From assembly GCA_002798175.1 (NCBI GenBank), contig NWQL01000002.1, positions 554,754-618,753 of the forward strand: a DNA stretch of 64,000 nucleotides, given 5' to 3'. Shown one piece after another: positions 1 through 64,000 of the stretch (its first letter is position 1; each line of letters starts with the position of its first letter). The position numbers and the translations under genes are program-made. The notes beneath the pieces were generated by a model. That model saw only the letters and a list, made by a program, of their open reading frames with translations, made no database searches and was not told the DNA's origin. Source of the DNA: Lysobacteraceae bacterium NML91-0213 (GTDB lineage Bacteria; Pseudomonadota; Gammaproteobacteria; Xanthomonadales; Xanthomonadaceae).

Positions 1-113
1 TCGAAGGCATCAACAACACCATCAAGGTCATCAAGCGCCGGGCCTACGGCTACCGCGATCAGGAGTACTTCTTCCTGAAGATCCGCGCAGCCTTCCCCGG
101 TAATACGCGATGA
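1..113 (+). mobile_element. 3' end of an ISL3-family transposase gene (cut by window edge)
   Basis: The frame from base 3 to the TGA at 111-113 encodes 36 residues beginning EGINNTIKVIKRRAYGYRD and continuing through QEYFFLKI. This matches the C-terminal end of ISL3-family DDE transposases, where the last catalytic Glu sits in an E-G-x-N-N-x-I-K context. Only the C-terminus is visible, so it cannot be said whether the element is complete to the left. The transposase ends at its expected point, so the right end of the IS should lie within the next few dozen bases. I could not assign the terminal inverted repeat without the left end. Confidence 0.75.
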
Positions 114-144
114 ACCTTTTTTTTGCGCCAGGGGCGGTAGATGG

Positions 145-176
145 TCCGGCGCACCGGCCATGGCCGGTGCGCCGGA
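145..176. repeat. 32-bp perfect palindrome downstream of the IS transposase
   Basis: Each half is 16 bases (TCCGGCGCACCGGCCA and its complement) and they meet at 160/161 with no spacer. It lies 31 bases after the transposase stop, following a T8 run at 117-124. It could be a transcription terminator that insulates the pst operon from the IS, or part of the IS end. Its centre (CCGGCCATGGCCGG) resembles the inner palindromes of the repeat island near 58 kb. Confidence 0.6.
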
Positions 177-205
177 GCCGCATGGTCGGCGGTCCGCGCC
201 CGGCA

Positions 206-241
206 ATGTAATCAAGCTGAAACAAAAACATCATTTTATAT
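206..241 (+). promoter_or_regulatory. Candidate Pho box and -10 region of the pst operon
   Basis: Three 7-mers, ATGTAAT (206-212), CTGAAAC (217-223) and ACATCAT (228-234), are spaced at exactly 11 bases. Each resembles the PhoB half-site CTGTCAT. An AT-rich TTTATAT (235-241) follows and could serve as the -10 element. This is the only AT-rich stretch in the intergenic region and sits 45-80 bases upstream of pstS, as expected for PhoB control. The match to the consensus is partial and there is no phoBR in the window. Confidence 0.45.
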
Positions 242-285
242 GCGCATCCGCCGGTCAGCCGGCCTTCCATGAATCCGGAGTGCTC

Positions 286-1395
286 ATGAACCTCTCCCGA
301 GCCGGTCTGGCGACCCTGGCCCTGTCGATCACCATCGGCCTGGCTGCCTGCCAGCCTTCCGACAACGCCGGGAACGCAACCGGTGCACCCTCCGCGGACG
401 GCACCGCCACCCGGGGCAGCGGTAATCGCGTGGTGGCCGAGATTTCCGGCGCCGGCGCTTCCTTCATCTTCCCGCTGGTGTCCAAGTGGTCGGCGGACTA
501 CAACGCCGCTACCGGCCACCGCGTCAATTACCAGTCGATCGGATCGGGTGGTGGTATCGCCCAGATCAAGGCCGGCACGGTCGACTTCGGTTCCTCGGAC
601 CGTCCGCTCGACAGCAATGAGCTTTCGCAGGCGGGCCTGGGCCAGTTTCCGTCCGCGATCGGCGGCGTGGTCCCCGTGGTGAACATCGAAGGCCTCGCAC
701 CCGGCCAGTTGCGCCTGGACGGCCCGACCCTTGCGCGCATTTTCCTGGGCGAGATCACCACGTGGAACGATCCGGCGATCGTGGCGCTCAACGGGGGCAC
801 CTCGCTGCCCAGCGGCAAGATCAGCATCGTCCACCGCTCCGACGGCTCCGGCACCACGTTCAACTTCACCAACTACCTGTCCAAGGTCAGCCCGGAATGG
901 AAGTCCAGGGTCGGCGAAGGCACTACGGTCCAGTGGTCGACCGGCGTGGGCGGCAAGGGCAATGAAGGCGTGGCCTCGTACGTGCAGCAGATCCGCGGCT
1001 CGATCGGCTACGTGGAACTGGCCTACGCGCTGCAGAACAGCATGCCCTACGCCTCGCTGCGCAATGCCGCCGGCAACTGGGTGGAACCCAGTGAAGCAAG
1101 CTTCGCCGCGGCCGCCGAGACCGCGGACTGGGCGAACGCGCAGGACTTCAACCTGGTGATCACCGACGCCCCGGGCGCCGAGGCCTGGCCGATCACCGCC
1201 ACCAACTTCATGCTGATGCACAAGCAGCCGCGCGATGCGGAGCGCGCGCGCGCGACGCTCGAGTTCTTCCAGTGGGCGTTCGCCAACGGCAAGACCCAGG
1301 CCGCCGAGCTCCACTACGTGCCGTTGCCCGAGCCGCTTGTGCAGCAGGTGCAGGCGTACTGGCAGAGCGAGTTCGGCTTCCAGCCGCAGCAGTAA
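286..1395 (+). CDS. pstS: Phosphate ABC transporter periplasmic binding protein PstS
   Basis: Binds inorganic phosphate in the periplasm and delivers it to the PstCA channel. The start at 286 is chosen because it gives a lipoprotein signal (hydrophobic residues 6-18 then LAAC) and has CCGGAG 5-10 bases upstream; the frame stays open further left without a better start. The mature part begins with ISGAGASFIFPLVSKW, the typical PstS phosphate-loop start, and contains SDGSGTTFNF and GVGGKGNEGV, which are phosphate-contacting segments of the family. Length (369 aa) is normal. It is the first gene of pstSCAB-phoU, behind a candidate Pho box. Lipid anchoring (Cys after LAA) is predicted from sequence only. 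Confidence 0.96.
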   Translation: MNLSRAGLATLALSITIGLAACQPSDNAGNATGAPSADGTATRGSGNRVVAEISGAGASFIFPLVSKWSADYNAATGHRVNYQSIGSGGGIAQIKAGTVDFGSSDRPLDSNELSQAGLGQFPSAIGGVVPVVNIEGLAPGQLRLDGPTLARIFLGEITTWNDPAIVALNGGTSLPSGKISIVHRSDGSGTTFNFTNYLSKVSPEWKSRVGEGTTVQWSTGVGGKGNEGVASYVQQIRGSIGYVELAYALQNSMPYASLRNAAGNWVEPSEASFAAAAETADWANAQDFNLVITDAPGAEAWPITATNFMLMHKQPRDAERARATLEFFQWAFANGKTQAAELHYVPLPEPLVQQVQAYWQSEFGFQPQQ

Positions 1396-1416
1396 GGACC
1401 GGCCGACAGCCTGCGC

Positions 1417-2391
1417 ATGAACGCGATTTCCATCCCCGAGTCGCGGCCGGCCCCCACCGGTCGCGACATCCGCGATGCACGTGCGGACCGCCTGTTCCGC
1501 TGGGTACTCACCGGCACCGTGGTGTTCGTGCTGGTGGCGCTGGCCAGTGCCGCGCTTTCGATGCTGTGGGGCGGGCGTGACGTACTGGCCAGCCAGGGGC
1601 TGAGCTTTTTCTACTCGGCCGACTGGAACCCCGTCGAGAACAGGTACGGCGCCCTCGTGCCGATCTACGGCACGATCGTCACCGCGATGATCGCCATGTT
1701 GATCGGCGTGCCGGTGAGTTTCGGGATCGCGTTCTTCCTCACCGAGGTGGCGCCGCGCTGGATGCGTGGCCCGGTCGGCACCGCGATCGAACTGCTCGCC
1801 GGCATTCCCTCGATCATCTACGGCATGTGGGGTCTGTTCGTGCTGGTGCCGGTGATGACCGAGTACGTCACTCCCTGGCTCAACGACCACCTCGGCACCG
1901 TGCCCGGCATCGGCGTGCTGTTCCGGGGCCCGCCGCTGGGCATCGGCATGCTCACCGCCGGCTTCGTCCTGGCAATCATGATCATCCCGTTCATCTCGTC
2001 GGTGATGCGCGAGGTGTTCCTGACGGTCCCCACGCGGCTCAAGGAATCCGCCTATGCGCTCGGTGCGACGAAGTGGGAAGTCAGCTGGGACATCGTGCTG
2101 CCCTACACCCGGTCCGCGGTGATCGGCGGCGTGTTCCTCGGCCTGGGTCGTGCGCTGGGCGAGACGATGGCGGTGGCGTTCGTCATCGGCAATTCGGTCC
2201 GCCTGACGCCGTCCCTCCTCGAGCCGGGCACCACGATCGCGGCGCTGATCGCCAATGACTTCGGCGAGGCTACGGAGACCTACCGCTCGGCGCTGCTGCT
2301 GCTCGGCTTCGTGCTGTTCCTGGTGACGTTCGTGGTGCTCGCGATCGCCCGGTTCATGCTCATGCAACTGTCGCGCCGGGAGGGCACATGA
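1417..2391 (+). CDS. pstC: Phosphate ABC transporter permease PstC
   Basis: Inner-membrane permease of the high-affinity phosphate transporter, 324 aa with about six membrane helices. It carries the family region PVSFGIAFFLTEVAP and the cytoplasmic EAA-type loop (KESAYALGATKWEVSWDIVLP) by which permeases dock with the ATPase PstB. It starts 21 bases after pstS and its stop overlaps the start of pstA (ATGATG at 2388-2393), pointing to translational coupling. The N-terminal 25 residues are hydrophilic and cytosolic. Nothing suggests inactivation. Confidence 0.96.
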   Translation: MNAISIPESRPAPTGRDIRDARADRLFRWVLTGTVVFVLVALASAALSMLWGGRDVLASQGLSFFYSADWNPVENRYGALVPIYGTIVTAMIAMLIGVPVSFGIAFFLTEVAPRWMRGPVGTAIELLAGIPSIIYGMWGLFVLVPVMTEYVTPWLNDHLGTVPGIGVLFRGPPLGIGMLTAGFVLAIMIIPFISSVMREVFLTVPTRLKESAYALGATKWEVSWDIVLPYTRSAVIGGVFLGLGRALGETMAVAFVIGNSVRLTPSLLEPGTTIAALIANDFGEATETYRSALLLLGFVLFLVTFVVLAIARFMLMQLSRREGT

Positions 2392-3275
2392 TGGCCGCGA
2401 ACGGGAGCCACGTCGCGCGCGGATCCGATGCGCTCTACCTGCGCCGGCGCATCCGCAACGTCATCGCCATCGTGCTGTCCGTGCTCACCGCATGCTTCGG
2501 CCTGTTCTTCCTCGGCTGGATCCTCTGGACGCTGGTGGCCAAGGCGGCCGGCGGCATCAACATCGAGCTCTTCACGCAGATGACGCCGCCGCCGATGGTC
2601 GAAGGCGGCCTGCTCAACGCGTTCTTCGGAAGTGCGGTGATGTGCGCCCTGGCGATCGGCATCGGCACGCCGCTGGGCGTGGCCGCGGGAACGTGGCTCG
2701 CCGAGTACGGCGGCGCACGCAAGATCGGCATCGTGGTGCGTTTCGTCAACGACATCCTGCTGTCGGCACCGTCGATCGTGCTCGGACTGTTCGTCTACAC
2801 CCTGTTCGTGATGCAGACCGGGGGCCGCTTCTCGGGACTCGCCGGCGCGATCGCCCTGGCCTTCATCGTATTGCCGGTGGTGGTACGCACCACCGACGAA
2901 ATGCTGCGCCTGGTCCCGACGCAGATGCGCGAGGCCGCACTGTCGTTGGGCATTCCGCAGTGGAAGGTCATCGTGCAGGTGCTGTACCGGAGCGCGATGG
3001 CAGGTATCGTGACCGGCGTGCTGCTGGCCCTGGCCCGCATTTCGGGCGAAACCGCGCCACTGCTGTTCACCGCCTTCGGCAACCAGTACTGGAACAGCGA
3101 CATCATGCGTCCGATGGCGAGCGTTCCGGTGGTGATGTACCAGTACGCCGGCAGCCCGTATGAATCCTGGCAGCAGCTTGCGTGGGCCGGCGCACTGGTG
3201 CTGACCGCGTTCGTGCTGGTTGTCAGCCTGCTCGCACGCGTGCTGCTGCTGCGCAACCGCATCACCAACGACTGA
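2388..3275 (+). CDS. pstA: Phosphate ABC transporter permease PstA
   Basis: Second permease subunit of the Pst transporter (295 aa, about six membrane helices). It shows the PstA-type segments TPLGVAAGTWLAEYG and the EAA loop REAALSLGIPQWKVIVQVLY, followed by the conserved SGETAPLLFTAFG. Two adjacent ATG codons (2388 and 2391) could serve as start; the first overlaps the pstC stop by four bases. It pairs with PstC to form the phosphate channel and is followed six bases later by pstB. Confidence 0.96.
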   Translation: MMAANGSHVARGSDALYLRRRIRNVIAIVLSVLTACFGLFFLGWILWTLVAKAAGGINIELFTQMTPPPMVEGGLLNAFFGSAVMCALAIGIGTPLGVAAGTWLAEYGGARKIGIVVRFVNDILLSAPSIVLGLFVYTLFVMQTGGRFSGLAGAIALAFIVLPVVVRTTDEMLRLVPTQMREAALSLGIPQWKVIVQVLYRSAMAGIVTGVLLALARISGETAPLLFTAFGNQYWNSDIMRPMASVPVVMYQYAGSPYESWQQLAWAGALVLTAFVLVVSLLARVLLLRNRITND

Positions 3276-3281
3276 CCCGCC

Positions 3282-4136
3282 ATGACCTTCCTCGCGACGG
3301 ACCTGTCCATGAACGAATCCACCGCCCACGCGCCGCAGCGGATCCAGCTCGCGACGCCCGAACGCGCGACGCAGGCCGATGCTCCGGTGAAGATCGCCGC
3401 ACGCAACCTGGACTTCCATTACGGCAAGTTCCACGCGCTCAAGGGCATCAACATCGAGATTCCGGAGAAGCGGGTCACGGCGATGATCGGGCCGTCGGGC
3501 TGCGGCAAATCCACCCTGCTTCGCGTCTTCAACCGAATCTACGCCCTCTATCCCGGCATGCAGGCCAGCGGCGAGGTGCTGCTGGACGGCGAGAACGTGC
3601 TCGCGCCGAAGTATCCGCTCAACCGCCTGCGCAGCAAGGTCGGCATGGTGTTCCAGAAGCCGGTGCCGTTCCCGATGACGATCTACGAGAACATCGCCTA
3701 CGCGATCCGCCACCACGAGAAGCTGTCCAGGGCGCAGATGCACGAGCGCGTCGAACTCGCCCTGCGGCAGGCGGCGCTGTGGGACGAGGTGAAGGACAAG
3801 CTCGGCCAGAACGCGCTCGGCCTGTCCGGTGGCCAGCAGCAGCGCCTGTGCATCGCACGCGCCGTGGCGCTGCGGCCCGACGTGCTGCTCCTCGACGAGC
3901 CGACGTCCGCGCTGGACCCGATCTCCACCAGCCGCATCGAGCAACTGGTGGAGGAGCTCAAGCGCGACTACACGATCGTCATCGTCACCCACAACATGCA
4001 ACAGGCCGCGCGCGTCTCGGACTTCACCGCCTTCATGTACCTCGGGGACATGATCGAGCACGACACCACGCAGGCGATCTTCTCCAACCCCTCGAAGCAG
4101 CAGACCGAGGACTACATCACCGGCCGGTTCGGCTGA
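3282..4136 (+). CDS. pstB: Phosphate ABC transporter ATP-binding protein PstB
   Basis: ATPase that powers phosphate import (284 aa). Walker A is GPSGCGKS at residues 70-77, the ABC signature is LSGGQQQR, and Walker B with its glutamate is [13 protein letters not shown]; the switch His is in IVTHNMQQA. The first 35-40 residues extend beyond most PstB proteins; an in-frame ATG at 3309 (MNESTAHAP) is an alternative start. It is the fourth gene of the pst operon, with phoU 61 bases downstream. Confidence 0.96.
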
Positions 4137-4197
4137 CGTTGCCATTCGTGCCCGCACGCTTCGCAGCCGCCCGGACCACCCCTCTCGGGAACCTCCC

Positions 4198-4902
4198 ATG
4201 ACCACGCAGCCCCACAACCATATCGTCAAGAGCTACGACGACGAACGCCAGCGCCTGCTGGCGGAGATCCTGCGGATGGGCGAAATGGCTGCGTCGCAGC
4301 TGGAAGCGGCACTCGACGTGATCGAGCGTCGTGACGACAGCGCCGCGGCGCGCGTCGTCGCCAACGACGAGGCGATCGATGCGCTGGAAAAGGAGATCAG
4401 CCATGACGTCATGCGCCTGGCGCTGCGCGGCCCGCTGGCGCGCGACCTGCGCGAGATCCTCGCGGCCCTGCGGGTGTCGTCGGACATCGAGCGGATCGGC
4501 GACTACGCGGCCAATGCCGCCAAGCGGTCGGTGGCACTCAACCAGTCACCGCCGCTGCCGCTGACCCGCGGCCTCAACGGGCTGGCCGAGCTTGCCGTGC
4601 GCCAGCTGCGCGAGGTGCTGGTGGCCTATCGCGACCTGGACGCCGACGCCGCGCAGCGGGTGCGGGAATCCGACGCCGAACTGGACGCGCGCTACACCGG
4701 TCTGTTCCGCGAGCTGCTGACCTACATGATGGAAGACGCACGCTCGATCACACCGTGCACGCACCTGCTGTTCATCGCCAAGAACCTCGAGCGCATTGGC
4801 GACCACGCCACCAACATCGCCGAGAACGTGTGGTTCCTGGTGCATGGCGACGACAGCCTGCCGCCGCGCGAGAAGCGCGATACGACCAACACCGTGGGTT
4901 GA
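4198..4902 (+). CDS. phoU: Phosphate signalling complex protein PhoU
   Basis: Links PstSCAB activity to the PhoR-PhoB two-component system and restrains the Pho response when phosphate is plentiful. The 234-aa protein consists of the two PhoU three-helix repeats. Each ends in the metal-binding-type motif: SSDIERIGDYAANAAK near residues 97-112 and KNLERIGDHATNIAE near residues 197-211. It starts with MTTQPHNHIVKSYDDE, typical of PhoU, and lies at the end of the operon, converging with the Nudix gene on the other strand. The partner genes phoB and phoR are not in this window. Confidence 0.96.
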   Translation: MTTQPHNHIVKSYDDERQRLLAEILRMGEMAASQLEAALDVIERRDDSAAARVVANDEAIDALEKEISHDVMRLALRGPLARDLREILAALRVSSDIERIGDYAANAAKRSVALNQSPPLPLTRGLNGLAELAVRQLREVLVAYRDLDADAAQRVRESDAELDARYTGLFRELLTYMMEDARSITPCTHLLFIAKNLERIGDHATNIAENVWFLVHGDDSLPPREKRDTTNTVG

Positions 4903-4965
4903 GGCGAGAAGTTCGTCCTGGAGCGAGCGGGTACGCGGCCCTGGACGCGCGTCCATCCCGCCGCG

Positions 4966-5559
4966 TCACGACGTGAGGGATGCCGCTTCCCTCTCCTTCC
5001 GCACAAGCCACTTGCGCGCCATCCGCCGGAGTGAGGGGTCGGCCGCGTTGTCTGTCGCAACGCGATCGATCGGTCGCCATGCAAGCGCATGCGACTCCTC
5101 GCTGACCACGAAGTTCTCATCGGTACCCGCCCGCACGACGTAACGCACGTCGTGGTGCCAGTGCCCGGGCACGTCGGTGCGCGCCGGGATCCAGTGCCGG
5201 TCGAGGTCGAAGATGGCCGGCTCCACCGTCAACCCGCTCAGCCCGGTTTCCTCGCAGGCTTCGCGCAGCGCCGAGGCCGCAAGGTCGCGATCGCCGTCGG
5301 CATGCCCGCCCGGCTGCAGCCAGCGGTCGAGCTTGCGGTGGTGGGTGAGCAGGGTGCGCGTGCCATCCATGCTGACCAGCCACGCCGACGCCGTGAAGTG
5401 GCCGGCGAGGCGTTCGCGCACGAAGGGATCGTCGACGTCGTCGACCAGTGCGATGAATGCGCCGGCCACATCGGCTTCTTCCGGCCAGCGGCGCGCGTAA
5501 TCGGCGAAGGCCGCGAGCAGCGTCCGCGACGGTGTGTCGACAGGCATGACCAATGGCAT
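4966..5559 (-). CDS. Nudix hydrolase
   Basis: Likely hydrolyses a nucleoside diphosphate-linked substrate; the substrate cannot be told from sequence. The Nudix box is LQPGGHADGDRD followed by REACEETGL. The core REUXEEXGU is intact, while the usual first Glu of the box is replaced (the G-x5-E position holds Arg), a variant seen in this GGHADGD-type subgroup. I chose the ATG at 5559 (MPLVMPVDTPSR); a second ATG at 5547 is equally possible. The frame stays open a further 140 bases upstream, but that part looks non-coding. It is divergent from the permease at 5715. Confidence 0.8.
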   Translation of the reverse strand: MPLVMPVDTPSRTLLAAFADYARRWPEEADVAGAFIALVDDVDDPFVRERLAGHFTASAWLVSMDGTRTLLTHHRKLDRWLQPGGHADGDRDLAASALREACEETGLSGLTVEPAIFDLDRHWIPARTDVPGHWHHDVRYVVRAGTDENFVVSEESHALAWRPIDRVATDNAADPSLRRMARKWLVRKEREAASLTS

Positions 5560-5714
5560 ACGGAGTGGCGGAAAGCGCACGATTATCCATGGCTTCACGC
5601 GCTTGTGATCCCGTTGCAGCTTTGGCAAGGTACGGCGGTTGCGTTCCCGGGGGGAGCGCGCACCGCAGGCGTCGGCTGCCGACGTCCCGCTCGCATTCAA
5701 CGCTGGGGAACAAC

Positions 5715-7184
5715 ATGCTCAGAGACCTCTTCAGGGTCAAACCGGTCGAAGCCGCACCGCGGGTGGACGCGGGTGAACCAGTCGAAGGGAGTCTCCAGGG
5801 CGAAGCCCAACTCAAGCGCACCCTCACCGCGAAGCACCTGGTGCTGCTCGGGCTCGGCGCGGTCATTGGCGCCGGCATCTTCGTGCTGACCGGCCAGGCC
5901 GCGGCCAACCACGCCGGCCCGGCGATCATGCTGAGCTTCGTCATCGCCGGCATCGCCTGCGCCCTGGCCGGCCTGTGCTATGCCGAGTTTGCGGCGCTGC
6001 TGCCGGTCTCGGGCAGTGCGTATTCGTATTCCTATGCCACGCTGGGCGAATTCGTCGCCTGGTTCATCGGCTGGTGCCTGGTGCTCGAATACCTGTTCGC
6101 CTCCTCCACGGTGGCGGTCGGCTGGTCCGGGTATCTCGTGAGCTTCCTCACGTCGACGCTGGGGATACCCTTCCCCGCTGAACTCGCCGGCGCCCCGATC
6201 GCCTGGGAGAACGGCGGCTTCGTCCGCACCGCCAACATGTTCAACCTGCCGGCGGTGGTGATCGTCGCCGCGGTGAGCGGGCTGTGCTACGTGGGCATCA
6301 CCCAGTCGGCGTTCGCCAACGCCATCGTCGTGGCGATCAAGGTCACCGTCATCGCCGCCTTCCTGGGGGTGGGCATCTTCTACGTCGACCCCGCCAACTG
6401 GACGCCCTTCATTCCCGAGAACACCGGCCCCGGCCAGTTCGGCATGGAAGGCGTGTTCCGCGCCGCGACCGTGGTGTTCTTCGCCTACATCGGCTTCGAC
6501 GCGGTCTCCACCGCGGCCGGTGAAGCGAAGAATCCGCAGCGCGACATGCCGATCGGCATCCTGGGTTCGCTGGCGCTGTGCACACTGATCTACATCGCCG
6601 TGTGCGCGGTGCTGACCGGCATGATGCCCTACAACCTCCTCAACACCGCCAAACCGGTGGCGACGGCGCTGGAGCCCTACGCGGAACTCGCCTGGCTGAA
6701 GACCGCTGTCGAGATCGGCGCGATCGCCGGCCTGTCGTCGGTGATCCTGGTGATGCTGATGGCGCAGCCGCGCATCTTCTACACGATGTCGCGCGACGGC
6801 CTGCTGCCGAAGATCTTCGGCAAGGTGCACCCGAAGCACCACACGCCCTACGTCGGTACGATCATCGTCGGCATCGCGGCCTGCCTGCTGGCCGGCCTGA
6901 TGCCGCTGAGCGTACTGGGCGAGCTGGTCTCGATGGGCACCCTGGTCGCGTTCGCCACCGTGTGCCTGGGCGTGCTGGTGCTGCGCCGCACCCGTCCGGA
7001 GCTGCACCGTCCGTTCCGCGTGCCCGCGGCGACGATCATCTGCCCGCTCGGCTTCCTCGCCTGCATGTTCCTGTTCTCCCAGTCGTTCCTGGAGCACTGG
7101 AAGCTGTTCACCGCGTGGACCTTCGTCGGCATGCTGATCTACTTCTTCTACGGCCGCCGCAACAGCAAGCTCAACACCCGTTGA
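5715..7184 (+). CDS. APC-family amino acid permease, cationic amino acid transporter type
   Basis: Inner-membrane amino acid transporter (489 aa, 12 or more helices). The first helix carries LGLGAVIGAGIFVLTGQAA, the unwound substrate-binding GAGIF motif of the APC superfamily. Later come FFAYIGFDAVSTAAGEAKNP, diagnostic of the CAT/YfnA subfamily, and PRIFYTMSRDGLLP. Substrate is probably a cationic or broad-range amino acid, by family only. The start ATG at 5715 follows GGGGAAC and gives the usual short cytoplasmic N-terminus of about 40 residues. A strong hairpin follows the stop. Confidence 0.88.
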   Translation: MLRDLFRVKPVEAAPRVDAGEPVEGSLQGEAQLKRTLTAKHLVLLGLGAVIGAGIFVLTGQAAANHAGPAIMLSFVIAGIACALAGLCYAEFAALLPVSGSAYSYSYATLGEFVAWFIGWCLVLEYLFASSTVAVGWSGYLVSFLTSTLGIPFPAELAGAPIAWENGGFVRTANMFNLPAVVIVAAVSGLCYVGITQSAFANAIVVAIKVTVIAAFLGVGIFYVDPANWTPFIPENTGPGQFGMEGVFRAATVVFFAYIGFDAVSTAAGEAKNPQRDMPIGILGSLALCTLIYIAVCAVLTGMMPYNLLNTAKPVATALEPYAELAWLKTAVEIGAIAGLSSVILVMLMAQPRIFYTMSRDGLLPKIFGKVHPKHHTPYVGTIIVGIAACLLAGLMPLSVLGELVSMGTLVAFATVCLGVLVLRRTRPELHRPFRVPAATIICPLGFLACMFLFSQSFLEHWKLFTAWTFVGMLIYFFYGRRNSKLNTR

Positions 7185-7193
7185 TGCACGACC

Positions 7194-7222
7194 GCCCCGG
7201 CCCGCCGCGTGCGGGCCGGGGC
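7194..7222 (+). terminator. Hairpin terminator after the CAT-type permease
   Basis: A perfect 12-bp stem, GCCCCGGCCCGC (7194-7205) with its complement (7211-7222), closes a CGCGT loop. It begins ten bases after the permease stop and is followed by GTGTTT. The T-run is weak, but the stem is very strong. It separates the two permease genes. Confidence 0.6.
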
Positions 7223-7266
7223 GTGTTTCCCGCACCTGCAGGGTGCCCTTCCAGCTGGATGCGCGG

Positions 7267-8568
7267 ATGTCCACCGTCTCCACGGCCAAGAAGATCGGCC
7301 CAGTGCTTGCGACCTTCATGGTCGCCAACAACATGATCGGCTCGGGGTTCTTCCTGCTGCCGGCCACGCTGGCCCGTTCCGGCGCGATCACCGCGCTGAG
7401 CTGGCTGCTGGCGACCTGCCTGGCGGTGGTGCTGGGCGCGGCCTTCGCCCGCCTGGCGCGGCAGCACCCGGAAATGAACTCGCCCGACGACTACGTGCGC
7501 CCGGTGCTCGGGCGTGACTTCGGCTTCCTCACCAGCACCCTGTACTGGGTGTCGTCGTGGATCGGCAACAACGCCATCGCGGTGGCGGCGTTCGGATACC
7601 TGATCCTGCTGCTGCCGATCGAGGATGGCTACGGCGTGCGCCTGGCCGGACAGCTGCTGCTGATCTGGCTGATGTTCGCGCTCAACATGATGGGTCCGCG
7701 GCCGATTGCCCGCTTCCAGTCGTTCTGCGTGGTGTTCGGGCTGCTGCCGGTGGCCGCCGTGCTGATCGCCGGCTGGGCAAGCTTCGACCAGGGCATCTAC
7801 CGCGCGGCCTGGAATGTCTCCGGCGAATCGGATGCGGCGGTGGTGTTCGGCTCGCTGGCGCCGATCTTCTGGGCCTTCATCGGCCTGGAGACAGGCGCGA
7901 TGGTGGCCGGCGTGGTGGACGACCCCGACCGCAACGTGCCGCGCGCCACCATCGGCGGCGTGCTGATCGCGGGCACCGTATACCTGGTGTCGTCGGTGCT
8001 GATGATGGGGATCGTTCCGGCCGACGTGCTGGCCGACTCCAGCGCGCCGTTCGCACTGGTCGCCGGCGAGATGTTCGGCGCCTGGGCAATCCCGGTGATC
8101 GCCGCCGCGGCCGCGATCAAGGCCACCGGCACCCTCGGCGGCTGGATGCTGGTGTCCGGCGAGACCGGCGCGCGCGCCGCGCAACGCGGCTACCTGCCGT
8201 CCATCTTCGGCCGCCTGCGCGCGAACGGTTCGGCGGGCTGGGGACTGTTCATCGTGGCGCTGTCGATGAGCGCGATCGCGGTGGTGACGATGGCGTCCAC
8301 CGTCGGTGCGCAGTTCGAGGTCATCATCGAGATGGTGGTGATGCTGGTGGTGATGGCCTATGCCACCGCCGGCGTCGCCCTGTTGCTGGGCACCCGCGAA
8401 CGGCCCTCGGGGCGTCGCGAACGCCTGCTCGGCATGGGGGCGCTGGTGGCCTGCGGCCTGCTGGTGTGGTCGACCCCGGTTGACACGCTGATCGGCTCGC
8501 TGGTGATCGCGCTGCTGGCCTGGGCCGCCTATCGGGGCTTCGCACGGCGGGGTGCGGAGACCGCCTGA
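7267..8568 (+). CDS. APC-family amino acid permease, AdiC/PotE-like
   Basis: Inner-membrane amino acid or polyamine transporter of about 433 aa with 12 predicted helices. The first helix has NNMIGSGFFLLPATLA, the GSG-type binding motif shared with the arginine/agmatine antiporter AdiC and with PotE/CadB. It also has PIFWAFIGLETGAMVAGVVDDPDRNVPRA in the sixth-helix region (the AdiC W-x-F-x-G-x-E area). A GTG at 7243 in frame would add eight residues; I prefer the ATG at 7267. No decarboxylase gene is adjacent, so an acid-resistance antiporter role is not supported by context. Confidence 0.85.
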   Translation: MSTVSTAKKIGPVLATFMVANNMIGSGFFLLPATLARSGAITALSWLLATCLAVVLGAAFARLARQHPEMNSPDDYVRPVLGRDFGFLTSTLYWVSSWIGNNAIAVAAFGYLILLLPIEDGYGVRLAGQLLLIWLMFALNMMGPRPIARFQSFCVVFGLLPVAAVLIAGWASFDQGIYRAAWNVSGESDAAVVFGSLAPIFWAFIGLETGAMVAGVVDDPDRNVPRATIGGVLIAGTVYLVSSVLMMGIVPADVLADSSAPFALVAGEMFGAWAIPVIAAAAAIKATGTLGGWMLVSGETGARAAQRGYLPSIFGRLRANGSAGWGLFIVALSMSAIAVVTMASTVGAQFEVIIEMVVMLVVMAYATAGVALLLGTRERPSGRRERLLGMGALVACGLLVWSTPVDTLIGSLVIALLAWAAYRGFARRGAETA

Positions 8569-8603
8569 GGCGGCTCCAACCCGGCACCCGGTGCGACGCC
8601 AAC

Positions 8604-8629
8604 GCGGTAGCAGCGCCCGAAGCTACCGC
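8604..8629. terminator. Hairpin between convergent permease and symporter genes
   Basis: GCGGTAGC (8604-8611) pairs perfectly with GCTACCGC (8622-8629) around a ten-base loop. It lies in the 95-base gap between two genes that end towards each other, where a shared bidirectional terminator is expected. There is no T-run. Confidence 0.4.
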
Positions 8630-8663
8630 CCGGCCGGGCCGCGCCCGGGGCGCAACGCAGGCG

Positions 8664-9989
8664 TCATACGCGTTCGACCGTGACCTCGTCCGGCAACACC
8701 GGGCCTGCATCCACCCGCTCGCCCCTGGAGACGATTGCCGCCAGCGCCAGGTCGCCGGTCACGTTGAGCGTGGTCCGGCACATGTCGAGGAAGTGGTTGA
8801 CGCCCAGGATCAGGCCGATGCCGATCGGATTGACGCCGACCATGGCGCAGATCAGCGCGATCACCGGCAGCGACCCCGAAGGCACGCCGGCGGTGCCAAT
8901 GCCGCCGAGGATGCACACCAGCATCACCATGAACTGCTGGCCCAGCGTGAGGTCGACGCCGAAGAACTGCGCCAGGAACAGCACCGTCACGCCCTCGAAC
9001 AGCGCGGTGCCGTTCTGGTTGGCGGTCGCGCCCACGGTGAGCACGAAACGCGACACCCGCGGCGGCAGCTGCAGCTTGTCCTCGGCGACCCGCAACGCAG
9101 TCGGCAGCGTCGCGTTGCTGGAGGCGGTGGAGAACGCCATCAGCATCGCTTCCTGGATGTTGCGGAAGAACGCCAGCGGCGAATGGCCGGCGAGCTTCAG
9201 CGCGATCGAATAGCTGACGAACATGTGCACGGAGAGCGCACCGACCACCACGCCCACGAACGCACCCAGGCGGATCAGCAGCTCGAAGCCGAAGATCGCG
9301 GCCAGGTTGAACATGAAGCAGAACACCGCGTACGGCGCCAGGCGGATGACCAGGCCGATCAGCGTCATCGACACCTCGAACACCGCGTCGATCACCCGCC
9401 GCAATGGCAGCGTCTTCTCCGCGTCGGTGAGCACGATGCCGATGCCGAACATCACCGCGAAGAACATCAGCGCAAGGATCGAGGCATTGCTGGACGCGGC
9501 GTCGATCACGTTGCTCGGCACGATCGACAGCAGCATGTCCATGCCGCGCGGCGTCTCGTCCACGCTGGAGACGATCTGCTGCGTGCGTTCGGTGTTCTCC
9601 GCGATCAGCGAACTGGCCAGCACCGGGTCCACGCCCGCGCCCGGCCGCAGCCAGTTCGTGGCCACCAGGCCGATCACCACCGCGATCGTCGACAGCGCCA
9701 CCGTGTAGGCCAGCGTCTTCCAGCCGATCCTGCCGAGCGAGCGCACGTCGCCCATCTCGGCGATGCCGGCCACCAGCGCCGAGAACAGCAACGGCACGAT
9801 CAGCATGAAGATCAGGTTGAGGAAGATGGTGGAGAACGGCGTGGTCACGTAGCGCGTGACCGCCTGCACCCACTCCGCGTCGGCACTGGTGAGATAGGCG
9901 GCAAGCCCGGCCACCAGGCCGGCGATGAAACCGATGAGCATCTTCCAGTGCAACGGAAGCCTGCGACGTGGTGCTGCTGAGGACGACAT
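8664..9989 (-). CDS. Dicarboxylate/amino acid:cation symporter (GltP/DctA family)
   Basis: Sodium- or proton-coupled uptake of glutamate, aspartate or C4-dicarboxylates, in the inner membrane. The 441-aa sequence has the family hallmarks: the serine-rich re-entrant loop ([12 protein letters not shown]), the [13 protein letters not shown] motif (N-x-x-G-T cation site) and [16 protein letters not shown]. The start at 9989 ([16 protein letters not shown]) has GGGGGAG nine bases upstream. It is divergent from mtnB. Which substrate it prefers cannot be read from these motifs. Confidence 0.9.
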
Positions 9990-10059
9990 GGCCAACTCCC
10001 CCGGGACGCGGCAGCTTAGGCAGGCGGGAGCACGCACGCCAGTCCCCTGCATGCGGCGG

Positions 10060-10082
10060 TATAGTGGCGTCTGTTCGAGGAA
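10060..10082 (+). promoter_or_regulatory. Probable -10 element and RBS of the methionine salvage operon
   Basis: TATAGT at 10060-10065 is a good -10 hexamer in an otherwise GC-rich gap. It is followed by a 25-base leader containing GAGGAAG (10076-10082), eight bases before the mtnB ATG. No convincing -35 box and no S-adenosyl-methionine riboswitch fold was seen. Confidence 0.4.
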
Positions 10083-10090
10083 GTCCTGCC

Positions 10091-10732
10091 ATGAGCGCCG
10101 TTCCATACGACACCAAGCAGCTGGCCGATGCCGCCGGCGCGATCATCGTCAACGTCCGTGAGCTTGCCGCGCTGGGCTGGACGCCCGCCACCAGCAGCAA
10201 TTTCTCCCAGCGCCTGGATGCCGCGCATGCCGCGATCACCGTGTCCGGGCGCGACAAGGGTCGTCTCACCGAGGCCGACATCATGGTCGTCGACCTCGAT
10301 GGCCAGGCCGTGGGCAGCGACCACCGCCCCTCGGCGGAGACCCTGCTGCATACCCAGCTGTACCGGCGCGACCCCGGGGTCGGCTGCGTGCTGCACACCC
10401 ATTCGCACAACCAGACCGTCGCCTCGCGGCTGTTCGCCGGCGAAGGCCGCGTGCACCTGGAGGGCTACGAGCTGCTGAAGGCTTTCCGTGGCAACGCCAC
10501 CCACGAGACCGCGATCGACCTGCCGGTGCTGCCTAACAGCCAGCACATGCCCACGCTGGCCGCGCAGGTCGACGCCCTGCTCGACCATGGGCCGATGTGG
10601 GGCTATCTGATCGACGGCCACGGCCTGTACGCCTGGGGCCGCGACATGGCCGAGGCACGCCGGCACCTGGAGGCGTTCGAGTTCCTGATCGGTTGCGAGC
10701 TCGACCTGCGTCGCCTGGGCGTGCGCGGCTGA
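10091..10732 (+). CDS. mtnB: Methylthioribulose-1-phosphate dehydratase MtnB
   Basis: Dehydrates 5-methylthioribulose-1-phosphate to the diketone intermediate in the methionine salvage pathway. It is a class II aldolase-fold zinc enzyme of 213 aa. Zinc ligands are visible as HTHSH (His102, His104 within residues 102-106) and His177 in DGHGLYAWG; the N-terminal [14 protein letters not shown] is the substrate phosphate loop of the family. It leads the run mtnB-mtnD-mtnC, which acts in that order with MtnC between. The strong RBS supports the start. Confidence 0.95.
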
Positions 10733-10835
10733 CACCGCCGTTGCGCCGCGGGCGGCCTTGTGTTCCGCCGGCCGCACCCCCATGCCGGACTGCGTTGCTA
10801 ACCTGAGCAGCCCTCCCCGCACGCCTGGAGCCCCC

Positions 10836-11384
10836 ATGAGCCGACTGCGCATCTTCGCCGACAATGCCCCCGATGTTCCGCTGCTGACCAGCCATGACGG
10901 CGACGAGATCGCCCGCGAGCTCGCCCGCATCGGCGTGACCTTCGAGCGCTGGCAGGCCAGCCAGCCGGTAGCGCCGGGCGCGTCGCAGGAGGAAGTGATC
11001 GCCGCCTACCGCGACGACATCGACCGCCTGGTCGCCGAGCGCGGCTTCAACAGCGTCGACGTGATCAGCATCGCGCCCGACAACCCGAAGCGCGAGGAAA
11101 TGCGGGCGAAGTTCCTCGACGAGCACTTCCACAAGGAGGACGAGGTGCGGTTCTTCGTCGCCGGCTCGGGCCTGTTCACGCTGCATGTCGACGACCGCGT
11201 CTACGAGATCGAGTGCGTCAAGGACGACCTGATCGCGGTGCCCGACGGCACCACGCACTGGTTCGACATGGGCCCGGAACCGAACTTCGTGGCGATCCGT
11301 TTCTTCCAGCAGCCCGATGGCTGGATCGGCCACTTCACCGGCACCGACATCGCGCGGAAGTTCCCGCGCTACGGGCAGAACTGA
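10836..11384 (+). CDS. mtnD: Acireductone dioxygenase MtnD
   Basis: Oxidises the acireductone to 2-keto-4-methylthiobutyrate and formate (Fe form), the last ring-opening step of methionine salvage. It is a cupin of 182 aa. The metal ligands His97, His99, Glu103 ([11 protein letters not shown]) and His141 (TTHWFDMG) match the four ligands of the characterised Klebsiella enzyme. It starts 103 bases after mtnB and ends eight bases before mtnC, consistent with one transcript. Confidence 0.96.
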
Positions 11385-11391
11385 GTCCTCC

Positions 11392-12093
11392 ATGGCCACG
11401 CTCCCGCAGACCATCCTCACCGACATCGAGGGCACCACCAGCAGCATTTCCTTCGTCAAGGAGGTGCTGTTTCCGTATGCGCGCGAGCGCCTTGCGGACT
11501 TCATCGCCGCCAACGCCGATGACCGCGAAGTGCGCCGCTGGGTCGATGCCGTCGCCGGCGAGGCCGGCGTGTCCACCGATGCCGAGGTGGTGGCGATCCT
11601 GCAGGACTGGATCGACGCCGACCGCAAGCACACCGCGCTCAAGGCGCTGCAGGGCATGCTGTGGGCGGAGGGCTACCGCGCCGGCGATTTCACCGCCCAC
11701 GTCTATCCCGACGCCGCGCAGGCGCTGCGTGCGTGGCACGCGGACGGCCGCCGGATCGCGGTCTACTCCTCGGGCTCGGTCCCGGCGCAGAAACTCTTCT
11801 TCGGCCACAGCGACGCCGGCGATCTCGCCAGCCTGGTCTCGGCCTGGTTCGACACCGAGACCGGTGGCAAGCGCGAGGCCATCAGCTATGCGCGCATCGC
11901 CGAGGCGCTGCAGGTGCCGGCGGCCGGGATCGTGTTCCTGTCCGACGTGGTGGAAGAACTCGACGCCGCGCGCGACGCCGGCCTGCAGACGGTCCTGCTC
12001 GACCGTCGCCAGGACTATCCGCAGCCGCGGACCGGCGAGGCCACCAACGGCCATCGGCGCGTCGAGCGCTTCGACGAGCTCGCCGCCGCGTGA
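11392..12093 (+). CDS. mtnC: Acireductone synthase (enolase-phosphatase) MtnC
   Basis: Bifunctional HAD enzyme that enolises and then dephosphorylates 2,3-diketo-5-methylthiopentyl-1-phosphate to give the acireductone used by MtnD. The HAD nucleophile motif is [15 protein letters not shown] (Asp11, Glu13), followed by [16 protein letters not shown] (motif II) and [12 protein letters not shown] (motif IV). Length (233 aa) is normal. Its stop overlaps the GTG start of the C13 peptidase gene by four bases (GTGA). mtnA, mtnK or a final aminotransferase are not in the window. Confidence 0.95.
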
Positions 12094-13007
12094 ACACGCC
12101 GTCCGCGCCGACCGCGCGGCGGCTGTCCGCCCTGCTGCTGGCGACGTTGCTGGCGCTGCCGGCCTGCGCGCGACCCGCCGACGAAGGCTGGGAGGCGCGC
12201 GACCGCCGCCTGATCGACGCCGCGCTCGCGGCGATGCCGCCGCAACGGCCGGGCGTGGCCGACCTCTACGTGCTGGGCATTGCCGGCGACGGGCAGGAAG
12301 ACGTCTTCCGCAACGAGATCCTGCATCTCGAGCGGGTCGCCGCCACCCGCCTCGACAATGGCGGTCGCACGCTGTCGCTGGTGAACCATCCCGACAGTTT
12401 CGAGCGCACGCCGCGGCCGCTGGCCACCGGCGCCAGCATCCGCCACGCGCTGGCCGGCCTCGGCCGGGCGATGGATCCGGCGGAGGACATCCTGCTGCTG
12501 TTCCTGACCACCCACGGCAGCGAGGACCATGCGCTCGCCGCGATCCTGCCGCCGATGGTGGATGAGGACATCGCGGCGCCGGACCTGCGTGCCGCGCTCG
12601 ACGACGCCGGCATCCGCCATCGCGTGCTGGTGATCTCGGCCTGCTACTCCGGCGGTCTGATCCCCGACCTGCAGGGACCGGACACGCTGCTGATCACCGC
12701 GGCCAGTGCGGAGCGACCGTCGTTCGGCTGCGGCGCGGATTCGGCGTTGACCTATTTCGGCGGCGCCTGGCTGGTCGATGGCCTCAACGCCGATACCGGC
12801 TTCATCGGCGGCTACGACGTCGCGACCCGGGCGATCGCCGAGCGCGAGCGCCAGGCCGGCTTCCCTCCGTCGCTGCCGCAGATCTCCGTCGGGTCGCGGA
12901 TCGTGCGCCGCCTGCAGGCCTGGCAGGCGACGCTGCAGCCCGCACCGCCGGTGCCGTTCGTCGCACCCGCGGACGCGGCGTCGACACCGGACGTTCCGAC
13001 GCCCTGA
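12090..13007 (+). CDS. C13 (legumain/caspase-like) family cysteine peptidase, secreted
   Basis: Predicted secreted or lipid-anchored protein of 305 aa with a signal sequence at residues 10-28 that ends LALPAC. The caspase-hemoglobinase fold catalytic pair is present: His142 in [12 protein letters not shown] and Cys185 in [15 protein letters not shown]. Bacterial C13 proteins of this size are often annotated as peptidases of unknown substrate. The GTG start overlaps the mtnC stop (GTGA), so translation is probably coupled to methionine salvage although no functional link is known. The C-terminal 30 residues are Pro/Ala-rich. Confidence 0.82.
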
Positions 13008-13049
13008 GCGCGCGCCCGGATCGGGGTCGCGGCCGGGCGGCGGCAGGCC

Positions 13050-14555
13050 TCAGGGCCACGCCTCCAGCCGGTACGACGTGCTCGCGCGCTGCTCGCCATG
13101 CCAACGGTCGAAGGCACGCACCTCGATGCGGTGTTTGCCGATGTCGAGGTCGGTCGGCAGCGCGCCACGCCACAGGTGCGTGGAGGGCACGGCTTCCGGC
13201 GAGCGGTCGCGCCCGCGCAGGACATCGGCGAGGTCGTCCCGTGCGTTCTCGAGCGTCATCCGCGGGTCCGGGGCTTCGACGCGCCGCATCGGCTGCCATG
13301 CGCCGTCGCCGACACGGAACTCGACGCGCGTGTCGGGCAGGCCCATGAACACGTTCGCGTACACGCCCCAGGCCGGATAGGCACCACGCCGCAGTCGCTT
13401 CGGCGCATGCAGCGCCATCGCCGCGGTGACGTCTCCCGCCGCCCCCACGCGCGCCGGGTGCCAGCCCAGCGCGTATTCGCCGCCGGCGCGCACGCTCAGC
13501 GTGGCATGGCCATTGGGCGTGCCGTCGGCCATCGTCGCGTCGGGAATCCCCGCCTCGTCGGCGACGCCGCTCCAGAATGCGCCGCTGACCGCACCGACGT
13601 TGAACTCGTGCAACGGTTGCGTGCCGGGCCAGCCCGAGCCGGCGTCGTGGAACACGTGCTGCAACGTGTGGCGATGGCCGCTCAACACCAGCACGCGCGG
13701 GTGCGTGGCCAGCAGCGCATACAGGCGGCGCCGATCGGCGTCACGGAACGTCTCGCGCCCGGCGGGGGCGTCGAACAGCGGGATGTGCATCAGCACGACC
13801 AGCAGGCGATCGTGGGGCACGGTGGGCAGATAGGCCTCGAGGAAGTCGAACTGTCCGGGCCGCAGGCCGCCGATGTAGCCCGGCCGGCCCTGCGGCTGCG
13901 CGATGACGTTGTCGAGGCCGACGAAGACGGCTTCCGGTTCCTCCCACGCGAAGGTGTCCGGGCCGTAGATGGCGCGGAAGCTGCGCAGCGAGGCATCGTC
14001 ATCGCCGGCGTCGAGGTCGTGGTTGCCGGCCACGTGCAGCCACGGCACGCCGAGTTGCGCGGTCGTCGCGTTGATCGCCGGATAGAGCGACAGATCATCG
14101 TTGGCGATATCGCCGAGGGTCACCCCCAGCGCCGCGGCATGGCGCCCCTGCAGCGGTGCCACCACGTCGTCGCGGTAGTAGCCGACCTCGCGCAGGTCGC
14201 TGGTCTGCGGATCGGAGAACACCAGAACTTCCAGCGCATCGCGATTGACCGGCTGCGCACGCAGCACGAACGTGCAGTCGATGGCATCGGGCAGGCGCCA
14301 GAAGTCCGGCAGGCCGTCGCCTTTGGCCGGTACCACGTACCCGGCCGGCTTGATCACGAAGACCGGAGCCTGCGGTGGCGCGTCGAAGCCGAAGCGGCCA
14401 TCGGCGCCCGACGCGACCAGTTGCCGCCCATCCGAGACCCGGACCGCGGCGACACCGTTGCCGTTCGCGTCGAGCACGCGGCCATTGATGCAACTGGCTG
14501 CCACGTCGCCGCCGGATGCGGACAGCAGGAGAGCGATCAGGATCGGTGTGCGCAT
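13050..14555 (-). CDS. Secreted calcineurin-like metallophosphoesterase (three-domain type)
   Basis: Exported 501-aa protein with a signal peptide (residues 1-20). It has an N-terminal beta-sandwich of the MetallophosN type (ASCINGRVLDANGNGVAAV), then the catalytic metallophosphoesterase domain and a C-terminal MetallophosC-like domain. Metal-binding motifs visible are SDPQTS (D-x-Q variant of D-x-H), LGDIANDD, VAGNHDLDAGDDD and LVLSGHRHTLQHVF. The substrate is unknown; relatives are periplasmic phosphodiesterases or phosphatases. The gene converges with the C13 peptidase, with 42 bases between stops. Confidence 0.85.
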   Translation of the reverse strand: MRTPILIALLLSASGGDVAASCINGRVLDANGNGVAAVRVSDGRQLVASGADGRFGFDAPPQAPVFVIKPAGYVVPAKGDGLPDFWRLPDAIDCTFVLRAQPVNRDALEVLVFSDPQTSDLREVGYYRDDVVAPLQGRHAAALGVTLGDIANDDLSLYPAINATTAQLGVPWLHVAGNHDLDAGDDDASLRSFRAIYGPDTFAWEEPEAVFVGLDNVIAQPQGRPGYIGGLRPGQFDFLEAYLPTVPHDRLLVVLMHIPLFDAPAGRETFRDADRRRLYALLATHPRVLVLSGHRHTLQHVFHDAGSGWPGTQPLHEFNVGAVSGAFWSGVADEAGIPDATMADGTPNGHATLSVRAGGEYALGWHPARVGAAGDVTAAMALHAPKRLRRGAYPAWGVYANVFMGLPDTRVEFRVGDGAWQPMRRVEAPDPRMTLENARDDLADVLRGRDRSPEAVPSTHLWRGALPTDLDIGKHRIEVRAFDRWHGEQRASTSYRLEAWP

Positions 14556-14741
14556 CGCGTGGCATGCAGTGGAAGCGGGTCGCCATTATGCGACCCGGTG
14601 ATGGCTGCCCGTCGGTTGTCTGCTGCAGGGTGACCACCGCGCGAGGCCCGACGACCGGGCCTTCGCATGCAATTGTATCCACGGCCGGCGGACTGCACGC
14701 GCCCTCTACAATGGCCGGCCCTCGACAATGGAAACCCGCGG

Positions 14742-15383
14742 ATGCGCGAAAGATTGCCTGCCTGGCTGGTGGAATGGCTGGGCGTGATCGTGCCCGTCGC
14801 CCAGGTGGCGCTGGTGCTGCTGGTGGCGTGGCTGCTGCAGCGACTGGTCCACCGCGTCGTGCTGCGCATCAACGCACGCTACGACCTGCCACCGCAGCTC
14901 GTGGTGGGCACCCGGCGCGTGTTCGGCTTCGTGATCTATGCCGCAGCCACCATGCTGATCCTCGAGCGGCTTGGCGTCTCCGGCACCGTGCTGTGGACGG
15001 CGTTCACCGGCTTCGCGGCGGTGGCGGCGGTCGCCTTCTTCGCCGCCTGGAGCGTGCTGTCCAACATCTTCTGCACGATCCTGATCTTCACTACCCGTCC
15101 CTTCCGGTTGTTCGACCACGTCGAGTTGCTGGAGAACGGCGAGAAACCGGGCCTGCGCGGCCGCGTGGTGGACATCAACCTGGTCTACACCACGCTCCAG
15201 GAGACCGGGGCCGAAGGCGCAGGCACCATCCTGCTGGTGCCCAACAACCTGTTCTTCCAGCGCACCGTGCGGCGCTGGCACGGCACGCCGCCGGCATTGC
15301 CGCGGTCTCCAGGCGTCCGGGCGCAGGCCGCGGACACGCGCCTTGCACCCGCACGCGGCGGTGCGCTGGAGCTGGACGACTGA
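14742..15383 (+). CDS. Small MscS-type mechanosensitive ion channel
   Basis: Inner-membrane channel protein of 213 aa. There is one helix at residues 14-33, two more around 60-110, then the MscS pore/beta-domain region FTGFAAVAAVAFFAAWSVLSN (glycine- and alanine-rich pore helix) and TRPFRLFDHVELL. It is shorter than E. coli MscS and lacks most of the C-terminal alpha-beta domain; the last 45 residues look low-complexity. The start at 14742 gives the first helix directly. Probably acts in osmotic down-shock release, by family only. Confidence 0.8.
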   Translation: MRERLPAWLVEWLGVIVPVAQVALVLLVAWLLQRLVHRVVLRINARYDLPPQLVVGTRRVFGFVIYAAATMLILERLGVSGTVLWTAFTGFAAVAAVAFFAAWSVLSNIFCTILIFTTRPFRLFDHVELLENGEKPGLRGRVVDINLVYTTLQETGAEGAGTILLVPNNLFFQRTVRRWHGTPPALPRSPGVRAQAADTRLAPARGGALELDD

Positions 15384-15442
15384 CACGCGGATCGATGGTC
15401 ACTGCGCCGGGGAACAGGCCGCGGCGGAAGTCCCGCCCTCGC

Positions 15443-15709
15443 CTAGCGCAGCTGGCTGTCCTTGCTGCCACGGCGGTTGTAGCCACTGGCCGCCCGCTGT
15501 TCGCGGTCCTCGGCCTCCTGGCAGCGCACGCACAGCCGCACGCCTGGCACCGCCTGGCGCCGCGCCTCGGGGATCGGCGCTTCGCATTCCTCGCAGTGGG
15601 TCAGCCCGGGCCCCTGGCGGAGCTGGCTGCGCGCACGCCTGATTGCATCCTCGACGGTGGCGTCGATCTGTTCCTGCACCGCGCCGTCGTTGGCCCATCC
15701 GGTTGCCAT
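15443..15709 (-). CDS. DksA/TraR family C4 zinc-finger protein (YbiI-like)
   Basis: Small protein of 88 aa, the size of E. coli YbiI. The C4 zinc finger is Cys39-x2-Cys42 and Cys60-x2-Cys63 in HCEECEAPIPEAR and VRLCVRCQEAED. It lacks the long coiled coil with catalytic Asp residues of true DksA, so it is not expected to replace DksA at RNA polymerase; its role is unknown. The basic tail SGYNRRGSKDSQLR is typical of the group. Confidence 0.85.
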   Translation of the reverse strand: MATGWANDGAVQEQIDATVEDAIRRARSQLRQGPGLTHCEECEAPIPEARRQAVPGVRLCVRCQEAEDREQRAASGYNRRGSKDSQLR

Positions 15710-15859
15710 GTCACCGCCTCCGCATCGATCCCGGATTCCACCATATGGGGCCGCATGTGACGTCGGCAATGCGATGCCCGTGCGTCGTTCAGCTGCGCCC
15801 CTGCCACCGCCCCGTTACGATGGGTGCCGGCCAGATGGCGCTGCGAGCGGATCCACTGC

Positions 15860-16252
15860 ATGTCCCGATTTTCCAAGGCGCGTCGCGATGCCAGACGCAA
15901 GGCCGAACCGGCGCGGCCGATCCGTCGCCTGGGTGATCCGTTGCGCCTGCAGGCACGCCTTGCCGAACCCGGCGGCGAGACCATCGCCGCCGCGGCGCTG
16001 CGCGATGGCGAGTGGCTGTTGCTGCTCGATGGACGCACCGCCGCACGCACCGACAGCGCCGCCATGGTGCTGGCGATGCTGCGCCATATCGCGCGTCGCC
16101 ATCCCGCGGGCGAAGCCGGCCTGCAGCTGCGCTGCTCGCCGCAGTTGCGCGCGGCCGCCGCCGACGAGGCCGCGGCGCATGCGCGCACGCTCACCGAACA
16201 TCTCGATGCTCTGGAAGCCGAACGCCAGACCCGCCACGTGACGGTGTCCTGA
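15860..16252 (+). CDS. Conserved hypothetical protein
   Basis: 130 aa, not recognised. The start is very basic (MSRFSKARRDARRKAEPARPI), the middle is a compact alpha/beta-looking segment (GEWLLLLDGRTAARTDSAAMV), and the C-terminus is a long Ala/Arg/Glu-rich helix. No signal peptide or membrane segment. It ends 27 bases before the flavoprotein gene and probably shares its transcript. Confidence 0.65.
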   Translation: MSRFSKARRDARRKAEPARPIRRLGDPLRLQARLAEPGGETIAAAALRDGEWLLLLDGRTAARTDSAAMVLAMLRHIARRHPAGEAGLQLRCSPQLRAAAADEAAAHARTLTEHLDALEAERQTRHVTVS

Positions 16253-16279
16253 TCGGCATCGAGCGCCGATAATGGCGCG

Positions 16280-17569
16280 ATGCCCGAAAGCCACGACTCC
16301 GCCGTACCCGGCGTCGCCATCGTCGGCGGCGGTCCCGCCGGCCTGATCGCCGCCGAAATCCTGCGCGCCGCCGGTGTCGAGGTCGACCTGTTCGAGGCCA
16401 AGGGCTCGGTGGGCCGGAAGTTCCTGATCGCCGGCAAGGGCGGACTCAACCTCACCCATTCCGAACCGTTCGATGCCTTCGTCGCGCGCTACGGCACGCG
16501 CAGCGGGGCGGTGTCGCGCTGGCTGCGACGCTTCGATGCCGATGCGCTGCGCGACTGGGCGCGCGGGCACGGCGTGAAGACCTTCGTCGGCAGTTCCGGG
16601 CGGGTATTTCCCGCGGATCTCAAGGCCGCCCCGCTGTTGCGTGGCTGGGTGCGGCGCCTGCGCGAATCCGGCGTGCGCTTCCACGTGCAGCATCGATGGC
16701 TGGGCTGGGACGACGACGGCGCATTGCACTTCGGGACCCCCCAGGGCGAACGCCGCGTGCGCGCACGCGCGACGTTGCTGGCACTGGGTGGGGCGAGCTG
16801 GCCGCAACTGGGCTCCGACGGCGCCTGGGTCGCACCGCTGCAACAGGCCGGCATCGCGGTCGCGCCGCTGCAGCCGGCCAATTGCGGCTTCGATGCCGAC
16901 TGGAGCGCGCACTTCGCCCAGCGCCATGCCGGCGCGCCGCTGAAACCGGTGGTGCTGCACTGGAACGACGCGCACGGCACCGCGCAGCAGCTGCAGGGCG
17001 AGTGCGTGATCACCGCAACCGGCATCGAAGGCAGCGCGATCTACGCGATCGCCGCCGATCTGCGCGAGGCGATCCATCGCGACGGTGGCACGACGCTGTG
17101 GCTGGACCTGGCACCGGGACGCGAAGCCACCCGCCTGGCGTCGGATCTCGCCCGCCCCCGCGGCAAGCGCAGCGCCAGCGAACACCTGCGGCGCAGCGCC
17201 GGCATTGACGGGGTGCGCGCGGGCCTGCTGCGCGAGGCCGCAGGCACGGCGCTACCGGGCGATCCCCAGGCGTTGGCTGCGCTGCTCAAGCGCCTGCCGG
17301 TACGCCTGCTACGACCCCGGCCGGTGGCCGAGGCGATCAGCACGGCGGGCGGCGTACGGCTGGAGGCGCTCGATCATGCCCTGATGGCGCAGGCGCGCCC
17401 GGGCGTGTTCGTGGCCGGGGAAATGCTCGACTGGGAGGCGCCCACCGGCGGCTACCTGCTGACCGCCTGCTTCGCCAGCGGCGTGGTTGCCGCCGAAGGC
17501 ATGCTGGCATGGCTGGTGGCTGGCGGAAACGCGACCCCGGCCAGCGGCACCGGCGCGGCAATGCGCTAG
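16280..17569 (+). CDS. FAD-dependent oxidoreductase, HI0933/BaiN-like (TIGR03862 type)
   Basis: Flavoprotein of 429 aa. The N-terminal Rossmann motif VAIVGGGPAGLIAAEILRAAG and the FAD-ribose acid in VDLFEAKGSVGRKFLIAGKGGLNLTH are characteristic of the HI0933-like family. A second FAD contact is GVFVAGEMLDWEAPTGGYLL near the C-terminus. Members are NAD(P)/FAD-dependent but mostly without assigned substrates; BaiN acts on bile acids in other bacteria, which is not a likely role here. It ends 36 bases before the DUF2388 gene. Confidence 0.85.
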   Translation: MPESHDSAVPGVAIVGGGPAGLIAAEILRAAGVEVDLFEAKGSVGRKFLIAGKGGLNLTHSEPFDAFVARYGTRSGAVSRWLRRFDADALRDWARGHGVKTFVGSSGRVFPADLKAAPLLRGWVRRLRESGVRFHVQHRWLGWDDDGALHFGTPQGERRVRARATLLALGGASWPQLGSDGAWVAPLQQAGIAVAPLQPANCGFDADWSAHFAQRHAGAPLKPVVLHWNDAHGTAQQLQGECVITATGIEGSAIYAIAADLREAIHRDGGTTLWLDLAPGREATRLASDLARPRGKRSASEHLRRSAGIDGVRAGLLREAAGTALPGDPQALAALLKRLPVRLLRPRPVAEAISTAGGVRLEALDHALMAQARPGVFVAGEMLDWEAPTGGYLLTACFASGVVAAEGMLAWLVAGGNATPASGTGAAMR

Positions 17570-17605
17570 GCTGCGCGCCGCCACTCCTTGTTTCCGGATC
17601 CCAGC

Positions 17606-17911
17606 ATGCGCCGCATTGCCGCCACGCCCGCCCTTCTCCTCGCCCTGCTGGCGGCACCCGCCGCCGCCTCCAGCTTCGCCGGCACCTCGGCCGGCGCAAC
17701 GTCGGGCGGCGTATCGGCCTCGAGCGGCAGCACCTCGGGCAACGACAAGGTACTGGTGGAGGCACGCGGCGATGCCGCGAGCTTCGTGGCCACCAACGGC
17801 CGCATCCGCGGCGTGCGCCTGGAAGCGGCACTGCGGCACCTGCGCATGCAGTCGGATGCCGCGCGCGATGCCAGCGATCTTGCGCTTGCCAGGAGCATCC
17901 TCGCGCTGTGA
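17606..17911 (+). CDS. Exported DUF2388 protein
   Basis: Secreted protein of 101 aa with a clear signal peptide (MRRIAATPALLLALLAAPAAA). The mature N-terminus is Ser/Thr/Gly-rich (SFAGTSAGATSGGVSASSGS) and followed by DKVLVEARGDAASFVATNG and IRGVRLEAALRHLR, the DUF2388 signature. The function of the family is unknown. Its stop overlaps the start of the DUF4105 gene (GTGA at 17908-17911), a pairing that suggests the two act together in the envelope. Confidence 0.8.
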   Translation: MRRIAATPALLLALLAAPAAASSFAGTSAGATSGGVSASSGSTSGNDKVLVEARGDAASFVATNGRIRGVRLEAALRHLRMQSDAARDASDLALARSILAL

Positions 17912-19710
17912 ACCGCACACGCCGTGCGGGCGCCGCCCGCCGGACGCGGTGGGCGCTTGCGCTGGTACTGGCAGGCCCCGCGCACGCCGCGGCGCTGCCG
18001 ATCACCGCGCCAGCCACCGACGCCACCACCCGCGCCGCCACCGCCGCACTGCTGGAACGCGCGGCTGCCGTCGTGCCGGCGCCGCTGCGGGCGCAGTTGC
18101 CGCCGCTGCGGCTGCATCCGGCCGATACCCTGCCCGTCCACGTGCACGGCCGCCAACGCGGGCATGACATCCAGCTGCCCCGCGAGCTCGTGCTTGCACC
18201 TGTCGGCGATGACGGCGCCGATCCCGCCCTTGCGGCCCTGCTGCACGAGATCGGCCACGTGCTCGATGCCCGGCTCGGCCTGTCACGCGATCCGCGACTG
18301 CTCGATCTTGCCGGCTGGCAGCTGCGGCCGCGGCGCTTCGGCCTGCGCGATGCCGACAACCGGTTGCGCGATCGCAGCCCGGACCCCTACGAGCTGCACA
18401 GCCCGAAGGAGTTCGTTGCGGTCAACCTGGAGCACTTCCTCCTCGACCCCCGCTACCGGTGCCGGCGCCCAGCACTGCATCGCCATTTCGCCGCACGGCT
18501 GGGGGTCGATGGTGCCGGGCCGCCGGCAGCACCATGCCCGGAGGCCCTGCCGTTCGTGACGACCGGCGGACTCGGCACCACCCCGCCACTGCACGCGCTG
18601 GAGCCGGCACGGGTGTATGCGGTGGAATACCTGTTCGCCGAGCCCACGCGCGCTCCGATGAGCCGCTGGGGCCACGGCATGCTGCGGCTCGTGGTCTGCG
18701 CACCCGGGCGCGCGCCGGGCCCGGACTGCCGCTTCGACCTCGACCACCACCGCGTGCTGTCGTTCCGCGCGTTCGTCGACGACGTGCAGATCTCCAGCTG
18801 GCGCGGACTCACCGGCCACTATCCCTCGCGCCTGTTCGTGCTGCCGCTGTCGCAGGTGGTGGACGAGTACACCCACGTCGAGCTGCGCGGCCTGCGTTCG
18901 GTGCCGCTGCGGCTGCAGCCGGCGGAGATCGCCGCGGTCGTCGAACGTGCCGCGCAGCTGCATTGGACCTACGACGGGCGCTACACCTTCCTCGGCAACA
19001 ACTGCGCCACCGAGACCTTCAAGCTGCTCCACGACGCGGTGCCGCGGCTGGCTTCGGAGCGGCTCGCCGCGATCACGCCGAACGGCCTGCTGCGCAAGCT
19101 CGAACGGCGCGGGATCGCGGATGCCTCCCTGCTGGACGACGCCGGCGCAGCGGTGCGCCTGGGCTATCACTTCCCGGCGGCGGATGCGCATTACCGCGAC
19201 CTGTTCGAGGTCGCCGACAGCGCGCTCGGGCTGCCCGTCGGCGACGCCGATGGCTGGCTGGACCTCGCCGCGGATGCACGTTCGCCGTGGCTCGACCAGG
19301 GCGACCTGCGCGCCACCGCGGCCCTGCTGGTGCTGGAGGAAGCGGCGCTGCGACGGACCGAAGGGCGTGCGCGCGACGTGCTCAAGCGGCGCCTGGCGCG
19401 CCCGGATGCGGATGCCACCGGTTCCCGCGGGCTGCTGGAGCAGGTGCTGGTCGCCGAAGGCCTGCTGGTCCGGCCGGCCGCACTACTGGCGGGCGTGCCG
19501 GGCTACGGCCTGCCACAGGCCGAAGAGCTGCAGGCCGCTGGCGATCGTGCCGCGGCACTGGACACCACTCGCCTCGACCAGGCCGACCGCCTGCGCCAAG
19601 AGGCGGAGGCGATCCTCCCGCGCGGGATGCAGCTGGAGCTCGAGACGACGCGCGCCAACATCGCGCGCGCCGCCTCGCGCCTGCGCGCCCTCAGCGCATC
19701 GACCGACTAG
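17908..19710 (+). CDS. DUF4105 envelope protein with an HExxH motif
   Basis: 600 aa, exported (signal at residues 12-30). The N-terminal third has ALLHEIGHVLDARLG with His113-Glu114-x2-His117, a zincin-type HExxH, followed by SPKEFVAVNLEHFLLDPRY, where a third ligand could lie. The middle third is DUF4105 (MSRWGHGMLRLVVC, and YTFLGNNCATETFKLL with an essential-looking NNC). The last 180 residues are helical and Ala/Arg/Glu-rich. The GTG start is set by the GTGA overlap with DUF2388. Function is unknown; a zinc-dependent envelope hydrolase is a reasonable guess. Confidence 0.8.
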   Translation: MNRTRRAGAARRTRWALALVLAGPAHAAALPITAPATDATTRAATAALLERAAAVVPAPLRAQLPPLRLHPADTLPVHVHGRQRGHDIQLPRELVLAPVGDDGADPALAALLHEIGHVLDARLGLSRDPRLLDLAGWQLRPRRFGLRDADNRLRDRSPDPYELHSPKEFVAVNLEHFLLDPRYRCRRPALHRHFAARLGVDGAGPPAAPCPEALPFVTTGGLGTTPPLHALEPARVYAVEYLFAEPTRAPMSRWGHGMLRLVVCAPGRAPGPDCRFDLDHHRVLSFRAFVDDVQISSWRGLTGHYPSRLFVLPLSQVVDEYTHVELRGLRSVPLRLQPAEIAAVVERAAQLHWTYDGRYTFLGNNCATETFKLLHDAVPRLASERLAAITPNGLLRKLERRGIADASLLDDAGAAVRLGYHFPAADAHYRDLFEVADSALGLPVGDADGWLDLAADARSPWLDQGDLRATAALLVLEEAALRRTEGRARDVLKRRLARPDADATGSRGLLEQVLVAEGLLVRPAALLAGVPGYGLPQAEELQAAGDRAAALDTTRLDQADRLRQEAEAILPRGMQLELETTRANIARAASRLRALSASTD

Positions 19711-19826
19711 CTCGACCCACACGCCCGGCTCTGCATTGGCACGATGGCGCGACGCGCCGGCGCCGTCACGGAAGATCTGTCACCGCGATGCGTTGACCCT
19801 TGCCCACCGCGAGTGGCGCGCATCGC

Positions 19827-20612
19827 TCATGTCGGGCAACGCACGCGTCGCAAGCGCAGGTCGTCCGGGCCGGTGACCTCGAGGGTGTCCGCATCGATGA
19901 GCCGCAGGCGCTGTTCGTGCTCCCAGCGCTGGCCCTCCCCCTCGTAGGCGAACGTGGCGGAGACATCGTCCGCGGCGTGGGTGCGCAGGTGGTGCGGCGT
20001 GGCCGTGCTTTCGTAGAAGCGCAGGCCTTCGGCGGTGATGGTGATGCGCTCCAGTCCATGGGCGTCGGAGCAGGCGTCGGCGTGCGGCGCCCAGCGACCG
20101 ATGAAGGCGCTGGGGATCGCTGCACCGTCGTGGTCGGCCACCGCACCTGGCTCGCCCGGCGGCGGCATCGCCGCAGGCCGGGCACAACCTGCATGCGGAC
20201 CACTGCCGTCGACGATCAGTTCCCCGCTGAGCGGAAACGACGCGCCCGACATGCTGTCCTCGCACGGCGCCTCGCGCACGCGCGCCTCCACGCCGCCGGC
20301 AACGATCACCCGCACGCCGCCGTCGACCTCCGAACGCTCCACCGGGATCCGCCGTTCGCCGGCATCGACGCCGGTGAGCGTCAACACGCCCTCCTCCACC
20401 CGTGCCTGGAAGAACGGCTCATTGGTGGAAATGACCACGCTGTCGGGCACGCCCGCGTCGTCTGCTGGAACGCCGACGCCCGGGGATGCATGCGGCGCCG
20501 CATCGGACGCGACATCGGACGTGGCAGCGGGCGAAGGCGCGGTCTCCGTCGGGGTGCCGTCGCAGGCGCCCAGCAACACGGCGAGGCTGGTGGCAAGCAG
20601 GATCCTGTGCAT
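19827..20612 (-). CDS. Hypothetical lipoprotein
   Basis: Predicted outer- or inner-membrane lipoprotein of 261 aa, with lipobox LLGAC at residues 13-17. A low-complexity Ala/Pro/Asp linker is followed by two beta-rich halves: one with EEGVLTLTGVDAGERRIP, the other with FIGRWAPHADACSDAHGLERI, which resembles small lipocalin-like or META/HslJ-type stress lipoproteins. I do not recognise the family. The start at 20612 has GGAG nine bases upstream; an in-frame ATG 27 bases further up is less likely. Confidence 0.7.
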   Translation of the reverse strand: MHRILLATSLAVLLGACDGTPTETAPSPAATSDVASDAAPHASPGVGVPADDAGVPDSVVISTNEPFFQARVEEGVLTLTGVDAGERRIPVERSEVDGGVRVIVAGGVEARVREAPCEDSMSGASFPLSGELIVDGSGPHAGCARPAAMPPPGEPGAVADHDGAAIPSAFIGRWAPHADACSDAHGLERITITAEGLRFYESTATPHHLRTHAADDVSATFAYEGEGQRWEHEQRLRLIDADTLEVTGPDDLRLRRVRCPT

Positions 20613-20925
20613 CGGGTTCTCCTCGTGATCGGGCGTCATGCTCGCGTCGCCCGGGTGAAACGCGGGAGAACGGCAGCGGGACTGTCGCCGCCGATGTCCG
20701 CGCAGGCAAGCGCGGTTGACGCAGCGTGCTTCGATCCTGCCGCATGACGTGCCCGACATGCATTCGACGGCGTCGCTGCTGTCGACACCCGACGTGCGAG
20801 GACGCGCGCAACCGCGGCGCTGGGCGGCGACGTTTTCGCAGCCCCCCGACGTATGCCGAACGGCCCCCGGACGACGGATGCGACGCCGCTAGAATCGGAC
20901 GTTTCACCGTCACGCAGGAGATGCC
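20613..20925. other. 313-base intergenic region between divergent genes
   Basis: Contains the promoters for the lipoprotein (minus) and DUF885 (plus) genes. On the plus strand TAGAAT at 20890-20895 is a likely -10 element, and AGGAG at 20916-20920 is a strong RBS five bases before the GTG start of DUF885. No ORF with coding character, repeat or RNA gene was seen in the rest. Confidence 0.5.
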
Positions 20926-22758
20926 GTGTCCATCCGCTTCCGTCATGCCCCGCTGGGGCTCGCGCTTGCGACCGCGCTTGCGCTCGCCGCCTGTTCCGCA
21001 CCTTCCCAGCAGGGTGGCACCGCGGCCGATCCGACCGCCGCATCCGCCAGCGAGTCGGCGCAGGGCGTCGCGGCCTTCTTCGAATCGTTCACCGACGAGT
21101 GGATGCGACGGCAGCCTTCCGCCGCCACCGCCAGCCGCTATTTCGACGATCCCGCCGTGCAGGCCGAGATGGACCGCCAGCTCACGCCGCAGACCCGCGA
21201 ATTCCGCCGCGAGACGGTGGCGCTGGCCGAACGTGGCCTGGCCGAACTCGCGCGCTTCGACACCGCGGCCATGGACCCGACCGAGCGAGTGTCCGCCGAG
21301 CTGATGGCGTGGCAGCTGCGCACCATCGTGGAAGGCGAGCGCCATGCCGATTACGAATTCCCGCTGCAGCAGTTCAGCGGCGCGAACGTCGGCCTGCCGA
21401 ACCTGATGACGGTGGTCCATCCGGTGCGCAGCGCCCAGGACGCCGACCACTACCTCGCGCGCCTGCGCCAGTTCGACGTCCGCATGAACGAAGCCACGGC
21501 GCGTGCGCGCGAGCTGGCCGAGCGCGGCATCCTGCCGCCGCGTTTCATCCTCGACGCCACCATCGCGCAGATGCGCCAGTTCATCTCGCCGACGCCGGCG
21601 GCAAACCCGCTGGTGACCACCTTCGACGAACGCCTGGCCGCGATCGAAGGCCTCGACGACACAGCGCGCGAAACCTACGTCGCCGACGCGACGAACGTGG
21701 TCCGCGACAGCGTCTATCCCGCCTGGCAACGCGCGATCGCGGAACTGGAGTCGCGCCTGTCCGCGGCCACCGACGATGCCGGACTGTGGCGTTTCGACGG
21801 CGGCGCGGATGCCTACGCGTACCACCTGCGCCGGTTCACCTCCACCGCGCTCAGCGCCGAGGAGATCCACCAGATCGGGCTGCGCGAAGTGGAGCGCATC
21901 GAAGGCGAAATGGACGCGATCCTGCGCTCAATCGGCCGCACCGACGGCACGGTCCGCGAGCGCATCGACGCGCTGCGCAAGGACCTCGCCTACAGCAATG
22001 ACGACGCCGGTCGCAAGGCGATCATGGACGACATCGAAACCATGATGCGCGACGCCGAGCGTCGTGCCGACGCCCTCTTCGACATCCGCCCGAAGACCGC
22101 GGTGATCGCCCAGCCCTATCCCGAGTACCGCTGGGCCAGCGCCGCCGCCAGCTACACCGCGCCGCCGCTGGACGGTTCGCGTCCGGGTGTCTACCAGATG
22201 CCGCTGCGTCCCGATCGCCTGACCCGCTTCGGCCTGCGCACGCTGGTCTACCACGAGGCGGTGCCGGGGCATCACTTCCAGGTGGCGCTGTCGGTGGAAA
22301 ACCAGGCACTCCCGAAGTTCCGCCAGACCCGCGCGCTCGGTGGCATCTCCGCCTTCAGCGAGGGCTGGGCGCTGTATGCCGAACGGCTCGCCACCGAGGA
22401 AGGCTGGTACGAGGGCGATCCCGAAGGGCGGCTGGGCCAGCTTGACGCCGCGCTGTTCCGCGCCCGCCGCCTGGTCGCCGACACCGGCCTGCACGCGATG
22501 CGCTGGACCCACCAGCAGGCGATCGACTACGGCATCCCGCCGTCGGAAGTCGATCGCTACGTGGTGATGCCCGGCCAGGCGACCTCATACATGATCGGCC
22601 AGCTCGAGATCGTGCGCCTGCGCGACAAGGCCCGCGACGCGCTGGGCGAGCGCTTCGACCCGCGCGAGTTCCACAACCGCGTGCTGCTCACCGGCGTGGT
22701 GCCGCTCGACCTGCTGGAGCGCGAGGTGGACGACTACATCGCGAAGGCGAAGGGGTGA
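20926..22758 (+). CDS. DUF885 family zinc metallopeptidase-like lipoprotein
   Basis: 610-aa exported protein with lipobox ALAAC (residues 20-24). The DUF885 zinc motif is [15 protein letters not shown] (His443, Glu444, His449) and is followed by [15 protein letters not shown], which supplies the third ligand Glu. The family is related to M32-like thermolysin-fold carboxypeptidases and is widespread in Xanthomonadaceae; substrates are unknown. The GTG start is chosen because AGGAG lies five bases upstream and the lipobox is then placed correctly. It ends in a TGATG junction with the next gene. Confidence 0.88.
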
Positions 22759-23660
22759 TGGCGATGCGGCGATCGCTGGTTCCTGCCGCCGTCGCGGTCG
22801 CCGCCATCGCTGCGCTCGGCTGGTGGGCATTGGGTGCCCGCCAGCCCGGCGCGCCCGCCCAGCAGACGACGGCTGCAGGCACCGCGCACGGCACGGCCCC
22901 TGCCGCCAATCGGCATCCGCCGCTGCCACCGGGCACCTTCGACGCCACCCGGGCGGTGCTGGAGGACGCCGCGCAGCGTGGCGATCCGGAGGCATCGTTC
23001 CGCATTGGCCGCGCACTGGCGTACTGCATGCGCTACCGGCCCGTCCCCGGCGGCGAACTCACCCGCATGCTCGCGCAGGCCATCGCCGAGGCTGGCGACA
23101 GCGTGAGGATCGCCGGCCGACCGCTCGGCGACGAGCGCAGCATCGACCTGTTCCTGTATGCGCATGCCGAGGGAGAGCGCCTGTGTACCGGCACCGACAG
23201 CCTGCGCAAGACGCCACCCGCCGGCACCGCATACGACCATATCGCCCGTGCCGCCGCCCAGGGGCACCCCGGCGCGATGGCGCTGTATCCACAGGTCGCG
23301 TTCGAGGAGTTCCAGAACCAGGCGGCGCTATTGGAGCACGCTGCGGAGGTGGCGCGCCGACGCGACCGGGCCGGCACGATGCTCGAGGCCGCGATCCGCG
23401 CCGGCGAAGCGGATGCACTGCGCAACGCCGCGGTGGCGTACGCCGCCAATGGCTGGCTGCCGGAGGATCCCATGCGTTCCCTCACCTACTGGTTCGCCTA
23501 CCTGGGCACGCCGGCCGGCCAGCGGTTGCCGGACAGCCTGCGCGCGGACATGGAGGCAACGCTGCTGCAGGCACACTCCACCGACACGGTGCAAAAGGCC
23601 CGGTCGCGCGCGTTGGAACTGCTTGCCGCGCACGACTGGCAGAGCGGAGAGCCCCGATGA
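22758..23660 (+). CDS. Hypothetical exported protein, paralogue of the next gene
   Basis: 300 aa with an N-terminal membrane anchor or signal (residues 5-25). The body is alpha-helical with Sel1/TPR-like character (AQRGDPEASFRIGRALAYC, AAAQGHPGAMALYPQV, AIRAGEADALRNAAVAY). Possible starts are ATG 22758 (overlapping the DUF885 stop by one base) and ATG 22764, which has AAGGGG at ideal spacing. The segment EVARRRDRAGTMLEAAIRAG aligns with EVARRRTQVRRWLEDAVQAG of the following gene, so the two are tandem paralogues. Function unknown. Confidence 0.72.
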   Translation: MAMRRSLVPAAVAVAAIAALGWWALGARQPGAPAQQTTAAGTAHGTAPAANRHPPLPPGTFDATRAVLEDAAQRGDPEASFRIGRALAYCMRYRPVPGGELTRMLAQAIAEAGDSVRIAGRPLGDERSIDLFLYAHAEGERLCTGTDSLRKTPPAGTAYDHIARAAAQGHPGAMALYPQVAFEEFQNQAALLEHAAEVARRRDRAGTMLEAAIRAGEADALRNAAVAYAANGWLPEDPMRSLTYWFAYLGTPAGQRLPDSLRADMEATLLQAHSTDTVQKARSRALELLAAHDWQSGEPR

Positions 23661-24661
23661 GACATCGAAGCCGCCTGTGTGTCGTCGTCGCGATCAGCCT
23701 GCTGGCGGCCTGCCAGCGCGAGGCTGCGGAGCCCCCGGCGCCCACTGCTGGCGTGACGGAGCTGGCCGTGGCCGGCGACGCGCCGGACGCCTCGCTCGAC
23801 GCGTTGCGCAAGGCGCTTGGGCCGGCCCGGATGCGGGCGCAGCAGCAGACGCCCCACGTGGCCGATGATGCCGAGATGGCCGAGCATTTCCGCCGCTCGT
23901 CGCTACCGCTTGAGGAATTCCTGGCCGAGTTCGAGCCGCGTGCCGCGGCGGGCGACCGCGAGGCGACCCTGCTGGTCGCCAGCCGCCTGTCGCGTTGCCA
24001 CAAGGCACTGGCCGAGGACACGCCCGAACGACTGCTGCAGGAGCTCGAGCGCGAACAGACCTGGCTCGAATCCCGACCCGACGGGATGCGGCAGGCCAAC
24101 ATCGAACGCCAGCTGCTTGAACGCCTGCAGACCTACGAGGGTTGCAGTGCGTTGCCTGCCGGCACGATCGAACGCAGCTTCCAGCGGGCTGAGCGCCTTG
24201 CGCTGTCGGGCGATCCCGGTGCGCGCAGCTGGTACGTCGACTACGCGCTTGCCGGATTCCGGACCCGCGAACAGGTGATCCGTCACGTGGAAGAGGTGGC
24301 ACGCCGCCGCACGCAGGTGCGCCGATGGCTCGAGGACGCGGTGCAGGCGGGTGACGTCTCCGCCCTGATCACCTACGCGAACCATCTCAACCGGGCTTCC
24401 GGCGACAGCCTGCTGTACCCCGAGGACCGGCGTGCCGGCATCGTGTACGGATATGCGCGCGACCTGGCGATCGCCCAGCGCAACATGGACAGCACGCCGG
24501 ATGCCGCCATGCGCCAGGCGCAGCGGGAACGTCGCGACCGCCTCTGGCGCGAAGGCCCGGAGCGGTATGGCGATGGCTTCAGCCCGGCCGAACGGGACGC
24601 GATGGCCGAGGAAGGCCGCAGGATCTTTGAACGGTTCTACCACCCGCCCTCCGCCGACTGA
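23657..24661 (+). CDS. Hypothetical lipoprotein, paralogue of the previous gene
   Basis: 334 aa, lipobox LLAAC at residues 15-19. It is helical throughout, with Sel1/TPR-like pieces (AAAGDREATLLVASRLSRC, AVQAGDVSALITYANHLN). ATG overlaps the previous stop (ATGA), so it is translationally coupled to its paralogue. It is followed by a strong hairpin terminator. I recognise no enzymatic motif; a helical scaffold or adaptor in the envelope is the most that can be said. Confidence 0.72.
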   Translation: MRHRSRLCVVVAISLLAACQREAAEPPAPTAGVTELAVAGDAPDASLDALRKALGPARMRAQQQTPHVADDAEMAEHFRRSSLPLEEFLAEFEPRAAAGDREATLLVASRLSRCHKALAEDTPERLLQELEREQTWLESRPDGMRQANIERQLLERLQTYEGCSALPAGTIERSFQRAERLALSGDPGARSWYVDYALAGFRTREQVIRHVEEVARRRTQVRRWLEDAVQAGDVSALITYANHLNRASGDSLLYPEDRRAGIVYGYARDLAIAQRNMDSTPDAAMRQAQRERRDRLWREGPERYGDGFSPAERDAMAEEGRRIFERFYHPPSAD

Positions 24662-24685
24662 TGACGTAGCCGGCCCGATGCAACG

Positions 24686-24716
24686 CGACAGGGCCGGGAA
24701 TGACCCGGCCCTGTCG
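24686..24716. terminator. Bidirectional hairpin between convergent genes
   Basis: CGACAGGGCCGGG (24686-24698) pairs with CCCGGCCCTGTCG (24704-24716) around AATGA. Flanking CAAC/GTTG can extend it with a small bulge. It lies between the stop of the lipoprotein gene and the stop of the M13 peptidase gene. Confidence 0.7.
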
Positions 24717-24773
24717 TTGGCAACGTGGCGGGAAGGCCGGACCGTTCCGGCCTCCGTCATCCGCTGGACGGTC

Positions 24774-26900
24774 TTACCAGATCCGCACGCGGTCTTCCGG
24801 TGCGATGTAGAGCGGGTCGTTCTCGGTCACGTTGAACGCCTCGTACCACGCATCGATGTTGCGCAGCGGGGCGAAGGCGCGGATGTGGCCCGGCGAATGC
24901 GTGCCATTGACCAGCTGCTGGCGCAGCGCATCGTCGCGCCACAGCGTGCGCCACACCTGCGCCCAGCCCATGAACAGGCGCTGCTCACCGGTGAAGCCGT
25001 CGATCACCGGCGCCGGCTTGCCGTCGAGCGAGCGGCGGTAGGCCTCCAGCGCGATGGTCAGGCCACCGAGGTCGCCGATGTTCTCGCCCATCGCCACGCG
25101 GCCGTTGATGTGCATGCCCGGCAGCTGCGGGAACTCGTAGGCCTCGTACTGCGCACCGAGCTTGGCCGCCTGCGCCTCGAACTTGGCCGCGTCCTCGGCC
25201 GTCCACCAGTCACGCAGCAGGCCGGCGCCGTCGGACTTGCGGCCCTGGTCGTCGAAGCCATGGATGATCTCGTGGCCGATCACGCCGCCGATGGCGCCGT
25301 AGTTGACCGCCGGATCGGCGTCCGGATCGAAGAACGGCGGCTGCAGGATCGCCGCCGGGAACACGATCTCGTTCTTGACCGAGTTGTAGTAGGCGTTGAC
25401 GGTCTGCGGGGTCATGCCCCACTCGGTCTTGTCCACCGGCTTGCCGATGCGGTCCTTGCGGTAATCCCACTCGAACGCCATCGCGCGCTCGGCGTTGCCG
25501 AACACGTCGCCGTTGGCCAGCTGCAGGCCGCTGTAGTCACGCCACTCGTCCGGATGGCCGATCTTGAGGCCGAAGCCTTCGAGCTTGGCGCGGGCCTCGG
25601 CCTTGGTCGCCGGGCTCATCCAGTCCAGCTGGTCAAGCCGCGCGCCCATCGCCACCTTCACGTTGGCGACCAACTCGTCCATCTTCGCCTTCGCATCCGG
25701 CGGGAAGTACAGCTTCACGTAGTCCTCGCCGATCGCCTCGCCCATTGCCGACGAGGTGTGGGCCACCGCGCGCTTCCAGCGTGCGCGCTGCTCGGGCTGG
25801 CCGGACAGGAACTTCGAGCGGAACTCGAAATGCGCGTCGGCGAAGTCACTCGACAGCAGCGGCGCGGCATTGTCGGTGGTGTGGAAGGCCTGCCAGGCCT
25901 TGAGGGTATCGAGGTCGGCATCGGCGAAGATCTTCGCGATCTTCGGGAACGCGGTGTCCTGGCGGATCACGCCGGCGTCGGCGTAGTCCACCCCGGCGGC
26001 GGCGAGGTAGGTCTGCCACGGGAAGCCCGGAGCGACGGTGTCGAGCTCGGCGAACTTCACCGGGTTGTAGGTCTTGTCGCGGTCGCGGCTTTCGGCGCGG
26101 GTCCAGTGCGCCTCGGCGATCGCGGTCTCCAGCGCCATGATCTTCTGCGCGTTGCCCTGCGGGTCGTCCCAGCCGGCAAGCTGCAGCAGCTCGGCGATGT
26201 AGGCCACGTAGCGCTCGCGCTGCGGGGCGAACTTCTCGTCGAGATACATCTGGCGGTCACCCAGGCCCAGGCCGGACTGGCTCAGGTACAGGGTGTAGAC
26301 GTCGGGGTTGCGCTGGTCGTCGCCGACGTAATGGCCGAAGAAGCTGCCGCCGAAGGTCGCGTTGCGCTCGCCCATCAGGCGCGCCATGCCGTCCTTGCCG
26401 TCGACGGCGCGGATCGCCTCGAGCTTCGGCTGCAGCGGCTGCGCGCCCAGCGCCTCCACCGCCGCCTCGTCCATGAAGCCCTGGTACAGCGCTGCAAGCT
26501 TGGCGGCGTTGCCGGTGCCGGCGGGATCGCCGAGCTGGTAGCCCTCGAGCATGCGATGCACGCGTGCTTCAGAGAGGTCGCGCAGGATCAGGAACGAGCC
26601 GTACATCGACTGGTCGGCCGGGATCTCGGTGTTCTCGGCCCAGCTGCCGCTGACGTAGGCGAAGAAGTCCTCGCCCGGCTTCACGTCGGTGTTCATGCCG
26701 GCGGTATCGATGCCCCAGCTGCCGAAGCGGCGCGCCTCGATCACTCCCGCGTTGCCGCCCTGCCCTTCGGGCGCGGCCTGGAACAGCGACACCACGTCGC
26801 AGGACGCATCGATGCAGGCGTGGTTGTCATGGGCGACGGCCAGCGGTGCGGCACCGGCGAGCGCCAGCGCGGTGGCAAGGGACAGCAGGGACTTCTTCAT
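24774..26900 (-). CDS. M13 family metallopeptidase (neprilysin/PepO-like), secreted
   Basis: Secreted zinc endopeptidase of 708 aa with signal peptide [19 protein letters not shown] ending in AVA. The zinc site is HEIIH at residues 543-547, and the third ligand Glu is in GENIGDLGG about 60 residues later. NAYYNSVKNEIVFPAAIL is the substrate-binding N-A-Y/F-Y region of M13. The C-terminal W matches the family. The mature N-terminus has two extra Cys (HACIDASCDV), which may form a disulphide. GGAG lies six bases before the ATG. Confidence 0.93.
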   Translation of the reverse strand: MKKSLLSLATALALAGAAPLAVAHDNHACIDASCDVVSLFQAAPEGQGGNAGVIEARRFGSWGIDTAGMNTDVKPGEDFFAYVSGSWAENTEIPADQSMYGSFLILRDLSEARVHRMLEGYQLGDPAGTGNAAKLAALYQGFMDEAAVEALGAQPLQPKLEAIRAVDGKDGMARLMGERNATFGGSFFGHYVGDDQRNPDVYTLYLSQSGLGLGDRQMYLDEKFAPQRERYVAYIAELLQLAGWDDPQGNAQKIMALETAIAEAHWTRAESRDRDKTYNPVKFAELDTVAPGFPWQTYLAAAGVDYADAGVIRQDTAFPKIAKIFADADLDTLKAWQAFHTTDNAAPLLSSDFADAHFEFRSKFLSGQPEQRARWKRAVAHTSSAMGEAIGEDYVKLYFPPDAKAKMDELVANVKVAMGARLDQLDWMSPATKAEARAKLEGFGLKIGHPDEWRDYSGLQLANGDVFGNAERAMAFEWDYRKDRIGKPVDKTEWGMTPQTVNAYYNSVKNEIVFPAAILQPPFFDPDADPAVNYGAIGGVIGHEIIHGFDDQGRKSDGAGLLRDWWTAEDAAKFEAQAAKLGAQYEAYEFPQLPGMHINGRVAMGENIGDLGGLTIALEAYRRSLDGKPAPVIDGFTGEQRLFMGWAQVWRTLWRDDALRQQLVNGTHSPGHIRAFAPLRNIDAWYEAFNVTENDPLYIAPEDRVRIW

Positions 26901-27103
26901 CGGGTTCTCCGGTCGTGGAAGCGGGGCGCGCGGATTGCCCCAGCCGCCCAGAGTACCCGCAGCCCGTGGGCAAGCCCTAGGCCAAAAGTCCCGGTCGCCC
27001 CGCCGGCGGCCGGTAGGGCCGTGCCCGACCCGCCGCCAACACCATCGAGGCCGTCCCCCGTCGCCCGTACGCCGCAACGCGCGCCGGTGCCAACCTCTTC
27101 CGG

Positions 27104-27127
27104 TTCCGCGGCCTATTCCGCGGCCTA
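27104..27127. repeat. Tandem 12-bp duplication at a stop codon
   Basis: TTCCGCGGCCTA occurs at 27104-27115 and again at 27116-27127. The second copy contains the stop codon of the GGDEF gene (CTA, read TAG on the minus strand). It is probably a simple slippage duplication. Confidence 0.6.
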
Positions 27128-29017
27128 TACCGGCTGGACGCGTCGCTCGCGCAGGTCGACCGCAGCGTCGGGGGTGCCGGGGCGCGGCATCAGCGCGCGC
27201 ACGTTGTCCTCGTCGAACACCGCAACCCGTGCCCGGCCGGCGCGCTTGGCGGCGTACATCGCACGGTCGGCATGCGACATCAACCGGGTCAGGTCGTAGC
27301 CCGACAGCGTGGTGTCGGTGATGCCGAAGCTGGCGGCAATGCTCAGGTCGTAACCGCGCTGGCGGGTGTCGACTGCGGCCAGTTGCGCCAGGGCATCCTC
27401 GGCCACCCGCCGCCCGGTCGCGGCATCGCAACCGGGCAGCAGCATGGCGAACTCCTCGCCGCCCAGGCGCCCGATGCAATCGCCCGGTCCGCACAACTCC
27501 GCGCAGGCCTTCGCGACCTGTTGCAGCACCCAGTCGCCGGCCTCGTGGCCGAAGCGGTCGTTGACCTGCTTGAAGTGGTCGAGGTCGAAGGTCAGCAGCG
27601 CGACCACCCGGTGGTCCTGCCTGCACGTCGCAAGCAAGCGGCCCGCCTTCTCGCTGAAGTGGTGGCGATTGCTGACACCGGTCAACGCATCGAGCTCGGC
27701 CAGCCGTCGCAGGCGCATCTGCAGGCGCTTGGTCGTGAAGGCCCAGTACGCGGTGGTGGCGAGCAGGAATGCCAGCAGGCCGGCAACCACCAGCCACAAC
27801 CGGGCCCGCTGTTTCGTACTGTTCTGGTCCAGTTCCAGCAGCGCGTTCTTCTGGTTGAGCAGTTCGATCTGCTGCGCCTGCTGCTGCGACTGGTGGCGCA
27901 CGATCTGGTACGCCATCTCGCGCGACTTCACGTCGTTGAGGTGCCGTCGCTCCGCATCCACGAACGCCTTGTAGGCCTCGAGCGTGGCCGCGGCGTCGCC
28001 ACGCCCGCCCGCGATGCGGTAGAGCGTGCCGTACGCGGAGACCAGTGGCTCGGCGTTGCCGATCCCGCGCGTGCGTTCCACCGCCACCAGGGCGTGGGTC
28101 TCCGCCTTCTCGCTGGCGCCCTCGCGCAGGCGATACTCCGCCAGCAACGCGTGGTAGACACCCTGCAACAGCGGGTAACGGATGTTCTCGACCGTGGAAA
28201 GATAGCCTTCCAGCAATCGGATCGCATGGTCGACGCGATCGCTCGCCGCCAGCCATCGGGCCAGATGGGCACGCGCGAAGGCCGCGAACACGCGCTCGTT
28301 GATCGAGTCGCAGTGGGCGATGTTTGCACGCAGGCGGGCCTCGTCGACGTCCTGCTCCATTCCCAGCGCGGATTCGGCGACGAGGTTCTCCGCCGCGCAG
28401 GCGTTGCGCGGCTGCGGCCGTGAATCGATCACCGCCTGCGCCAGCTGTTGACCGAGCCGGTACTCACCGACCTGGTTGTAGACCACGCCGGCGTTGAGCA
28501 TGCCGCGATGCCGGGTCTCCAGGTCGCCGATATGGTCGCGCAGCGGGAGCACGTCCTCGAGGATGCGCAACGAGTCCTCGAAGCGGCGGTTGGCGGCATG
28601 GATGTTCGACAGCAGCCCGCCTGTCTCGAAGCGGATATCCACGTCGCGGCTTTCGGCCAGCACGTCCTCCAGGAGCGTCACCGCCGGCGTGGACTCACCG
28701 AGCAGCGCATGGCGATACGCGCGCAGGATCTGCAACCGCTGGCGCTGTTGCGGGGTGGCATCGTGCGCGCGCGCATCCAGCTCGGAGAGCAGCTGCTGGA
28801 AACGCGCCACGTCCGAGGTCTTGACGCTGCCGGCTTCGACCAGCAGCGCCTCGACCGCGTCGTCGCCGGCAGCGGCCGCACCCGCGGCCACCGCCACCAT
28901 CGGCATCGCAAGCAGCATGCACAGTGCGGGCAGCATGCGCCCGCGCGTGGACCCGCTACTCCGGAGCACGGTCCTCGCGTTCGGCGGGGTCGCGCTTGCC
29001 GTCGTCATGTCCTTCAT
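27125..29017 (-). CDS. Periplasmic TPR sensor-diguanylate cyclase (GGDEF)
   Basis: About 630 aa. A signal/anchor helix (MLPALCMLLAMPMVAVAAG) is followed by about 350 residues of TPR-like helices outside the membrane, a transmembrane helix at about 405-427, and a cytosolic GGDEF domain with intact GGEEF at 519-523 and DLDHFKQVND, so it should make cyclic-di-GMP. The RxxD inhibitory site upstream of GGEEF is missing (GPGD). The start at 29017 (RBS GAGGAG) overlaps the upstream 80-residue gene by 62 bases; ATG 28936, just after that gene's stop, is an alternative. It is last in the minus-strand run with the borosin-type methyltransferase. Confidence 0.85.
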   Translation of the reverse strand: MKDMTTASATPPNARTVLRSSGSTRGRMLPALCMLLAMPMVAVAAGAAAAGDDAVEALLVEAGSVKTSDVARFQQLLSELDARAHDATPQQRQRLQILRAYRHALLGESTPAVTLLEDVLAESRDVDIRFETGGLLSNIHAANRRFEDSLRILEDVLPLRDHIGDLETRHRGMLNAGVVYNQVGEYRLGQQLAQAVIDSRPQPRNACAAENLVAESALGMEQDVDEARLRANIAHCDSINERVFAAFARAHLARWLAASDRVDHAIRLLEGYLSTVENIRYPLLQGVYHALLAEYRLREGASEKAETHALVAVERTRGIGNAEPLVSAYGTLYRIAGGRGDAAATLEAYKAFVDAERRHLNDVKSREMAYQIVRHQSQQQAQQIELLNQKNALLELDQNSTKQRARLWLVVAGLLAFLLATTAYWAFTTKRLQMRLRRLAELDALTGVSNRHHFSEKAGRLLATCRQDHRVVALLTFDLDHFKQVNDRFGHEAGDWVLQQVAKACAELCGPGDCIGRLGGEEFAMLLPGCDAATGRRVAEDALAQLAAVDTRQRGYDLSIAASFGITDTTLSGYDLTRLMSHADRAMYAAKRAGRARVAVFDEDNVRALMPRPGTPDAAVDLRERRVQPV

Positions 29018-29198
29018 CGGTCCGCTCCTCGGGAAACTCCGTTTCGCCCTCATCCGGCGCGATGATCATGCACATCAGCGCTCCGTGCCGCGCGCGCTCG
29101 TTGCGGACCGACGCGACCAGCGCCGCCATCCCGTCGACCACGCTGCCTTGCGGCGACTGCCCCAGCATCTCCAGCCTGCCCAGCTCCTCGTCAAACAT
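28956..29198 (-). CDS. 80-aa protein of unknown function, candidate borosin precursor peptide
   Basis: Reads from ATG 29198 with GGGGAAGG 4-11 bases upstream. About 84% of its third positions are G or C, like its neighbours, so it is probably a real gene. Residues 1-38 are predicted helical (MFDEELGRLEMLGQSPQG...). Residues 39-47, GALMCMIIA, are the only hydrophobic stretch. Residues 48-80 are strongly acidic and charged (PDEGETEFPEERTDEGHDD...). It lies 72 bases after the borosin-type methyltransferase on the same strand. That layout, leader then short beta-prone core, fits a split borosin precursor, but I see no recognisable borosin-binding domain. It could also be an unrelated small acidic protein. 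Confidence 0.6.
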   Translation of the reverse strand: MFDEELGRLEMLGQSPQGSVVDGMAALVASVRNERARHGALMCMIIAPDEGETEFPEERTDEGHDDGKRDPAEREDRAPE

Positions 29199-29270
29199 CC
29201 GCCTTCCCCTTCGTTGGTTGAACGCTACGGCCCCACCCACCCGCGCACGTACAGGTGGTGGATCCTGTTC

Positions 29271-30122
29271 TCAGGCCGGCACGGCCGCGTGCTCCGTACC
29301 TGCACCCCGACTTCCGGCAAACGCACGCTGCACCGTCGACCGGCCGCACTGGCGCAGCCTCCCGATCATCGACTCGTCGCGCACCATCGGTCGCGCCGGC
29401 GGGATGACCAGCGTCGACTGCATCGACGGATCGGCCTCCACCAGCGCGTCCAGCGCCAGGCGGACCACCTGTGGCTGGTCGACCGGCAGCGTCGCCGCTT
29501 CGTAGAGGATGACCTCATGGTCCGGTGGATAGCCGTCGCCCAGGAGCTTCTCCACCAGCAGCGCGCGTTCCATTGCGCCGGTGCTGCGGAGGCTGACACC
29601 GAGGTCGCCGACCACGCCGATCTGCCATAGCACCAGATACGCGCTGGGATCGATGCGCCGCACATAGGCGAGGTACTGGCTGGCCTCCAGGTGCAGGCAG
29701 CCGGACTGGCCCGGGTCGATGCCGAGATCGGCATAGAGGCAGTCCTCGGCCGAGACCGCAGGCTCCATCCATGCCTCGAAGCCCTCCGACCGGGCCTGTG
29801 CGACGGCGCGGTGCGGCACGCTGGCGAAGACGCCGGGATGGCCATAGAACGCACCGCAGACACGGGCCCCGCGTCGCACCTCGGCCATCATCATCGCCAC
29901 CATGTCGCGATAGGCCGCGTGTCGCGAACGCCCCTCGCCATAGCAGGGCTGCAGGCTGCGCACGTCGGCGTGCATGCGCTGCACCCAGCGTTCGACCACG
30001 GGATCCGCGGCGGCGACGAACACCACGTCCGCGGTGGTGATCTCGCCACGGGCACGCGGTGCCAGATGCGCTCCCAGCATCATTCCCAGCCCCACACAGG
30101 AAAGCCGCCCCCGACCGCCCAT
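29271..30122 (-). CDS. Borosin-type peptide backbone alpha-N-methyltransferase (tetrapyrrole-methylase fold)
   Basis: SAM-dependent methylase of 283 aa. Residues Tyr61, Arg67, Tyr71 and Tyr93 have the same spacing (6, 4, 22) as the catalytic Tyr66, Arg72, Tyr76 and Tyr98 of the fungal omphalotin methyltransferase OphMA. The blocks YGEGRSRHAAYRDM, FYGHPGVFASVPHRAV, SAEDCLYADLGIDP and YLVLWQIGVVGDLG are those of the OphMA/SonM family, not of cobalamin or siroheme methylases. It ends soon after the SAM domain and has no fused precursor, so it is of the split type (as SonM). GTG 30140 is an alternative start. It sits between a GNAT gene and the 80-aa gene. Confidence 0.85.
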   Translation of the reverse strand: MGGRGRLSCVGLGMMLGAHLAPRARGEITTADVVFVAAADPVVERWVQRMHADVRSLQPCYGEGRSRHAAYRDMVAMMMAEVRRGARVCGAFYGHPGVFASVPHRAVAQARSEGFEAWMEPAVSAEDCLYADLGIDPGQSGCLHLEASQYLAYVRRIDPSAYLVLWQIGVVGDLGVSLRSTGAMERALLVEKLLGDGYPPDHEVILYEAATLPVDQPQVVRLALDALVEADPSMQSTLVIPPARPMVRDESMIGRLRQCGRSTVQRAFAGSRGAGTEHAAVPA

Positions 30123-30148
30123 CCCCGTGTCCCCCGACACTTGCGAAC

Positions 30149-30162
30149 GTGAATTAGATCAC
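30149..30162. promoter_or_regulatory. CRP/Clp-like palindrome upstream of the methyltransferase
   Basis: GTGA-ATTAGA-TCAC matches the core GTGA-N6-TCAC of CRP-family sites (Clp in Xanthomonadaceae) with both half-sites perfect. It is unusually AT-rich for this genome. It lies 26 bases before ATG 30122, in the short gap after the GNAT gene. At this distance it could repress, or mark a promoter whose RNA starts inside the gap. Confidence 0.4.
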
Positions 30163-30168
30163 TCTTTG

Positions 30169-30711
30169 TCAGCGCGCGACAGCACTCCGGCGGGGCGCTG
30201 CGTCGGCCCGGCTCCGCCAGCGGACATAGCCGCCCTGCCCGGCGCGTGGAATGAAGCCGAGGCGCAACATCAGCCGCCGGACCGGCAGGTTGTCCGGCCG
30301 GTGGCGGGCCACCAGCCCGCCGCCTGCGGCGTGGACGTGTTCCAGCAGGGCCGCGACCACTTCCGTGGCGTATCCGCACTGCGAGCGTCGCGGGTGGAAC
30401 ATCAGCCCGAGCTCCCCGTATGACGGCTCCGCGGTCGGGGCAACCGTCATCAGGCCGATGCGCGCTCCCGATTCCGGCATCTGCAGCATCCAGGCATGCA
30501 TCGTCGGGGGGATGCGCTGTGCCGCGCGCAGCAGGCGGCGCGCGATGTCCGTGGCGTCGCCCGCGGACACATCGCCGACGTGGCGCATCACCGCCGGATC
30601 GGCATGCAACGCGGCGATGAAGTCCAGGTCATCCACGCACAGTGGTCGCACCGCCACGCGCCGGGTCTGGTAGCCCGATGGCCACGGCACGGTCGGCGCC
30701 GCGGCGCTCAC
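30169..30711 (-). CDS. GNAT family N-acetyltransferase
   Basis: 180 aa, RimJ/RimL-like acetyl-CoA-dependent transferase. It starts with the typical YQTRRVAVRPLCVDDLDFIAALHADP. The acetyl-CoA loop region is YGELGLMFHPRRSQCGYATEVVAALLEH (the usual Q/R-x-x-G-x-G/A is read as R-S-Q-C-G-Y-A). It then has RPDNLPVRRLMLRLGF, characteristic of RimJ-type enzymes. The GTG start overlaps the M20 gene stop by four bases (GTGA), so the two are coupled. The substrate is unknown; being next to the peptide methyltransferase gene makes an N-terminal or amine acetylation of the same product possible. Confidence 0.85.
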   Translation of the reverse strand: MSAAAPTVPWPSGYQTRRVAVRPLCVDDLDFIAALHADPAVMRHVGDVSAGDATDIARRLLRAAQRIPPTMHAWMLQMPESGARIGLMTVAPTAEPSYGELGLMFHPRRSQCGYATEVVAALLEHVHAAGGGLVARHRPDNLPVRRLMLRLGFIPRAGQGGYVRWRSRADAAPRRSAVAR

Positions 30712-32276
30712 GGAGCCGGCGCGTCCGCGAATGCGTGCAGCAGGTCGACATAGGACTTCTCGATGTCGGCAAGGCCGGCGGCGCGCACGCCGGCGGCCGG
30801 ATGGAGCAGCATGTATTCGTCGGGTGCATGCGCGCCGGAGCCATGCCCCAGCCCGCCGAACACGAACGGCAGCCCGAGCGTGCGGGTGAACTGGTAGAAC
30901 GGCGCGCTCCCCGCCAGCCACGGCGACACCCGGGGCGTGGCGCCGTACTTGTTGAAGACGCCGATCGCGGCCTGCACCAGCGGCGTGTCCACGCCGGTGG
31001 CGGCGGCCGGGTAGCCGGCCAGCGGCCGCAGCACGATGTCGCCGAAGCCTGCGGCGTCCAGATGCGAGCGGATCATCCGGTAGGCGTGTTCGGGCTCCAG
31101 TCCGGGCGGCAGCCGCGAATCCAGCTTGGCGGTGGCCACGTGCGGCAGCACGGTCTTGACCCCTTCGCCGGAATAACCGCTCCAGATGCCGTTGAGATTG
31201 AGGGTGGGATCGTAGAGGTTGCGCACTATGGCGTCGCGCCCGGTCACGCCATCGATCCAGCGCGCGACCCCGTACAGCCGCTGCTGGGCCGCGTCGTCGG
31301 CATCCGCGGCCAGCGTGTTGACCAGCCGCTGCTCGTCCGGCGTCGGCCCGCGCACCCCGTCGTAATAGCCCTCGATCGCGATGGTGTTGCCGTCGGGTGT
31401 GGTCAGCGAAGCGATCGCCTGCACCAGACGCAGCGCCGGTGAGTCCACCAGCGACTTCAGCGAACCGTGGACCTCCGAACGCACCGGGCCGCCATGTTCA
31501 CCCCCGCGTGCCTCGAGCTCGAAATACACCAGGCCCTTGACGCCGAGGTTGAGCGCGACGCTGCCGTCGGCGGCCTGGATGTTCATCGGGAAGAACGCAC
31601 CATCGGCGTTGCGCAGCCGGTCCTTCCATGGCTCCAGCACGGCGCCGAAGTTCGGCGAGCCGAGTTCCTCCTCGCCTTCGGCGACGATGTACAGGTTCAC
31701 CGGCAGCGTGCCGTGGGTCCTGAGCATCGCGTCCACCGCATTGAGAAACGCGCGTTGCGGCCCCTTCTGGTTGGTGGCGCCGCGTGCCATCAGCACGGTG
31801 CCGAGCTCGTGCTCGACCAGTTCGCCGGCAAACGGATCCGGGATGCGCCAGTTGGGCTCCACCGGCTGCACGTCGTACATCATGTAGACCACCAGCGTGC
31901 GTGGCGCGCCGGCGTCGTAATACGCGAGCACGCCCGGGTGTCCCGGCGTGGGCACCTGTTCGACCTCGTGGAAGCCGATCGTACGCAGGTCGTCGGCCAG
32001 CAGCCGCGCCATCGCATCGACGCCATCGTCGAGCGCACTGATCGAGCGTTGACGCACCCAGCGCTGGAGGTGGGCGATGTGGTCGTCGAGGTCGGCATCG
32101 ATGCGCGCGTACACCTCGTCGTGCCGACGCGCATAGGCCGGTACCGCGGAGGCATCGAAGACCGCGTCGGTGGAAAACGGCCATTGCGGCCGCGGCGATG
32201 CCTGTGCGGGTGCCCATGCCAGGCCGGCGATCGCCAGCAGGAAACCCACGCTCCAACCGGATCGCGATAAGCGCAT
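30708..32276 (-). CDS. M20-like metallohydrolase, exported, with altered metal ligands
   Basis: 522 aa with a signal peptide (residues 1-26). The M20/M25/M40 fold is clear from YDVQPVEPNW, EGEEELGSPNF (200-210) and GHGSGAHAPDEYM near the C-terminus. Two classical di-zinc ligands are changed: the G-H-x-D-V motif reads MMYDV (Met133 in place of His), and the bridging Asp of R-G-x-x-D is Asn169 (ARGATNQKG). The subgroup sharing these changes may bind metal differently or be inactive. The start at 32276 follows GGGGAGG. It is coupled to the GNAT gene downstream. Confidence 0.85.
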   Translation of the reverse strand: MRLSRSGWSVGFLLAIAGLAWAPAQASPRPQWPFSTDAVFDASAVPAYARRHDEVYARIDADLDDHIAHLQRWVRQRSISALDDGVDAMARLLADDLRTIGFHEVEQVPTPGHPGVLAYYDAGAPRTLVVYMMYDVQPVEPNWRIPDPFAGELVEHELGTVLMARGATNQKGPQRAFLNAVDAMLRTHGTLPVNLYIVAEGEEELGSPNFGAVLEPWKDRLRNADGAFFPMNIQAADGSVALNLGVKGLVYFELEARGGEHGGPVRSEVHGSLKSLVDSPALRLVQAIASLTTPDGNTIAIEGYYDGVRGPTPDEQRLVNTLAADADDAAQQRLYGVARWIDGVTGRDAIVRNLYDPTLNLNGIWSGYSGEGVKTVLPHVATAKLDSRLPPGLEPEHAYRMIRSHLDAAGFGDIVLRPLAGYPAAATGVDTPLVQAAIGVFNKYGATPRVSPWLAGSAPFYQFTRTLGLPFVFGGLGHGSGAHAPDEYMLLHPAAGVRAAGLADIEKSYVDLLHAFADAPAP

Positions 32277-32345
32277 CCGCCACCTCCCCGAGCCACGATC
32301 GGCCGATCTTAGCCTGCACTCGCGGGGCACGGCCTGCCCGCGCGG

Positions 32346-33497
32346 TCAGCCGGCAGCGGCGCCCTGCCGCGCATGCCACTCGCGCAGCAGCTCCGCCTCG
32401 CGCGCGCGCGGCATGCCGGCGCGCTGCTCGGCCTGGCGTTCGGCCGGCAGGGCGCGGTGCCAGTCCAGCAGGTCGTCCACGGTCGTCGCCAGCGGGCGGA
32501 AGGTGAGCCCGGCCGCGACCGCGCGACAGTTGTCCACCTGGCCGTAACCGCCGTACTCGTGATCCTGCGGGAACCAGATCGGCAGGTCGGCCCCGAACCG
32601 CACTCCGCGCGCGGCCAGGAAGTCCGCGGGCACATGGGTGAAGCGGGCATCGCCGCCGGTCGCCGTGCGGATGCCGGCGAGGAAGGCGTCGGTGTCCATC
32701 CGCTGCGCCGGCCCCACCGCGTTGAAGATGCCCGTCGTGCGCGCCTCGGCCAGGCGGATGACCCACTCGGCCAGGTCGCGACCGTCGATGAACTGCACCG
32801 GGTCACGACCGTCACCGGGCACCAGCACCTCGCCGCCCTCGGCTACCCGCAGCGGCCAGTAGGTGAAACGGCCGGTGTCGTCACGCGGCCCGACGATGTA
32901 ACCCGGGCGCACCACGGTCACCGCATCGCCGAACTGCCTGCGCGCCTCGGCTTCGCTCGCGGCCTTGAGCGGGCCGTACAGTCCGGCCATGTCGGCCCGG
33001 AAGCTGTCCATGGTCTCGGCGAGCGGGTCGACGCCGGTGTAGGCGGCCAGCGCCGCGTCCTCGTCGATGCCGGGACGGCTGCCATCGGCATACACCGAGA
33101 TCGTCGAGACGAAGATGTAATGGCCCACCCGGCCGCGCAGCGCCTGCCCTGCATCGCGCACCCAGAACGGCAGCGTGGTCGGGTTGTCGATGCAGACGTC
33201 CCACTCGCGGCCTTCGAGCGCGGAGAGATCGCCGGTGTTGCGGTCGCCGTGCAACTGCTCGACCTCGCCCGGCCACTCCGGTACCGGGCGCTTGCCGCGG
33301 TTGAACAGCGTCACCCGGTGGCCGCGGGCGAGCGCGTAGTCGACCTGGAACGGTCCGGTGAAGCCGGTACCGCCGAGGATCAGGATGCGCAGCGGGCGAT
33401 CCGCCGGGTCGACCCTGGATGCGGCGAGCACGGGCAATGCACCGGCCGCGGCGGCCAGCGCGGCGAGCTTCAACAGGTCACGACGGGACGTGCGCAT
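32346..33497 (-). CDS. Tat-exported NAD-dependent epimerase/dehydratase (extended SDR)
   Basis: 383 aa. The N-terminus is a twin-arginine signal (MRTSRRDLLKLAALAAAAG), unusual for an SDR enzyme, which implies folding with NAD(P) in the cytosol before export. The dinucleotide loop is ILGGTGFTGPFQVDYA. FVSTISVYADG carries the catalytic Ser and Tyr region, though the exact YxxxK is not standard (YGPLKAASE contains Tyr and Lys). Substrate unknown. It is the first gene of the co-directional run ending at 27125; GGAG precedes the start. Confidence 0.83.
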   Translation of the reverse strand: MRTSRRDLLKLAALAAAAGALPVLAASRVDPADRPLRILILGGTGFTGPFQVDYALARGHRVTLFNRGKRPVPEWPGEVEQLHGDRNTGDLSALEGREWDVCIDNPTTLPFWVRDAGQALRGRVGHYIFVSTISVYADGSRPGIDEDAALAAYTGVDPLAETMDSFRADMAGLYGPLKAASEAEARRQFGDAVTVVRPGYIVGPRDDTGRFTYWPLRVAEGGEVLVPGDGRDPVQFIDGRDLAEWVIRLAEARTTGIFNAVGPAQRMDTDAFLAGIRTATGGDARFTHVPADFLAARGVRFGADLPIWFPQDHEYGGYGQVDNCRAVAAGLTFRPLATTVDDLLDWHRALPAERQAEQRAGMPRAREAELLREWHARQGAAAG

Positions 33498-33740
33498 GGC
33501 GGGCTCCGCGGCAGGGATGTGCGGCGAGTCTGCATCCACGCCATCGCCGCGGCCCCTGCCGGAAGTGGGAGTGACTGCAGCCGTGCGCGCGGGTCGGCAC
33601 TGCCGGGCGTGGCGCGATGAACGCGCCGCGTTGAACGATTTCTCGACATCACCGATGCATCCGCTGCGCGCCGCTGCGCCGATAGTCGGACCACGTCCCA
33701 CCGGTTCCAGCACGGCGCACGCCGCCGACAGGAGACAGCA

Positions 33741-34605
33741 ATGAATCGCGACCACGATCGACACGACCATCGCCACCGCGGGCAGTGGCAGGACAACGAG
33801 GACCGCCAGTTCAGCCGTCCGGACGAATGGGCCGCGCGCGGACGTGCCGGTGCCGGTGATCCGCAGCATCGGGACCGTGACCACGAGCGCCACGCCGAAG
33901 GTCGCCACCAGCAAGGCGGTCGCCACGGAGGGCGCGACGATGGCGACTACACCCGCCAGCTGTCGGAGCGCTATGGCCACGGCGAAGGCGGCTACAACCG
34001 CGGGGCCTATGCGCAGGGCGGATACGGAGGCAGCGGACCCCGCATGGCGGCTTCGGCTACGGCATGTCGGGCCACCGGTCGAGGAATCCCGCGAGGGCCG
34101 CTACGTGTCGCATCCACGACTGGAGCAGTACGACACCTCGTCAATGGGTCGCGGCCGGGGCGGCGACATTTCCTCGATGTACCAGGGCGGTGCCGACGAT
34201 CCACGGCGTACCGGTGGCCACCGCAATGGCGGCGAGCCCTGGCGCGGCGGCAGTGGCGACCCCACCCTGCGCGGCGGTCACCGCGGCCGCGGACCGAAGG
34301 GCTATACGCGCTCGGACGAACGCATCATGGAAGCCCTGTGCGAGCGCCTGGCCGACGATGACGATATCGACGCGTCCGACATCTCGGTGGAAGTGCGCGA
34401 CGGCGTGGCCACGCTGACCGGCACCGTCCCGCACCGCTGGATGAAACACCGCGCGGAAGACCTGGCCGAAGCCTGCGGCGGGGTGAAGGACGTCGAGAAC
34501 CTCGTCCGCGTCAGCGGCCGGGCCGGCGACGACCAGCGGCACGCCATCGGCACCCTGCCGGCGGACGCGTCGCAGTCCACCGGTGGCGGACAGCGCGACT
34601 CCTGA
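33741..34605 (+). pseudogene. BON-domain protein gene with two apparent frameshifts
   Basis: The gene starts at ATG 33741 behind AGGAGA. Frame one encodes the usual Arg/Asp/Gly/Tyr-rich N-terminus up to YAQGGYGGSGP (about 34040). The Gly-rich sequence then continues in a second frame (HGGFGYGMSGH, about 34042-34078) and resumes in a third (SREGRYVSHPRLEQYD onward). That third part contains the BON domain (IDASDISVEVRDGVATLTGTVPHR, then VKDVENLVRV). Each change equals one missing base, about 35 bases apart, one beside CCCC. Either sequencing errors or real inactivation. Intact homologues are stress-induced envelope or phospholipid-binding proteins. Confidence 0.75.
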
Positions 34606-34622
34606 TCCGCTGCCGTGAGGAC

Positions 34623-34648
34623 GAAGCGCCGCCTGCGGGCGGCGCTTC
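34623..34648. terminator. Bidirectional hairpin between BON and HDOD genes
   Basis: A perfect 11-bp stem GAAGCGCCGCC (34623-34633) with its complement (34638-34648) and loop TGCG. It lies between two convergent stops. Strong stem, no T-run on either side. Confidence 0.65.
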
Positions 34649-34670
34649 CGCGCGCGGTCTTAAGCCCGCG

Positions 34671-35657
34671 TCAGGACACCGCCAGCGCCAGCGGTGCCAC
34701 GGCCCTGGCCGTGTCGGCATCGCGCACCGTGGCCAGCGCCCGCACGCCGGTTGCACATGCCGTGTCCACCACAAGGCCAAGGTCGCTGCCGGCGCCCGAA
34801 TCCTCGAGCGATTTCCAGGTGCGGGCCGGCAGATCCCAGTTCTGCGCCACCAGCCGGCCGATGCGGGGCGCCCACAGCTGCAGCAGGTCCAGGATTGCCG
34901 GCAACGGCAGTGCCGCCAGGCCGCGGCGTGCATGCTCGTCGCGCAGCGCCTGCACCACCACGATCGCGCCCAGCCCCTGCAGCAGCACCAGCAGCTGCGC
35001 GGCGAATGCATCCACGTCCGCGCCCTGCGCATGTTCGCGGACTGCGAGGGTGGCGTACTGCGTGTGCTCCCAGACCAGGTCAGGCAGGCGCCCGAACACC
35101 CCGCCATCGGCATGCATCACCGGTTGCATCAGCGCGAGCGCGACCAGCTGGCGCATGCCCTGCATGCCGATCAGCGTGACCGCGCGCTCCAGGCTGTCCA
35201 CTGGGGCCGGATAGACCCGGTACAGCGCGCTGTTGGCGAGTTTCAGCAGGTTCGCGGCAAGTACCGGATCGCGGCTGACCAGCGCCGCGAGCTGCGCCGC
35301 GGACGAGGCATCGTCATTGAGCGCGCCGAGCAGCTGGGGCAGCAGCTGCGGTCGTCGCGGCAGGCGCCGCGGTTCCGATGCGAAGCGCTCCAGCGAGCGC
35401 GCCGCAGCCGCGATGGCAACGGCGTGCGCCTGCGTCGCGCCCTCGCCCGTCACCGGGCCAAGCGCGAGTTCCAGCAGTGCATGCGCCCAGTCCGGGGCTG
35501 ACGCCGCCGCCTGCGCGACGGGTGCGGCGTCACCGTCCACTTGCGGCGGGGCCGTTGCACCATCGCCGGCCGGCACCCCGCCACCGCGACGCGACCAGCC
35601 CCACGCCAGCGCACCCAGCACGGCCGCCACCAGCCCGGTTGCCACGATTGCATCCAT
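34671..35657 (-). CDS. Membrane-anchored HDOD-domain protein
   Basis: 328 aa. The N-terminal helix (MDAIVATGLVAAVLGALAWGW) anchors it to the inner membrane. A Pro/Ala linker follows, then an HDOD domain at about 95-280 (LPQLLGALNDDASSAAQLAALVSRDPVLAANLLKLANSALYR, AVTLIGMQGMRQLVALALMQP). HDOD domains are degenerate HD hydrolases used as signalling scaffolds, often near cyclic-di-GMP systems; this one lacks catalytic HD residues and any attached output domain. The start at 35657 is chosen for the anchor helix. Confidence 0.82.
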   Translation of the reverse strand: MDAIVATGLVAAVLGALAWGWSRRGGGVPAGDGATAPPQVDGDAAPVAQAAASAPDWAHALLELALGPVTGEGATQAHAVAIAAAARSLERFASEPRRLPRRPQLLPQLLGALNDDASSAAQLAALVSRDPVLAANLLKLANSALYRVYPAPVDSLERAVTLIGMQGMRQLVALALMQPVMHADGGVFGRLPDLVWEHTQYATLAVREHAQGADVDAFAAQLLVLLQGLGAIVVVQALRDEHARRGLAALPLPAILDLLQLWAPRIGRLVAQNWDLPARTWKSLEDSGAGSDLGLVVDTACATGVRALATVRDADTARAVAPLALAVS

Positions 35658-35737
35658 CCGTTGCGCACCGCCTTCCGTTCCCCGGCGCGCATGGTACTCC
35701 AGCCCCTGACGCCGTCGCCCGGGCGCGACGGTGCGGC

Positions 35738-36670
35738 TCAGCGCGCGATGGGATGTGCCAGCGCGTAGTCGAGCGCGGCGCGGATGGCCGCGACCTGTGC
35801 GGCGTCGCATTGCGCGGGCGTCGCGTTGGCGCTGTCCGGATAGACCTCGGTGGTGGTCACATAGGGCGCGCCGGTGATGCCGGCACACAGGCCCAGGCGC
35901 TGCACCGGATACTCGATCACCCCGGGCGCGACCACCGGCGAGCCGATGATCTCCCCGCGCTCGTCCGCGGGTGCGATATGGGTGACCCGGGCGACCGCCT
36001 CGATCACCGCCGCCTGGAAGCCGGGCTGCGGACGCTCGCTGTCGTCGACCAGGTAGAAGCCGTCCGGAATGCTGCCCGGCACAAACGCGGCACCGTCGCG
36101 CGCGGCGAGCGCGGGGCGGAATTCGGATTCGTCGGTATCGGTGGTCTCGTGCAGGTCCACGTGCACCAGCACCCGGTCGCGCAGCGGTGCCACCAGTGCC
36201 ATCAGCGCGGCGGATTCCGGCGCCGGGCTGTCGGCGCGGAACGAGCGGTTCGGGTCGACCGCATCGGCGTTCCAGCGATGGATGCGCTCGTAGGCCCAGG
36301 GGCTGACGCAGGGCACGACCAGCAGGTCCATGCGCCCGGCGTATTCGTGGCCATGGGAGCGCGCGAACGCGAGTGCGCCGCGCACGCCGCTGGTCTCGTA
36401 GCCGTGGACGCCGCCAGTCACCAGCGCCAGCGGGCGTGCCGGGTTCCAGTCGCGGCTGCGCAGCGCCAGCAACGGGTAGGTCTGGGGCGGATGGTCCAGC
36501 GTGCCGTATTCGACCACGTCCCAGTCACCACGCAGCCCGTCGATGGCCTGCACCACGTCATCGGCATGGCTGCGCAGGCGCCGCTGGCGCGCCAGCCACG
36601 CGGCCCGCTCCGCCGCGCCCCAGGCGACGCCGGGGGTGCCGATGGGATAGAAAACCGGGTTCGAGGACAT
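35738..36670 (-). CDS. M14 family zinc carboxypeptidase
   Basis: 310 aa, no signal peptide, so cytosolic. Zinc ligands are His89 and Glu92 (GGVHGYET) and His174 (HVDLHETTD). The substrate carboxylate Arg is in DPNRSF. The protein ends soon after TTTEVYPDS, where the M14 general-base Glu is expected. It resembles the MpaA/succinylglutamate-desuccinylase-like branch, which acts on small peptides such as murein tripeptide, but the exact substrate is not determined. It is divergent from the DUF1801 gene. Confidence 0.88.
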   Translation of the reverse strand: MSSNPVFYPIGTPGVAWGAAERAAWLARQRRLRSHADDVVQAIDGLRGDWDVVEYGTLDHPPQTYPLLALRSRDWNPARPLALVTGGVHGYETSGVRGALAFARSHGHEYAGRMDLLVVPCVSPWAYERIHRWNADAVDPNRSFRADSPAPESAALMALVAPLRDRVLVHVDLHETTDTDESEFRPALAARDGAAFVPGSIPDGFYLVDDSERPQPGFQAAVIEAVARVTHIAPADERGEIIGSPVVAPGVIEYPVQRLGLCAGITGAPYVTTTEVYPDSANATPAQCDAAQVAAIRAALDYALAHPIAR

Positions 36671-36792
36671 GGCATCACCGTGGCATGGGGGACCCGGACT
36701 CTAGCACCGCCACCGCGGCCGTCCGGCGCGTGTCCGGCGCCCGCGCGCGTGCATGTGATCACCCTCGCCCCGCCATCCGCAGGAGAAGCCCC

Positions 36793-37212
36793 ATGCCCGA
36801 TCGCACGCGCGACCCCCGCCATGACGCATCCGTCGATGCCTGGCTGGCACGTCTCGCCCACCCCCGGCTGGCGGAGATCCATGCGCTCCGGCAACTGGTG
36901 CTCGACGTCGACCCGGCCATCGGCGAAGCAGTGAAGTGGAATGCGCCGAGCTTCCACCTCGATGGCGATCATTTCGCCACCATGCGCCTGGCCGGCAGGA
37001 CGCCCGCGCTGCAGCTGATCCTGCACCTCGGCGCCAGGAACATGCGCACCGTGCCCCGCGAGGCGATCGCGGATCCGCAGGCACTACTCACCTGGCTCGG
37101 CCACGACCGCGCCTGCGTCGACCTGATGGCGCGTGGCCCGGTCGCCACGCTGCGCGAACCACTGCAGGCGCTGCTGCGCCGGTGGCTTGCGCTCGTGGTG
37201 CCTGCGGCCTGA
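36793..37212 (+). CDS. DUF1801 domain protein
   Basis: 139 aa with the DUF1801 (YdhG-like) fold. The signature is EIHALRQLVLDVDPAIGEAVKWNAPSFHL, where the W-x-x-P-S/x-F segment matches the iron-chaperone frataxin-like group, then FATMRLAGRTPALQLILHLG. Proteins of this family are proposed iron or small-molecule binders; no direct evidence here. AGGAG lies eight bases before the ATG. It converges on dinG. Confidence 0.85.
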   Translation: MPDRTRDPRHDASVDAWLARLAHPRLAEIHALRQLVLDVDPAIGEAVKWNAPSFHLDGDHFATMRLAGRTPALQLILHLGARNMRTVPREAIADPQALLTWLGHDRACVDLMARGPVATLREPLQALLRRWLALVVPAA

Positions 37213-37230
37213 GCCGCGGCACGCCTTCGG

Positions 37231-39399
37231 CTAGCCGATCACCCGTTTGAACGGAGGCAGCGCATCGAGGATGCGCTGGCCGTACTGGCGGGTCAGCAGC
37301 CGCGAATCGAGGATGACCACGCGCCCGGTATCGTCGCCGGTACGGATCAGCCGCCCGGCGAACTGGGTCAGCGTGCGCAGCGCGTGCGGCACCGCGATCA
37401 GGTTGAACGGATTGTGGCCGCGGCTTTCCAGCCACTCGCCGAGCGTCGCGGTCTGCGGATCGGTGGGCACCGCGAACGGCACCTGGGTGATCACCACCGT
37501 GGTGCAGGCCTCGCCGGGCAGGTCGAGCCCCTCCCCGAACGAGTTCAGCCCGAACAGCACCGAGCCCCTGCCGGCGGCGACGCGCTCCAGGTGCTCGGCG
37601 ACCAGCCGGTTCTTGTTGCCATGCGCCTGCACCAGCACCGAAGTGCGGCGGGCGGCAGGCAGCAGCTCGGCCACCTTTTCCATCTTCCAGCGCGAGGTGA
37701 ACAGCACCATGCTGCCGCGGTTCCAGTCGAGTTCGCGATCGAGCCAGCGCGCCACCTCGCGTGGATGGCCCTCGCGGTCGTCGGGCGGCACCGGGAAGCG
37801 CGGCACCACCAGCTGCGCCTGCCGCTGCAGGTCGAACGGCGAATCGAGCGACACCATCTCCGCATGCGGCGGGATGCCGTTCTCGGCGGCGAACGCACGG
37901 AAGTCATGGCCCGCCGCCAGCGTGGCGCTGGTCATTACCACCGCGTCCACCTCGCGCCACAGCAGCGCACGCAGCACCTGCGCCGCGGATACCGGCGACG
38001 CGTGGCAGTGCAGCTCGCCGTCACGGTCCATGGCGATCCAGCGCGCCATCGGTGGCTGGCCTCCTGCGTGGTCCTCGCGGCGCCAGGCGGCCCACAGCGC
38101 ATCCTGCTGCGCCATCGCCTCGACCACCGGACCCAGCGTGCGCAACAGGCGTTCGCGCAGCGGTTCGTCGGGCTTGCCCTTCGACGCCGCCTGCTGCGCG
38201 GCGTGCACCCAGTTGTAGAGCTCGCGGGTGTCGTCGGCGAGCGCGTCGATCGAGGGCATCCAGCTTTCCGGCAACCGGCCCATCGGCGCGCGCCACTGCG
38301 GTTCGCGCTCGCCCGGTTCCGGCGTCCAGGCCTGGTCGAGTTCGTTGCGGAACGCCTTCAGCGCCTTCGCCAGGCGCGCGGCCAGCTCGATCACGTCCCC
38401 CGGCAGCAGGCGACCGATGGTGTCCTTGTCCAGCGTGCGGTAGGCACTGGCGATCAGGCCCTCCGTGCGCCGCACCTGTCGCGCGGCCTCGCCAAGGCCT
38501 ACGCGTGCCGCGCCCTGGTCGATCGCCACGCCCGGCAGGTGGTGCGCCTCGTCTAGCACCAGCAGCATCTCGCCGGGCGGCGCCAGCAGGGGCTGGCCGT
38601 TCTCGATCTCGCCCAGGGTCAGCGACGACAGCAGCAGCGCATGGTTGGTGACCACGATCTGCGCCTCGCGCACGTTCTGGCGCGCGCGCAGCACCGGGCA
38701 CTGCGCGGCGTGGCTGCAGCGCCTGCCGGCACACCCGGACGCGGGCGTGGTGATATGGCCGCGCAGCGCTGGCGACACCGGCGTGGGCGCATCGTCGAGG
38801 TCGCCGTCCCACGAGCGATCCGCCAACGCCTCCAGCAGGCGGCCGGCGGCGTCGATCTCCAGCACCGTCGGCGGGCGGTCGTAGAGGCGCTCGCCCTCCT
38901 CCGCCGGCATGTCGCCGAACATCGACGCCTGGCCGGGGCCGGCATGCAGCTCCAGCGCGTTGCGCGGGCACAGGTAGCGGGTGCGGCCCTTGGCCAGCGC
39001 CACCCTCGCCTCCAGCCCGGTGGCCCTGAGGAACGCCGGAATGTCGCGATCGAACAGCTGCGACTGCAGTGCCACGGTGCCGGTGCTGATCACCAGCTTG
39101 CGCTGGCTCGCCAGTGCGATCGGCACCCCGGCACTGAGGTAGCCGAGGCTCTTGCCGACGCCGGTCGGGGCCTGGATCGCGGCCACGCCACCGCTGGTGG
39201 CCAGCGCGCGCGAGGCGATGCCGATCATCTGCCGCTGCGCGCGGCGGGGGCTGAAGCCCGGGGTGTTCTCCTGCAGCCGCTGGTAGGCCTGGCGCACCGC
39301 GTCCTTCATCGCCTCGGTCAGGACACGGACCGGAGCATCGGCCGGTGCGGGCGTGTCGGCGGCGGGCGGAGCAACGGGGACAGTGGCGGATTCCATCAT
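37231..39399 (-). CDS. DinG-family (XPD-like) ATP-dependent DNA helicase
   Basis: 722-aa 5'-3' DNA helicase of superfamily 2, active in unwinding R-loops and damaged DNA. Walker A is APTGVGKS (77-84), the 4Fe-4S cysteines are Cys144, Cys223, Cys228 and Cys234 (RYLCPRN, SGCAGRRCSHAAQC), Walker B is DEAH (283-286). The C-terminal helicase motifs are VLFGLNSFGEGLDLPGE and QFAGRLIRTGDDTG. It has no exonuclease domain, so it is DinG/YoaA-like. The start is uncertain: adjacent ATGs at 39399 and 39396 have weak RBSs. Confidence 0.92.
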   Translation of the reverse strand: MMESATVPVAPPAADTPAPADAPVRVLTEAMKDAVRQAYQRLQENTPGFSPRRAQRQMIGIASRALATSGGVAAIQAPTGVGKSLGYLSAGVPIALASQRKLVISTGTVALQSQLFDRDIPAFLRATGLEARVALAKGRTRYLCPRNALELHAGPGQASMFGDMPAEEGERLYDRPPTVLEIDAAGRLLEALADRSWDGDLDDAPTPVSPALRGHITTPASGCAGRRCSHAAQCPVLRARQNVREAQIVVTNHALLLSSLTLGEIENGQPLLAPPGEMLLVLDEAHHLPGVAIDQGAARVGLGEAARQVRRTEGLIASAYRTLDKDTIGRLLPGDVIELAARLAKALKAFRNELDQAWTPEPGEREPQWRAPMGRLPESWMPSIDALADDTRELYNWVHAAQQAASKGKPDEPLRERLLRTLGPVVEAMAQQDALWAAWRREDHAGGQPPMARWIAMDRDGELHCHASPVSAAQVLRALLWREVDAVVMTSATLAAGHDFRAFAAENGIPPHAEMVSLDSPFDLQRQAQLVVPRFPVPPDDREGHPREVARWLDRELDWNRGSMVLFTSRWKMEKVAELLPAARRTSVLVQAHGNKNRLVAEHLERVAAGRGSVLFGLNSFGEGLDLPGEACTTVVITQVPFAVPTDPQTATLGEWLESRGHNPFNLIAVPHALRTLTQFAGRLIRTGDDTGRVVILDSRLLTRQYGQRILDALPPFKRVIG

Positions 39400-39496
39400 C
39401 CGGCTATTGTCGGCGATCGCGGCCGGCCGCCGGCCGCCGGCGTCGTCGCCCGCGCGAGGATCCTGAAGCGCGTTCAGGCTGTCGCGTGACGTCGCG

Positions 39497-39895
39497 TCAC
39501 GGGCCGGCGCGGTCGTCCAGGTCGCTGGCGCCATCGCGCTGGCCCTGCGCCGCATCCTGGCGGGTCAGCGGGTCGAAGATCCGCTCGCCGTCCAGCTCCA
39601 CCCACTCCACATCGCCCTGCAGGCCGAAATGGCACCTCGCGGTGGCCTCGCGCAGGGCGCCGCCCTCGGCGCCGGCAACCTGCAGGCCACTGCCGGCGTC
39701 CCATGACACCAGGAAGCCGTCGTCGCCCTCCGCCGCGCGCGCCTGCGGCTCGGGAATGACCGCCGAGCCGGAGTCGGCCAGCAGCTGCCCGAGCATGCGC
39801 TCGCAGGCCACCACCGCATCGCGTTCGGCCCAGCGCTCGGCCGAGCAGCCGGTCAGCATCACCCCCGCGGCCAGCGCGTGGATCCAGATCTTCAT
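39497..39895 (-). CDS. Small hypothetical lipoprotein
   Basis: 132 aa. The lipobox is LTGC (residues 14-17), and the mature protein starts SAERWAERDAVVACERMLGQ. Two further Cys (VACER, ARCHF) may form a disulphide. The body looks like a small alpha/beta fold (GFLVSWDAGSGLQVAGAEG). GAGGAGG five bases before the ATG supports the start. I do not recognise the family. It is divergent from the lipocalin. Confidence 0.7.
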   Translation of the reverse strand: MKIWIHALAAGVMLTGCSAERWAERDAVVACERMLGQLLADSGSAVIPEPQARAAEGDDGFLVSWDAGSGLQVAGAEGGALREATARCHFGLQGDVEWVELDGERIFDPLTRQDAAQGQRDGASDLDDRAGP

Positions 39896-40069
39896 TGCAG
39901 CCTCCTCGTTCAATCCCGGGCCGGTGCCCGCTGGCCCCAAGGTAACGCGGCGCTGTGCAGGGGCCGTTGCCGCGGCCATCACGACGACCTGGCTGAATGG
40001 CAGGCCGCGCGTATGCGGCGGATTCACCGGCGCCTGCCTACACAGGCGTACCGCAACGAGGAGACCCCG

Positions 40070-40564
40070 ATGAGCCACCATGACGAACCCGCGACCGTGC
40101 CGTCGGTCGACCTGCAGCGCTACCTCGGCACCTGGTACGAGATCGCGCGGTTGCCGATGCGCCACGAGCCGGAGGACTACCGTGACATCACCGCCACCTA
40201 CAGCCTGCAGGAGGACGGCAAGGTGCGCGTGGCCAACCGCGCCATCGACGGCAAGGGCGAGCCGCAGGAATCGATCGGCGAGGCGACGCCCGTCGACGAC
40301 AGCAACAGCCGGCTGAAGGTCAGCTTCCTGCCCGACGGCCTGCGCTGGATCCCGTTCACCAGGGGCGACTACTGGATCCTGCGGCTGGACCCGGATTACC
40401 GCCTCAGCCTGGTCGGCAGCCCGGATCGCAAGTATCTGTGGCTGCTGGCACGCGAGCCGCACGTCGACGCGGCGACCTACGAGGATTACCTCGCCACCGC
40501 CCGCGAGCGCGGGTTCGACCTGGACGGGCTCATCGAAACCCCGCAGGGCAACGCCGCGGCCTGA
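40070..40564 (+). CDS. Lipocalin family protein (Blc-like)
   Basis: 164-aa lipocalin that should bind a hydrophobic ligand such as a lysophospholipid. Hallmarks are SVDLQRYLGTWYEIARLP (the G-x-W motif) and RKYLWLLAREPHVD, the second and third structurally conserved regions. Unlike E. coli Blc it has no lipoprotein signal, so it appears cytosolic. GAGGAGA is seven bases before the ATG. The stop shares a base with the ATG of the DUF2236 remnant, so that gene was once co-expressed with it. Confidence 0.9.
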   Translation: MSHHDEPATVPSVDLQRYLGTWYEIARLPMRHEPEDYRDITATYSLQEDGKVRVANRAIDGKGEPQESIGEATPVDDSNSRLKVSFLPDGLRWIPFTRGDYWILRLDPDYRLSLVGSPDRKYLWLLAREPHVDAATYEDYLATARERGFDLDGLIETPQGNAAA

Positions 40565-40883
40565 TGGCAGGCACATCCGGGGCCATCGCGCCCGACCTGG
40601 CCGGGATCAACCGCGAGGCGTACATCTATTTTGGTGCCGGCGCCGCCGTGGCCTGGCAGATGGCCGATCCCGGCGTGGGCCGCGGGGTGGCGCGCCACAG
40701 CGCCACCCTCGAGCGGCCGCTGGACCGGTTGCGCGCGACGATGACCTACATCTACGCGGTCAGCCTCGGCGACGACGAGGACCGGCGCGCGGTACGGCGG
40801 ATGGTCGACCGCGCGCATGCGCCGGTGCGCACCTGCCCGCCAGGCGCGTGCTGGCGGACTTCCGCAGGCGCCAGGGGCGCTGA
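40564..40883 (+). pseudogene. Internally deleted DUF2236 (MpaB-like oxygenase) gene
   Basis: From ATG 40564 the first about 90 residues are the N-terminus of DUF2236/MpaB-like proteins (NREAYIYFGAGAAVAWQM, then DRLRATMTYIYAVSLGDDED). After the HAPVR at about 40830 the similarity stops abruptly. In a different frame a short C-terminal-looking tail follows (RVLADFRRRQGR, stop 40881-40883). The middle, roughly 170 codons in intact members, is missing and the frame is shifted, so the product cannot be functional. Reading through in the first frame continues to 41199 without family similarity. Confidence 0.65.
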
Positions 40884-41003
40884 GCGATACCGCCCCGGGG
40901 GGGTCGGGTTGATGGAGGCGTCGGTTTCACGGCGCCGGCCTCAAGTCCCCACCCGCCGCGCCGATACGGGCTGCGACCCTCGCAACGACCCGGATGCCGC
41001 GGC

Positions 41004-42314
41004 ATGCACGTCCTTCCACTGCGTTCGCCGTCGGCAGCGCTGCCGCAACGCATCCTGCTGGTGGAAAACTCGCGCAGCTACACGCGGATGGTCGCCGAAG
41101 CCATCGAACAGAAGCTCGAGCTGCCGGTCACCGTGGCCGCCTCGCTCGCCGAGGCCCGCGATGCACTGCGCGCGCACGACGACTGGTTCCTGGCGCTGAC
41201 CGGCCTGGTGCTCGCCGACGGCAACCGCGACGCGGTGGTGGACTTCTTCCTGGACCGCGGGCTGCCGACCGTGGTCGTGAGTGGTGTCTACGACGAGGAC
41301 CTGCGCCGCCGCGTGCTGCGCCGGCAGATCATCGACTTCGTGCTCAAGAACGCGCCGGGCAGCCTCGACTACCTGCTGTGGCTGGTGCAGCGGCTCGATC
41401 GCAACCGCCGGGTGTCGGCACTGGTGGTGGACGATTCCGCGGCGGCGCGCGGCTATGCGGCCGCATTGCTCGAGCTGTACGGCTACACCGTGGTGCAGGC
41501 CGCCGACGGCGATGCCGCGCTCGCCGCGCTGGAGGCGGACTCGACGATCCGGCTTGCGGTGGTCGACCAGGAGATGCCGGGCATGCAGGGCATCGAGCTG
41601 GCGCGGCGCATGCGCAGCGTGCGCACCCGCGACCGGCTGGCGGTGATCGGCGTCTCCGGCACCGAGGATCCGGGGCTGGTCGCACTGTTCCTGAAGAACG
41701 GGGCCAATGATTTCCTGCGCAAGCCGTTCTCGCGCGAGGAGTTCTTCTGCCGGGTGTCGCAGAACATCGACCAGCTGGAGCTGATCGGCAGCCTGCAGGA
41801 CCTCGCGACCCGCGACTTCCTGACCGGCCTGGCCAATCGCCGCCACTTCCTCGAGCAGAGCGAGGCCGCGCTGGCGCGGCTGCAGGCCGCGCATCGCAGC
41901 GCAACCGTGGCGATGCTCGACATCGACCACTTCAAGCACATCAACGACACCTGGGGGCACGAGGCCGGTGACCAGGCGCTGCGCGCCATTGCGGCCGCGT
42001 TGGCGGGACACGCGCGGCCGCAGGATCTGGTCGCCCGCTTCGGCGGCGAGGAATTCTGCATGCTGGTTCCGGACCTGCCGGAGGATGGCGCCGGCGCCTA
42101 CTTCGAGGCGCTGCGCCAGCGTATCGCCGCGCTGAGGATCCCGGCAGGCGCCGATGAATTGCGGGTCACGGTCAGTATCGGCATGGCAACGGTGTCTTCC
42201 GACGCCACCCTGAGCGGGTTGCTGGCCGAAGCGGACCGCTGCCTCTACCTCGCCAAGGCCGCAGGCCGCGACCGGGTCCAGCCGGGCTGGGCGCCGGTCG
42301 CGGCCACGGCCTGA
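41004..42314 (+). CDS. Two-REC diguanylate cyclase response regulator
   Basis: 436 aa: REC1 (about 15-130), REC2 (about 140-265) and GGDEF (about 275-430). REC1 lacks a phosphorylatable Asp (ALTGLVL at the expected place) and is probably a structural or sensing domain. REC2 has LVVDDS and Asp188 in VVDQEMPGMQG, with Lys in FLRKPFS. The GGDEF domain has GGEEF (347-351) and an intact inhibitory I-site RPQD (338-341), so it should make cyclic-di-GMP under product control. No histidine kinase is adjacent. Confidence 0.9.
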   Translation: MHVLPLRSPSAALPQRILLVENSRSYTRMVAEAIEQKLELPVTVAASLAEARDALRAHDDWFLALTGLVLADGNRDAVVDFFLDRGLPTVVVSGVYDEDLRRRVLRRQIIDFVLKNAPGSLDYLLWLVQRLDRNRRVSALVVDDSAAARGYAAALLELYGYTVVQAADGDAALAALEADSTIRLAVVDQEMPGMQGIELARRMRSVRTRDRLAVIGVSGTEDPGLVALFLKNGANDFLRKPFSREEFFCRVSQNIDQLELIGSLQDLATRDFLTGLANRRHFLEQSEAALARLQAAHRSATVAMLDIDHFKHINDTWGHEAGDQALRAIAAALAGHARPQDLVARFGGEEFCMLVPDLPEDGAGAYFEALRQRIAALRIPAGADELRVTVSIGMATVSSDATLSGLLAEADRCLYLAKAAGRDRVQPGWAPVAATA

Positions 42315-42343
42315 ATCGCACCGCCTTCCGCGGCGTGCAACAC

Positions 42344-42360
42344 CGGGGCATTGCGCCCCG
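42344..42360. terminator. Short hairpin between convergent genes
   Basis: CGGGGC (42344-42349) pairs with GCCCCG (42355-42360), loop ATTGC. It is located in the 53-base gap between the cyclase stop and the DUF892 stop. Short, without T-run. Confidence 0.35.
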
Positions 42361-42367
42361 TGGCCGG

Positions 42368-42880
42368 CTACTTCTTGGCCGTCGCGCCCGGCATTTCCGA
42401 CCGGGCGAGGAACTCGCGGGTGGTTTCGGGCAGGTGCTCGAGCAGCCACCGCGACATCGCGATCTCCTGCTCGAGGATCTGCTCGCAGGCGCGCTGGGTC
42501 CGGGTGTCACCGATCGCCCCGGCGGCCGCGATCAGCGTGGTGTACGAGGCGATCTCCATGTTCTCGAACACGTAGCTGGCCATCGAACCCTTGACGATCT
42601 CGTCGGACGCGGTCATGCCACCGATGGCCTGGCCCATCGCCGCGATCCTGCCCATGGTGTCCTTGACCGCCGAGGTCGAGCCACCAAGGCGCTCGATGCA
42701 TTCCTCCAGCAGGCGCTGCTGGCCGAGGGTTTCCTGCAGGTGCTCGTCGATGCGCATCTTCAGCTTGGGGTAGTTCTCGATCCGCCCGGCCTGCGCCTTG
42801 AGCATGCTCTCGGCCTGCAACTCCATCGCATGCGCATCGCGCAGCCAGTCGAGCAGGTGTTCACGCGCTTCGGTCGTCAT
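42368..42880 (-). CDS. Ferritin-like DUF892 (YciE/YciF-type) protein
   Basis: 170 aa, four-helix ferritin-like fold. It starts MTTEAREHLLDWLRDAHAMELQAESMLK and contains MRIDEHLQETLGQQRLLEECIERLGG and NMEIASYTTLIAAAGAIGD, the three DUF892 helices with Glu and His typical of a di-iron site. Such proteins are stress-induced in many bacteria. CAGGAG precedes the ATG by nine bases. Confidence 0.9.
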   Translation of the reverse strand: MTTEAREHLLDWLRDAHAMELQAESMLKAQAGRIENYPKLKMRIDEHLQETLGQQRLLEECIERLGGSTSAVKDTMGRIAAMGQAIGGMTASDEIVKGSMASYVFENMEIASYTTLIAAAGAIGDTRTQRACEQILEQEIAMSRWLLEHLPETTREFLARSEMPGATAKK

Positions 42881-43088
42881 CGTTGCAACTCCTGGAACGG
42901 GGAAACGGGACCTTTCCGCGAACGGCGTGAACGGACCGAGATGGCAACAGGCCAGGGGCGTCCGTGTCCTGCAGGCCCTGCCCCCGGGGAATGGGACTGT
43001 CCCACCGCGCGCGCAACCTGCGTAGTCCCCGGCGATGCCCAGCAACGATCGCCCACCCGTCGGCGCTCCACGCTCCCGCCGGAGCTTC

Positions 43089-44465
43089 ATGCAGACCCGC
43101 GCGGCCAGGGTGCTGGCAGGCCTCGGGCTGGCGACGCTGGCGGTGGTCGTGGTGGCGCTGGTCGCGGTGTGGCGGCTGGGCGGCGGGCCGGTGGTGCGCG
43201 AGTTCCTGCTCACCGGCGAAGTGCGCGAACTGGAGCCTGCGCGTTTCCAGTCGGCCCCGCTGCGCACGGCGCAGGGCGGACGCGACCTGGTCTACCTGCT
43301 GTCCACGCAATCGGAGACGGTGACCTCGCGCAGCCGCCGCGGCTCCGGCTCGCGCCGCCGCGAGTACCTGCACGTCGATCTCTGGGCGGTCGACCCCATC
43401 GCCGTGCAGGTGGCCTGGCGCCGCCGCGTGCACAGCTTCTCCGGGCGCGATCGCCTGGGCCGCGACCTGCGTGCCTTCACGATCCTCGGCGCCGATGGCG
43501 ACGTGCTGTGGCTGGGCGTGGATGGCCCGCGAGGCGTGGCGCTTGCCGACGGCCACGACATCGCCGATGGCGCGCTGCTCGACCGCCACAACCCGCACTT
43601 CGCCGGCCGGCGGGTCGACGAACCGGGCTTCATCGCGTTCGGGCGCCATGGCCTGCAGCTCACCCTCGATGACGCCAGCCAGTGGCGCGTGGATGCCGCC
43701 ACGCTGCAGGCGGCGCCACGCGATACCCCGCTGCCCGACCCCACGCGCGTGACCCCGCCGGCGATGACCGGGCACGGCAGCGCCGCGGCGTTCCGCCTGC
43801 GCGGCGCACGGATCGGCGACCGCTGGCTCGGCGTGCTCACCGACAGGGAGGCCGATTTCTACCGCAGGCCGCCGGTGGTGCCGGGACGTGGTCCAGACGA
43901 GCAGGCGGGGGTGATGTTCGATCACCTGGAGTCGCAGCATGTGCCGTCCCGCCTGGTGGAGACCGAAGCCGTGCCCTACCGGCTGTGGTCGGCGCGGGTC
44001 ACCGAGGTGTCCGCGGCACCGCGGGGCTGGCCTGCCCACATGCCCGACAACTGGGGGACCCGGCCCCGCTATTCCGATTACGCGGTCCTGCCCGACGCGC
44101 CCGCCTTCCTGCGCGCCGGCCTGCTGCGCGAACATCCGCTGGCCGAACACCCGCTGTGGTACCGCGCGCCGGACAGCATCCTGGTGATCCATGTCGACAG
44201 GCTCGGCGCCGCCGGGCGCCTCCAGCTGAGCCGCATCGCCGGGCCGTCGGGCACGCCGGTGTGGCAGGCCCCGCTGCCGTTCGACCGGCTGGACGCGGTG
44301 CTCCGCGGCGACCGCGACCTGGTGCTGCTGGGGACGGTGCCGCCGGCGCCCGGCGCCACCCCGGGGCCCGACGCGGGCCCTGCGCATCCCGCATTGGCGG
44401 GCATCGACATCGCAAGCGGCCGCACCCGCGTGCTCGACCTCGTCGCCGAAAGCCTGCGGCGCTGA
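43089..44465 (+). CDS. PA2928 family protein, membrane anchored
   Basis: About 458 aa, with one N-terminal membrane helix (VLAGLGLATLAVVVVALVAVW) and a large periplasmic part that appears beta-rich (repeated W/L-x-V-D patterns such as LWAVDPIAVQVAWRRRV and VLWLGVDGPRGVALADG, as in propeller proteins). It resembles the uncharacterised Pseudomonas PA2928 family. I prefer ATG 43089 because GGAG lies five bases upstream; ATG 43035 would add 18 residues. Function unknown. Confidence 0.75.
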   Translation: MQTRAARVLAGLGLATLAVVVVALVAVWRLGGGPVVREFLLTGEVRELEPARFQSAPLRTAQGGRDLVYLLSTQSETVTSRSRRGSGSRRREYLHVDLWAVDPIAVQVAWRRRVHSFSGRDRLGRDLRAFTILGADGDVLWLGVDGPRGVALADGHDIADGALLDRHNPHFAGRRVDEPGFIAFGRHGLQLTLDDASQWRVDAATLQAAPRDTPLPDPTRVTPPAMTGHGSAAAFRLRGARIGDRWLGVLTDREADFYRRPPVVPGRGPDEQAGVMFDHLESQHVPSRLVETEAVPYRLWSARVTEVSAAPRGWPAHMPDNWGTRPRYSDYAVLPDAPAFLRAGLLREHPLAEHPLWYRAPDSILVIHVDRLGAAGRLQLSRIAGPSGTPVWQAPLPFDRLDAVLRGDRDLVLLGTVPPAPGATPGPDAGPAHPALAGIDIASGRTRVLDLVAESLRR

Positions 44466-44490
44466 ACGGCGAACCGCGCCCGGCGCGGGT

Positions 44491-45252
44491 CTACTGGCGA
44501 GCCGCGAGCAGGTCCTGCAGGCGCGCCGCATCGCCCATGGCGTGCCCGCCGGCGGTGTTGTCGAGGATGCACCAGTTCGACGGAGCGCCGGCCGCGCCAG
44601 TGCGCATCGCCGTGGCCAGTGCGCCCAGGGCGACGTCGTCGTAGGCGCTGTAGTAGATGCGCGGCGCGCCGTGCCAGCGCCAGTACCGCCAGTCGCCGTG
44701 CGATCCACCCGGCTGCGCCGCCGCCGGCAGGCGCGCCGGGTCGGCGGCCACCCGCGCGACCCGGTAGCGCTGCCACAGCGCATCCACCGCCGGCTCGAAC
44801 CAGCTCGCGTGGCGCGGCTCGCAGGACACCGGCGCATCGCTGCGACGCCGCAGCATGGAGAAGAAGGTGCTGGCGGTGCGGGCATCGAAGCGCAGGCTTG
44901 GCGGCAGCTGCACCAGCAACCCGCCGAGCTTCGCGCCGAGCCCGGCGATGGAATCCAGGAACGCGCTGAGCGCATCCCCCGTGCCGTGCAGGCGTGCATC
45001 GTGGGTGATCGCCTGCGGCAGCTTCATCGAGAACCGGAAGTCCTTCGGCACGCTGCCGGCCCAGCGCTCGAACGTGCGCGGCTGGTGCGGACGGTAGAAC
45101 GTCGAGTTGATCTCCACGACGGAGAAGCGCGTTGCGTAGCGCGCCAGGTGGCTGTCTCCGGGGCCGAACAGGTGCATGTGCTGCGATGGAATCGACCAGC
45201 CGGCACAGCCGACCAGCAGCCGGCCGCCGCGGCCACGCCCGGGCGCCTTCAT
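44491..45252 (-). CDS. DUF72 domain protein
   Basis: 253 aa, TIM-barrel-like DUF72 (YecE family). Characteristic pieces are LLVGCAGWSIP, FSVVEINSTFYRPHQPRTFERWAGSVP, FRFSMKLPQAITHD and YYSAYDDV, with ILDNTAGGHAMGDA near the end. The family role is unknown; it is common in Xanthomonadaceae. The ATG at 45252 overlaps the stop of a 33-codon upstream ORF (ATGA), which supports the start. Confidence 0.88.
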   Translation of the reverse strand: MKAPGRGRGGRLLVGCAGWSIPSQHMHLFGPGDSHLARYATRFSVVEINSTFYRPHQPRTFERWAGSVPKDFRFSMKLPQAITHDARLHGTGDALSAFLDSIAGLGAKLGGLLVQLPPSLRFDARTASTFFSMLRRRSDAPVSCEPRHASWFEPAVDALWQRYRVARVAADPARLPAAAQPGGSHGDWRYWRWHGAPRIYYSAYDDVALGALATAMRTGAAGAPSNWCILDNTAGGHAMGDAARLQDLLAARQ

Positions 45253-45350
45253 GCCATGCACGCGCGCAGCAACAGGTTCAACACCACGGTCAGCACCACC
45301 GAGGCGATGATGCCGGGCAGACAGCCGGCGGTGCGGATGCGTGCGGGCAT
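45249..45350 (-). CDS. 33-aa single-pass membrane peptide
   Basis: MPARIRTAGCLPGIIASVV followed by LTVVLNLLLRACMA. One transmembrane helix (about residues 12-29) with a basic N-terminus. Its TGA overlaps the ATG of the DUF72 gene by four bases (ATGA), the arrangement of coupled genes. The RBS is weak. It could be a real micro-protein or simply a leader ORF that sets DUF72 translation. Confidence 0.45.
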   Translation of the reverse strand: MPARIRTAGCLPGIIASVVLTVVLNLLLRACMA

Positions 45351-45394
45351 CGAGCGGTATCCAGGGGCGGGCCCCCTGCATACCGGCCCGGGCG

Positions 45395-46120
45395 TCAACG
45401 CGATGGCGAGGCGGAGTCGAACAGCGTGGCGAAGCCGCCCCGGAACATGCGGCTGCCATCGAACGGCATCTCCCACTGCGACATGTCGCCGGCTTCCTGC
45501 TCCATCGCCCTGGCCGCCGCATCGCAGGCCGCGCGGTCGGCCCAGTTGATCCACGAGAACACGATGACCTCATCGTCGCGCGCCCGGGTCGCGCGGTAGA
45601 AGTCGGTGCGCTTGCCGTGCGGAACGTCTTCGCCCCAGGCCTCCACCACGCCCAGTGCGCCGGTCCTGCGCGCCATCTCCCAGCCCTTGGCGGCCATGTC
45701 GACGTAGGCGGCCTTCTGCTCCGCCGGCACCGCCAGCACGAAGCCCTGGTAGAAGGCGCCTCCGACCGTGTCGCCCTGCCCGTACACGGTCTCGAAACCA
45801 CCCCAGAACATCCGGCTGCCATCGAACGGCATCTGCATGTCGCGCATCGCCGGATCGGCGGACATCGCCTGCCACGCGGCATCGGCGCTGGCGCGGTCGG
45901 GCCAGGTGATCCAGGAAAAGGTGACCGATTCATCGTCCTTCGCATCCACAGCACGGTGGAAGTCGGTGAGCTTGCCGTGCGGCACGTCCTCGCCCCAGGT
46001 CTCGACCATGCGGGTGGCGCCATGCCGCTGGAACAGCGGCCAGCACTGGCGGGCGTGCTCGAGGTACTGCTGGCGGTTGGCGGTGGGGACGGCCGCGACC
46101 GACCCGGTGTGGTAGCTCAT
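45395..46120 (-). CDS. Doubled DUF1428 protein
   Basis: 241 aa made of two DUF1428 (E. coli YbaA-like, about 117 aa) units in one chain. Unit one contains VETWGEDVPHGKLTDFHRAV, SWITWPDRASADAAW and MPFDGSRMFWGGFETV. Unit two contains VEAWGEDVPHGKRTDFYRAT, SWINWADRAACDAAA and MPFDGSRMFRGGFATL. This is a tandem duplication and fusion. The fold is a ferredoxin-like dimer, so the fusion is likely a built-in dimer. AGGAGA precedes the ATG. Function unknown. Confidence 0.88.
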   Translation of the reverse strand: MSYHTGSVAAVPTANRQQYLEHARQCWPLFQRHGATRMVETWGEDVPHGKLTDFHRAVDAKDDESVTFSWITWPDRASADAAWQAMSADPAMRDMQMPFDGSRMFWGGFETVYGQGDTVGGAFYQGFVLAVPAEQKAAYVDMAAKGWEMARRTGALGVVEAWGEDVPHGKRTDFYRATRARDDEVIVFSWINWADRAACDAAARAMEQEAGDMSQWEMPFDGSRMFRGGFATLFDSASPSR

Positions 46121-46305
46121 CGTGGTGTTCTCCTGTGATGGCCGCATCCGGGGCAGCCGGAAGCCGGTGTGCCGGCGCCCGACGCAGTCGGCCGAACGTA
46201 CGACCGCGGTGGCGACGGCCACACGTGGATGCGCACCGCACTGTCCGGCCGCCGGCCGCCGTTGCGTTGGCCCGGATGCACCGGTGTCCGGTCAGGAGAT
46301 CTCCC

Positions 46306-47331
46306 ATGCGCACGTTCGTCCTTGCCGCCCTGCTGCTGCCGGGCCCCGCGCTGGCCGCATCCGTCGACGTGGTGATGTCCGGGCTCGACAATCCGCGCGG
46401 GCTGGCCTTCGCCGCCGATGGCAGCCTGTACGTCGCCGAGGCCGGCCACGGCGGGACCAGCCCCTGCATCTCCATCCGCGGCACTGCGTTCTGCCACGGC
46501 CCGAGTGGTGCCATCAGCCGGCTGCGGCATGGCCGGCAGGAACGCATCATCAGCGGCCTGCCGTCGATTGCCGACCCGGCCGCCACCGAGGCGGCTGGAC
46601 CGAACGGCATCTCGTTCCACGGCATGATCGGCTACGTGACGATGGGCTTTGCCGGGGTCGCACCCTCGGTGCGCGCCGAGTTCGGCGCGGCAGGCCGCGT
46701 GTTCGGCCACCTGCTGCGCTTCACCCCCGGCGGCACCTGGCGGGTGGTGGCCGACGTGTCCGCGCACGAGGCCAGGCAGAACCCCGCCGGCGGGCCGGTC
46801 GAGACCAACCCGTTCGGCGTGCTCTCCGAGGCCGCGGCCCACTACGTCACCGATGCCGCCGGCAACGCCCTGCTGCGCGTGGCGCCCTCAGGCGGCATCA
46901 CCACCGTGGCCACCTTCCCGTCGCGGCCCGCGGCCGGCACCGATGCGGTACCGACCGGCGTGGTGCGCGGCCCCGATGGCGCGCTGTACGTCGGCCAGCT
47001 CACCGGCGTGCCGTTCGCCGACGGCGCGGCCAGTGTGTTCCGCATCGCACCCGGCGGTTATCCGACGGTCTGGGCCAGCGGCTTCAAGACCATCATCGAC
47101 CTGGAATTCGCGGCCGACGGCAGCCTGTACGTGCTGCAGCACGCCAGTGGCCCGGTGTTCTTCGCCGGCCGGGGCCAGCTGCTGCGGGTGGCGCCGGATG
47201 GCAGCCGTTCGCTGGTGCTGGGGAACCTCGATCGTCCGACCAGCCTGGCCATCGGCCCCGACCGGGCGCTGTATGTCGCCAACCGCGGCATCACCCCGAT
47301 GGGCGGCGAAGTGCTGCGGGTGGTCCCCTGA
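46306..47331 (+). CDS. ScyD/ScyE family secreted beta-propeller protein
   Basis: 341 aa with a signal peptide (MRTFVLAALLLPGPALA). The body repeats GL-x-F-A-x-D-G-x-L-Y-V motifs (GLAFAADGSLYVAEAG, GVVRGPDGALYVGQLTG, LEFAADGSLYVLQHASG), as in NHL-like six-bladed propellers of the ScyD/ScyE family. In cyanobacteria relatives lie near scytonemin genes; here there is no such context, so a role in the envelope or periplasm is only inferred. AGGAG precedes the start. Confidence 0.87.
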   Translation: MRTFVLAALLLPGPALAASVDVVMSGLDNPRGLAFAADGSLYVAEAGHGGTSPCISIRGTAFCHGPSGAISRLRHGRQERIISGLPSIADPAATEAAGPNGISFHGMIGYVTMGFAGVAPSVRAEFGAAGRVFGHLLRFTPGGTWRVVADVSAHEARQNPAGGPVETNPFGVLSEAAAHYVTDAAGNALLRVAPSGGITTVATFPSRPAAGTDAVPTGVVRGPDGALYVGQLTGVPFADGAASVFRIAPGGYPTVWASGFKTIIDLEFAADGSLYVLQHASGPVFFAGRGQLLRVAPDGSRSLVLGNLDRPTSLAIGPDRALYVANRGITPMGGEVLRVVP

Positions 47332-47428
47332 GGGTCGCGGTGCCGCGTCGGGCATCGCCGATGCCGCGCCGGCCGGCCCGCATGCGCCGTTGACGCCTGC
47401 CTCATCGGGCATCGCGATACTCGCGCGC

Positions 47429-48244
47429 ATGCCCGAGGGTCCCTCGCTCGTCATCCTCCGCGAAGCCGCCGCCCGTTTCGCAGGGCGCAAGGTGTTGCGG
47501 GTCTCCGGCAACAGCAGCCAGGACATCGAGCGCATGCGCGGCCGCAAGGTGCTGGCGGTGCGCACCTGGGGCAAGCACTTCCTGCTGCAGTTCGACGGCT
47601 TCGCCCTGCGCATCCATTTTCTGCTGTTCGGCAGCTACCGCATCAACGAGGACAAGGCGACACCCCCACGGCTGTCGCTGGGCTTCAGCAAGGGCGAGGT
47701 GATGAACTTCTACGCCTGCTCGGTGCGTTACATCGAAGGCGACCTCGACGACAGCTACGACTGGAGCGCTGACGTGATGAGCGATCACTGGGACGCCGCC
47801 GCCGCGCGCCGCAGGCTGAGGGCACAGCCGGACACGCTGGCCGCCGATGCGCTGCTCGACCAGGACCTGTTCGCCGGCGTCGGCAACATCATCAAGAACG
47901 AGGTGCTGCACCGCATCCGCGTGCATCCCGAAAGCCGGGTCGGCGCCCTGCCACCGCGCAAACTCTCCGAACTCGTGGCCCAGGCGCGCGAGTACAGCTT
48001 CGACTTCTACCGCTGGAAAAAGGCCTTCGTGCTGAAGAAGAACTACCAGGTGCACACGAAGTCGACCTGTCCACGCGATGGCAACCGGTTGAGCTATCGC
48101 AAGCACCTGGGCCAGGCACAGCGCCGTGCGTTCTGGTGCGACGCGTGCCAGCGGCGGTATGGCGATCCCGTGCTGGCGGACACCGCGCCGCCGCCGGCAC
48201 GCAGCCGCAGCCGGGCGCGGCAATCGCCATGGACGGGCACGTGA
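47429..48244 (+). CDS. Endonuclease VIII-like DNA glycosylase (Fpg/Nei family)
   Basis: Base-excision repair glycosylase/AP lyase of 271 aa. The catalytic N-terminus is MPEGPSLV (Pro2, Glu3), Lys49 is in TWGKHFLLQF, and the helix-two-turn-helix is LLDQDLFAGVGNIIKNE. The C-terminal zinc finger is unusual: TCPRDG has one Cys where most members have two (then FWCDACQRR), so only three Cys are visible. The last 25 residues are a Pro/Arg-rich tail. Overlaps the CHAD gene. Confidence 0.9.
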   Translation: MPEGPSLVILREAAARFAGRKVLRVSGNSSQDIERMRGRKVLAVRTWGKHFLLQFDGFALRIHFLLFGSYRINEDKATPPRLSLGFSKGEVMNFYACSVRYIEGDLDDSYDWSADVMSDHWDAAAARRRLRAQPDTLAADALLDQDLFAGVGNIIKNEVLHRIRVHPESRVGALPPRKLSELVAQAREYSFDFYRWKKAFVLKKNYQVHTKSTCPRDGNRLSYRKHLGQAQRRAFWCDACQRRYGDPVLADTAPPPARSRSRARQSPWTGT

Positions 48245-49041
48245 CCGGAACCGTGCCGACGGGGACCGCCGCCCGCGCGCTGGCGCTGGCCCGCGCGGAA
48301 GCCGACGCGATCCTTGCCGCGCTGGTGCCGCAGGGCGACGTGCACGCCTCGATCCACGACGCGCGCAAGGCGATCCGGCGCCTGCGCGCGCTGCTGCAGC
48401 TGGTCGAGCCGCGGCTGGGGCTGGCTGGCGCCGACCGCATCCTGCAGCGCACCGGCGACAGCCTGTCCGCGTTGCGCGATGCCCACGCCACGATCGGCAC
48501 CGCGGAGCGCCTCGCCCGCGACGACGGGCGCTGGGAGGCGGTGATCGTCCGGCTGGCGCAGCGTCGCGATGCGTTGCTTGCCGCGGCACTGGTGCAGGAC
48601 CCGGGCTTCGAACGACGCCGCCGCTGGGTGCAACGTGCACTGGCGCGCATCGAGGCGGCACCGTGGCACCGCCTCAAAGCCGGTGACCTGCGCCGTGGCC
48701 TCGAGCGTGGCCAGCAACGCGTGGACAAGGCACGCCGGCGCGCCCGTCGTGATCCCCATCCCGACGCCCTGCATCGCTGGCGGCGCCGCGTACGCAAGCT
48801 GCGCATGCAGGTGGAGGCCGTCGGCGGCATCAAGCCCGGGCTGGTATCCGGCCGCGACCGCGGCCGGCATGCGGGCCGGGCCGGGGAACTGCACGCGCTG
48901 AGCGACCGGCTTGGACGCCGCCAGGACCTCGAGGTGCTGTACGCCCTGCTGGACGGCATGGACGGCCTGGAGGATCGCGAGCCGCTGCTCGCCCGGATCC
49001 GCGAGGCCGGGGCCAGGCTGGACCGGTCACTGGCCGGCTGA
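48229..49041 (+). CDS. CHAD domain protein
   Basis: 270 aa. The CHAD (conserved histidine alpha-helical) domain is seen in VHASIHDARKAIRRLRALLQL and DALHRWRRRVRKLRMQVEAV, both Arg/Lys- and His-rich helices that bind polyphosphate in other CHAD proteins. This makes a link to phosphate storage plausible, and the pst operon is in the same window, though far away. ATG 48229 overlaps the glycosylase gene by 16 bases; GTG 48241 would give the four-base GTGA overlap seen at other junctions here. Confidence 0.85.
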   Translation: MDGHVTGTVPTGTAARALALARAEADAILAALVPQGDVHASIHDARKAIRRLRALLQLVEPRLGLAGADRILQRTGDSLSALRDAHATIGTAERLARDDGRWEAVIVRLAQRRDALLAAALVQDPGFERRRRWVQRALARIEAAPWHRLKAGDLRRGLERGQQRVDKARRRARRDPHPDALHRWRRRVRKLRMQVEAVGGIKPGLVSGRDRGRHAGRAGELHALSDRLGRRQDLEVLYALLDGMDGLEDREPLLARIREAGARLDRSLAG

Positions 49042-49073
49042 CCCGGCTCGCCGGCGTGCGGGTCGGAGCCGAC

Positions 49074-50171
49074 CTACCGCGCTGCCGGTACGTCGCGCAC
49101 GGTGGTGATGATCGTGGCCATCAGCGCATGCAGCGCATCGCGGTGGCCGGTGCGTGCGGAGGCTTCACTGTCGTTGGAGGTCATCGCCACGGAGAGTTGC
49201 AACGACGGCACGATGTAGAGCATCTGCCCGCCGTAGCCCCAGGCGTAGCGCACCGGCTCACCGGCGATCTCCCGCAGGAACCAGCCATAGCCATAGGCAT
49301 CGCCGGTGAAGCGCGAGGCGGTGCGCGGCTGCCACGATGCATCGATCCACCCGGACGACACCAGCTGCCGGCCGTCGGTACTGCGCCCGCCATTGCGGTA
49401 CAGCTCACCGAATGCCAGCAACGAGCGGGTGCTCATCGCCATGTTGTTGCCGCCGAGATGGATGCCCTGCGGATCACGGTCCCAGGCGGTGATCGCGAAG
49501 CCCTGCTGCGGGCCCAGCCATTCGCGGGCGAGATCCAGCGTAGTTTGCCCGGTCGTGCCCGCCAGGATCGCCGACAGCAGGTGCGTCGAGCCGGTCGAAT
49601 ACAGCATCGCGCCACCGGGTTCGTCCACGAACGGCTGCGCCAGTGCCGCACGCACCCAGTTGCGGCTCGACACCCAGCGCCCGTAGTTGGCTCCCGACGT
49701 GCGGCCGAGTCCGGCCTGCATCGACAGCAGGTGGCCGATGGTCACCCGTGCCAGCCGCGGGTCCGGATCCGCCGGCAGGTCGGCGCGCAGCAGCGGAGCG
49801 ATCGGCTGATCGGTGCCATCCAGCACGCCCCTGTCGATGGCAATGCCGACCAGTGCCGACATCACCGATTTGGAGGCGGACTTGATGTTCGTGGGGGTAT
49901 CCGGGGTCGCGCCGCGGTAGCCGCGCTCGGCGACGGTGTCGCCCCCGTGCGCGATGGCCACCGCCTTCAAGGGCCCGATCGCCGCGGCCGAGTCGAGCAC
50001 GGCTTCCAGCCTGGTGCGCAGTTCCACCGGATCCGGCGCCAACGCGATGGCCGGGGGGGATGCCTGCGCCGGCATCGGCGTCGCCACGGCTCCGGCCGGC
50101 GGGTCCGCGCCACTGCAGGCCGCGGAGACACCCGCGGCACACAGCAACGCCACGCGGACGAGGCTTCGCAT
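49074..50171 (-). CDS. Serine hydrolase of the beta-lactamase/penicillin-binding fold, lipoprotein
   Basis: 365 aa from ATG 50171, which gives a lipoprotein signal with VSAAC (Cys19). The catalytic SxxK is Ser98-Ala-Ser-Lys101 in TNIKSASKSVMSALVG. YGYGWFLREIAG and YAWGYGGQMLYIVPSL follow, as in class C-like esterases and EstB proteins. No evidence that it acts on beta-lactams. In-frame ATGs at 50213 and 50243 would add 14 or 24 residues. Confidence 0.85.
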   Translation of the reverse strand: MRSLVRVALLCAAGVSAACSGADPPAGAVATPMPAQASPPAIALAPDPVELRTRLEAVLDSAAAIGPLKAVAIAHGGDTVAERGYRGATPDTPTNIKSASKSVMSALVGIAIDRGVLDGTDQPIAPLLRADLPADPDPRLARVTIGHLLSMQAGLGRTSGANYGRWVSSRNWVRAALAQPFVDEPGGAMLYSTGSTHLLSAILAGTTGQTTLDLAREWLGPQQGFAITAWDRDPQGIHLGGNNMAMSTRSLLAFGELYRNGGRSTDGRQLVSSGWIDASWQPRTASRFTGDAYGYGWFLREIAGEPVRYAWGYGGQMLYIVPSLQLSVAMTSNDSEASARTGHRDALHALMATIITTVRDVPAAR

Positions 50172-50321
50172 CCCCGCGCGCGCCCGCGGGCGCACGCCCG
50201 CGATCCGAGCCATGCCTGGTGTTTCTGGGATCAACCGCACCATCCACCCGCTTGCTGCCGTCCGGCCCGGCAGCGTAGGAACACCGCTGCAGCCGGATCG
50301 TGATCGATCGCGACGCGGCGC

Positions 50322-50936
50322 TCAGGAGCCGCGGCGCCAGACCAGGCAGCGGTTGTTTGCCGGCATCGCCACGTCGGCTGCGAGCCGCAGGCCTTCGGCC
50401 ATGGCCAGCACATTGCAGTGCTCGAGATCGCGGATGCCCGAGCGTGGATCGCGCGCCTTGAGCCAGGCGTCGAAGTCGCGGTTGCTGTCGCTGGTCCAGC
50501 GGCCGTCGTAGTTGAATGGACCGTAGGCCACCAGCACCCCGCCCGGCGCGCTGGCGAGGACCCGGCCGACGCCGCGGAAGAACGCTTCCACCGCGTCCAT
50601 GCCCATGATGTGCAGGGAGTTGGCGGTGAACACCGCATCCGCAGCCACCACGGGCCACGCCGGCTGCAGCACGTCCAGCACCAGCGGGGGCGGCGTGTTC
50701 GGCAGACCGGCCTCGGCGAGCCACGCGCGGATGCCGGGCAGGTTGTCGGCGAGATCCGACGTCTGCCAGCCCAGCCACGGCAACGCGGCGGCGAAGTGCA
50801 CCGCATGCTGGCCGGTGCCGCTGGCGATCTCCAGTACGCACCTGCGATCGGCGAAGTGATCCCGCAGCACGCCGAGGATGGGCTCGCGGTTGCGATCGCA
50901 GGCGGGGGCATGGGGCCGGGTCGGTGGACTGTGCAT
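50322..50936 (-). CDS. DUF938 SAM-dependent methyltransferase
   Basis: 204 aa class I methyltransferase. The SAM-binding loop is CVLEIASGTGQHAVHFAAALP, and NREPIL at the start plus NSLHIMGMDAVEAFFRGVGR and YGPFNYDGRWTSDSN are DUF938 signatures. The substrate is unknown; the family is usually a housekeeping gene in Xanthomonadaceae. The start is chosen at 50936; there is no strong RBS. Confidence 0.87.
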   Translation of the reverse strand: MHSPPTRPHAPACDRNREPILGVLRDHFADRRCVLEIASGTGQHAVHFAAALPWLGWQTSDLADNLPGIRAWLAEAGLPNTPPPLVLDVLQPAWPVVAADAVFTANSLHIMGMDAVEAFFRGVGRVLASAPGGVLVAYGPFNYDGRWTSDSNRDFDAWLKARDPRSGIRDLEHCNVLAMAEGLRLAADVAMPANNRCLVWRRGS

Positions 50937-51063
50937 GTGGCCATCGTGCAACACGAACCAGCTTGCTGCACCCACGCAGCCGCGCCTGCCGTCGCGCCGG
51001 TCTTTGGCGGTCCCGTCACGGCACCGGCCGGACCCTGTCGGCTTCCGACCGATGGAGATACCC

Positions 51064-51549
51064 ATGACCGACACCCGCGATCTCGAGAAGAAGTTCTGGA
51101 AAGCGCTCGACAAGGACCGGACCGTGATGCTTGGCGCAACGGGCGTCGCGCCGCGACCGATGACCGCGATGGCCGAGGACCAGCGTGCGCCGCTGTGGTT
51201 CTTCACCTCGACCGAAACCGAGCTTGCGCAGTCGCTGGAAGGCAGTGGCGCCGGCCACGCCGCCACGGTGTCGTTCGCATCGAAGGACCACGAGCTGTTC
51301 GCCACCATCACCGGCCAGGTGGTGATCGACAACGACCGCGCAGTGATCGACCGCCTGTGGAACCCCTTCGTGGCCGCCTGGTACGAGGACGGCAAGGACG
51401 ATCCCAAGCTGCGCCTGCTGCGCATGGACGCGGCCGAGGCACATGTCTGGCTCAACGAGAGCAGCCTGCTGGCCGGCGTCAGGATGCTGCTGGGCGCGGA
51501 TCCGAAGAAGGATTACGACGACAAGGTCGGCGACGTCCCGCTGCGCTGA
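51064..51549 (+). CDS. Pyridoxamine 5'-phosphate oxidase-like (general stress) FMN-binding protein
   Basis: 161 aa, split beta-barrel flavin-binding fold. It begins MTDTRDLEKKFWKALDKDRTVMLG and has PLWFFTSTETELAQSL, HELFATITGQVVIDNDRAVIDRLWNPFVAAWYEDGKDDPKL, the signature of the general stress protein 26-type subfamily. Such proteins bind FMN or F420 but have no known reaction. GGAGA lies six bases before the ATG. Confidence 0.88.
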   Translation: MTDTRDLEKKFWKALDKDRTVMLGATGVAPRPMTAMAEDQRAPLWFFTSTETELAQSLEGSGAGHAATVSFASKDHELFATITGQVVIDNDRAVIDRLWNPFVAAWYEDGKDDPKLRLLRMDAAEAHVWLNESSLLAGVRMLLGADPKKDYDDKVGDVPLR

Positions 51550-51554
51550 CCGGA

Positions 51555-51578
51555 TGCGGGCGGCCCAGGCCGCCCGCA
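51555..51578. terminator. Hairpin between convergent genes
   Basis: TGCGGGCGGCC (51555-51565) is complementary to 51568-51578 with only CA between, so the real loop will open a few pairs. It lies five bases after the FMN protein stop and before the DUF6151 stop. Confidence 0.55.
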
Positions 51579-51615
51579 CGCCCCTGGGGCCCGCGCAAAC
51601 CCACACGATGCCCGT

Positions 51616-52215
51616 TCAGCCGTGGTCCGCCGGTGTTGCGGCCTCGCGCTCCGCTCTGGCAACGATCCGCGGCTCCACGACCGGCCGCGAGGTGCCGGCG
51701 ATGAAGAACGGCGTGTCACGATGCCGGTGCCGCAGCTTCGCCAGCAGTACGCCTGCGCCGATCCGGCACACCGCGGCCGCCGTGTGGCGCCGTGTCGGCC
51801 GCACCGCCCGCGTCGCGGACCCGGTGTTGACTGCCACGCGCGCCGGGCCGAAGGCACGGTCGGTGGCCGATGGGTCGGCCGTGATGCACGCCACCAGCAC
51901 GCCCGCGTAGGGAAGCCGCGGGTCACGCGCGGTGTTGGCCAGTGGGGTATTGCAGCAGGCCGAATGCCAGCGCAGCGGGCCGCGGGGACTCAGCGACAGG
52001 CAGGTGAGCCGGTCCGCGCCCGCGGTGAAACGCAGCCCCGCGGGCTGCATGGCGACGATGTCGCTGCCGCCACATGCGTCGAGCACATCCTCGCGCCCCA
52101 ACAGGCGCGCATAGGCCTGGCAGTCGCGGCAATAGCACACCACCCGCGCGTAGGCATCGCGTGGTTCCAGCGTTCCCTGCAGATGCCCGCAGCTGCACTG
52201 GAGGGCAATGGTCAT
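51616..52215 (-). CDS. DUF6151 family zinc-binding protein
   Basis: 199 aa. The N-terminus MTIALQCSCGHLQGTLE and VVCYCRDCQAYAR resemble the GFA (glutathione-dependent formaldehyde-activating) zinc fold: CSC, CxxC and a later SACCNTPLANT. It is the DUF6151 branch of that fold; members are of unknown function. It is the last gene of a three-gene operon: ATG overlaps the DUF1989 stop by one base (TGATG). Confidence 0.82.
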   Translation of the reverse strand: MTIALQCSCGHLQGTLEPRDAYARVVCYCRDCQAYARLLGREDVLDACGGSDIVAMQPAGLRFTAGADRLTCLSLSPRGPLRWHSACCNTPLANTARDPRLPYAGVLVACITADPSATDRAFGPARVAVNTGSATRAVRPTRRHTAAAVCRIGAGVLLAKLRHRHRDTPFFIAGTSRPVVEPRIVARAEREAATPADHG

Positions 52216-52853
52216 CAGGCCTCCGGCAGGTGGCGTGACCTGCGTTCCACCAGGTAATCGATGGGCTTGTAACTGAAGTTGTTGGACTGGCCCGCCGAAC
52301 ATGCGGTCATCGCCACCACCATCGGCATCTCCGCGCGCAGGCGGATGAAGTCGCCTGCCCGGCTCAACGGCGGCAGCACCGCGATCCTGCCGCTGCCGGC
52401 GTCGACGGTGACATTCATGAAGATGTTGAAGGCCACCGGGATCCGGTCGGTGCCGATGCCATAGGGCGCCAGCGCCGCGGCAAGATTGCCCTCGCAGCCG
52501 GGGCGCCCTTCGGTCTCGCCGTAGATGACCTCGAACATGCGCTTCGAGCAGGGGGTCAGGGTGAAGTCGTGGCGGCCACAGGTGTCTTCGAGGATGGTGA
52601 ACATCGGCCGGCTGCGGTTGGAGTACAGCACGTCGCCGGTGCTGAGCCAGAGCCTGGATGCATAGTCGATCGACCGACCGGACGAGAGGTACTCAGCGAG
52701 GTCGTCGCGGGCGAAAGCGGTGAGGTCGCTGACCTGCTGGCCCATCGGGTCGATGACGATCAGCTCTTCGCCGGCCTCGAGTTCCAGCGCCCGGCCCGAG
52801 CATGGCGGAATCCGTTCGGGTGCGGCATCCAGGCGGCCCGGCGCGGCACTCAT
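52215..52853 (-). CDS. DUF1989 (urea carboxylase-associated / carboxyguanidine deiminase-type) protein
   Basis: 212 aa. It has the family segments GQQVSDLTAF, LSTGDVLYSNRSRPMFTILEDTCGRHDFTLTPCS and FNIFMNVTVDAGSGRI. DUF1989 includes the CgdA/CgdB subunits of carboxyguanidine deiminase in guanidine breakdown and proteins beside urea carboxylase, so it probably acts on a small guanidino or ureido compound. Neither carboxylase nor second DUF1989 gene is here. ATG overlaps the stop of the GntA-like gene (ATGA), so the two are coupled. Confidence 0.87.
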   Translation of the reverse strand: MSAAPGRLDAAPERIPPCSGRALELEAGEELIVIDPMGQQVSDLTAFARDDLAEYLSSGRSIDYASRLWLSTGDVLYSNRSRPMFTILEDTCGRHDFTLTPCSKRMFEVIYGETEGRPGCEGNLAAALAPYGIGTDRIPVAFNIFMNVTVDAGSGRIAVLPPLSRAGDFIRLRAEMPMVVAMTACSAGQSNNFSYKPIDYLVERRSRHLPEA

Positions 52854-53593
52854 GCGCGGCTCCTGACCCGGAACGGGCAGGTCCAACCCTCTTCCACCGC
52901 ACGGCCGCTGTACTGGCGGGTTTCGGCCGCAGTGCCGAAGTCGGCGAGGTTGGGATTGATCGAGCCCTGCAGCGCGATGTCACGGGCTCGGGTAGCCGCC
53001 TGCATCTTCCCGTAGCGCCCATCCGCGCGCAGTCGCTCGAACTGGCGGTGCGAATTGAACACCAGCGCCGGCCACGCGAAGCGGCGGGCCAGCCGCGACG
53101 CACCCGGGTGCAGGCCGATGACAAAGAACGGATGCCCGCCAAGACTCAGGCTGAAACGCGGGTCGTCGGGGTCGCGGCTGACATCCGCCGCCCATGGCGT
53201 CCCGCGGCGGGCATCGATCTCGTGCAGGCGCTGCAGCTGCGACCACAGCAGCGCCTCGAACCGGCGCTCGTCGGTATCGCGCGGCCCGTCGAACAGGGCG
53301 ACGAAGGAATGGATGGTGCTGTCGTCGGGGTCCAGCCCGTCGACGCGCTGGGCGAATGCCGCCAGGCTGTCGAGCAGCGATGCGTCATTGCCGCGATCGC
53401 CGAGGCGGCCCATCTCGCAGGTCTCGATCGCTCCACGGGCCAGAGCGGCCTTGGAACCGACACAGGGAAAGGCCGGGTCGGCGACGAACTCCAGAAAACG
53501 GGTAGTGAGGAGCCCGCGCCCATCGGCGGATGCGGGAGCTCCGGCGGCGGCGGAGCGGATGGTGTCGCGGAGGGCACGCGGACAGGAGGACAT
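52850..53593 (-). CDS. GntA-like heme-dependent N-hydroxylase (YqcI/YcgG family)
   Basis: 247 aa. Family features are FPCVGSKAALARG near the start, GHPFFVIGLHPGASRLARRF and FNSHRQFERLRADGRY, and the late GSINPNLADFGTAAETRQYSGR. In GntA, a family member, a heme enzyme hydroxylates a guanidino group during guanitoxin biosynthesis. The His in FVIGLHPGA is a candidate heme ligand. It is first in the operon with DUF1989 and DUF6151. The start at 53593 has AGGAGG. Other guanitoxin genes are absent. Confidence 0.85.
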   Translation of the reverse strand: MSSCPRALRDTIRSAAAGAPASADGRGLLTTRFLEFVADPAFPCVGSKAALARGAIETCEMGRLGDRGNDASLLDSLAAFAQRVDGLDPDDSTIHSFVALFDGPRDTDERRFEALLWSQLQRLHEIDARRGTPWAADVSRDPDDPRFSLSLGGHPFFVIGLHPGASRLARRFAWPALVFNSHRQFERLRADGRYGKMQAATRARDIALQGSINPNLADFGTAAETRQYSGRAVEEGWTCPFRVRSRA

Positions 53594-53754
53594 GCAGGAA
53601 GGACTCTATGCGGCGCCGGAAGTGGCTGCGACACAGACTAGGAACACGCCGCGGACCGCCATGTGTATTGACGGATGCGAGAGCATTCCCACTCCAGTGC
53701 CATTCAAGGAGATGAGCGCGGCATCACGGCAGCGCCATACCGGGGAGCCCGTGG

Positions 53755-54285
53755 CTACAGCGTGGCGGTCACCTTGCCGCCCCGGGCCGCCAGCAGTTCG
53801 CGTGCCTGCTGCTGTTCCTCCTTCGACCGCGCATGCACGACCACCGTGCATTGTTGCGCGGCCATGGCCGAACGCGTGGCATCGACATAGCGGTCGTGAT
53901 CGGGCCGCATCGAGACCAGGCCACCGAGCATCAGTCCCCCGACGGTACCGAAGGCAATCGTCACCAGCGACGCCGCCACGGGTGACTGCACCACGAAGGG
54001 CACGCCGAGCCACATCATGATCGCGAACGCGAGCGCGCCGGCGGCGGCGCCGAACAGGCCCATGCGCATGTGCGCCACCAGGATCGTGCGCCAGATGCCA
54101 CGCCCCTCCGGCTCCAGCTTGATGGCCGCGTCGGGTTCGTCGGGCGTGATCAGCTTGACCTGGGTGGGATGCAGCGCCAGCACCTGCACCACGGCGTCGG
54201 CCGCCTCGCGGGCGACGGACGCGCTGTCGAACACCGCGGCCAGCTTGCTGTTGGAGACCTCTCCGGTCAGTGGGTTGTCGGACAT
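53755..54285 (-). CDS. Two-helix membrane protein of unknown function
   Basis: 176 aa. The N-terminal cytosolic part (SNSKLAAVFDSASVAREAADAVVQ) has a ferredoxin-like, ACT-like pattern seen in membrane proteins often mis-annotated as RibA-like. Two membrane helices follow (MGLFGAAAGALAFAIMMWLG, and SLVTIAFGTVGGLMLGGLVS), then a C-terminal repeat of the soluble pattern (CTVVVHARSKEEQQQARELLAARGG). AAGGAG precedes the ATG. Perhaps a stress-related membrane protein. Confidence 0.75.
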   Translation of the reverse strand: MSDNPLTGEVSNSKLAAVFDSASVAREAADAVVQVLALHPTQVKLITPDEPDAAIKLEPEGRGIWRTILVAHMRMGLFGAAAGALAFAIMMWLGVPFVVQSPVAASLVTIAFGTVGGLMLGGLVSMRPDHDRYVDATRSAMAAQQCTVVVHARSKEEQQQARELLAARGGKVTATL

Positions 54286-54348
54286 CCGGCAGCTCCTTAC
54301 GTCGACGGCACATGATGATTTCGCACCCGCGCGTTCCGCCGACGTGAA

Positions 54349-55284
54349 CTACCGTGTCCGCGCCGGCGTCCAGCCCTCGGCCACGCCGGCCTGCGACTCC
54401 GCGCACGCGAACCGCCGACGCTCGCCACTCAGTGGATCGTCGAACTCCAGCGCGTGCGCGAACAGCTGCAGAGGCCGCGCGTAGTCGTCGCGCTCCTGGT
54501 TGCGCGGGTCGGGATAGAGCCGGTCGCCCATGATCGGCGCACCCAGGGCCGCCATGTGCACGCGCAGCTGGTGCTTGCGTCCGGTGACCGGTTGCAGCCG
54601 GTAGCACCACGTCCGGCTGCCACGCGCGTGCACGTCGATGTGCGTCTCGCTGTTGGGTTCCCCGTCTGTCTCGCGCATCAGGAAGAAGGGTTCACCGCGT
54701 TCGAGCCGGCTGCGCCGCACATGCGGGAAACGCAACGCCGGCAGCGGCGGCGCCAACGCGCGGTACTCCTTGCGGATCGAGCGCTCACGGAACAGAGCCT
54801 GGTAGGCGCCGCGGCTTGCAGGGTCCGCGGAGAACAGCACCAGGCCGGCGGTGTCGCGGTCGATGCGGTGCAGCGGCACCAGTGCCGGGTTGCCGAGGCG
54901 CTGCACGAGCCGCGTCAGCAGGGTCTCGCGCACGTAGGCGCCGGTCGGTGCGACCGGCAGGAAGTGCGGCTTGTCCACCACCACCAGGTGCGCATCGACA
55001 TGCAGCACGGACTCCACAACGGGAATCGCCGGCTCGTCAGGCACCTCGCGGAAGTACTGGATCTCCGCGCCCACCCGGTACGGCGCGGCTGCGCGCAGGC
55101 ACGCGCCACTTGCATCAAGCACGCGACCGCGCGCGAAGCGTTCCAGCCACGTCGCGCGCCCCACCTGCGGGAAGCGGGCGCACAGCGCATCCAGCACGGT
55201 CGCCCACGGGCCGGGTGGCAGCTGCAGCCGGCTGGCGGGGATCCCGTCGCGGGTCGCGCGCGCGGTGTTCGATGGCGTGGTCAT
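54349..55284 (-). CDS. RluA-family RNA pseudouridine synthase
   Basis: 311 aa. The catalytic motif is HRIDRDTAGLVLFS with Asp142, and later GRKHQLRVHMAALGAPIMGDRLY (motif III). An N-terminal extension of about 90 residues may serve RNA binding (ATWLERFARGRVLDASGACL looks like a degenerate S4-like piece). The target base in rRNA or tRNA cannot be read from the sequence; it is closest to the TruC/RluA-type enzymes with MRETDGEPNSETHIDV. Confidence 0.9.
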   Translation of the reverse strand: MTTPSNTARATRDGIPASRLQLPPGPWATVLDALCARFPQVGRATWLERFARGRVLDASGACLRAAAPYRVGAEIQYFREVPDEPAIPVVESVLHVDAHLVVVDKPHFLPVAPTGAYVRETLLTRLVQRLGNPALVPLHRIDRDTAGLVLFSADPASRGAYQALFRERSIRKEYRALAPPLPALRFPHVRRSRLERGEPFFLMRETDGEPNSETHIDVHARGSRTWCYRLQPVTGRKHQLRVHMAALGAPIMGDRLYPDPRNQERDDYARPLQLFAHALEFDDPLSGERRRFACAESQAGVAEGWTPARTR

Positions 55285-55382
55285 CGGGCAAGCATATGGC
55301 CCGCCGGTTGGGCCTGCAGCCCTGTGCCGGAGGCGCGCCGCGGGCTTATGCTCGACCGCGTCCCCACGTCATGCGACCCACC

Positions 55383-55763
55383 ATGGCCACGCCTCCTCGC
55401 CTGCCCGACAACGCCCGACTCGACCGCATCGTCGCCGAGGCGCGCCGTGATGCCGACCAGCGCGCCAGGGGATACCGCGAACGCGCGCTTGGCATGTATC
55501 CGTGGGTCTGCGGCCGCTGCGCGCGCGAATTCACCCGCGCCAACCTGTCGGAACTGACCGTCCACCACCGCAACCACAACCACGACGACAACCCCGCGGA
55601 TGGCAGCAACTGGGAACTGCTGTGCGTGTACTGCCACGACAACGAGCATTCCCGTTACAACGACCACACCGGCGTCGCTGCAACCCGTGCCGAGGACGCG
55701 GTGGCGGCCGCCACCACGCAACCGTTCGCTGCGCTGGCCGCAATGCTGAAGCGCGACGCCTGA
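55383..55763 (+). CDS. yajD: YajD family HNH nuclease
   Basis: 126 aa from ATG 55383 (ATG 55371 is also possible). The HNH motif is LTVHHRNHNHDDNPADGSNWELLCVYCHDNEH, with Cys pairs CGRC and CVYC forming the zinc knuckle. RYREAL-type residues precede it (YRERALGMYPWVCGRC). Size and motif match E. coli YajD (115 aa). No partner gene suggests a restriction role. Confidence 0.88.
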   Translation: MATPPRLPDNARLDRIVAEARRDADQRARGYRERALGMYPWVCGRCAREFTRANLSELTVHHRNHNHDDNPADGSNWELLCVYCHDNEHSRYNDHTGVAATRAEDAVAAATTQPFAALAAMLKRDA

Positions 55764-55815
55764 CCACCGGAAACAGCGGTAAATCGGCCGCGTTTGCTAC
55801 GGCGGCACGTTCCTC

Positions 55816-57384
55816 ATGTCGACCCGCATCGGCCGCCGGCACGAGAACGTCGACGGCTACATGACCTCGAATGGCGCGGTGGGCTTCGGCGTCTCCGCCG
55901 CCAGCATGACCGCGACATGGATCTGGGCCGCCTCGTTCTATGCGGCCGCGACCTCCGGCTACAAGTACGGCATCTCCGGGCCGATCCACTATGGCCTGTG
56001 GGGCGCGCTGATGATCCTCTTCATCTATCCGTTCGGGCGCCGTTTCCGCGAACTCGCCCCGCATGCTCACACGCTGGCCGAGATCATGCACGCGCGCCAC
56101 GGACGCGGCAGCCAGATGATCCTTGCCGGCTCCAACATCGTCGGCAGCATCATCAGCCTGATGGCCAACTTCACCGCGGCCGGCGCGCTGGTGGCGATGC
56201 TCTCGCCGCTGGACTTCGTGCACGGGGTCCTGATCGCCGGCCTCGGCACGCTGTCGTACTCGCTGTGGTCGGGCTTCCGCGCTTCGGTGATGACCGATGT
56301 CGCCCAGGTCGCGGCAATGCTCGGCGCGGCCGCACTGATCATCCCGCTGGTGTTCTTCAATGCCGGCGGCAGCGACGTGATCGCCCAGGGGTGGGAGCGG
56401 CTGAGCAGCGAGCAGGCGTCGTTCTTCTCCAGGACCGCCTTCCTCGAACAGGGCGCGCCCTACTTCGTCACCGTGCTGGCCTATGCGATCGGCAACCAGA
56501 CCATTGCCCAGCGCCTGTTCGCGGTGCGCGAGGACCTGATCAGGCCGACGTTCGTCGCCGCCACACTCACCTATGGCGCCACCGTGATCGGGCTGGGCAT
56601 GCTCGGGGTGGTGGCCCTGCTGGCGGGGATGGAGCCCAGCGCCGGCGACCACAACAACCTGATCCCGCAGATGGCCTCGAGCTACCTCGGCCCGGTGATG
56701 ATCGGCGTGTTCTTCATCATGGTGATCGGCTCGCTGTCCTCGACCGCCGACTCCGATCTTTCCGCGCTGTCGGCGATCGTGATGACCGATGTCTACGGCA
56801 GGAACCTGGCACGCAACGGGCGGGTGAACCCGGCGACGATGCTGCTGGTGGGCCGCATCACCATGATCGTGGCCACCACCGCCGGGCTGATCTTCGCCAG
56901 CATGCGCGTGGACATCCTTTCGCTGCTGGTGTTCGTCGGTGCGTTGTGGGGCTCGATCGTGTTCCCGGTCATCGCCAGCGTCTACTGGGGGCGCATCGAC
57001 AATCGCGCGTTCACCACGTCGGTGCTGGTGTCGCTGGTGGTGTTCGCCCTGCTGCGCTTCCAGCTGCTGCCGCTGGATGGCCTGCTGGTGGTGGTGTTCG
57101 AGCTGTTCGCGGCGATCGGCGCCGGCGTGGTGCTGGGCCTGATGGCCTTCGGCTTCTGTGGCAAGCGCCTGGGCCTTGCGGTGGGCGCAGCGGCCGCCAT
57201 CGGGCTTGCCCCTTTCATGGTCGGCTTCCTGCGCGACTACGTGGTGCTGCTGAGCTCGCTCAACGCCTACGGCATCAGCACGGTGGTGTGCACCCTGCTC
57301 AGCCTGCGCAACCGTGAATCCTTCGACTTCGACCTCATTGGCGAACGCGTCTGCGCGTTCCAGCAAACGGAGACCCCCCGATGA
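55816..57384 (+). CDS. Sodium:solute symporter, lacking the first helix
   Basis: 522 aa, SSS family with at least 12 helices. It contains MTATWIWAASFYAAATSGYKYG, GFRASVMTDVAQVAAML and IGSLSSTADSDLSALSAIVMTDVY (the S-S-x-x-D-x-x-x-S sodium site). The chain opens at MSTRIGRRHENVDGYM, the loop that normally follows helix one. Upstream, VCYGGTFL would fit the end of that helix, but a TAA at 55784 area closes the frame and no start codon remains. So either helix one is lost or the true start is damaged. It overlaps the 43-aa gene (ATGA). Confidence 0.85.
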   Translation: MSTRIGRRHENVDGYMTSNGAVGFGVSAASMTATWIWAASFYAAATSGYKYGISGPIHYGLWGALMILFIYPFGRRFRELAPHAHTLAEIMHARHGRGSQMILAGSNIVGSIISLMANFTAAGALVAMLSPLDFVHGVLIAGLGTLSYSLWSGFRASVMTDVAQVAAMLGAAALIIPLVFFNAGGSDVIAQGWERLSSEQASFFSRTAFLEQGAPYFVTVLAYAIGNQTIAQRLFAVREDLIRPTFVAATLTYGATVIGLGMLGVVALLAGMEPSAGDHNNLIPQMASSYLGPVMIGVFFIMVIGSLSSTADSDLSALSAIVMTDVYGRNLARNGRVNPATMLLVGRITMIVATTAGLIFASMRVDILSLLVFVGALWGSIVFPVIASVYWGRIDNRAFTTSVLVSLVVFALLRFQLLPLDGLLVVVFELFAAIGAGVVLGLMAFGFCGKRLGLAVGAAAAIGLAPFMVGFLRDYVVLLSSLNAYGISTVVCTLLSLRNRESFDFDLIGERVCAFQQTETPR

Positions 57385-57512
57385 ACGTCCTTCTGATGAC
57401 CCTCTACGTGCTGCTGTGGCCGGTACTGGTGGCGATCATGATGGTGGTGATCGGCCGTGGCGTGGTGAAGGACCTGCGCCGCGCGCGCCGCACCGGCGAG
57501 GACCTGGTCTGA
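57381..57512 (+). CDS. Putative transporter small subunit (43 aa)
   Basis: MNVLLMTLYVLLWPVLVAIM followed by MVVIGRGVVKDLRRARRTGEDLV. One membrane helix (about residues 3-25), then a basic, then acidic tail. ATG overlaps the symporter stop by four bases (ATGA). Small proteins of this type are found after SSS-family symporter genes and are called putative transporter small subunits. Too short to be found by length filters. Confidence 0.75.
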   Translation: MNVLLMTLYVLLWPVLVAIMMVVIGRGVVKDLRRARRTGEDLV

Positions 57513-57621
57513 GGGGCCGGCACGCCACTACCGCGTCGTCGCCCCGCCAGGCGATCGCAGGCGCATACTCGGCCGGCCGACTGCACCGCAGTCCAGCGCC
57601 GATGCGCCGAGGAGAGACGAA

Positions 57622-57738
57622 ATGAGCAAGGGCCTCAACCAGAAGAGAGAGCAGAAGAAGAAACCGGCCAAGACGATGAAGGAAAAGAAGGCCGAGAAGC
57701 GCGAGAAGAGCGCGACCAAGGCCTTTGCACCGGTCTGA
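57622..57738 (+). CDS. 38-aa lysine-rich cytosolic protein
   Basis: MSKGLNQKREQKKKPAKTMK followed by EKKAEKREKSATKAFAPV. One third of residues are Lys, without membrane segment. GGAGAG is seven bases before the ATG and a clear rho-independent terminator starts 21 bases after the stop, both of which argue that the gene is real and transcribed alone. Similar small Lys-rich proteins occur in Xanthomonadaceae. Probably binds nucleic acid or ribosomes, an inference from charge only. Confidence 0.75.
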   Translation: MSKGLNQKREQKKKPAKTMKEKKAEKREKSATKAFAPV

Positions 57739-57759
57739 CCCCGCTCCAGCGACGCTCGC

Positions 57760-57790
57760 AAGGCCCGGCATGCACCGGGCCTTTTCTTTG
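57760..57790 (+). terminator. Rho-independent terminator
   Basis: Stem AAGGCCCGG (57760-57768) with CCGGGCCTT (57775-57783), loop CATGCA, followed by TTCTTTG. It has a proper T-rich tail, the clearest such terminator in the window, and closes the 38-aa gene. Confidence 0.85.
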
Positions 57791-57926
57791 CTCCTTTCCC
57801 GATGTAGTTCCCTCGGAGGGTGCAGGCTCGCGCCCCGGAAGCGGATGCCGGGAGGGCGGAAGCCGGAAGCGCCGGAGCCGCGAGCCAGACAAGCGCCGGA
57901 GCACATGCGGATTGAGGGCGCGGGCC

Positions 57927-58040
57927 GCCCGCCGCGGCCACAGGGGGATGCCCAGCCGGATATCTCCGCGTCCTGCTCCCACATCCGGCCGCCGGCCATC
58001 CATGGCCGGCTCTGGACATCCCCCTGTGGCCACGGCGGGC
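57927..58040 (+). repeat. Long hairpin repeat, copy A
   Basis: Arms of 29 bases (57927-57955 and 58012-58040; GCCCGCCGCGGCCACAGGGG and its near complement, two mismatches). The inner palindrome GCCGGCCAT-CC-ATGGCCGGC is at 57991-58010. The part 57956-58011 is homologous to the reverse complement of copy B. Confidence 0.8.
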
Positions 58041-58072
58041 CCCCGACCTGGCGTCGCGTCGACACGAAGACT

Positions 58073-58129
58073 GTGGGAGCGCGCTCGCGCGCGATTCCCC
58101 GCCCATCACGGCGGAGACCGCTCCTGCAG
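58073..58129. repeat. REP-like doublet (BIME-type)
   Basis: GTGGGAGCGCGCTCGCGCG (58073 onward) resembles the GTAG/GTGG-headed REP elements of Pseudomonas and Xanthomonadaceae. An inverted second unit ends with GCGGAGACCGCTCCTGCAG (58111-58129), which reads CTGCAGGAGCGGTCTCCGC on the other strand. Two REPs in opposite orientation make a BIME-like unit. No REP-associated transposase is in the window. Confidence 0.65.
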
Positions 58130-58200
58130 CCCGGGATGCCTTGCGGAACCGCGGGCCGGCTGCCCTCTGTTCCGTCCGAAGCCTGCGAAAGCCCGGGCCC

Positions 58201-58311
58201 GTCGCGTGCACCGGGGGGTGTGCTCCCAGCCGGCCATGGATGGCCGGCGGCCGGCCGTGGCAGCTGGACGCGGACTCCGGCCGGGGGAGCACACCCCCCG
58301 GTGCGCGCGAC
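58201..58311 (-). repeat. Long hairpin repeat, copy B (inverted relative to A)
   Basis: Arms of 27 bases (58201-58227 and 58285-58311; GTCGCGTGCACCGGGGGGTG and its complement, one mismatch). The inner palindrome GCCGGCCAT-GG-ATGGCCGGC is at 58229-58248. Its reverse complement matches copy A over TCCGCGTCC and CCGGCCGCCGGCCATCCATG. Confidence 0.8.
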
Positions 58312-58559
58312 GGGCGGCGCGACGCCAGACGAAGTCCCCCGGGGCACCCGACGCTTGGGGCGCCGCCGCTGCGCGTTGCCGCGCAGGCACTTCAGCCGCA
58401 CAACATCCCGGAGTCGGGAAATGACCCTTTCTCCGCACGACCTCCCGGACCCCCGAACGTGAACTCCCGCCTCATGCACAGGCCGCACTCGCAGCCGCTT
58501 TCGGCGACACTGCACGCCCGTCGCGGGGCCCTGCCCGCGCGACCCATCCCCGGGGCCCC

Positions 58560-59417
58560 GTGAAAACACCTGCAAGCCTGCTGACGCTGCTCGAAGAAGG
58601 CGTCATCGACGAAGTGATCCGCCCGCTCAAGAGCGGCAAGGAAGCCGCCGTCTACGTCGTGCGCTCCGGCGACGACGTGCGCTGCGCCAAGGTCTACAAG
58701 GACATGGCGCACCGCAGTTTCCAGAAGCGCGTGCAGTACCAGGAAGGCCGCAAGTCACGCGGCAGCCGCGAGGCCCGTGCGGTCGCCACCGGCAGCCGCT
58801 ACGGCCGCCGGCAGCAGGAAGCGGAATGGAAGAACGCCGAGGTCGACGCGCTGTACCAGTTGCGCGAAGCCGGCGTGCGCGTGCCGGAGCCGCACGGCTT
58901 CTTCCACGGCGTGCTGGTGATGGAGCTGGTCACCGACGACGCCGGCTTTTCCGCACCGCGCCTGGGCGAGGTGGAACTCACCCCGGAGCAGGCGCGCGAA
59001 TTCCACGCCGTGCTGGTGCGCCAGGTGGTGCGGATGCTGTGCTGCGGCCTGATCCACGGTGACCTGTCCGCCTACAACGTGCTGGTCGGGCCCGATGGTC
59101 CGGTGGTGATCGACTTCCCGCAGGTGGTCAGCGCGGCCGGCAACAACGCCGCGCGCACGATGCTGCTGCGCGACGTCAACAACCTCACCGCCACCCTCGG
59201 CCGCTGGGCACCGGAGCTGCTCGACACCTGGTACGGCGAGGAGATGTGGGCCCTGTTCGAGGCCGGCACCCTGCAGCCCGACACCGAACTCAGCGGGCAG
59301 TTCACCTTCGACGAGAGCACCATCGACCTCGACGGCGTGCGCGACGCCATCAACGATGCACGCGAGCTGGCACTGATCCGCCAGCAGGGCCGCGACGCGC
59401 AGGACGACGATGACTGA
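58560..59417 (+). CDS. RIO1-type serine protein kinase
   Basis: 285 aa. Kinase motifs are [26 protein letters not shown] (P-loop and catalytic Lys), [23 protein letters not shown] (catalytic Asp and metal Asp). Bacterial RIO kinases of this kind are homologous to PA4780. Substrates are unknown. GTG start without evident RBS. It overlaps rlmF by eight bases, so the two are probably co-translated and might both act on ribosome maturation. Confidence 0.87.
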
Positions 59418-60384
59418 CCGCGGCATGACGGCGAAGACATCCGGCACGGGCGGCGCGGCACGCGCATTCCACCCGCGCAACCGCCACCAGGGCCGCTACG
59501 ACTTCGGCCGCCTGGTACAGGTTCGCCCTGCCCTGGCGCCGTACCTGGTCACCACCCCGCGTGGCGACACCAGCCTGGATTTCAGCGACCCTGCGGCGGT
59601 GCGCGAACTCAACCGGGCGCTGCTGCATGGCGACTACGGCATCGCGCACTGGGACCTGCCCGATGGCGCGCTGTGCCCGCCGATCCCCGGGCGCGCCGAT
59701 TACCTGCACGGCCTGGCCGACCTGCTGGCGGCAACCGATGGCGGGATTCCGCGCGGCCTGTCGATCCGCGTGCTCGATATCGGCGTCGGCGCCAGCTGCA
59801 TCTACCCCCTGCTGGGCCACGCCGAGTACGGCTGGCGCTTCGTCGGCACCGACATCGACGCGACCTCGCTGCAGGTGGCCGCGGCGATCGTGCACTCGAA
59901 CCGGCTGGACCGCGCGATCACCCTGCGCCACCAGCCGCGCCGCGGCCAGGTATTCCGCGGCGTGATCGGCGATGACGACCGCTTCGACCTCACCCTGTGC
60001 AACCCGCCCTTCCACGCGTCGGCCAGAGAGGCCGCGCAGGCCAACCAGCGCAAGCGGCGCCAGCTGGGTACGCCGGAGCCGGCATCGGCTGCGGCGCTCA
60101 ACTTCGGTGGTCATGCCCACGAACTGTGGATCGAGGGCGGCGAGGCGGAATTCCTGCGCCGGATGGTGCGCGAGAGCCGCGGCTACCGCGCGCAGGTGCT
60201 GTGGTTCAGCAGCCTGGTGGCGAAGTCCGCCCACCTGCCCGGCGTGCGCCGGCAGCTGCGCGAGGCCGGCGCGACGGAGGTGCGTGAAGTCGCGATGGCC
60301 CAGGGCAGCAAGCAGAGCCGGTTCGTCGCGTGGACCTTTCTCGATGCCGGGGAACGCCTGCAATGGCGGGACATGCGCCGGTAG
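59410..60384 (+). CDS. rlmF: 23S rRNA (adenine(1618)-N(6))-methyltransferase RlmF
   Basis: Methylates A1618 of 23S rRNA using SAM. 324 aa. [17 protein letters not shown] at the start is typical of RlmF. The SAM site is [22 protein letters not shown], and the N6-methylase motif is [31 protein letters not shown] follows. ATG 59410 overlaps the RIO stop; ATG 59425 is an alternative. Confidence 0.95.
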
Positions 60385-60393
60385 CCCCCACGC

Positions 60394-60831
60394 TCAGGCG
60401 TCGAACAGCGCCGGGCCGGCCTCGCGCATGAAGATGCCCAGCGTCACCGGGCCGACGCCCTTGAACGCAAGCAGCCGGCGTTCGAAGTCCGCGCGGTCCG
60501 TTGCCGCATCGGCAATGCCGAGGATGCGTCCGTCGTACTCGTCGATCAGCCTCCTGCACAGCAGCGCCAGGCGCTCGGCGGTGGATTCGTCGTAGCGCCG
60601 GTAGCCGCCCTCGCCCAGCATCCGCACCAGGTCCCGATGACTGCACGCACACAGCCTGCGCGGCGTGTCGAGGCCGTGCGTCACCACCAGCACCCGCCAG
60701 GTCCGCGCCGCGGCGGCCTGCGGGATCCGGTTGCCGAACAGGAAACTCGCCAGGAACCAGCGGAACAGCGATGCCTCGTCGCGCGGCGGCACTTCGAAGC
60801 CGAGATCACGTGGCAGCAGTTGGCGCAGCAT
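60394..60831 (-). CDS. HhH-GPD-like protein of unknown function
   Basis: 145 aa. It has a helix-hairpin-helix segment at the C-terminus (FERRLLAFKGVGPVTLGIFMREAG), as in endonuclease III-like glycosylases, but no Fe-S cysteines and no catalytic Asp/Lys pair are evident. The N-terminus is FRWFLASFLFGNRIPQ, and the middle is Arg-rich. GGAG precedes ATG 60831. Possibly a DNA-binding or inactive repair homologue. It converges on rlmF. Confidence 0.75.
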   Translation of the reverse strand: MLRQLLPRDLGFEVPPRDEASLFRWFLASFLFGNRIPQAAAARTWRVLVVTHGLDTPRRLCACSHRDLVRMLGEGGYRRYDESTAERLALLCRRLIDEYDGRILGIADAATDRADFERRLLAFKGVGPVTLGIFMREAGPALFDA

Positions 60832-60930
60832 GCAGGTACTCCGATCGGGTGGACCGGCCGGGCCGGTTTGCGGAGACAATGGCGGCCGGCGCGCCGCCAT
60901 GGCGCGAATACCGCCACCACCAGGCCCCGG

Positions 60931-61524
60931 ATGCGAACCTTCGTCCTCAGAGCACGCGCGGCACCGACCGACAGCCAGTCCCTGCTGGCCTCGGTGGGGC
61001 GGGACGCGCACAGCGAGATCCTCGCGCACACGCTGATGAACGCCGTGTTCGTCGCGCAATCGCATCGTCCCGACGTGGTCGTGCACCTGGTCCTGGAAAG
61101 CACGCGCGACTATTCGCGCAGCATCCGCTTCGAGGCCAATGCCATTAAGGACATCGGCGGCTTCGACGAGCGCACCCTGCTGGGCCGGATCGCCGGCGCG
61201 CTGGATGCCTCGCGCGGCATGGGCAAGGACGAGACGCGCGCGGTCGAACCCGGCATCACCGTCAGCACCACCAGCTTCGAGCGCCTCGTGCAGGCGCTGT
61301 CCGCCGACCACCAGCTGTTCCTGATGGACCCGAAGGGCACGCCGATCCGCCAGCAGGTCTTCGCCGACAACCCCTGCTTCCTGCTGACCGACCACATCCC
61401 GATGCCGAAGAAGGCCGTTCCCGGCCTGGAACGCATGGGCGCGCGGAAACTGGCGCTCGGGCCGAGGATGCTGTTCGCGTCACAGTGCGTGGTGCTGATC
61501 CATCACGAGCTGGACCTGCGCTGA
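60931..61524 (+). CDS. trmY: TrmY-family SPOUT methyltransferase
   Basis: 197 aa, DUF358/TrmY fold. Segments are MRTFVLRARAAPTDSQSLLASVGRDAHSE, LMNAVFVAQSHRPDVVVHLVLES and the knot region LSADHQLFLMDPKGTPIRQQ, FLLTDHIPMP and LGPRMLFASQCVVLIHHELD. In archaea TrmY makes N1-methylpseudouridine 54 in tRNA; bacterial tRNAs normally have T54, so the bacterial substrate is unclear. It is divergent from the HhH gene. Confidence 0.85.
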   Translation: MRTFVLRARAAPTDSQSLLASVGRDAHSEILAHTLMNAVFVAQSHRPDVVVHLVLESTRDYSRSIRFEANAIKDIGGFDERTLLGRIAGALDASRGMGKDETRAVEPGITVSTTSFERLVQALSADHQLFLMDPKGTPIRQQVFADNPCFLLTDHIPMPKKAVPGLERMGARKLALGPRMLFASQCVVLIHHELDLR

Positions 61525-61526
61525 CA

Positions 61527-61544
61527 CGGCCCCGATCCGGGCCG
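61527..61544. terminator. Short hairpin between convergent genes
   Basis: CGGCCC (61527-61532) with GGGCCG (61539-61544), loop CGATCC. It lies in the 24-base gap between the trmY and DUF1456 stops. Confidence 0.35.
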
Positions 61545-61548
61545 CCAG

Positions 61549-62019
61549 CTAGCCGCCGCGCACGCGCAGGGTCAGGCCCTTGAGGAAGTTGCGCAGCAGC
61601 TGGTCGCCACAGGGGCGGAAGTTGCGATGGCCGGCCTGGCGGAACAGTGCCGAGAGTTCCGGCCTGGTCACCGGAAAGCCTGCGGCGTCGAAGATCGAAT
61701 GCATGTCGGCATCGGTCAGCTCGAACGCCACCCGCAGCTTCTTCAGCACCAGGTTGTTGGTGATGCGCTTCTCCACCGGCCGCGGCGGCTTGCCGTCCTC
61801 GCGGCCGCGCAGGCGCACGATCAGCCCATCGAGCACGTGCGCCAGCACCGCGTCGGTGCAGGCGACGTGGCCGGGCTCGTCCTCCCTGAGCAGCATCGCG
61901 CGTACGGTGTCGCGGTCCACGTCGAAGGCGGGATCGGCCAGCCGCGCGATGTCGATCAGTTGCTGGTCGCCCAGGTCGAGCATGTAGCGGATGCTGCGCA
62001 GGACGTCGTTGGTGATCAT
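61549..62019 (-). CDS. DUF1456 family protein (YehS-like)
   Basis: 156 aa made of two related halves: MITNDVLRSIRYMLDLGDQQLIDIARLAD and ITNNLVLKKLRVAFELTDADMHSIFDAAG. The repeated N-D/N-x-L-x-x-L-R-x-x-x-x-L-x-D-x-x pattern is the DUF1456 (E. coli YehS) duplication. Function unknown. Divergent from the GDPD gene, with 72 bases between. Confidence 0.9.
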   Translation of the reverse strand: MITNDVLRSIRYMLDLGDQQLIDIARLADPAFDVDRDTVRAMLLREDEPGHVACTDAVLAHVLDGLIVRLRGREDGKPPRPVEKRITNNLVLKKLRVAFELTDADMHSIFDAAGFPVTRPELSALFRQAGHRNFRPCGDQLLRNFLKGLTLRVRGG

Positions 62020-62091
62020 CGGACCGGCAGGAAGGTGGGCGCGCGCAGTCTACCGACTCCGGCTTCGCGCACGGTGACTACACTTTCCGCG

Positions 62092-63975
62092 ATGGACAAC
62101 GGCACCGACCTGCGCGACGGCGGACACCACGGCGGCGGCCGTGCGCCCGCCGTCGTGACCGACGACCGCCGGTTGCTGCACGGCATCCTCGTCCACGACA
62201 TCCGCCGCGACCTGCGCCGCCACCTGCGGCCGATGCTCGCCTGGTACCTGCTGTTCACCGCGTTCGCCACCATCGCCGCGGCGCCGCTGACCACCTGGTC
62301 GCTGGCCGCCCTGCTGCACTGGATAGAGGGGCCCCTCGGCGGAAACTTCAGCGACCTGTCCCGCGACCTGCTGGCACTGGCGTGGCTGGCACTGGCCGGC
62401 GCCCTGTCCTGGTACGTGGTGATGCTGCAGCAGGCCGGCATGCTGCTGGTGTCGGCCAGTCGCGGCTGCCGTTACCGCACCGCCGCCGCGGCGTTGCTGG
62501 GCATGCTGCGCCGCGCGCTGCCGCTGGCGCTGCTGGCCGCCCTGCAGGTGACCGCGCATGCCGTGCTCGCAGTGCCGTGGCTGGCCATCGGCGGCGCGCT
62601 GTACTGGCTGCTGCTGGGCGGCTACGACCCCTACTTCGTCGTGGCCACGCGGCCGCCGGCGCTGTGGGGCTTCCTCGCCGCTTTCCTGCCGGTGCTGGCC
62701 ACAGGCCTGCTGCTGCACGCCACGCTGTATTTCCGCTGGCTGCTGGCGACCCCGGCCCTGGTGCTGGAAGGCCGCAGGCCGGTGGCGGCACTGCTGCGCA
62801 GCCGTGATCTCACCCGCGGCCGGCACCTGCGCATCGCGGTGCTGGTGGTGGGCGTGGCGCTGGCGGTGGCTGCACTGCCGATGCTCGTCACCGCACTGTA
62901 CGACCGCGCGGCAACGCCGATGCTGGACTGGATCCCGCCGCACCGGGCACTGGCCAACGCCGGCATGGTGGTCTATCTCACGCTGTACGCCGCGACCGTG
63001 CTCGGCATGCTGCTGCTCGGCACCACCCTCAACACGCTGCTGGTGCGCGCGCTGTTCCACCGCCTCGGTGGCGCGCGTGGCAACCGCGCGGTGGATGCCA
63101 CCCCGCCCCATCCCGGCCGTTTCGTCTGGGGCGCGGAGGCGGCGTTCCTGGTGGTGGCGCTGGTGCAGGCATCGCTGGCGGTGGCCAGCATGAACCTGCG
63201 CAACGAGGTGACCGTGACCGCGCACCGCGGCGCCTCCACGCTGGCGCCGGAGAACACCCTCGCCGCGTTCCAGGCGGCGATCGACGCCGGCGCCGACGCG
63301 ATCGAGTTCGACGTGCGCCTGAGCGCCGACGGACAGGTGGTCGTGTTCCACGACAGCGACTTCCGCCGCGTGGCCGACGATCCGCGCGCGGTGGAAAGCC
63401 TGCCCCTTGCCGCCATGCGCGATATCGACATCGGCAGCTGGTTCGACCCGGCGTTCAGCGCAGAACGCATCGCCACGCTTGGCGAGGCACTGCTCTTCAT
63501 CGACCGTCGCGCGCTTGCGCTGGTCGAACTGAAACCCGACGCGCGCAATGCGGCGGCGCTGCTGGATGCCACGCTGCGGGAAGTGGCACGCGGTGGCTGG
63601 ACCGACGCGGTGGTGCTGGCTTCGCTGTCGCCCGACCTGGTGCGGGCCGCGCGCGAGGCAGCGCCGGACGTGCAGCTGGCACTGTTCGCCAACGCCGCGC
63701 TGCCGGGCACGGCGCGACGCACCGACTTCGACATGCTGGGCCTCAACCACCTGCAGGTCGGCACCGCCACGGTGGCCGACGCGCGCCGACGCGGCTACCT
63801 GCTGCAGGCCTGGACGGTGAACGACCCCGAGCGCATGGCCCGCTATATCGACCTTGGCGTGGATGACATCAGCACCGACCTGCCCGCGGAAGCGGTGCGC
63901 GTACGGGCCGCGCGTGCGCGGCTGGGTGATGTCGAACTGCTGCTGGCGCGCCTGCACAGCTGGTTGCGCCGCTGA
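62092..63975 (+). CDS. Membrane glycerophosphodiester phosphodiesterase
   Basis: 627 aa. The first about 360 residues are a membrane domain with seven or eight helices (GDPD membrane domain), and the remainder is a GDPD catalytic domain. The catalytic parts are TAHRGASTLAPENT (His378) and GADAIEFDVRLSADGQVVVFHDSDF (Glu-x-Asp and second His), with ELKPDARN and QAWTVNDPERM later. It should release glycerol-3-phosphate from glycerophosphodiesters at the membrane. It ends 25 bases before the window edge. Confidence 0.9.
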   Translation: MDNGTDLRDGGHHGGGRAPAVVTDDRRLLHGILVHDIRRDLRRHLRPMLAWYLLFTAFATIAAAPLTTWSLAALLHWIEGPLGGNFSDLSRDLLALAWLALAGALSWYVVMLQQAGMLLVSASRGCRYRTAAAALLGMLRRALPLALLAALQVTAHAVLAVPWLAIGGALYWLLLGGYDPYFVVATRPPALWGFLAAFLPVLATGLLLHATLYFRWLLATPALVLEGRRPVAALLRSRDLTRGRHLRIAVLVVGVALAVAALPMLVTALYDRAATPMLDWIPPHRALANAGMVVYLTLYAATVLGMLLLGTTLNTLLVRALFHRLGGARGNRAVDATPPHPGRFVWGAEAAFLVVALVQASLAVASMNLRNEVTVTAHRGASTLAPENTLAAFQAAIDAGADAIEFDVRLSADGQVVVFHDSDFRRVADDPRAVESLPLAAMRDIDIGSWFDPAFSAERIATLGEALLFIDRRALALVELKPDARNAAALLDATLREVARGGWTDAVVLASLSPDLVRAAREAAPDVQLALFANAALPGTARRTDFDMLGLNHLQVGTATVADARRRGYLLQAWTVNDPERMARYIDLGVDDISTDLPAEAVRVRAARARLGDVELLLARLHSWLRR

Positions 63976-64000
63976 CGCACGGATACGTCGCGGGCGGCGG

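Follow-up and report, generated by a model that had tools for sequence, protein, structure and literature searches.

The window analyzed in the present study (the whole stretch of 64,000 nucleotides from Lysobacteraceae bacterium NML91-0213) encodes a split-type borosin α-N-methyltransferase close to a TPR-transmembrane-GGDEF diguanylate cyclase, and this pairing recurs in related genomes. Four genes lie on the minus strand in the order GNAT acetyltransferase, methyltransferase, 80-aa candidate precursor peptide, and cyclase. An earlier note on this DNA described the methyltransferase; the other three genes are neighbors beyond what it covered. The enzyme family, gene order, its conservation, the fusion of both activities in a related clade, and an intact GGDEF motif were observed directly. 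We consider it probable that the SonM-like enzyme methylates the downstream precursor and that both form a unit with the cyclase; in the mechanism we prefer, the methylated core would be exported and sensed and would set c-di-GMP.

The methyltransferase ORF (29271..30122, minus strand, 283 aa) is real and lies where the earlier note had placed it, with an ATG at 30122 and a stop at 29271. An in-frame GTG at 30140 is an alternative start, giving 289 aa; in L076, the nearest relative, the ORF begins at the position corresponding to the window ATG (query residue 7). SonM was the best PDB match by phmmer (E 3.3e-59), followed by dbOphMA (5.4e-45), OphMA (4.1e-42), and MroMA (6.2e-41). At E≤1, 25 distinct PDB sequences matched, all of which were borosin backbone N-methyltransferases, and none came from any non-borosin family, including tetrapyrrole, diphthamide, and RsmI-type enzymes. 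The Pfam assignment was PF00590 TP_methylase (E 4.2e-19). The matches to SonM and PF00590 are far above chance.

The catalytic residues of OphMA are Tyr66, Arg72, Tyr76, and Tyr98, with a spacing of 6/4/22. The earlier note had located all four at Tyr61, Arg67, Tyr71, and Tyr93 of the window enzyme (Tyr67, Arg73, Tyr77, and Tyr99 in the 289-aa numbering); they are present there with a spacing of 6/4/22, which we take to be that of OphMA. In the phmmer alignment, they correspond to Tyr58, Arg67, Tyr71, and Tyr93 of SonM, named as catalytic in the accessible text of PMC8429565, and SonM has 3 extra residues before the catalytic Arg. The blocks YGHPGVF, SAEDCLYADLGIDP, and LVLWQIGVVG, previously likened to the OphMA/SonM family, were also found in the ORF. 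The protein terminates 27 residues past its SonM-aligned part; no precursor is fused to it, as judged from the ORF end against this alignment and as the earlier note had claimed.

In the tree, one branch (SH-aLRT 99) split 61 borosin-like rows from 14 TP-type rows; this tree was made by a quick method that raised a warning of long-branch attraction, and the 14 rows were picked among 42 candidate ORFs, some of them shadow ORFs, with their tetrapyrrole/RsmI labels assigned from their position in the PF00590 search. The window enzyme and L076 were sisters (support 100). Rows in which a TPR-GGDEF gene lies downstream formed one group of 31 (support 93), the GGDEF-fused rows formed one group of 15 (support 100), and the joint group of 47 split and fused rows, L014 included, had weaker support (86). 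Three borosin-like enzymes of 450–513 aa with a long C-terminal extension (L073:4926-6278, L074:5472-7013, and L075:5290-6642) formed a separate clade; they come from a genus with genomes of ~5 Mb.

The earlier note had named placement with tetrapyrrole methylases as the outcome that would speak against a borosin identity. Pfam does place the window enzyme in the TP_methylase superfamily, and the NCBIfam models for YabN (1.4e-7) and a precorrin-3B methylase (0.0017) matched it weakly, both far under the cut-offs. However, the PDB matches at E≤1 include no tetrapyrrole, diphthamide, or RsmI-type methylase, the TP-type ORFs scored at most 28.6 bits in their best domain with the borosin-like profile, and the tree puts the window enzyme apart from the TP-type rows. 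On these three grounds, we rejected such an identity, which we regard as extremely improbable. One further TP_methylase match only was found in the same genome, at C1:55430, which is presumably RsmI-like. Since the sequence matches, catalytic residues, and tree agree, the assignment of the window enzyme as a split-type (SonM-like) borosin α-N-methyltransferase is supported.

The start of the cyclase gene (27125..29017, minus strand) was put at the ATG at 29017 because GAGGAG precedes it; the longest ORF runs from 29053. The 642-aa ORF has hydrophobic segments at residues 43–61 and 421–439, between which lies a TPR-like sensor region (27794..28870, minus strand). Pfam TPR matches to this protein were weak and under the cut-off (0.011 and 0.064). 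Because the two hydrophobic segments surround it in the hydropathy topology, the sensor region is predicted to be periplasmic. A hydropathy cut placed a first segment near the start in 24/33 split-type cyclases and a second segment before the GGDEF domain in 31/33. Two Cys residues of the sensor region (C206 and C235 in the first row of the alignment) were invariant in 13/13 aligned proteins. The TPR part had no second match in its own genome at E≤10.

The GGDEF domain (27230..27697, minus strand; PF00990, E 8e-40) retains an intact RLGGEEF signature, and the motif RxGG[DE]EF was found in 33/33 split-type and 15/15 fused proteins. The RxxD I-site is missing from the window cyclase and L076, with GPGD in its place; motifs being read by eye, the I-site was present in 27/33 split-type proteins listed and 0/15 fused proteins. 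The genome contains 26 GGDEF domains in 3.24 Mb, including a second one in the window, in a gene at 41004-42314 on the plus strand (G000:C8:596558-597028), ~12 kb from the cassette.

The enzyme query matched 104 of the 297 genomes sampled from the family. A split-type enzyme, defined as a match at E≤1e-80 with ORF ends inspected in the fetched loci only, was present in 82 genomes, and the TPR part of the window cyclase also matched 82. Eighty genomes had both, G022 and G043 had the enzyme only, and G164 and G193 had the TPR part only. Counting G160 and G020 twice each, there were 84 split-type loci, 80 of which had a TPR-part match ≤3 kb downstream on the same strand. The four exceptions were G228 (match on another contig), G112 (match upstream), G022, and G043. 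Of the 101 TPR matches, 90 had a split-type enzyme within 8 kb, and all 20 fetched loci L076–L095 had a GGDEF domain in the same protein as the TPR match. The Fisher value for the association (1e-67) takes no account of kinship and cannot be read as a fair probability. With 26 GGDEF domains in 3,236,205 bases, the adjacency expected by chance is ~0.01 per locus (26 × 3000 / 2 / 3,236,205).

The pairing extends beyond this sample. Among 25 loci from named records, the enzyme was followed by a TPR + GGDEF protein in 12 (L003–L013 and L022), which include Pseudoxanthomonas, Lysobacterales MAGs, Alteromonas, Marisediminitalea, Aestuariibacter, and Kangiella; in L007, L008, and L011, two GGDEF genes follow one another. 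No TPR match was obtained for the remaining 13 loci, two of which (L014 and L026) carry another GGDEF gene in the stretch. Across the order, the enzyme was found at E≤1e-40 in at least 119/250 genomes and the TPR part at E≤1e-10 in at least 123/250, both counted per genome and not paired locus by locus. In 16 of the 19 loci chosen from other families (L125–L143, with L128 the same place as L005), a TPR + GGDEF gene was adjacent to or fused with the enzyme gene. L143 carries a GGDEF fusion without a TPR match, L134 has an upstream GGDEF gene without a TPR match, and the fetched stretch of L142 showed no GGDEF/TPR gene. In L127, L129, L132, and L133, the cyclase gene comes first and the enzyme gene second.

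A clade of 15 loci (L058–L072) carries the GGDEF domain and methyltransferase in one ORF in 15/15 cases, with the methyltransferase C-terminal, after the GGDEF domain. The window TPR part matched 9/15 of these loci at E≤1e-4, and a Pfam TPR was found in L063, the one fused locus examined in this way. The ORF of L058 has a later start, and some of the N-terminal region is encoded in another frame. A SonA-like small ORF was found just upstream in at least 7/15 loci under a filter of 15% Asp/Glu, by which others may be missed; such an ORF of L058 appeared in flank clustering. An interpretation of the 850-aa relatives as KchMA-like type III fusions with a C-terminal core was wrong; they are TPR/GGDEF proteins with a C-terminal methyltransferase. 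Among 18 genomes of the genus of the window organism, 9 had the split form, 8 had the second form (one with both), and 2 had none.

From gene order, conservation, and fusion, we infer that the split-borosin peptide, enzyme, and TPR-GGDEF cyclase form one functional unit. Two groups of loci count against this: L144 and L145, which have an enzyme and a precursor-like ORF with no cyclase in the fetched stretch, and L015, L016, L018, and L020, which have SonA-like precursors with no cyclase match in the fetched flank.

The candidate precursor gene (28956..29198, minus strand) starts at an ATG at 29198 after a purine-rich stretch, 72 bases after the enzyme gene, and overlaps the cyclase gene by 62 bases. 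It consists of a leader (residues 1–38, 29085..29198), a putative core ALMCMIIAPDEGE (residues 40–52, 29043..29081), and an acidic tail (residues 53–80, 28959..29042), all on the minus strand. The tail corresponds to Asp/Glu-rich tails in relatives, the small-ORF listing behind this comparison being itself filtered by Asp/Glu content. Pfam and NCBIfam searches with the precursor gave no match. A precursor profile found the window precursor as its sole match in the genome, with an E-value that is not independent because the profile contains this sequence. AlphaFold modeled helices at residues 2–13 and 18–37 and coil at low confidence (mean pLDDT 66, pTM 0.24).

A small ORF of like build was found 3' of the enzyme in 19/20 loci L076–L095 and in 12/12 loci L003–L013 and L022. 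In these relatives, an N-terminal leader (approximately MSNVIQFLE.MG, later ALL..D...L..LLGGR) is followed by a hydrophobic core and an acidic tail. Their leaders are mostly ~50–57 residues long; short leaders of 36–39 residues were found in the window, L076, L086, L087, L094, and L095, all of which belong to the same genus. In L077 (G178), the leader and acidic tail of the small ORF 3' of the methyltransferase are in different frames. Two or three precursor genes lie in a row after one methyltransferase in L049/L092 (one locus), L043/L089 (one locus), L056, and L004.

The leader profile of 25 relatives aligned over 54 columns with a SonA-like profile (hhalign probability 94.8, E 5e-8). The latter was made from 6 of the 7 upstream ORFs of fused loci and the precursors of L015, L016, and L020 (without L018), and matched SonA chains in the PDB at E 1.4e-14 to 5.2e-14. 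The split-precursor profile itself matched SonA at E 0.04–0.11 only, below the designed repeat protein 7ue2 (0.002); we judged the 7ue2 match to be spurious because it involves a designed repeat protein and five weak repeats.

The window core is identical in L076. Among 27 cores cut by hand, with L003 and L009 (near-copies), L077 (frames differ), and L007/L008/L011 excluded, Cys was present in 22, Ile, Val, or Leu two places later in 26, and a terminal Asp/Glu in 24. Cores without Cys were found in L007, L008, and L011 and in several loci of other families (e.g., L131, L140, L141, and L150). L144 has four tandem cores (STLSCLVFTPEE, TYFCWVATPEE, TYFCAVNTPEL, and PYFCGVLTPEE); in this locus (L144:3157-7684, G022), a GNAT gene lies before the four-core precursor, a C39-peptidase ABC exporter lies after the methyltransferase, and a cyclase was not found within the stretch.

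Between the window and L076, the dN/dS values were 0.18 (enzyme), 0.13 (cyclase), and 0.38 (precursor), the last value being weakened by the overlap with the cyclase start. Precursor residues 39–67 showed two base differences, a low number to which the overlapping cyclase start and its likely ribosome site contribute. From the leader match to SonA-like precursors and the tandem cores of L144, the 80-aa ORF is the probable substrate of the methyltransferase.

The GNAT gene (30169..30711, minus strand, 180 aa; PF13302, E 3.4e-20) lies directly upstream of the methyltransferase gene, with a GTG chosen as its start. A GNAT match was upstream on the same strand in 19/20 split loci L076–L095 (the exception being L091) and upstream of the enzyme in L003, L004, L005, and L009; none was found in L006–L008 and L010–L012 or in any of the 15 fused loci L058–L072. 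For L013 and L022, the stretch starts within the enzyme and is uninformative on this point. In other families of the order, a GNAT gene is near the enzyme in some loci, sometimes downstream, and absent in others.

In flank clustering, which covered 7 kb on each side of 21 split-type and 15 fused loci, the enzyme, cyclase, and GNAT alone were near-universal; the clusters include many shadow ORFs, and those of 4–10 loci were judged from first residues, so that a partner present in only some loci may have escaped notice. A conserved exporter or protease was rejected, as no such near-universal cluster was present, and Pfam searches identified no exporter or protease within the window cassette. A C39 ABC exporter in the same genome was also rejected; since the C39 search gave only a 261-aa stand-alone match, no dedicated exporter was found. 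Genes identified by Pfam as encoding an M13 peptidase (24774-28256) and an M20 peptidase (30708-32330), both on the minus strand, flank the cassette and have counterparts in 5 and 4 of the 21 loci, respectively.

We propose the following course of events from methylation, at the residues suggested below, through leader removal, export, and sensing to the direction of control. The helical precursor leader would most likely dock on the methyltransferase, in analogy to the docking of the SonA leader on SonM, which the accessible text of PMC8429565 gives as established. Backbone amides would then most likely be methylated in the hydrophobic core ALMCMIIAPDE. The leader would be removed, after which the core may be N-acetylated by the GNAT, and the methylated core would leave the cytoplasm. 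The periplasmic TPR domain would sense the exported core, and the core-bound sensor would set c-di-GMP synthesis by the GGDEF domain. A complete autocrine or quorum-type circuit, in which a periplasmic TPR sensor driving c-di-GMP synthesis would have a backbone-N-methylated ribosomal peptide as its ligand, is advanced here only tentatively.

Co-variation among loci bears on the sensing step. With enzyme distance removed, core distance tracked TPR distance in 27 loci (partial rho 0.33, p 0.001, i.e., 1 of 1000 permutations, uncorrected among 45 distance tests in all), and leader distance tracked the enzyme in the same set (partial rho 0.23, p 0.035). The corresponding values in a family-only set of 21 rows were 0.38 and 0.50. 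When the genus of the window organism was removed (20 loci), core–TPR fell to 0.15 (p 0.11) and leader–enzyme to -0.04, and the leader instead tracked the TPR part (0.43, p 0.001). Cores in these tests were hand-cut; leaders were trimmed automatically, which left at least those of L079 and L006 too short. Because the core–TPR and leader–enzyme correlations fail without this genus, we put forward the sensing of the core by the TPR domain as a hypothesis.

The enzyme and cyclase may be linked by inherited gene order only, with no common function. All rows are related and the loci are not independent, and L144, L145, and L142 have no cyclase in the fetched stretch, all of which suits this explanation. 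However, the link is kept in three arrangements (downstream, upstream, and fused), spans enzyme identities down to ~44% and several families of the order, and is also present in Alteromonas, Marisediminitalea, and Kangiella. We consider inherited order alone to be very unlikely.

If a common function is accepted, control may be reversed: the TPR-GGDEF protein would sense another signal, c-di-GMP or membrane position would switch methylation on, and the methylated peptide would be the output. The C-terminal methyltransferase of the fused clade occupies the place of an output domain, and the cyclase gene comes first in the four loci named above; however, the cyclase follows the enzyme in the window and in 80/84 split-type loci, and the core–TPR correlation hints, not robustly, at contact between the core and TPR domain. 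We regard reversed control as possible, with a modest chance of being correct. Somewhat less likely is that the small peptide remains uncleaved in the cytoplasm and regulates the GGDEF domain or cyclase dimer, with methylation tuning its binding. The enzyme, precursor, and GGDEF domain would then all be cytoplasmic, in keeping with the searches, which found no exporter or protease in the window cassette and no C39 ABC exporter in the genome. However, this explanation leaves the sensor part unaccounted for, and the C39-peptidase ABC exporter after the enzyme suggests export in L144.

We prefer the explanation in which the methylated core is exported and sensed by the cyclase. The recurrent cyclase pairing in three arrangements suggests a direct function, namely, peptide signaling through c-di-GMP. 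If this is true, a borosin pheromone would control the motile-to-sessile switch across the order of Lysobacteraceae/Xanthomonadaceae and in some Alteromonas and Kangiella relatives. The borosin literature searched, in its accessible parts, states no role of a bacterial borosin for its host. Furthermore, dozens of enzymes are paired with precursors whose cores vary (31/32 loci), and these pairs may be useful for making N-methylated peptides.

The earlier note had spoken of an undescribed pathway, which was only partly right because split borosins are a published class and some GGDEF-borosin link is already in print. The accessible legend of Figure 1 in PMC11395268 lists a GGDEF domain among borosin architectures, without type, organism, or function. 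Our literature search, the reach of which did not include the main borosin surveys, found no paper pairing a borosin with c-di-GMP. As far as could be checked, the recurrence of the cassette, the three arrangements in which it occurs, the core unit, and this genus's variant with short leaders are new.

Among known systems, SonM/SonA of Shewanella oneidensis (type IV split borosin, PMC8429565, accessible text) resembles the window in its stand-alone enzyme of similar length with the same catalytic residues and in its separate small precursor with an N-terminal helical leader and a C-terminal core. However, the window enzyme has three residues fewer than SonM between the first Tyr and the Arg, and the window precursor differs from SonA in its shorter leader (38 residues versus a five-helix binding domain), its other core, and its acidic tail. 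The window also has GNAT and TPR-GGDEF partners, whereas SonM/SonA was compared here by enzyme and precursor only. The fungal OphMA/dbOphMA share the enzyme domain (phmmer matches), but have the precursor fused to the enzyme. The architecture in PMC11395268, as given in its legend, is like the window in its GGDEF link, and may represent a fused protein, an adjacent gene, or another arrangement. By description, RcbB of Vibrio vulnificus (PMC12282931) is like the window cyclase in that its GGDEF domain is under the control of a TPR domain and its gene shares an operon with a partner; unlike the window, the accessible text of that paper mentions no borosin enzyme.
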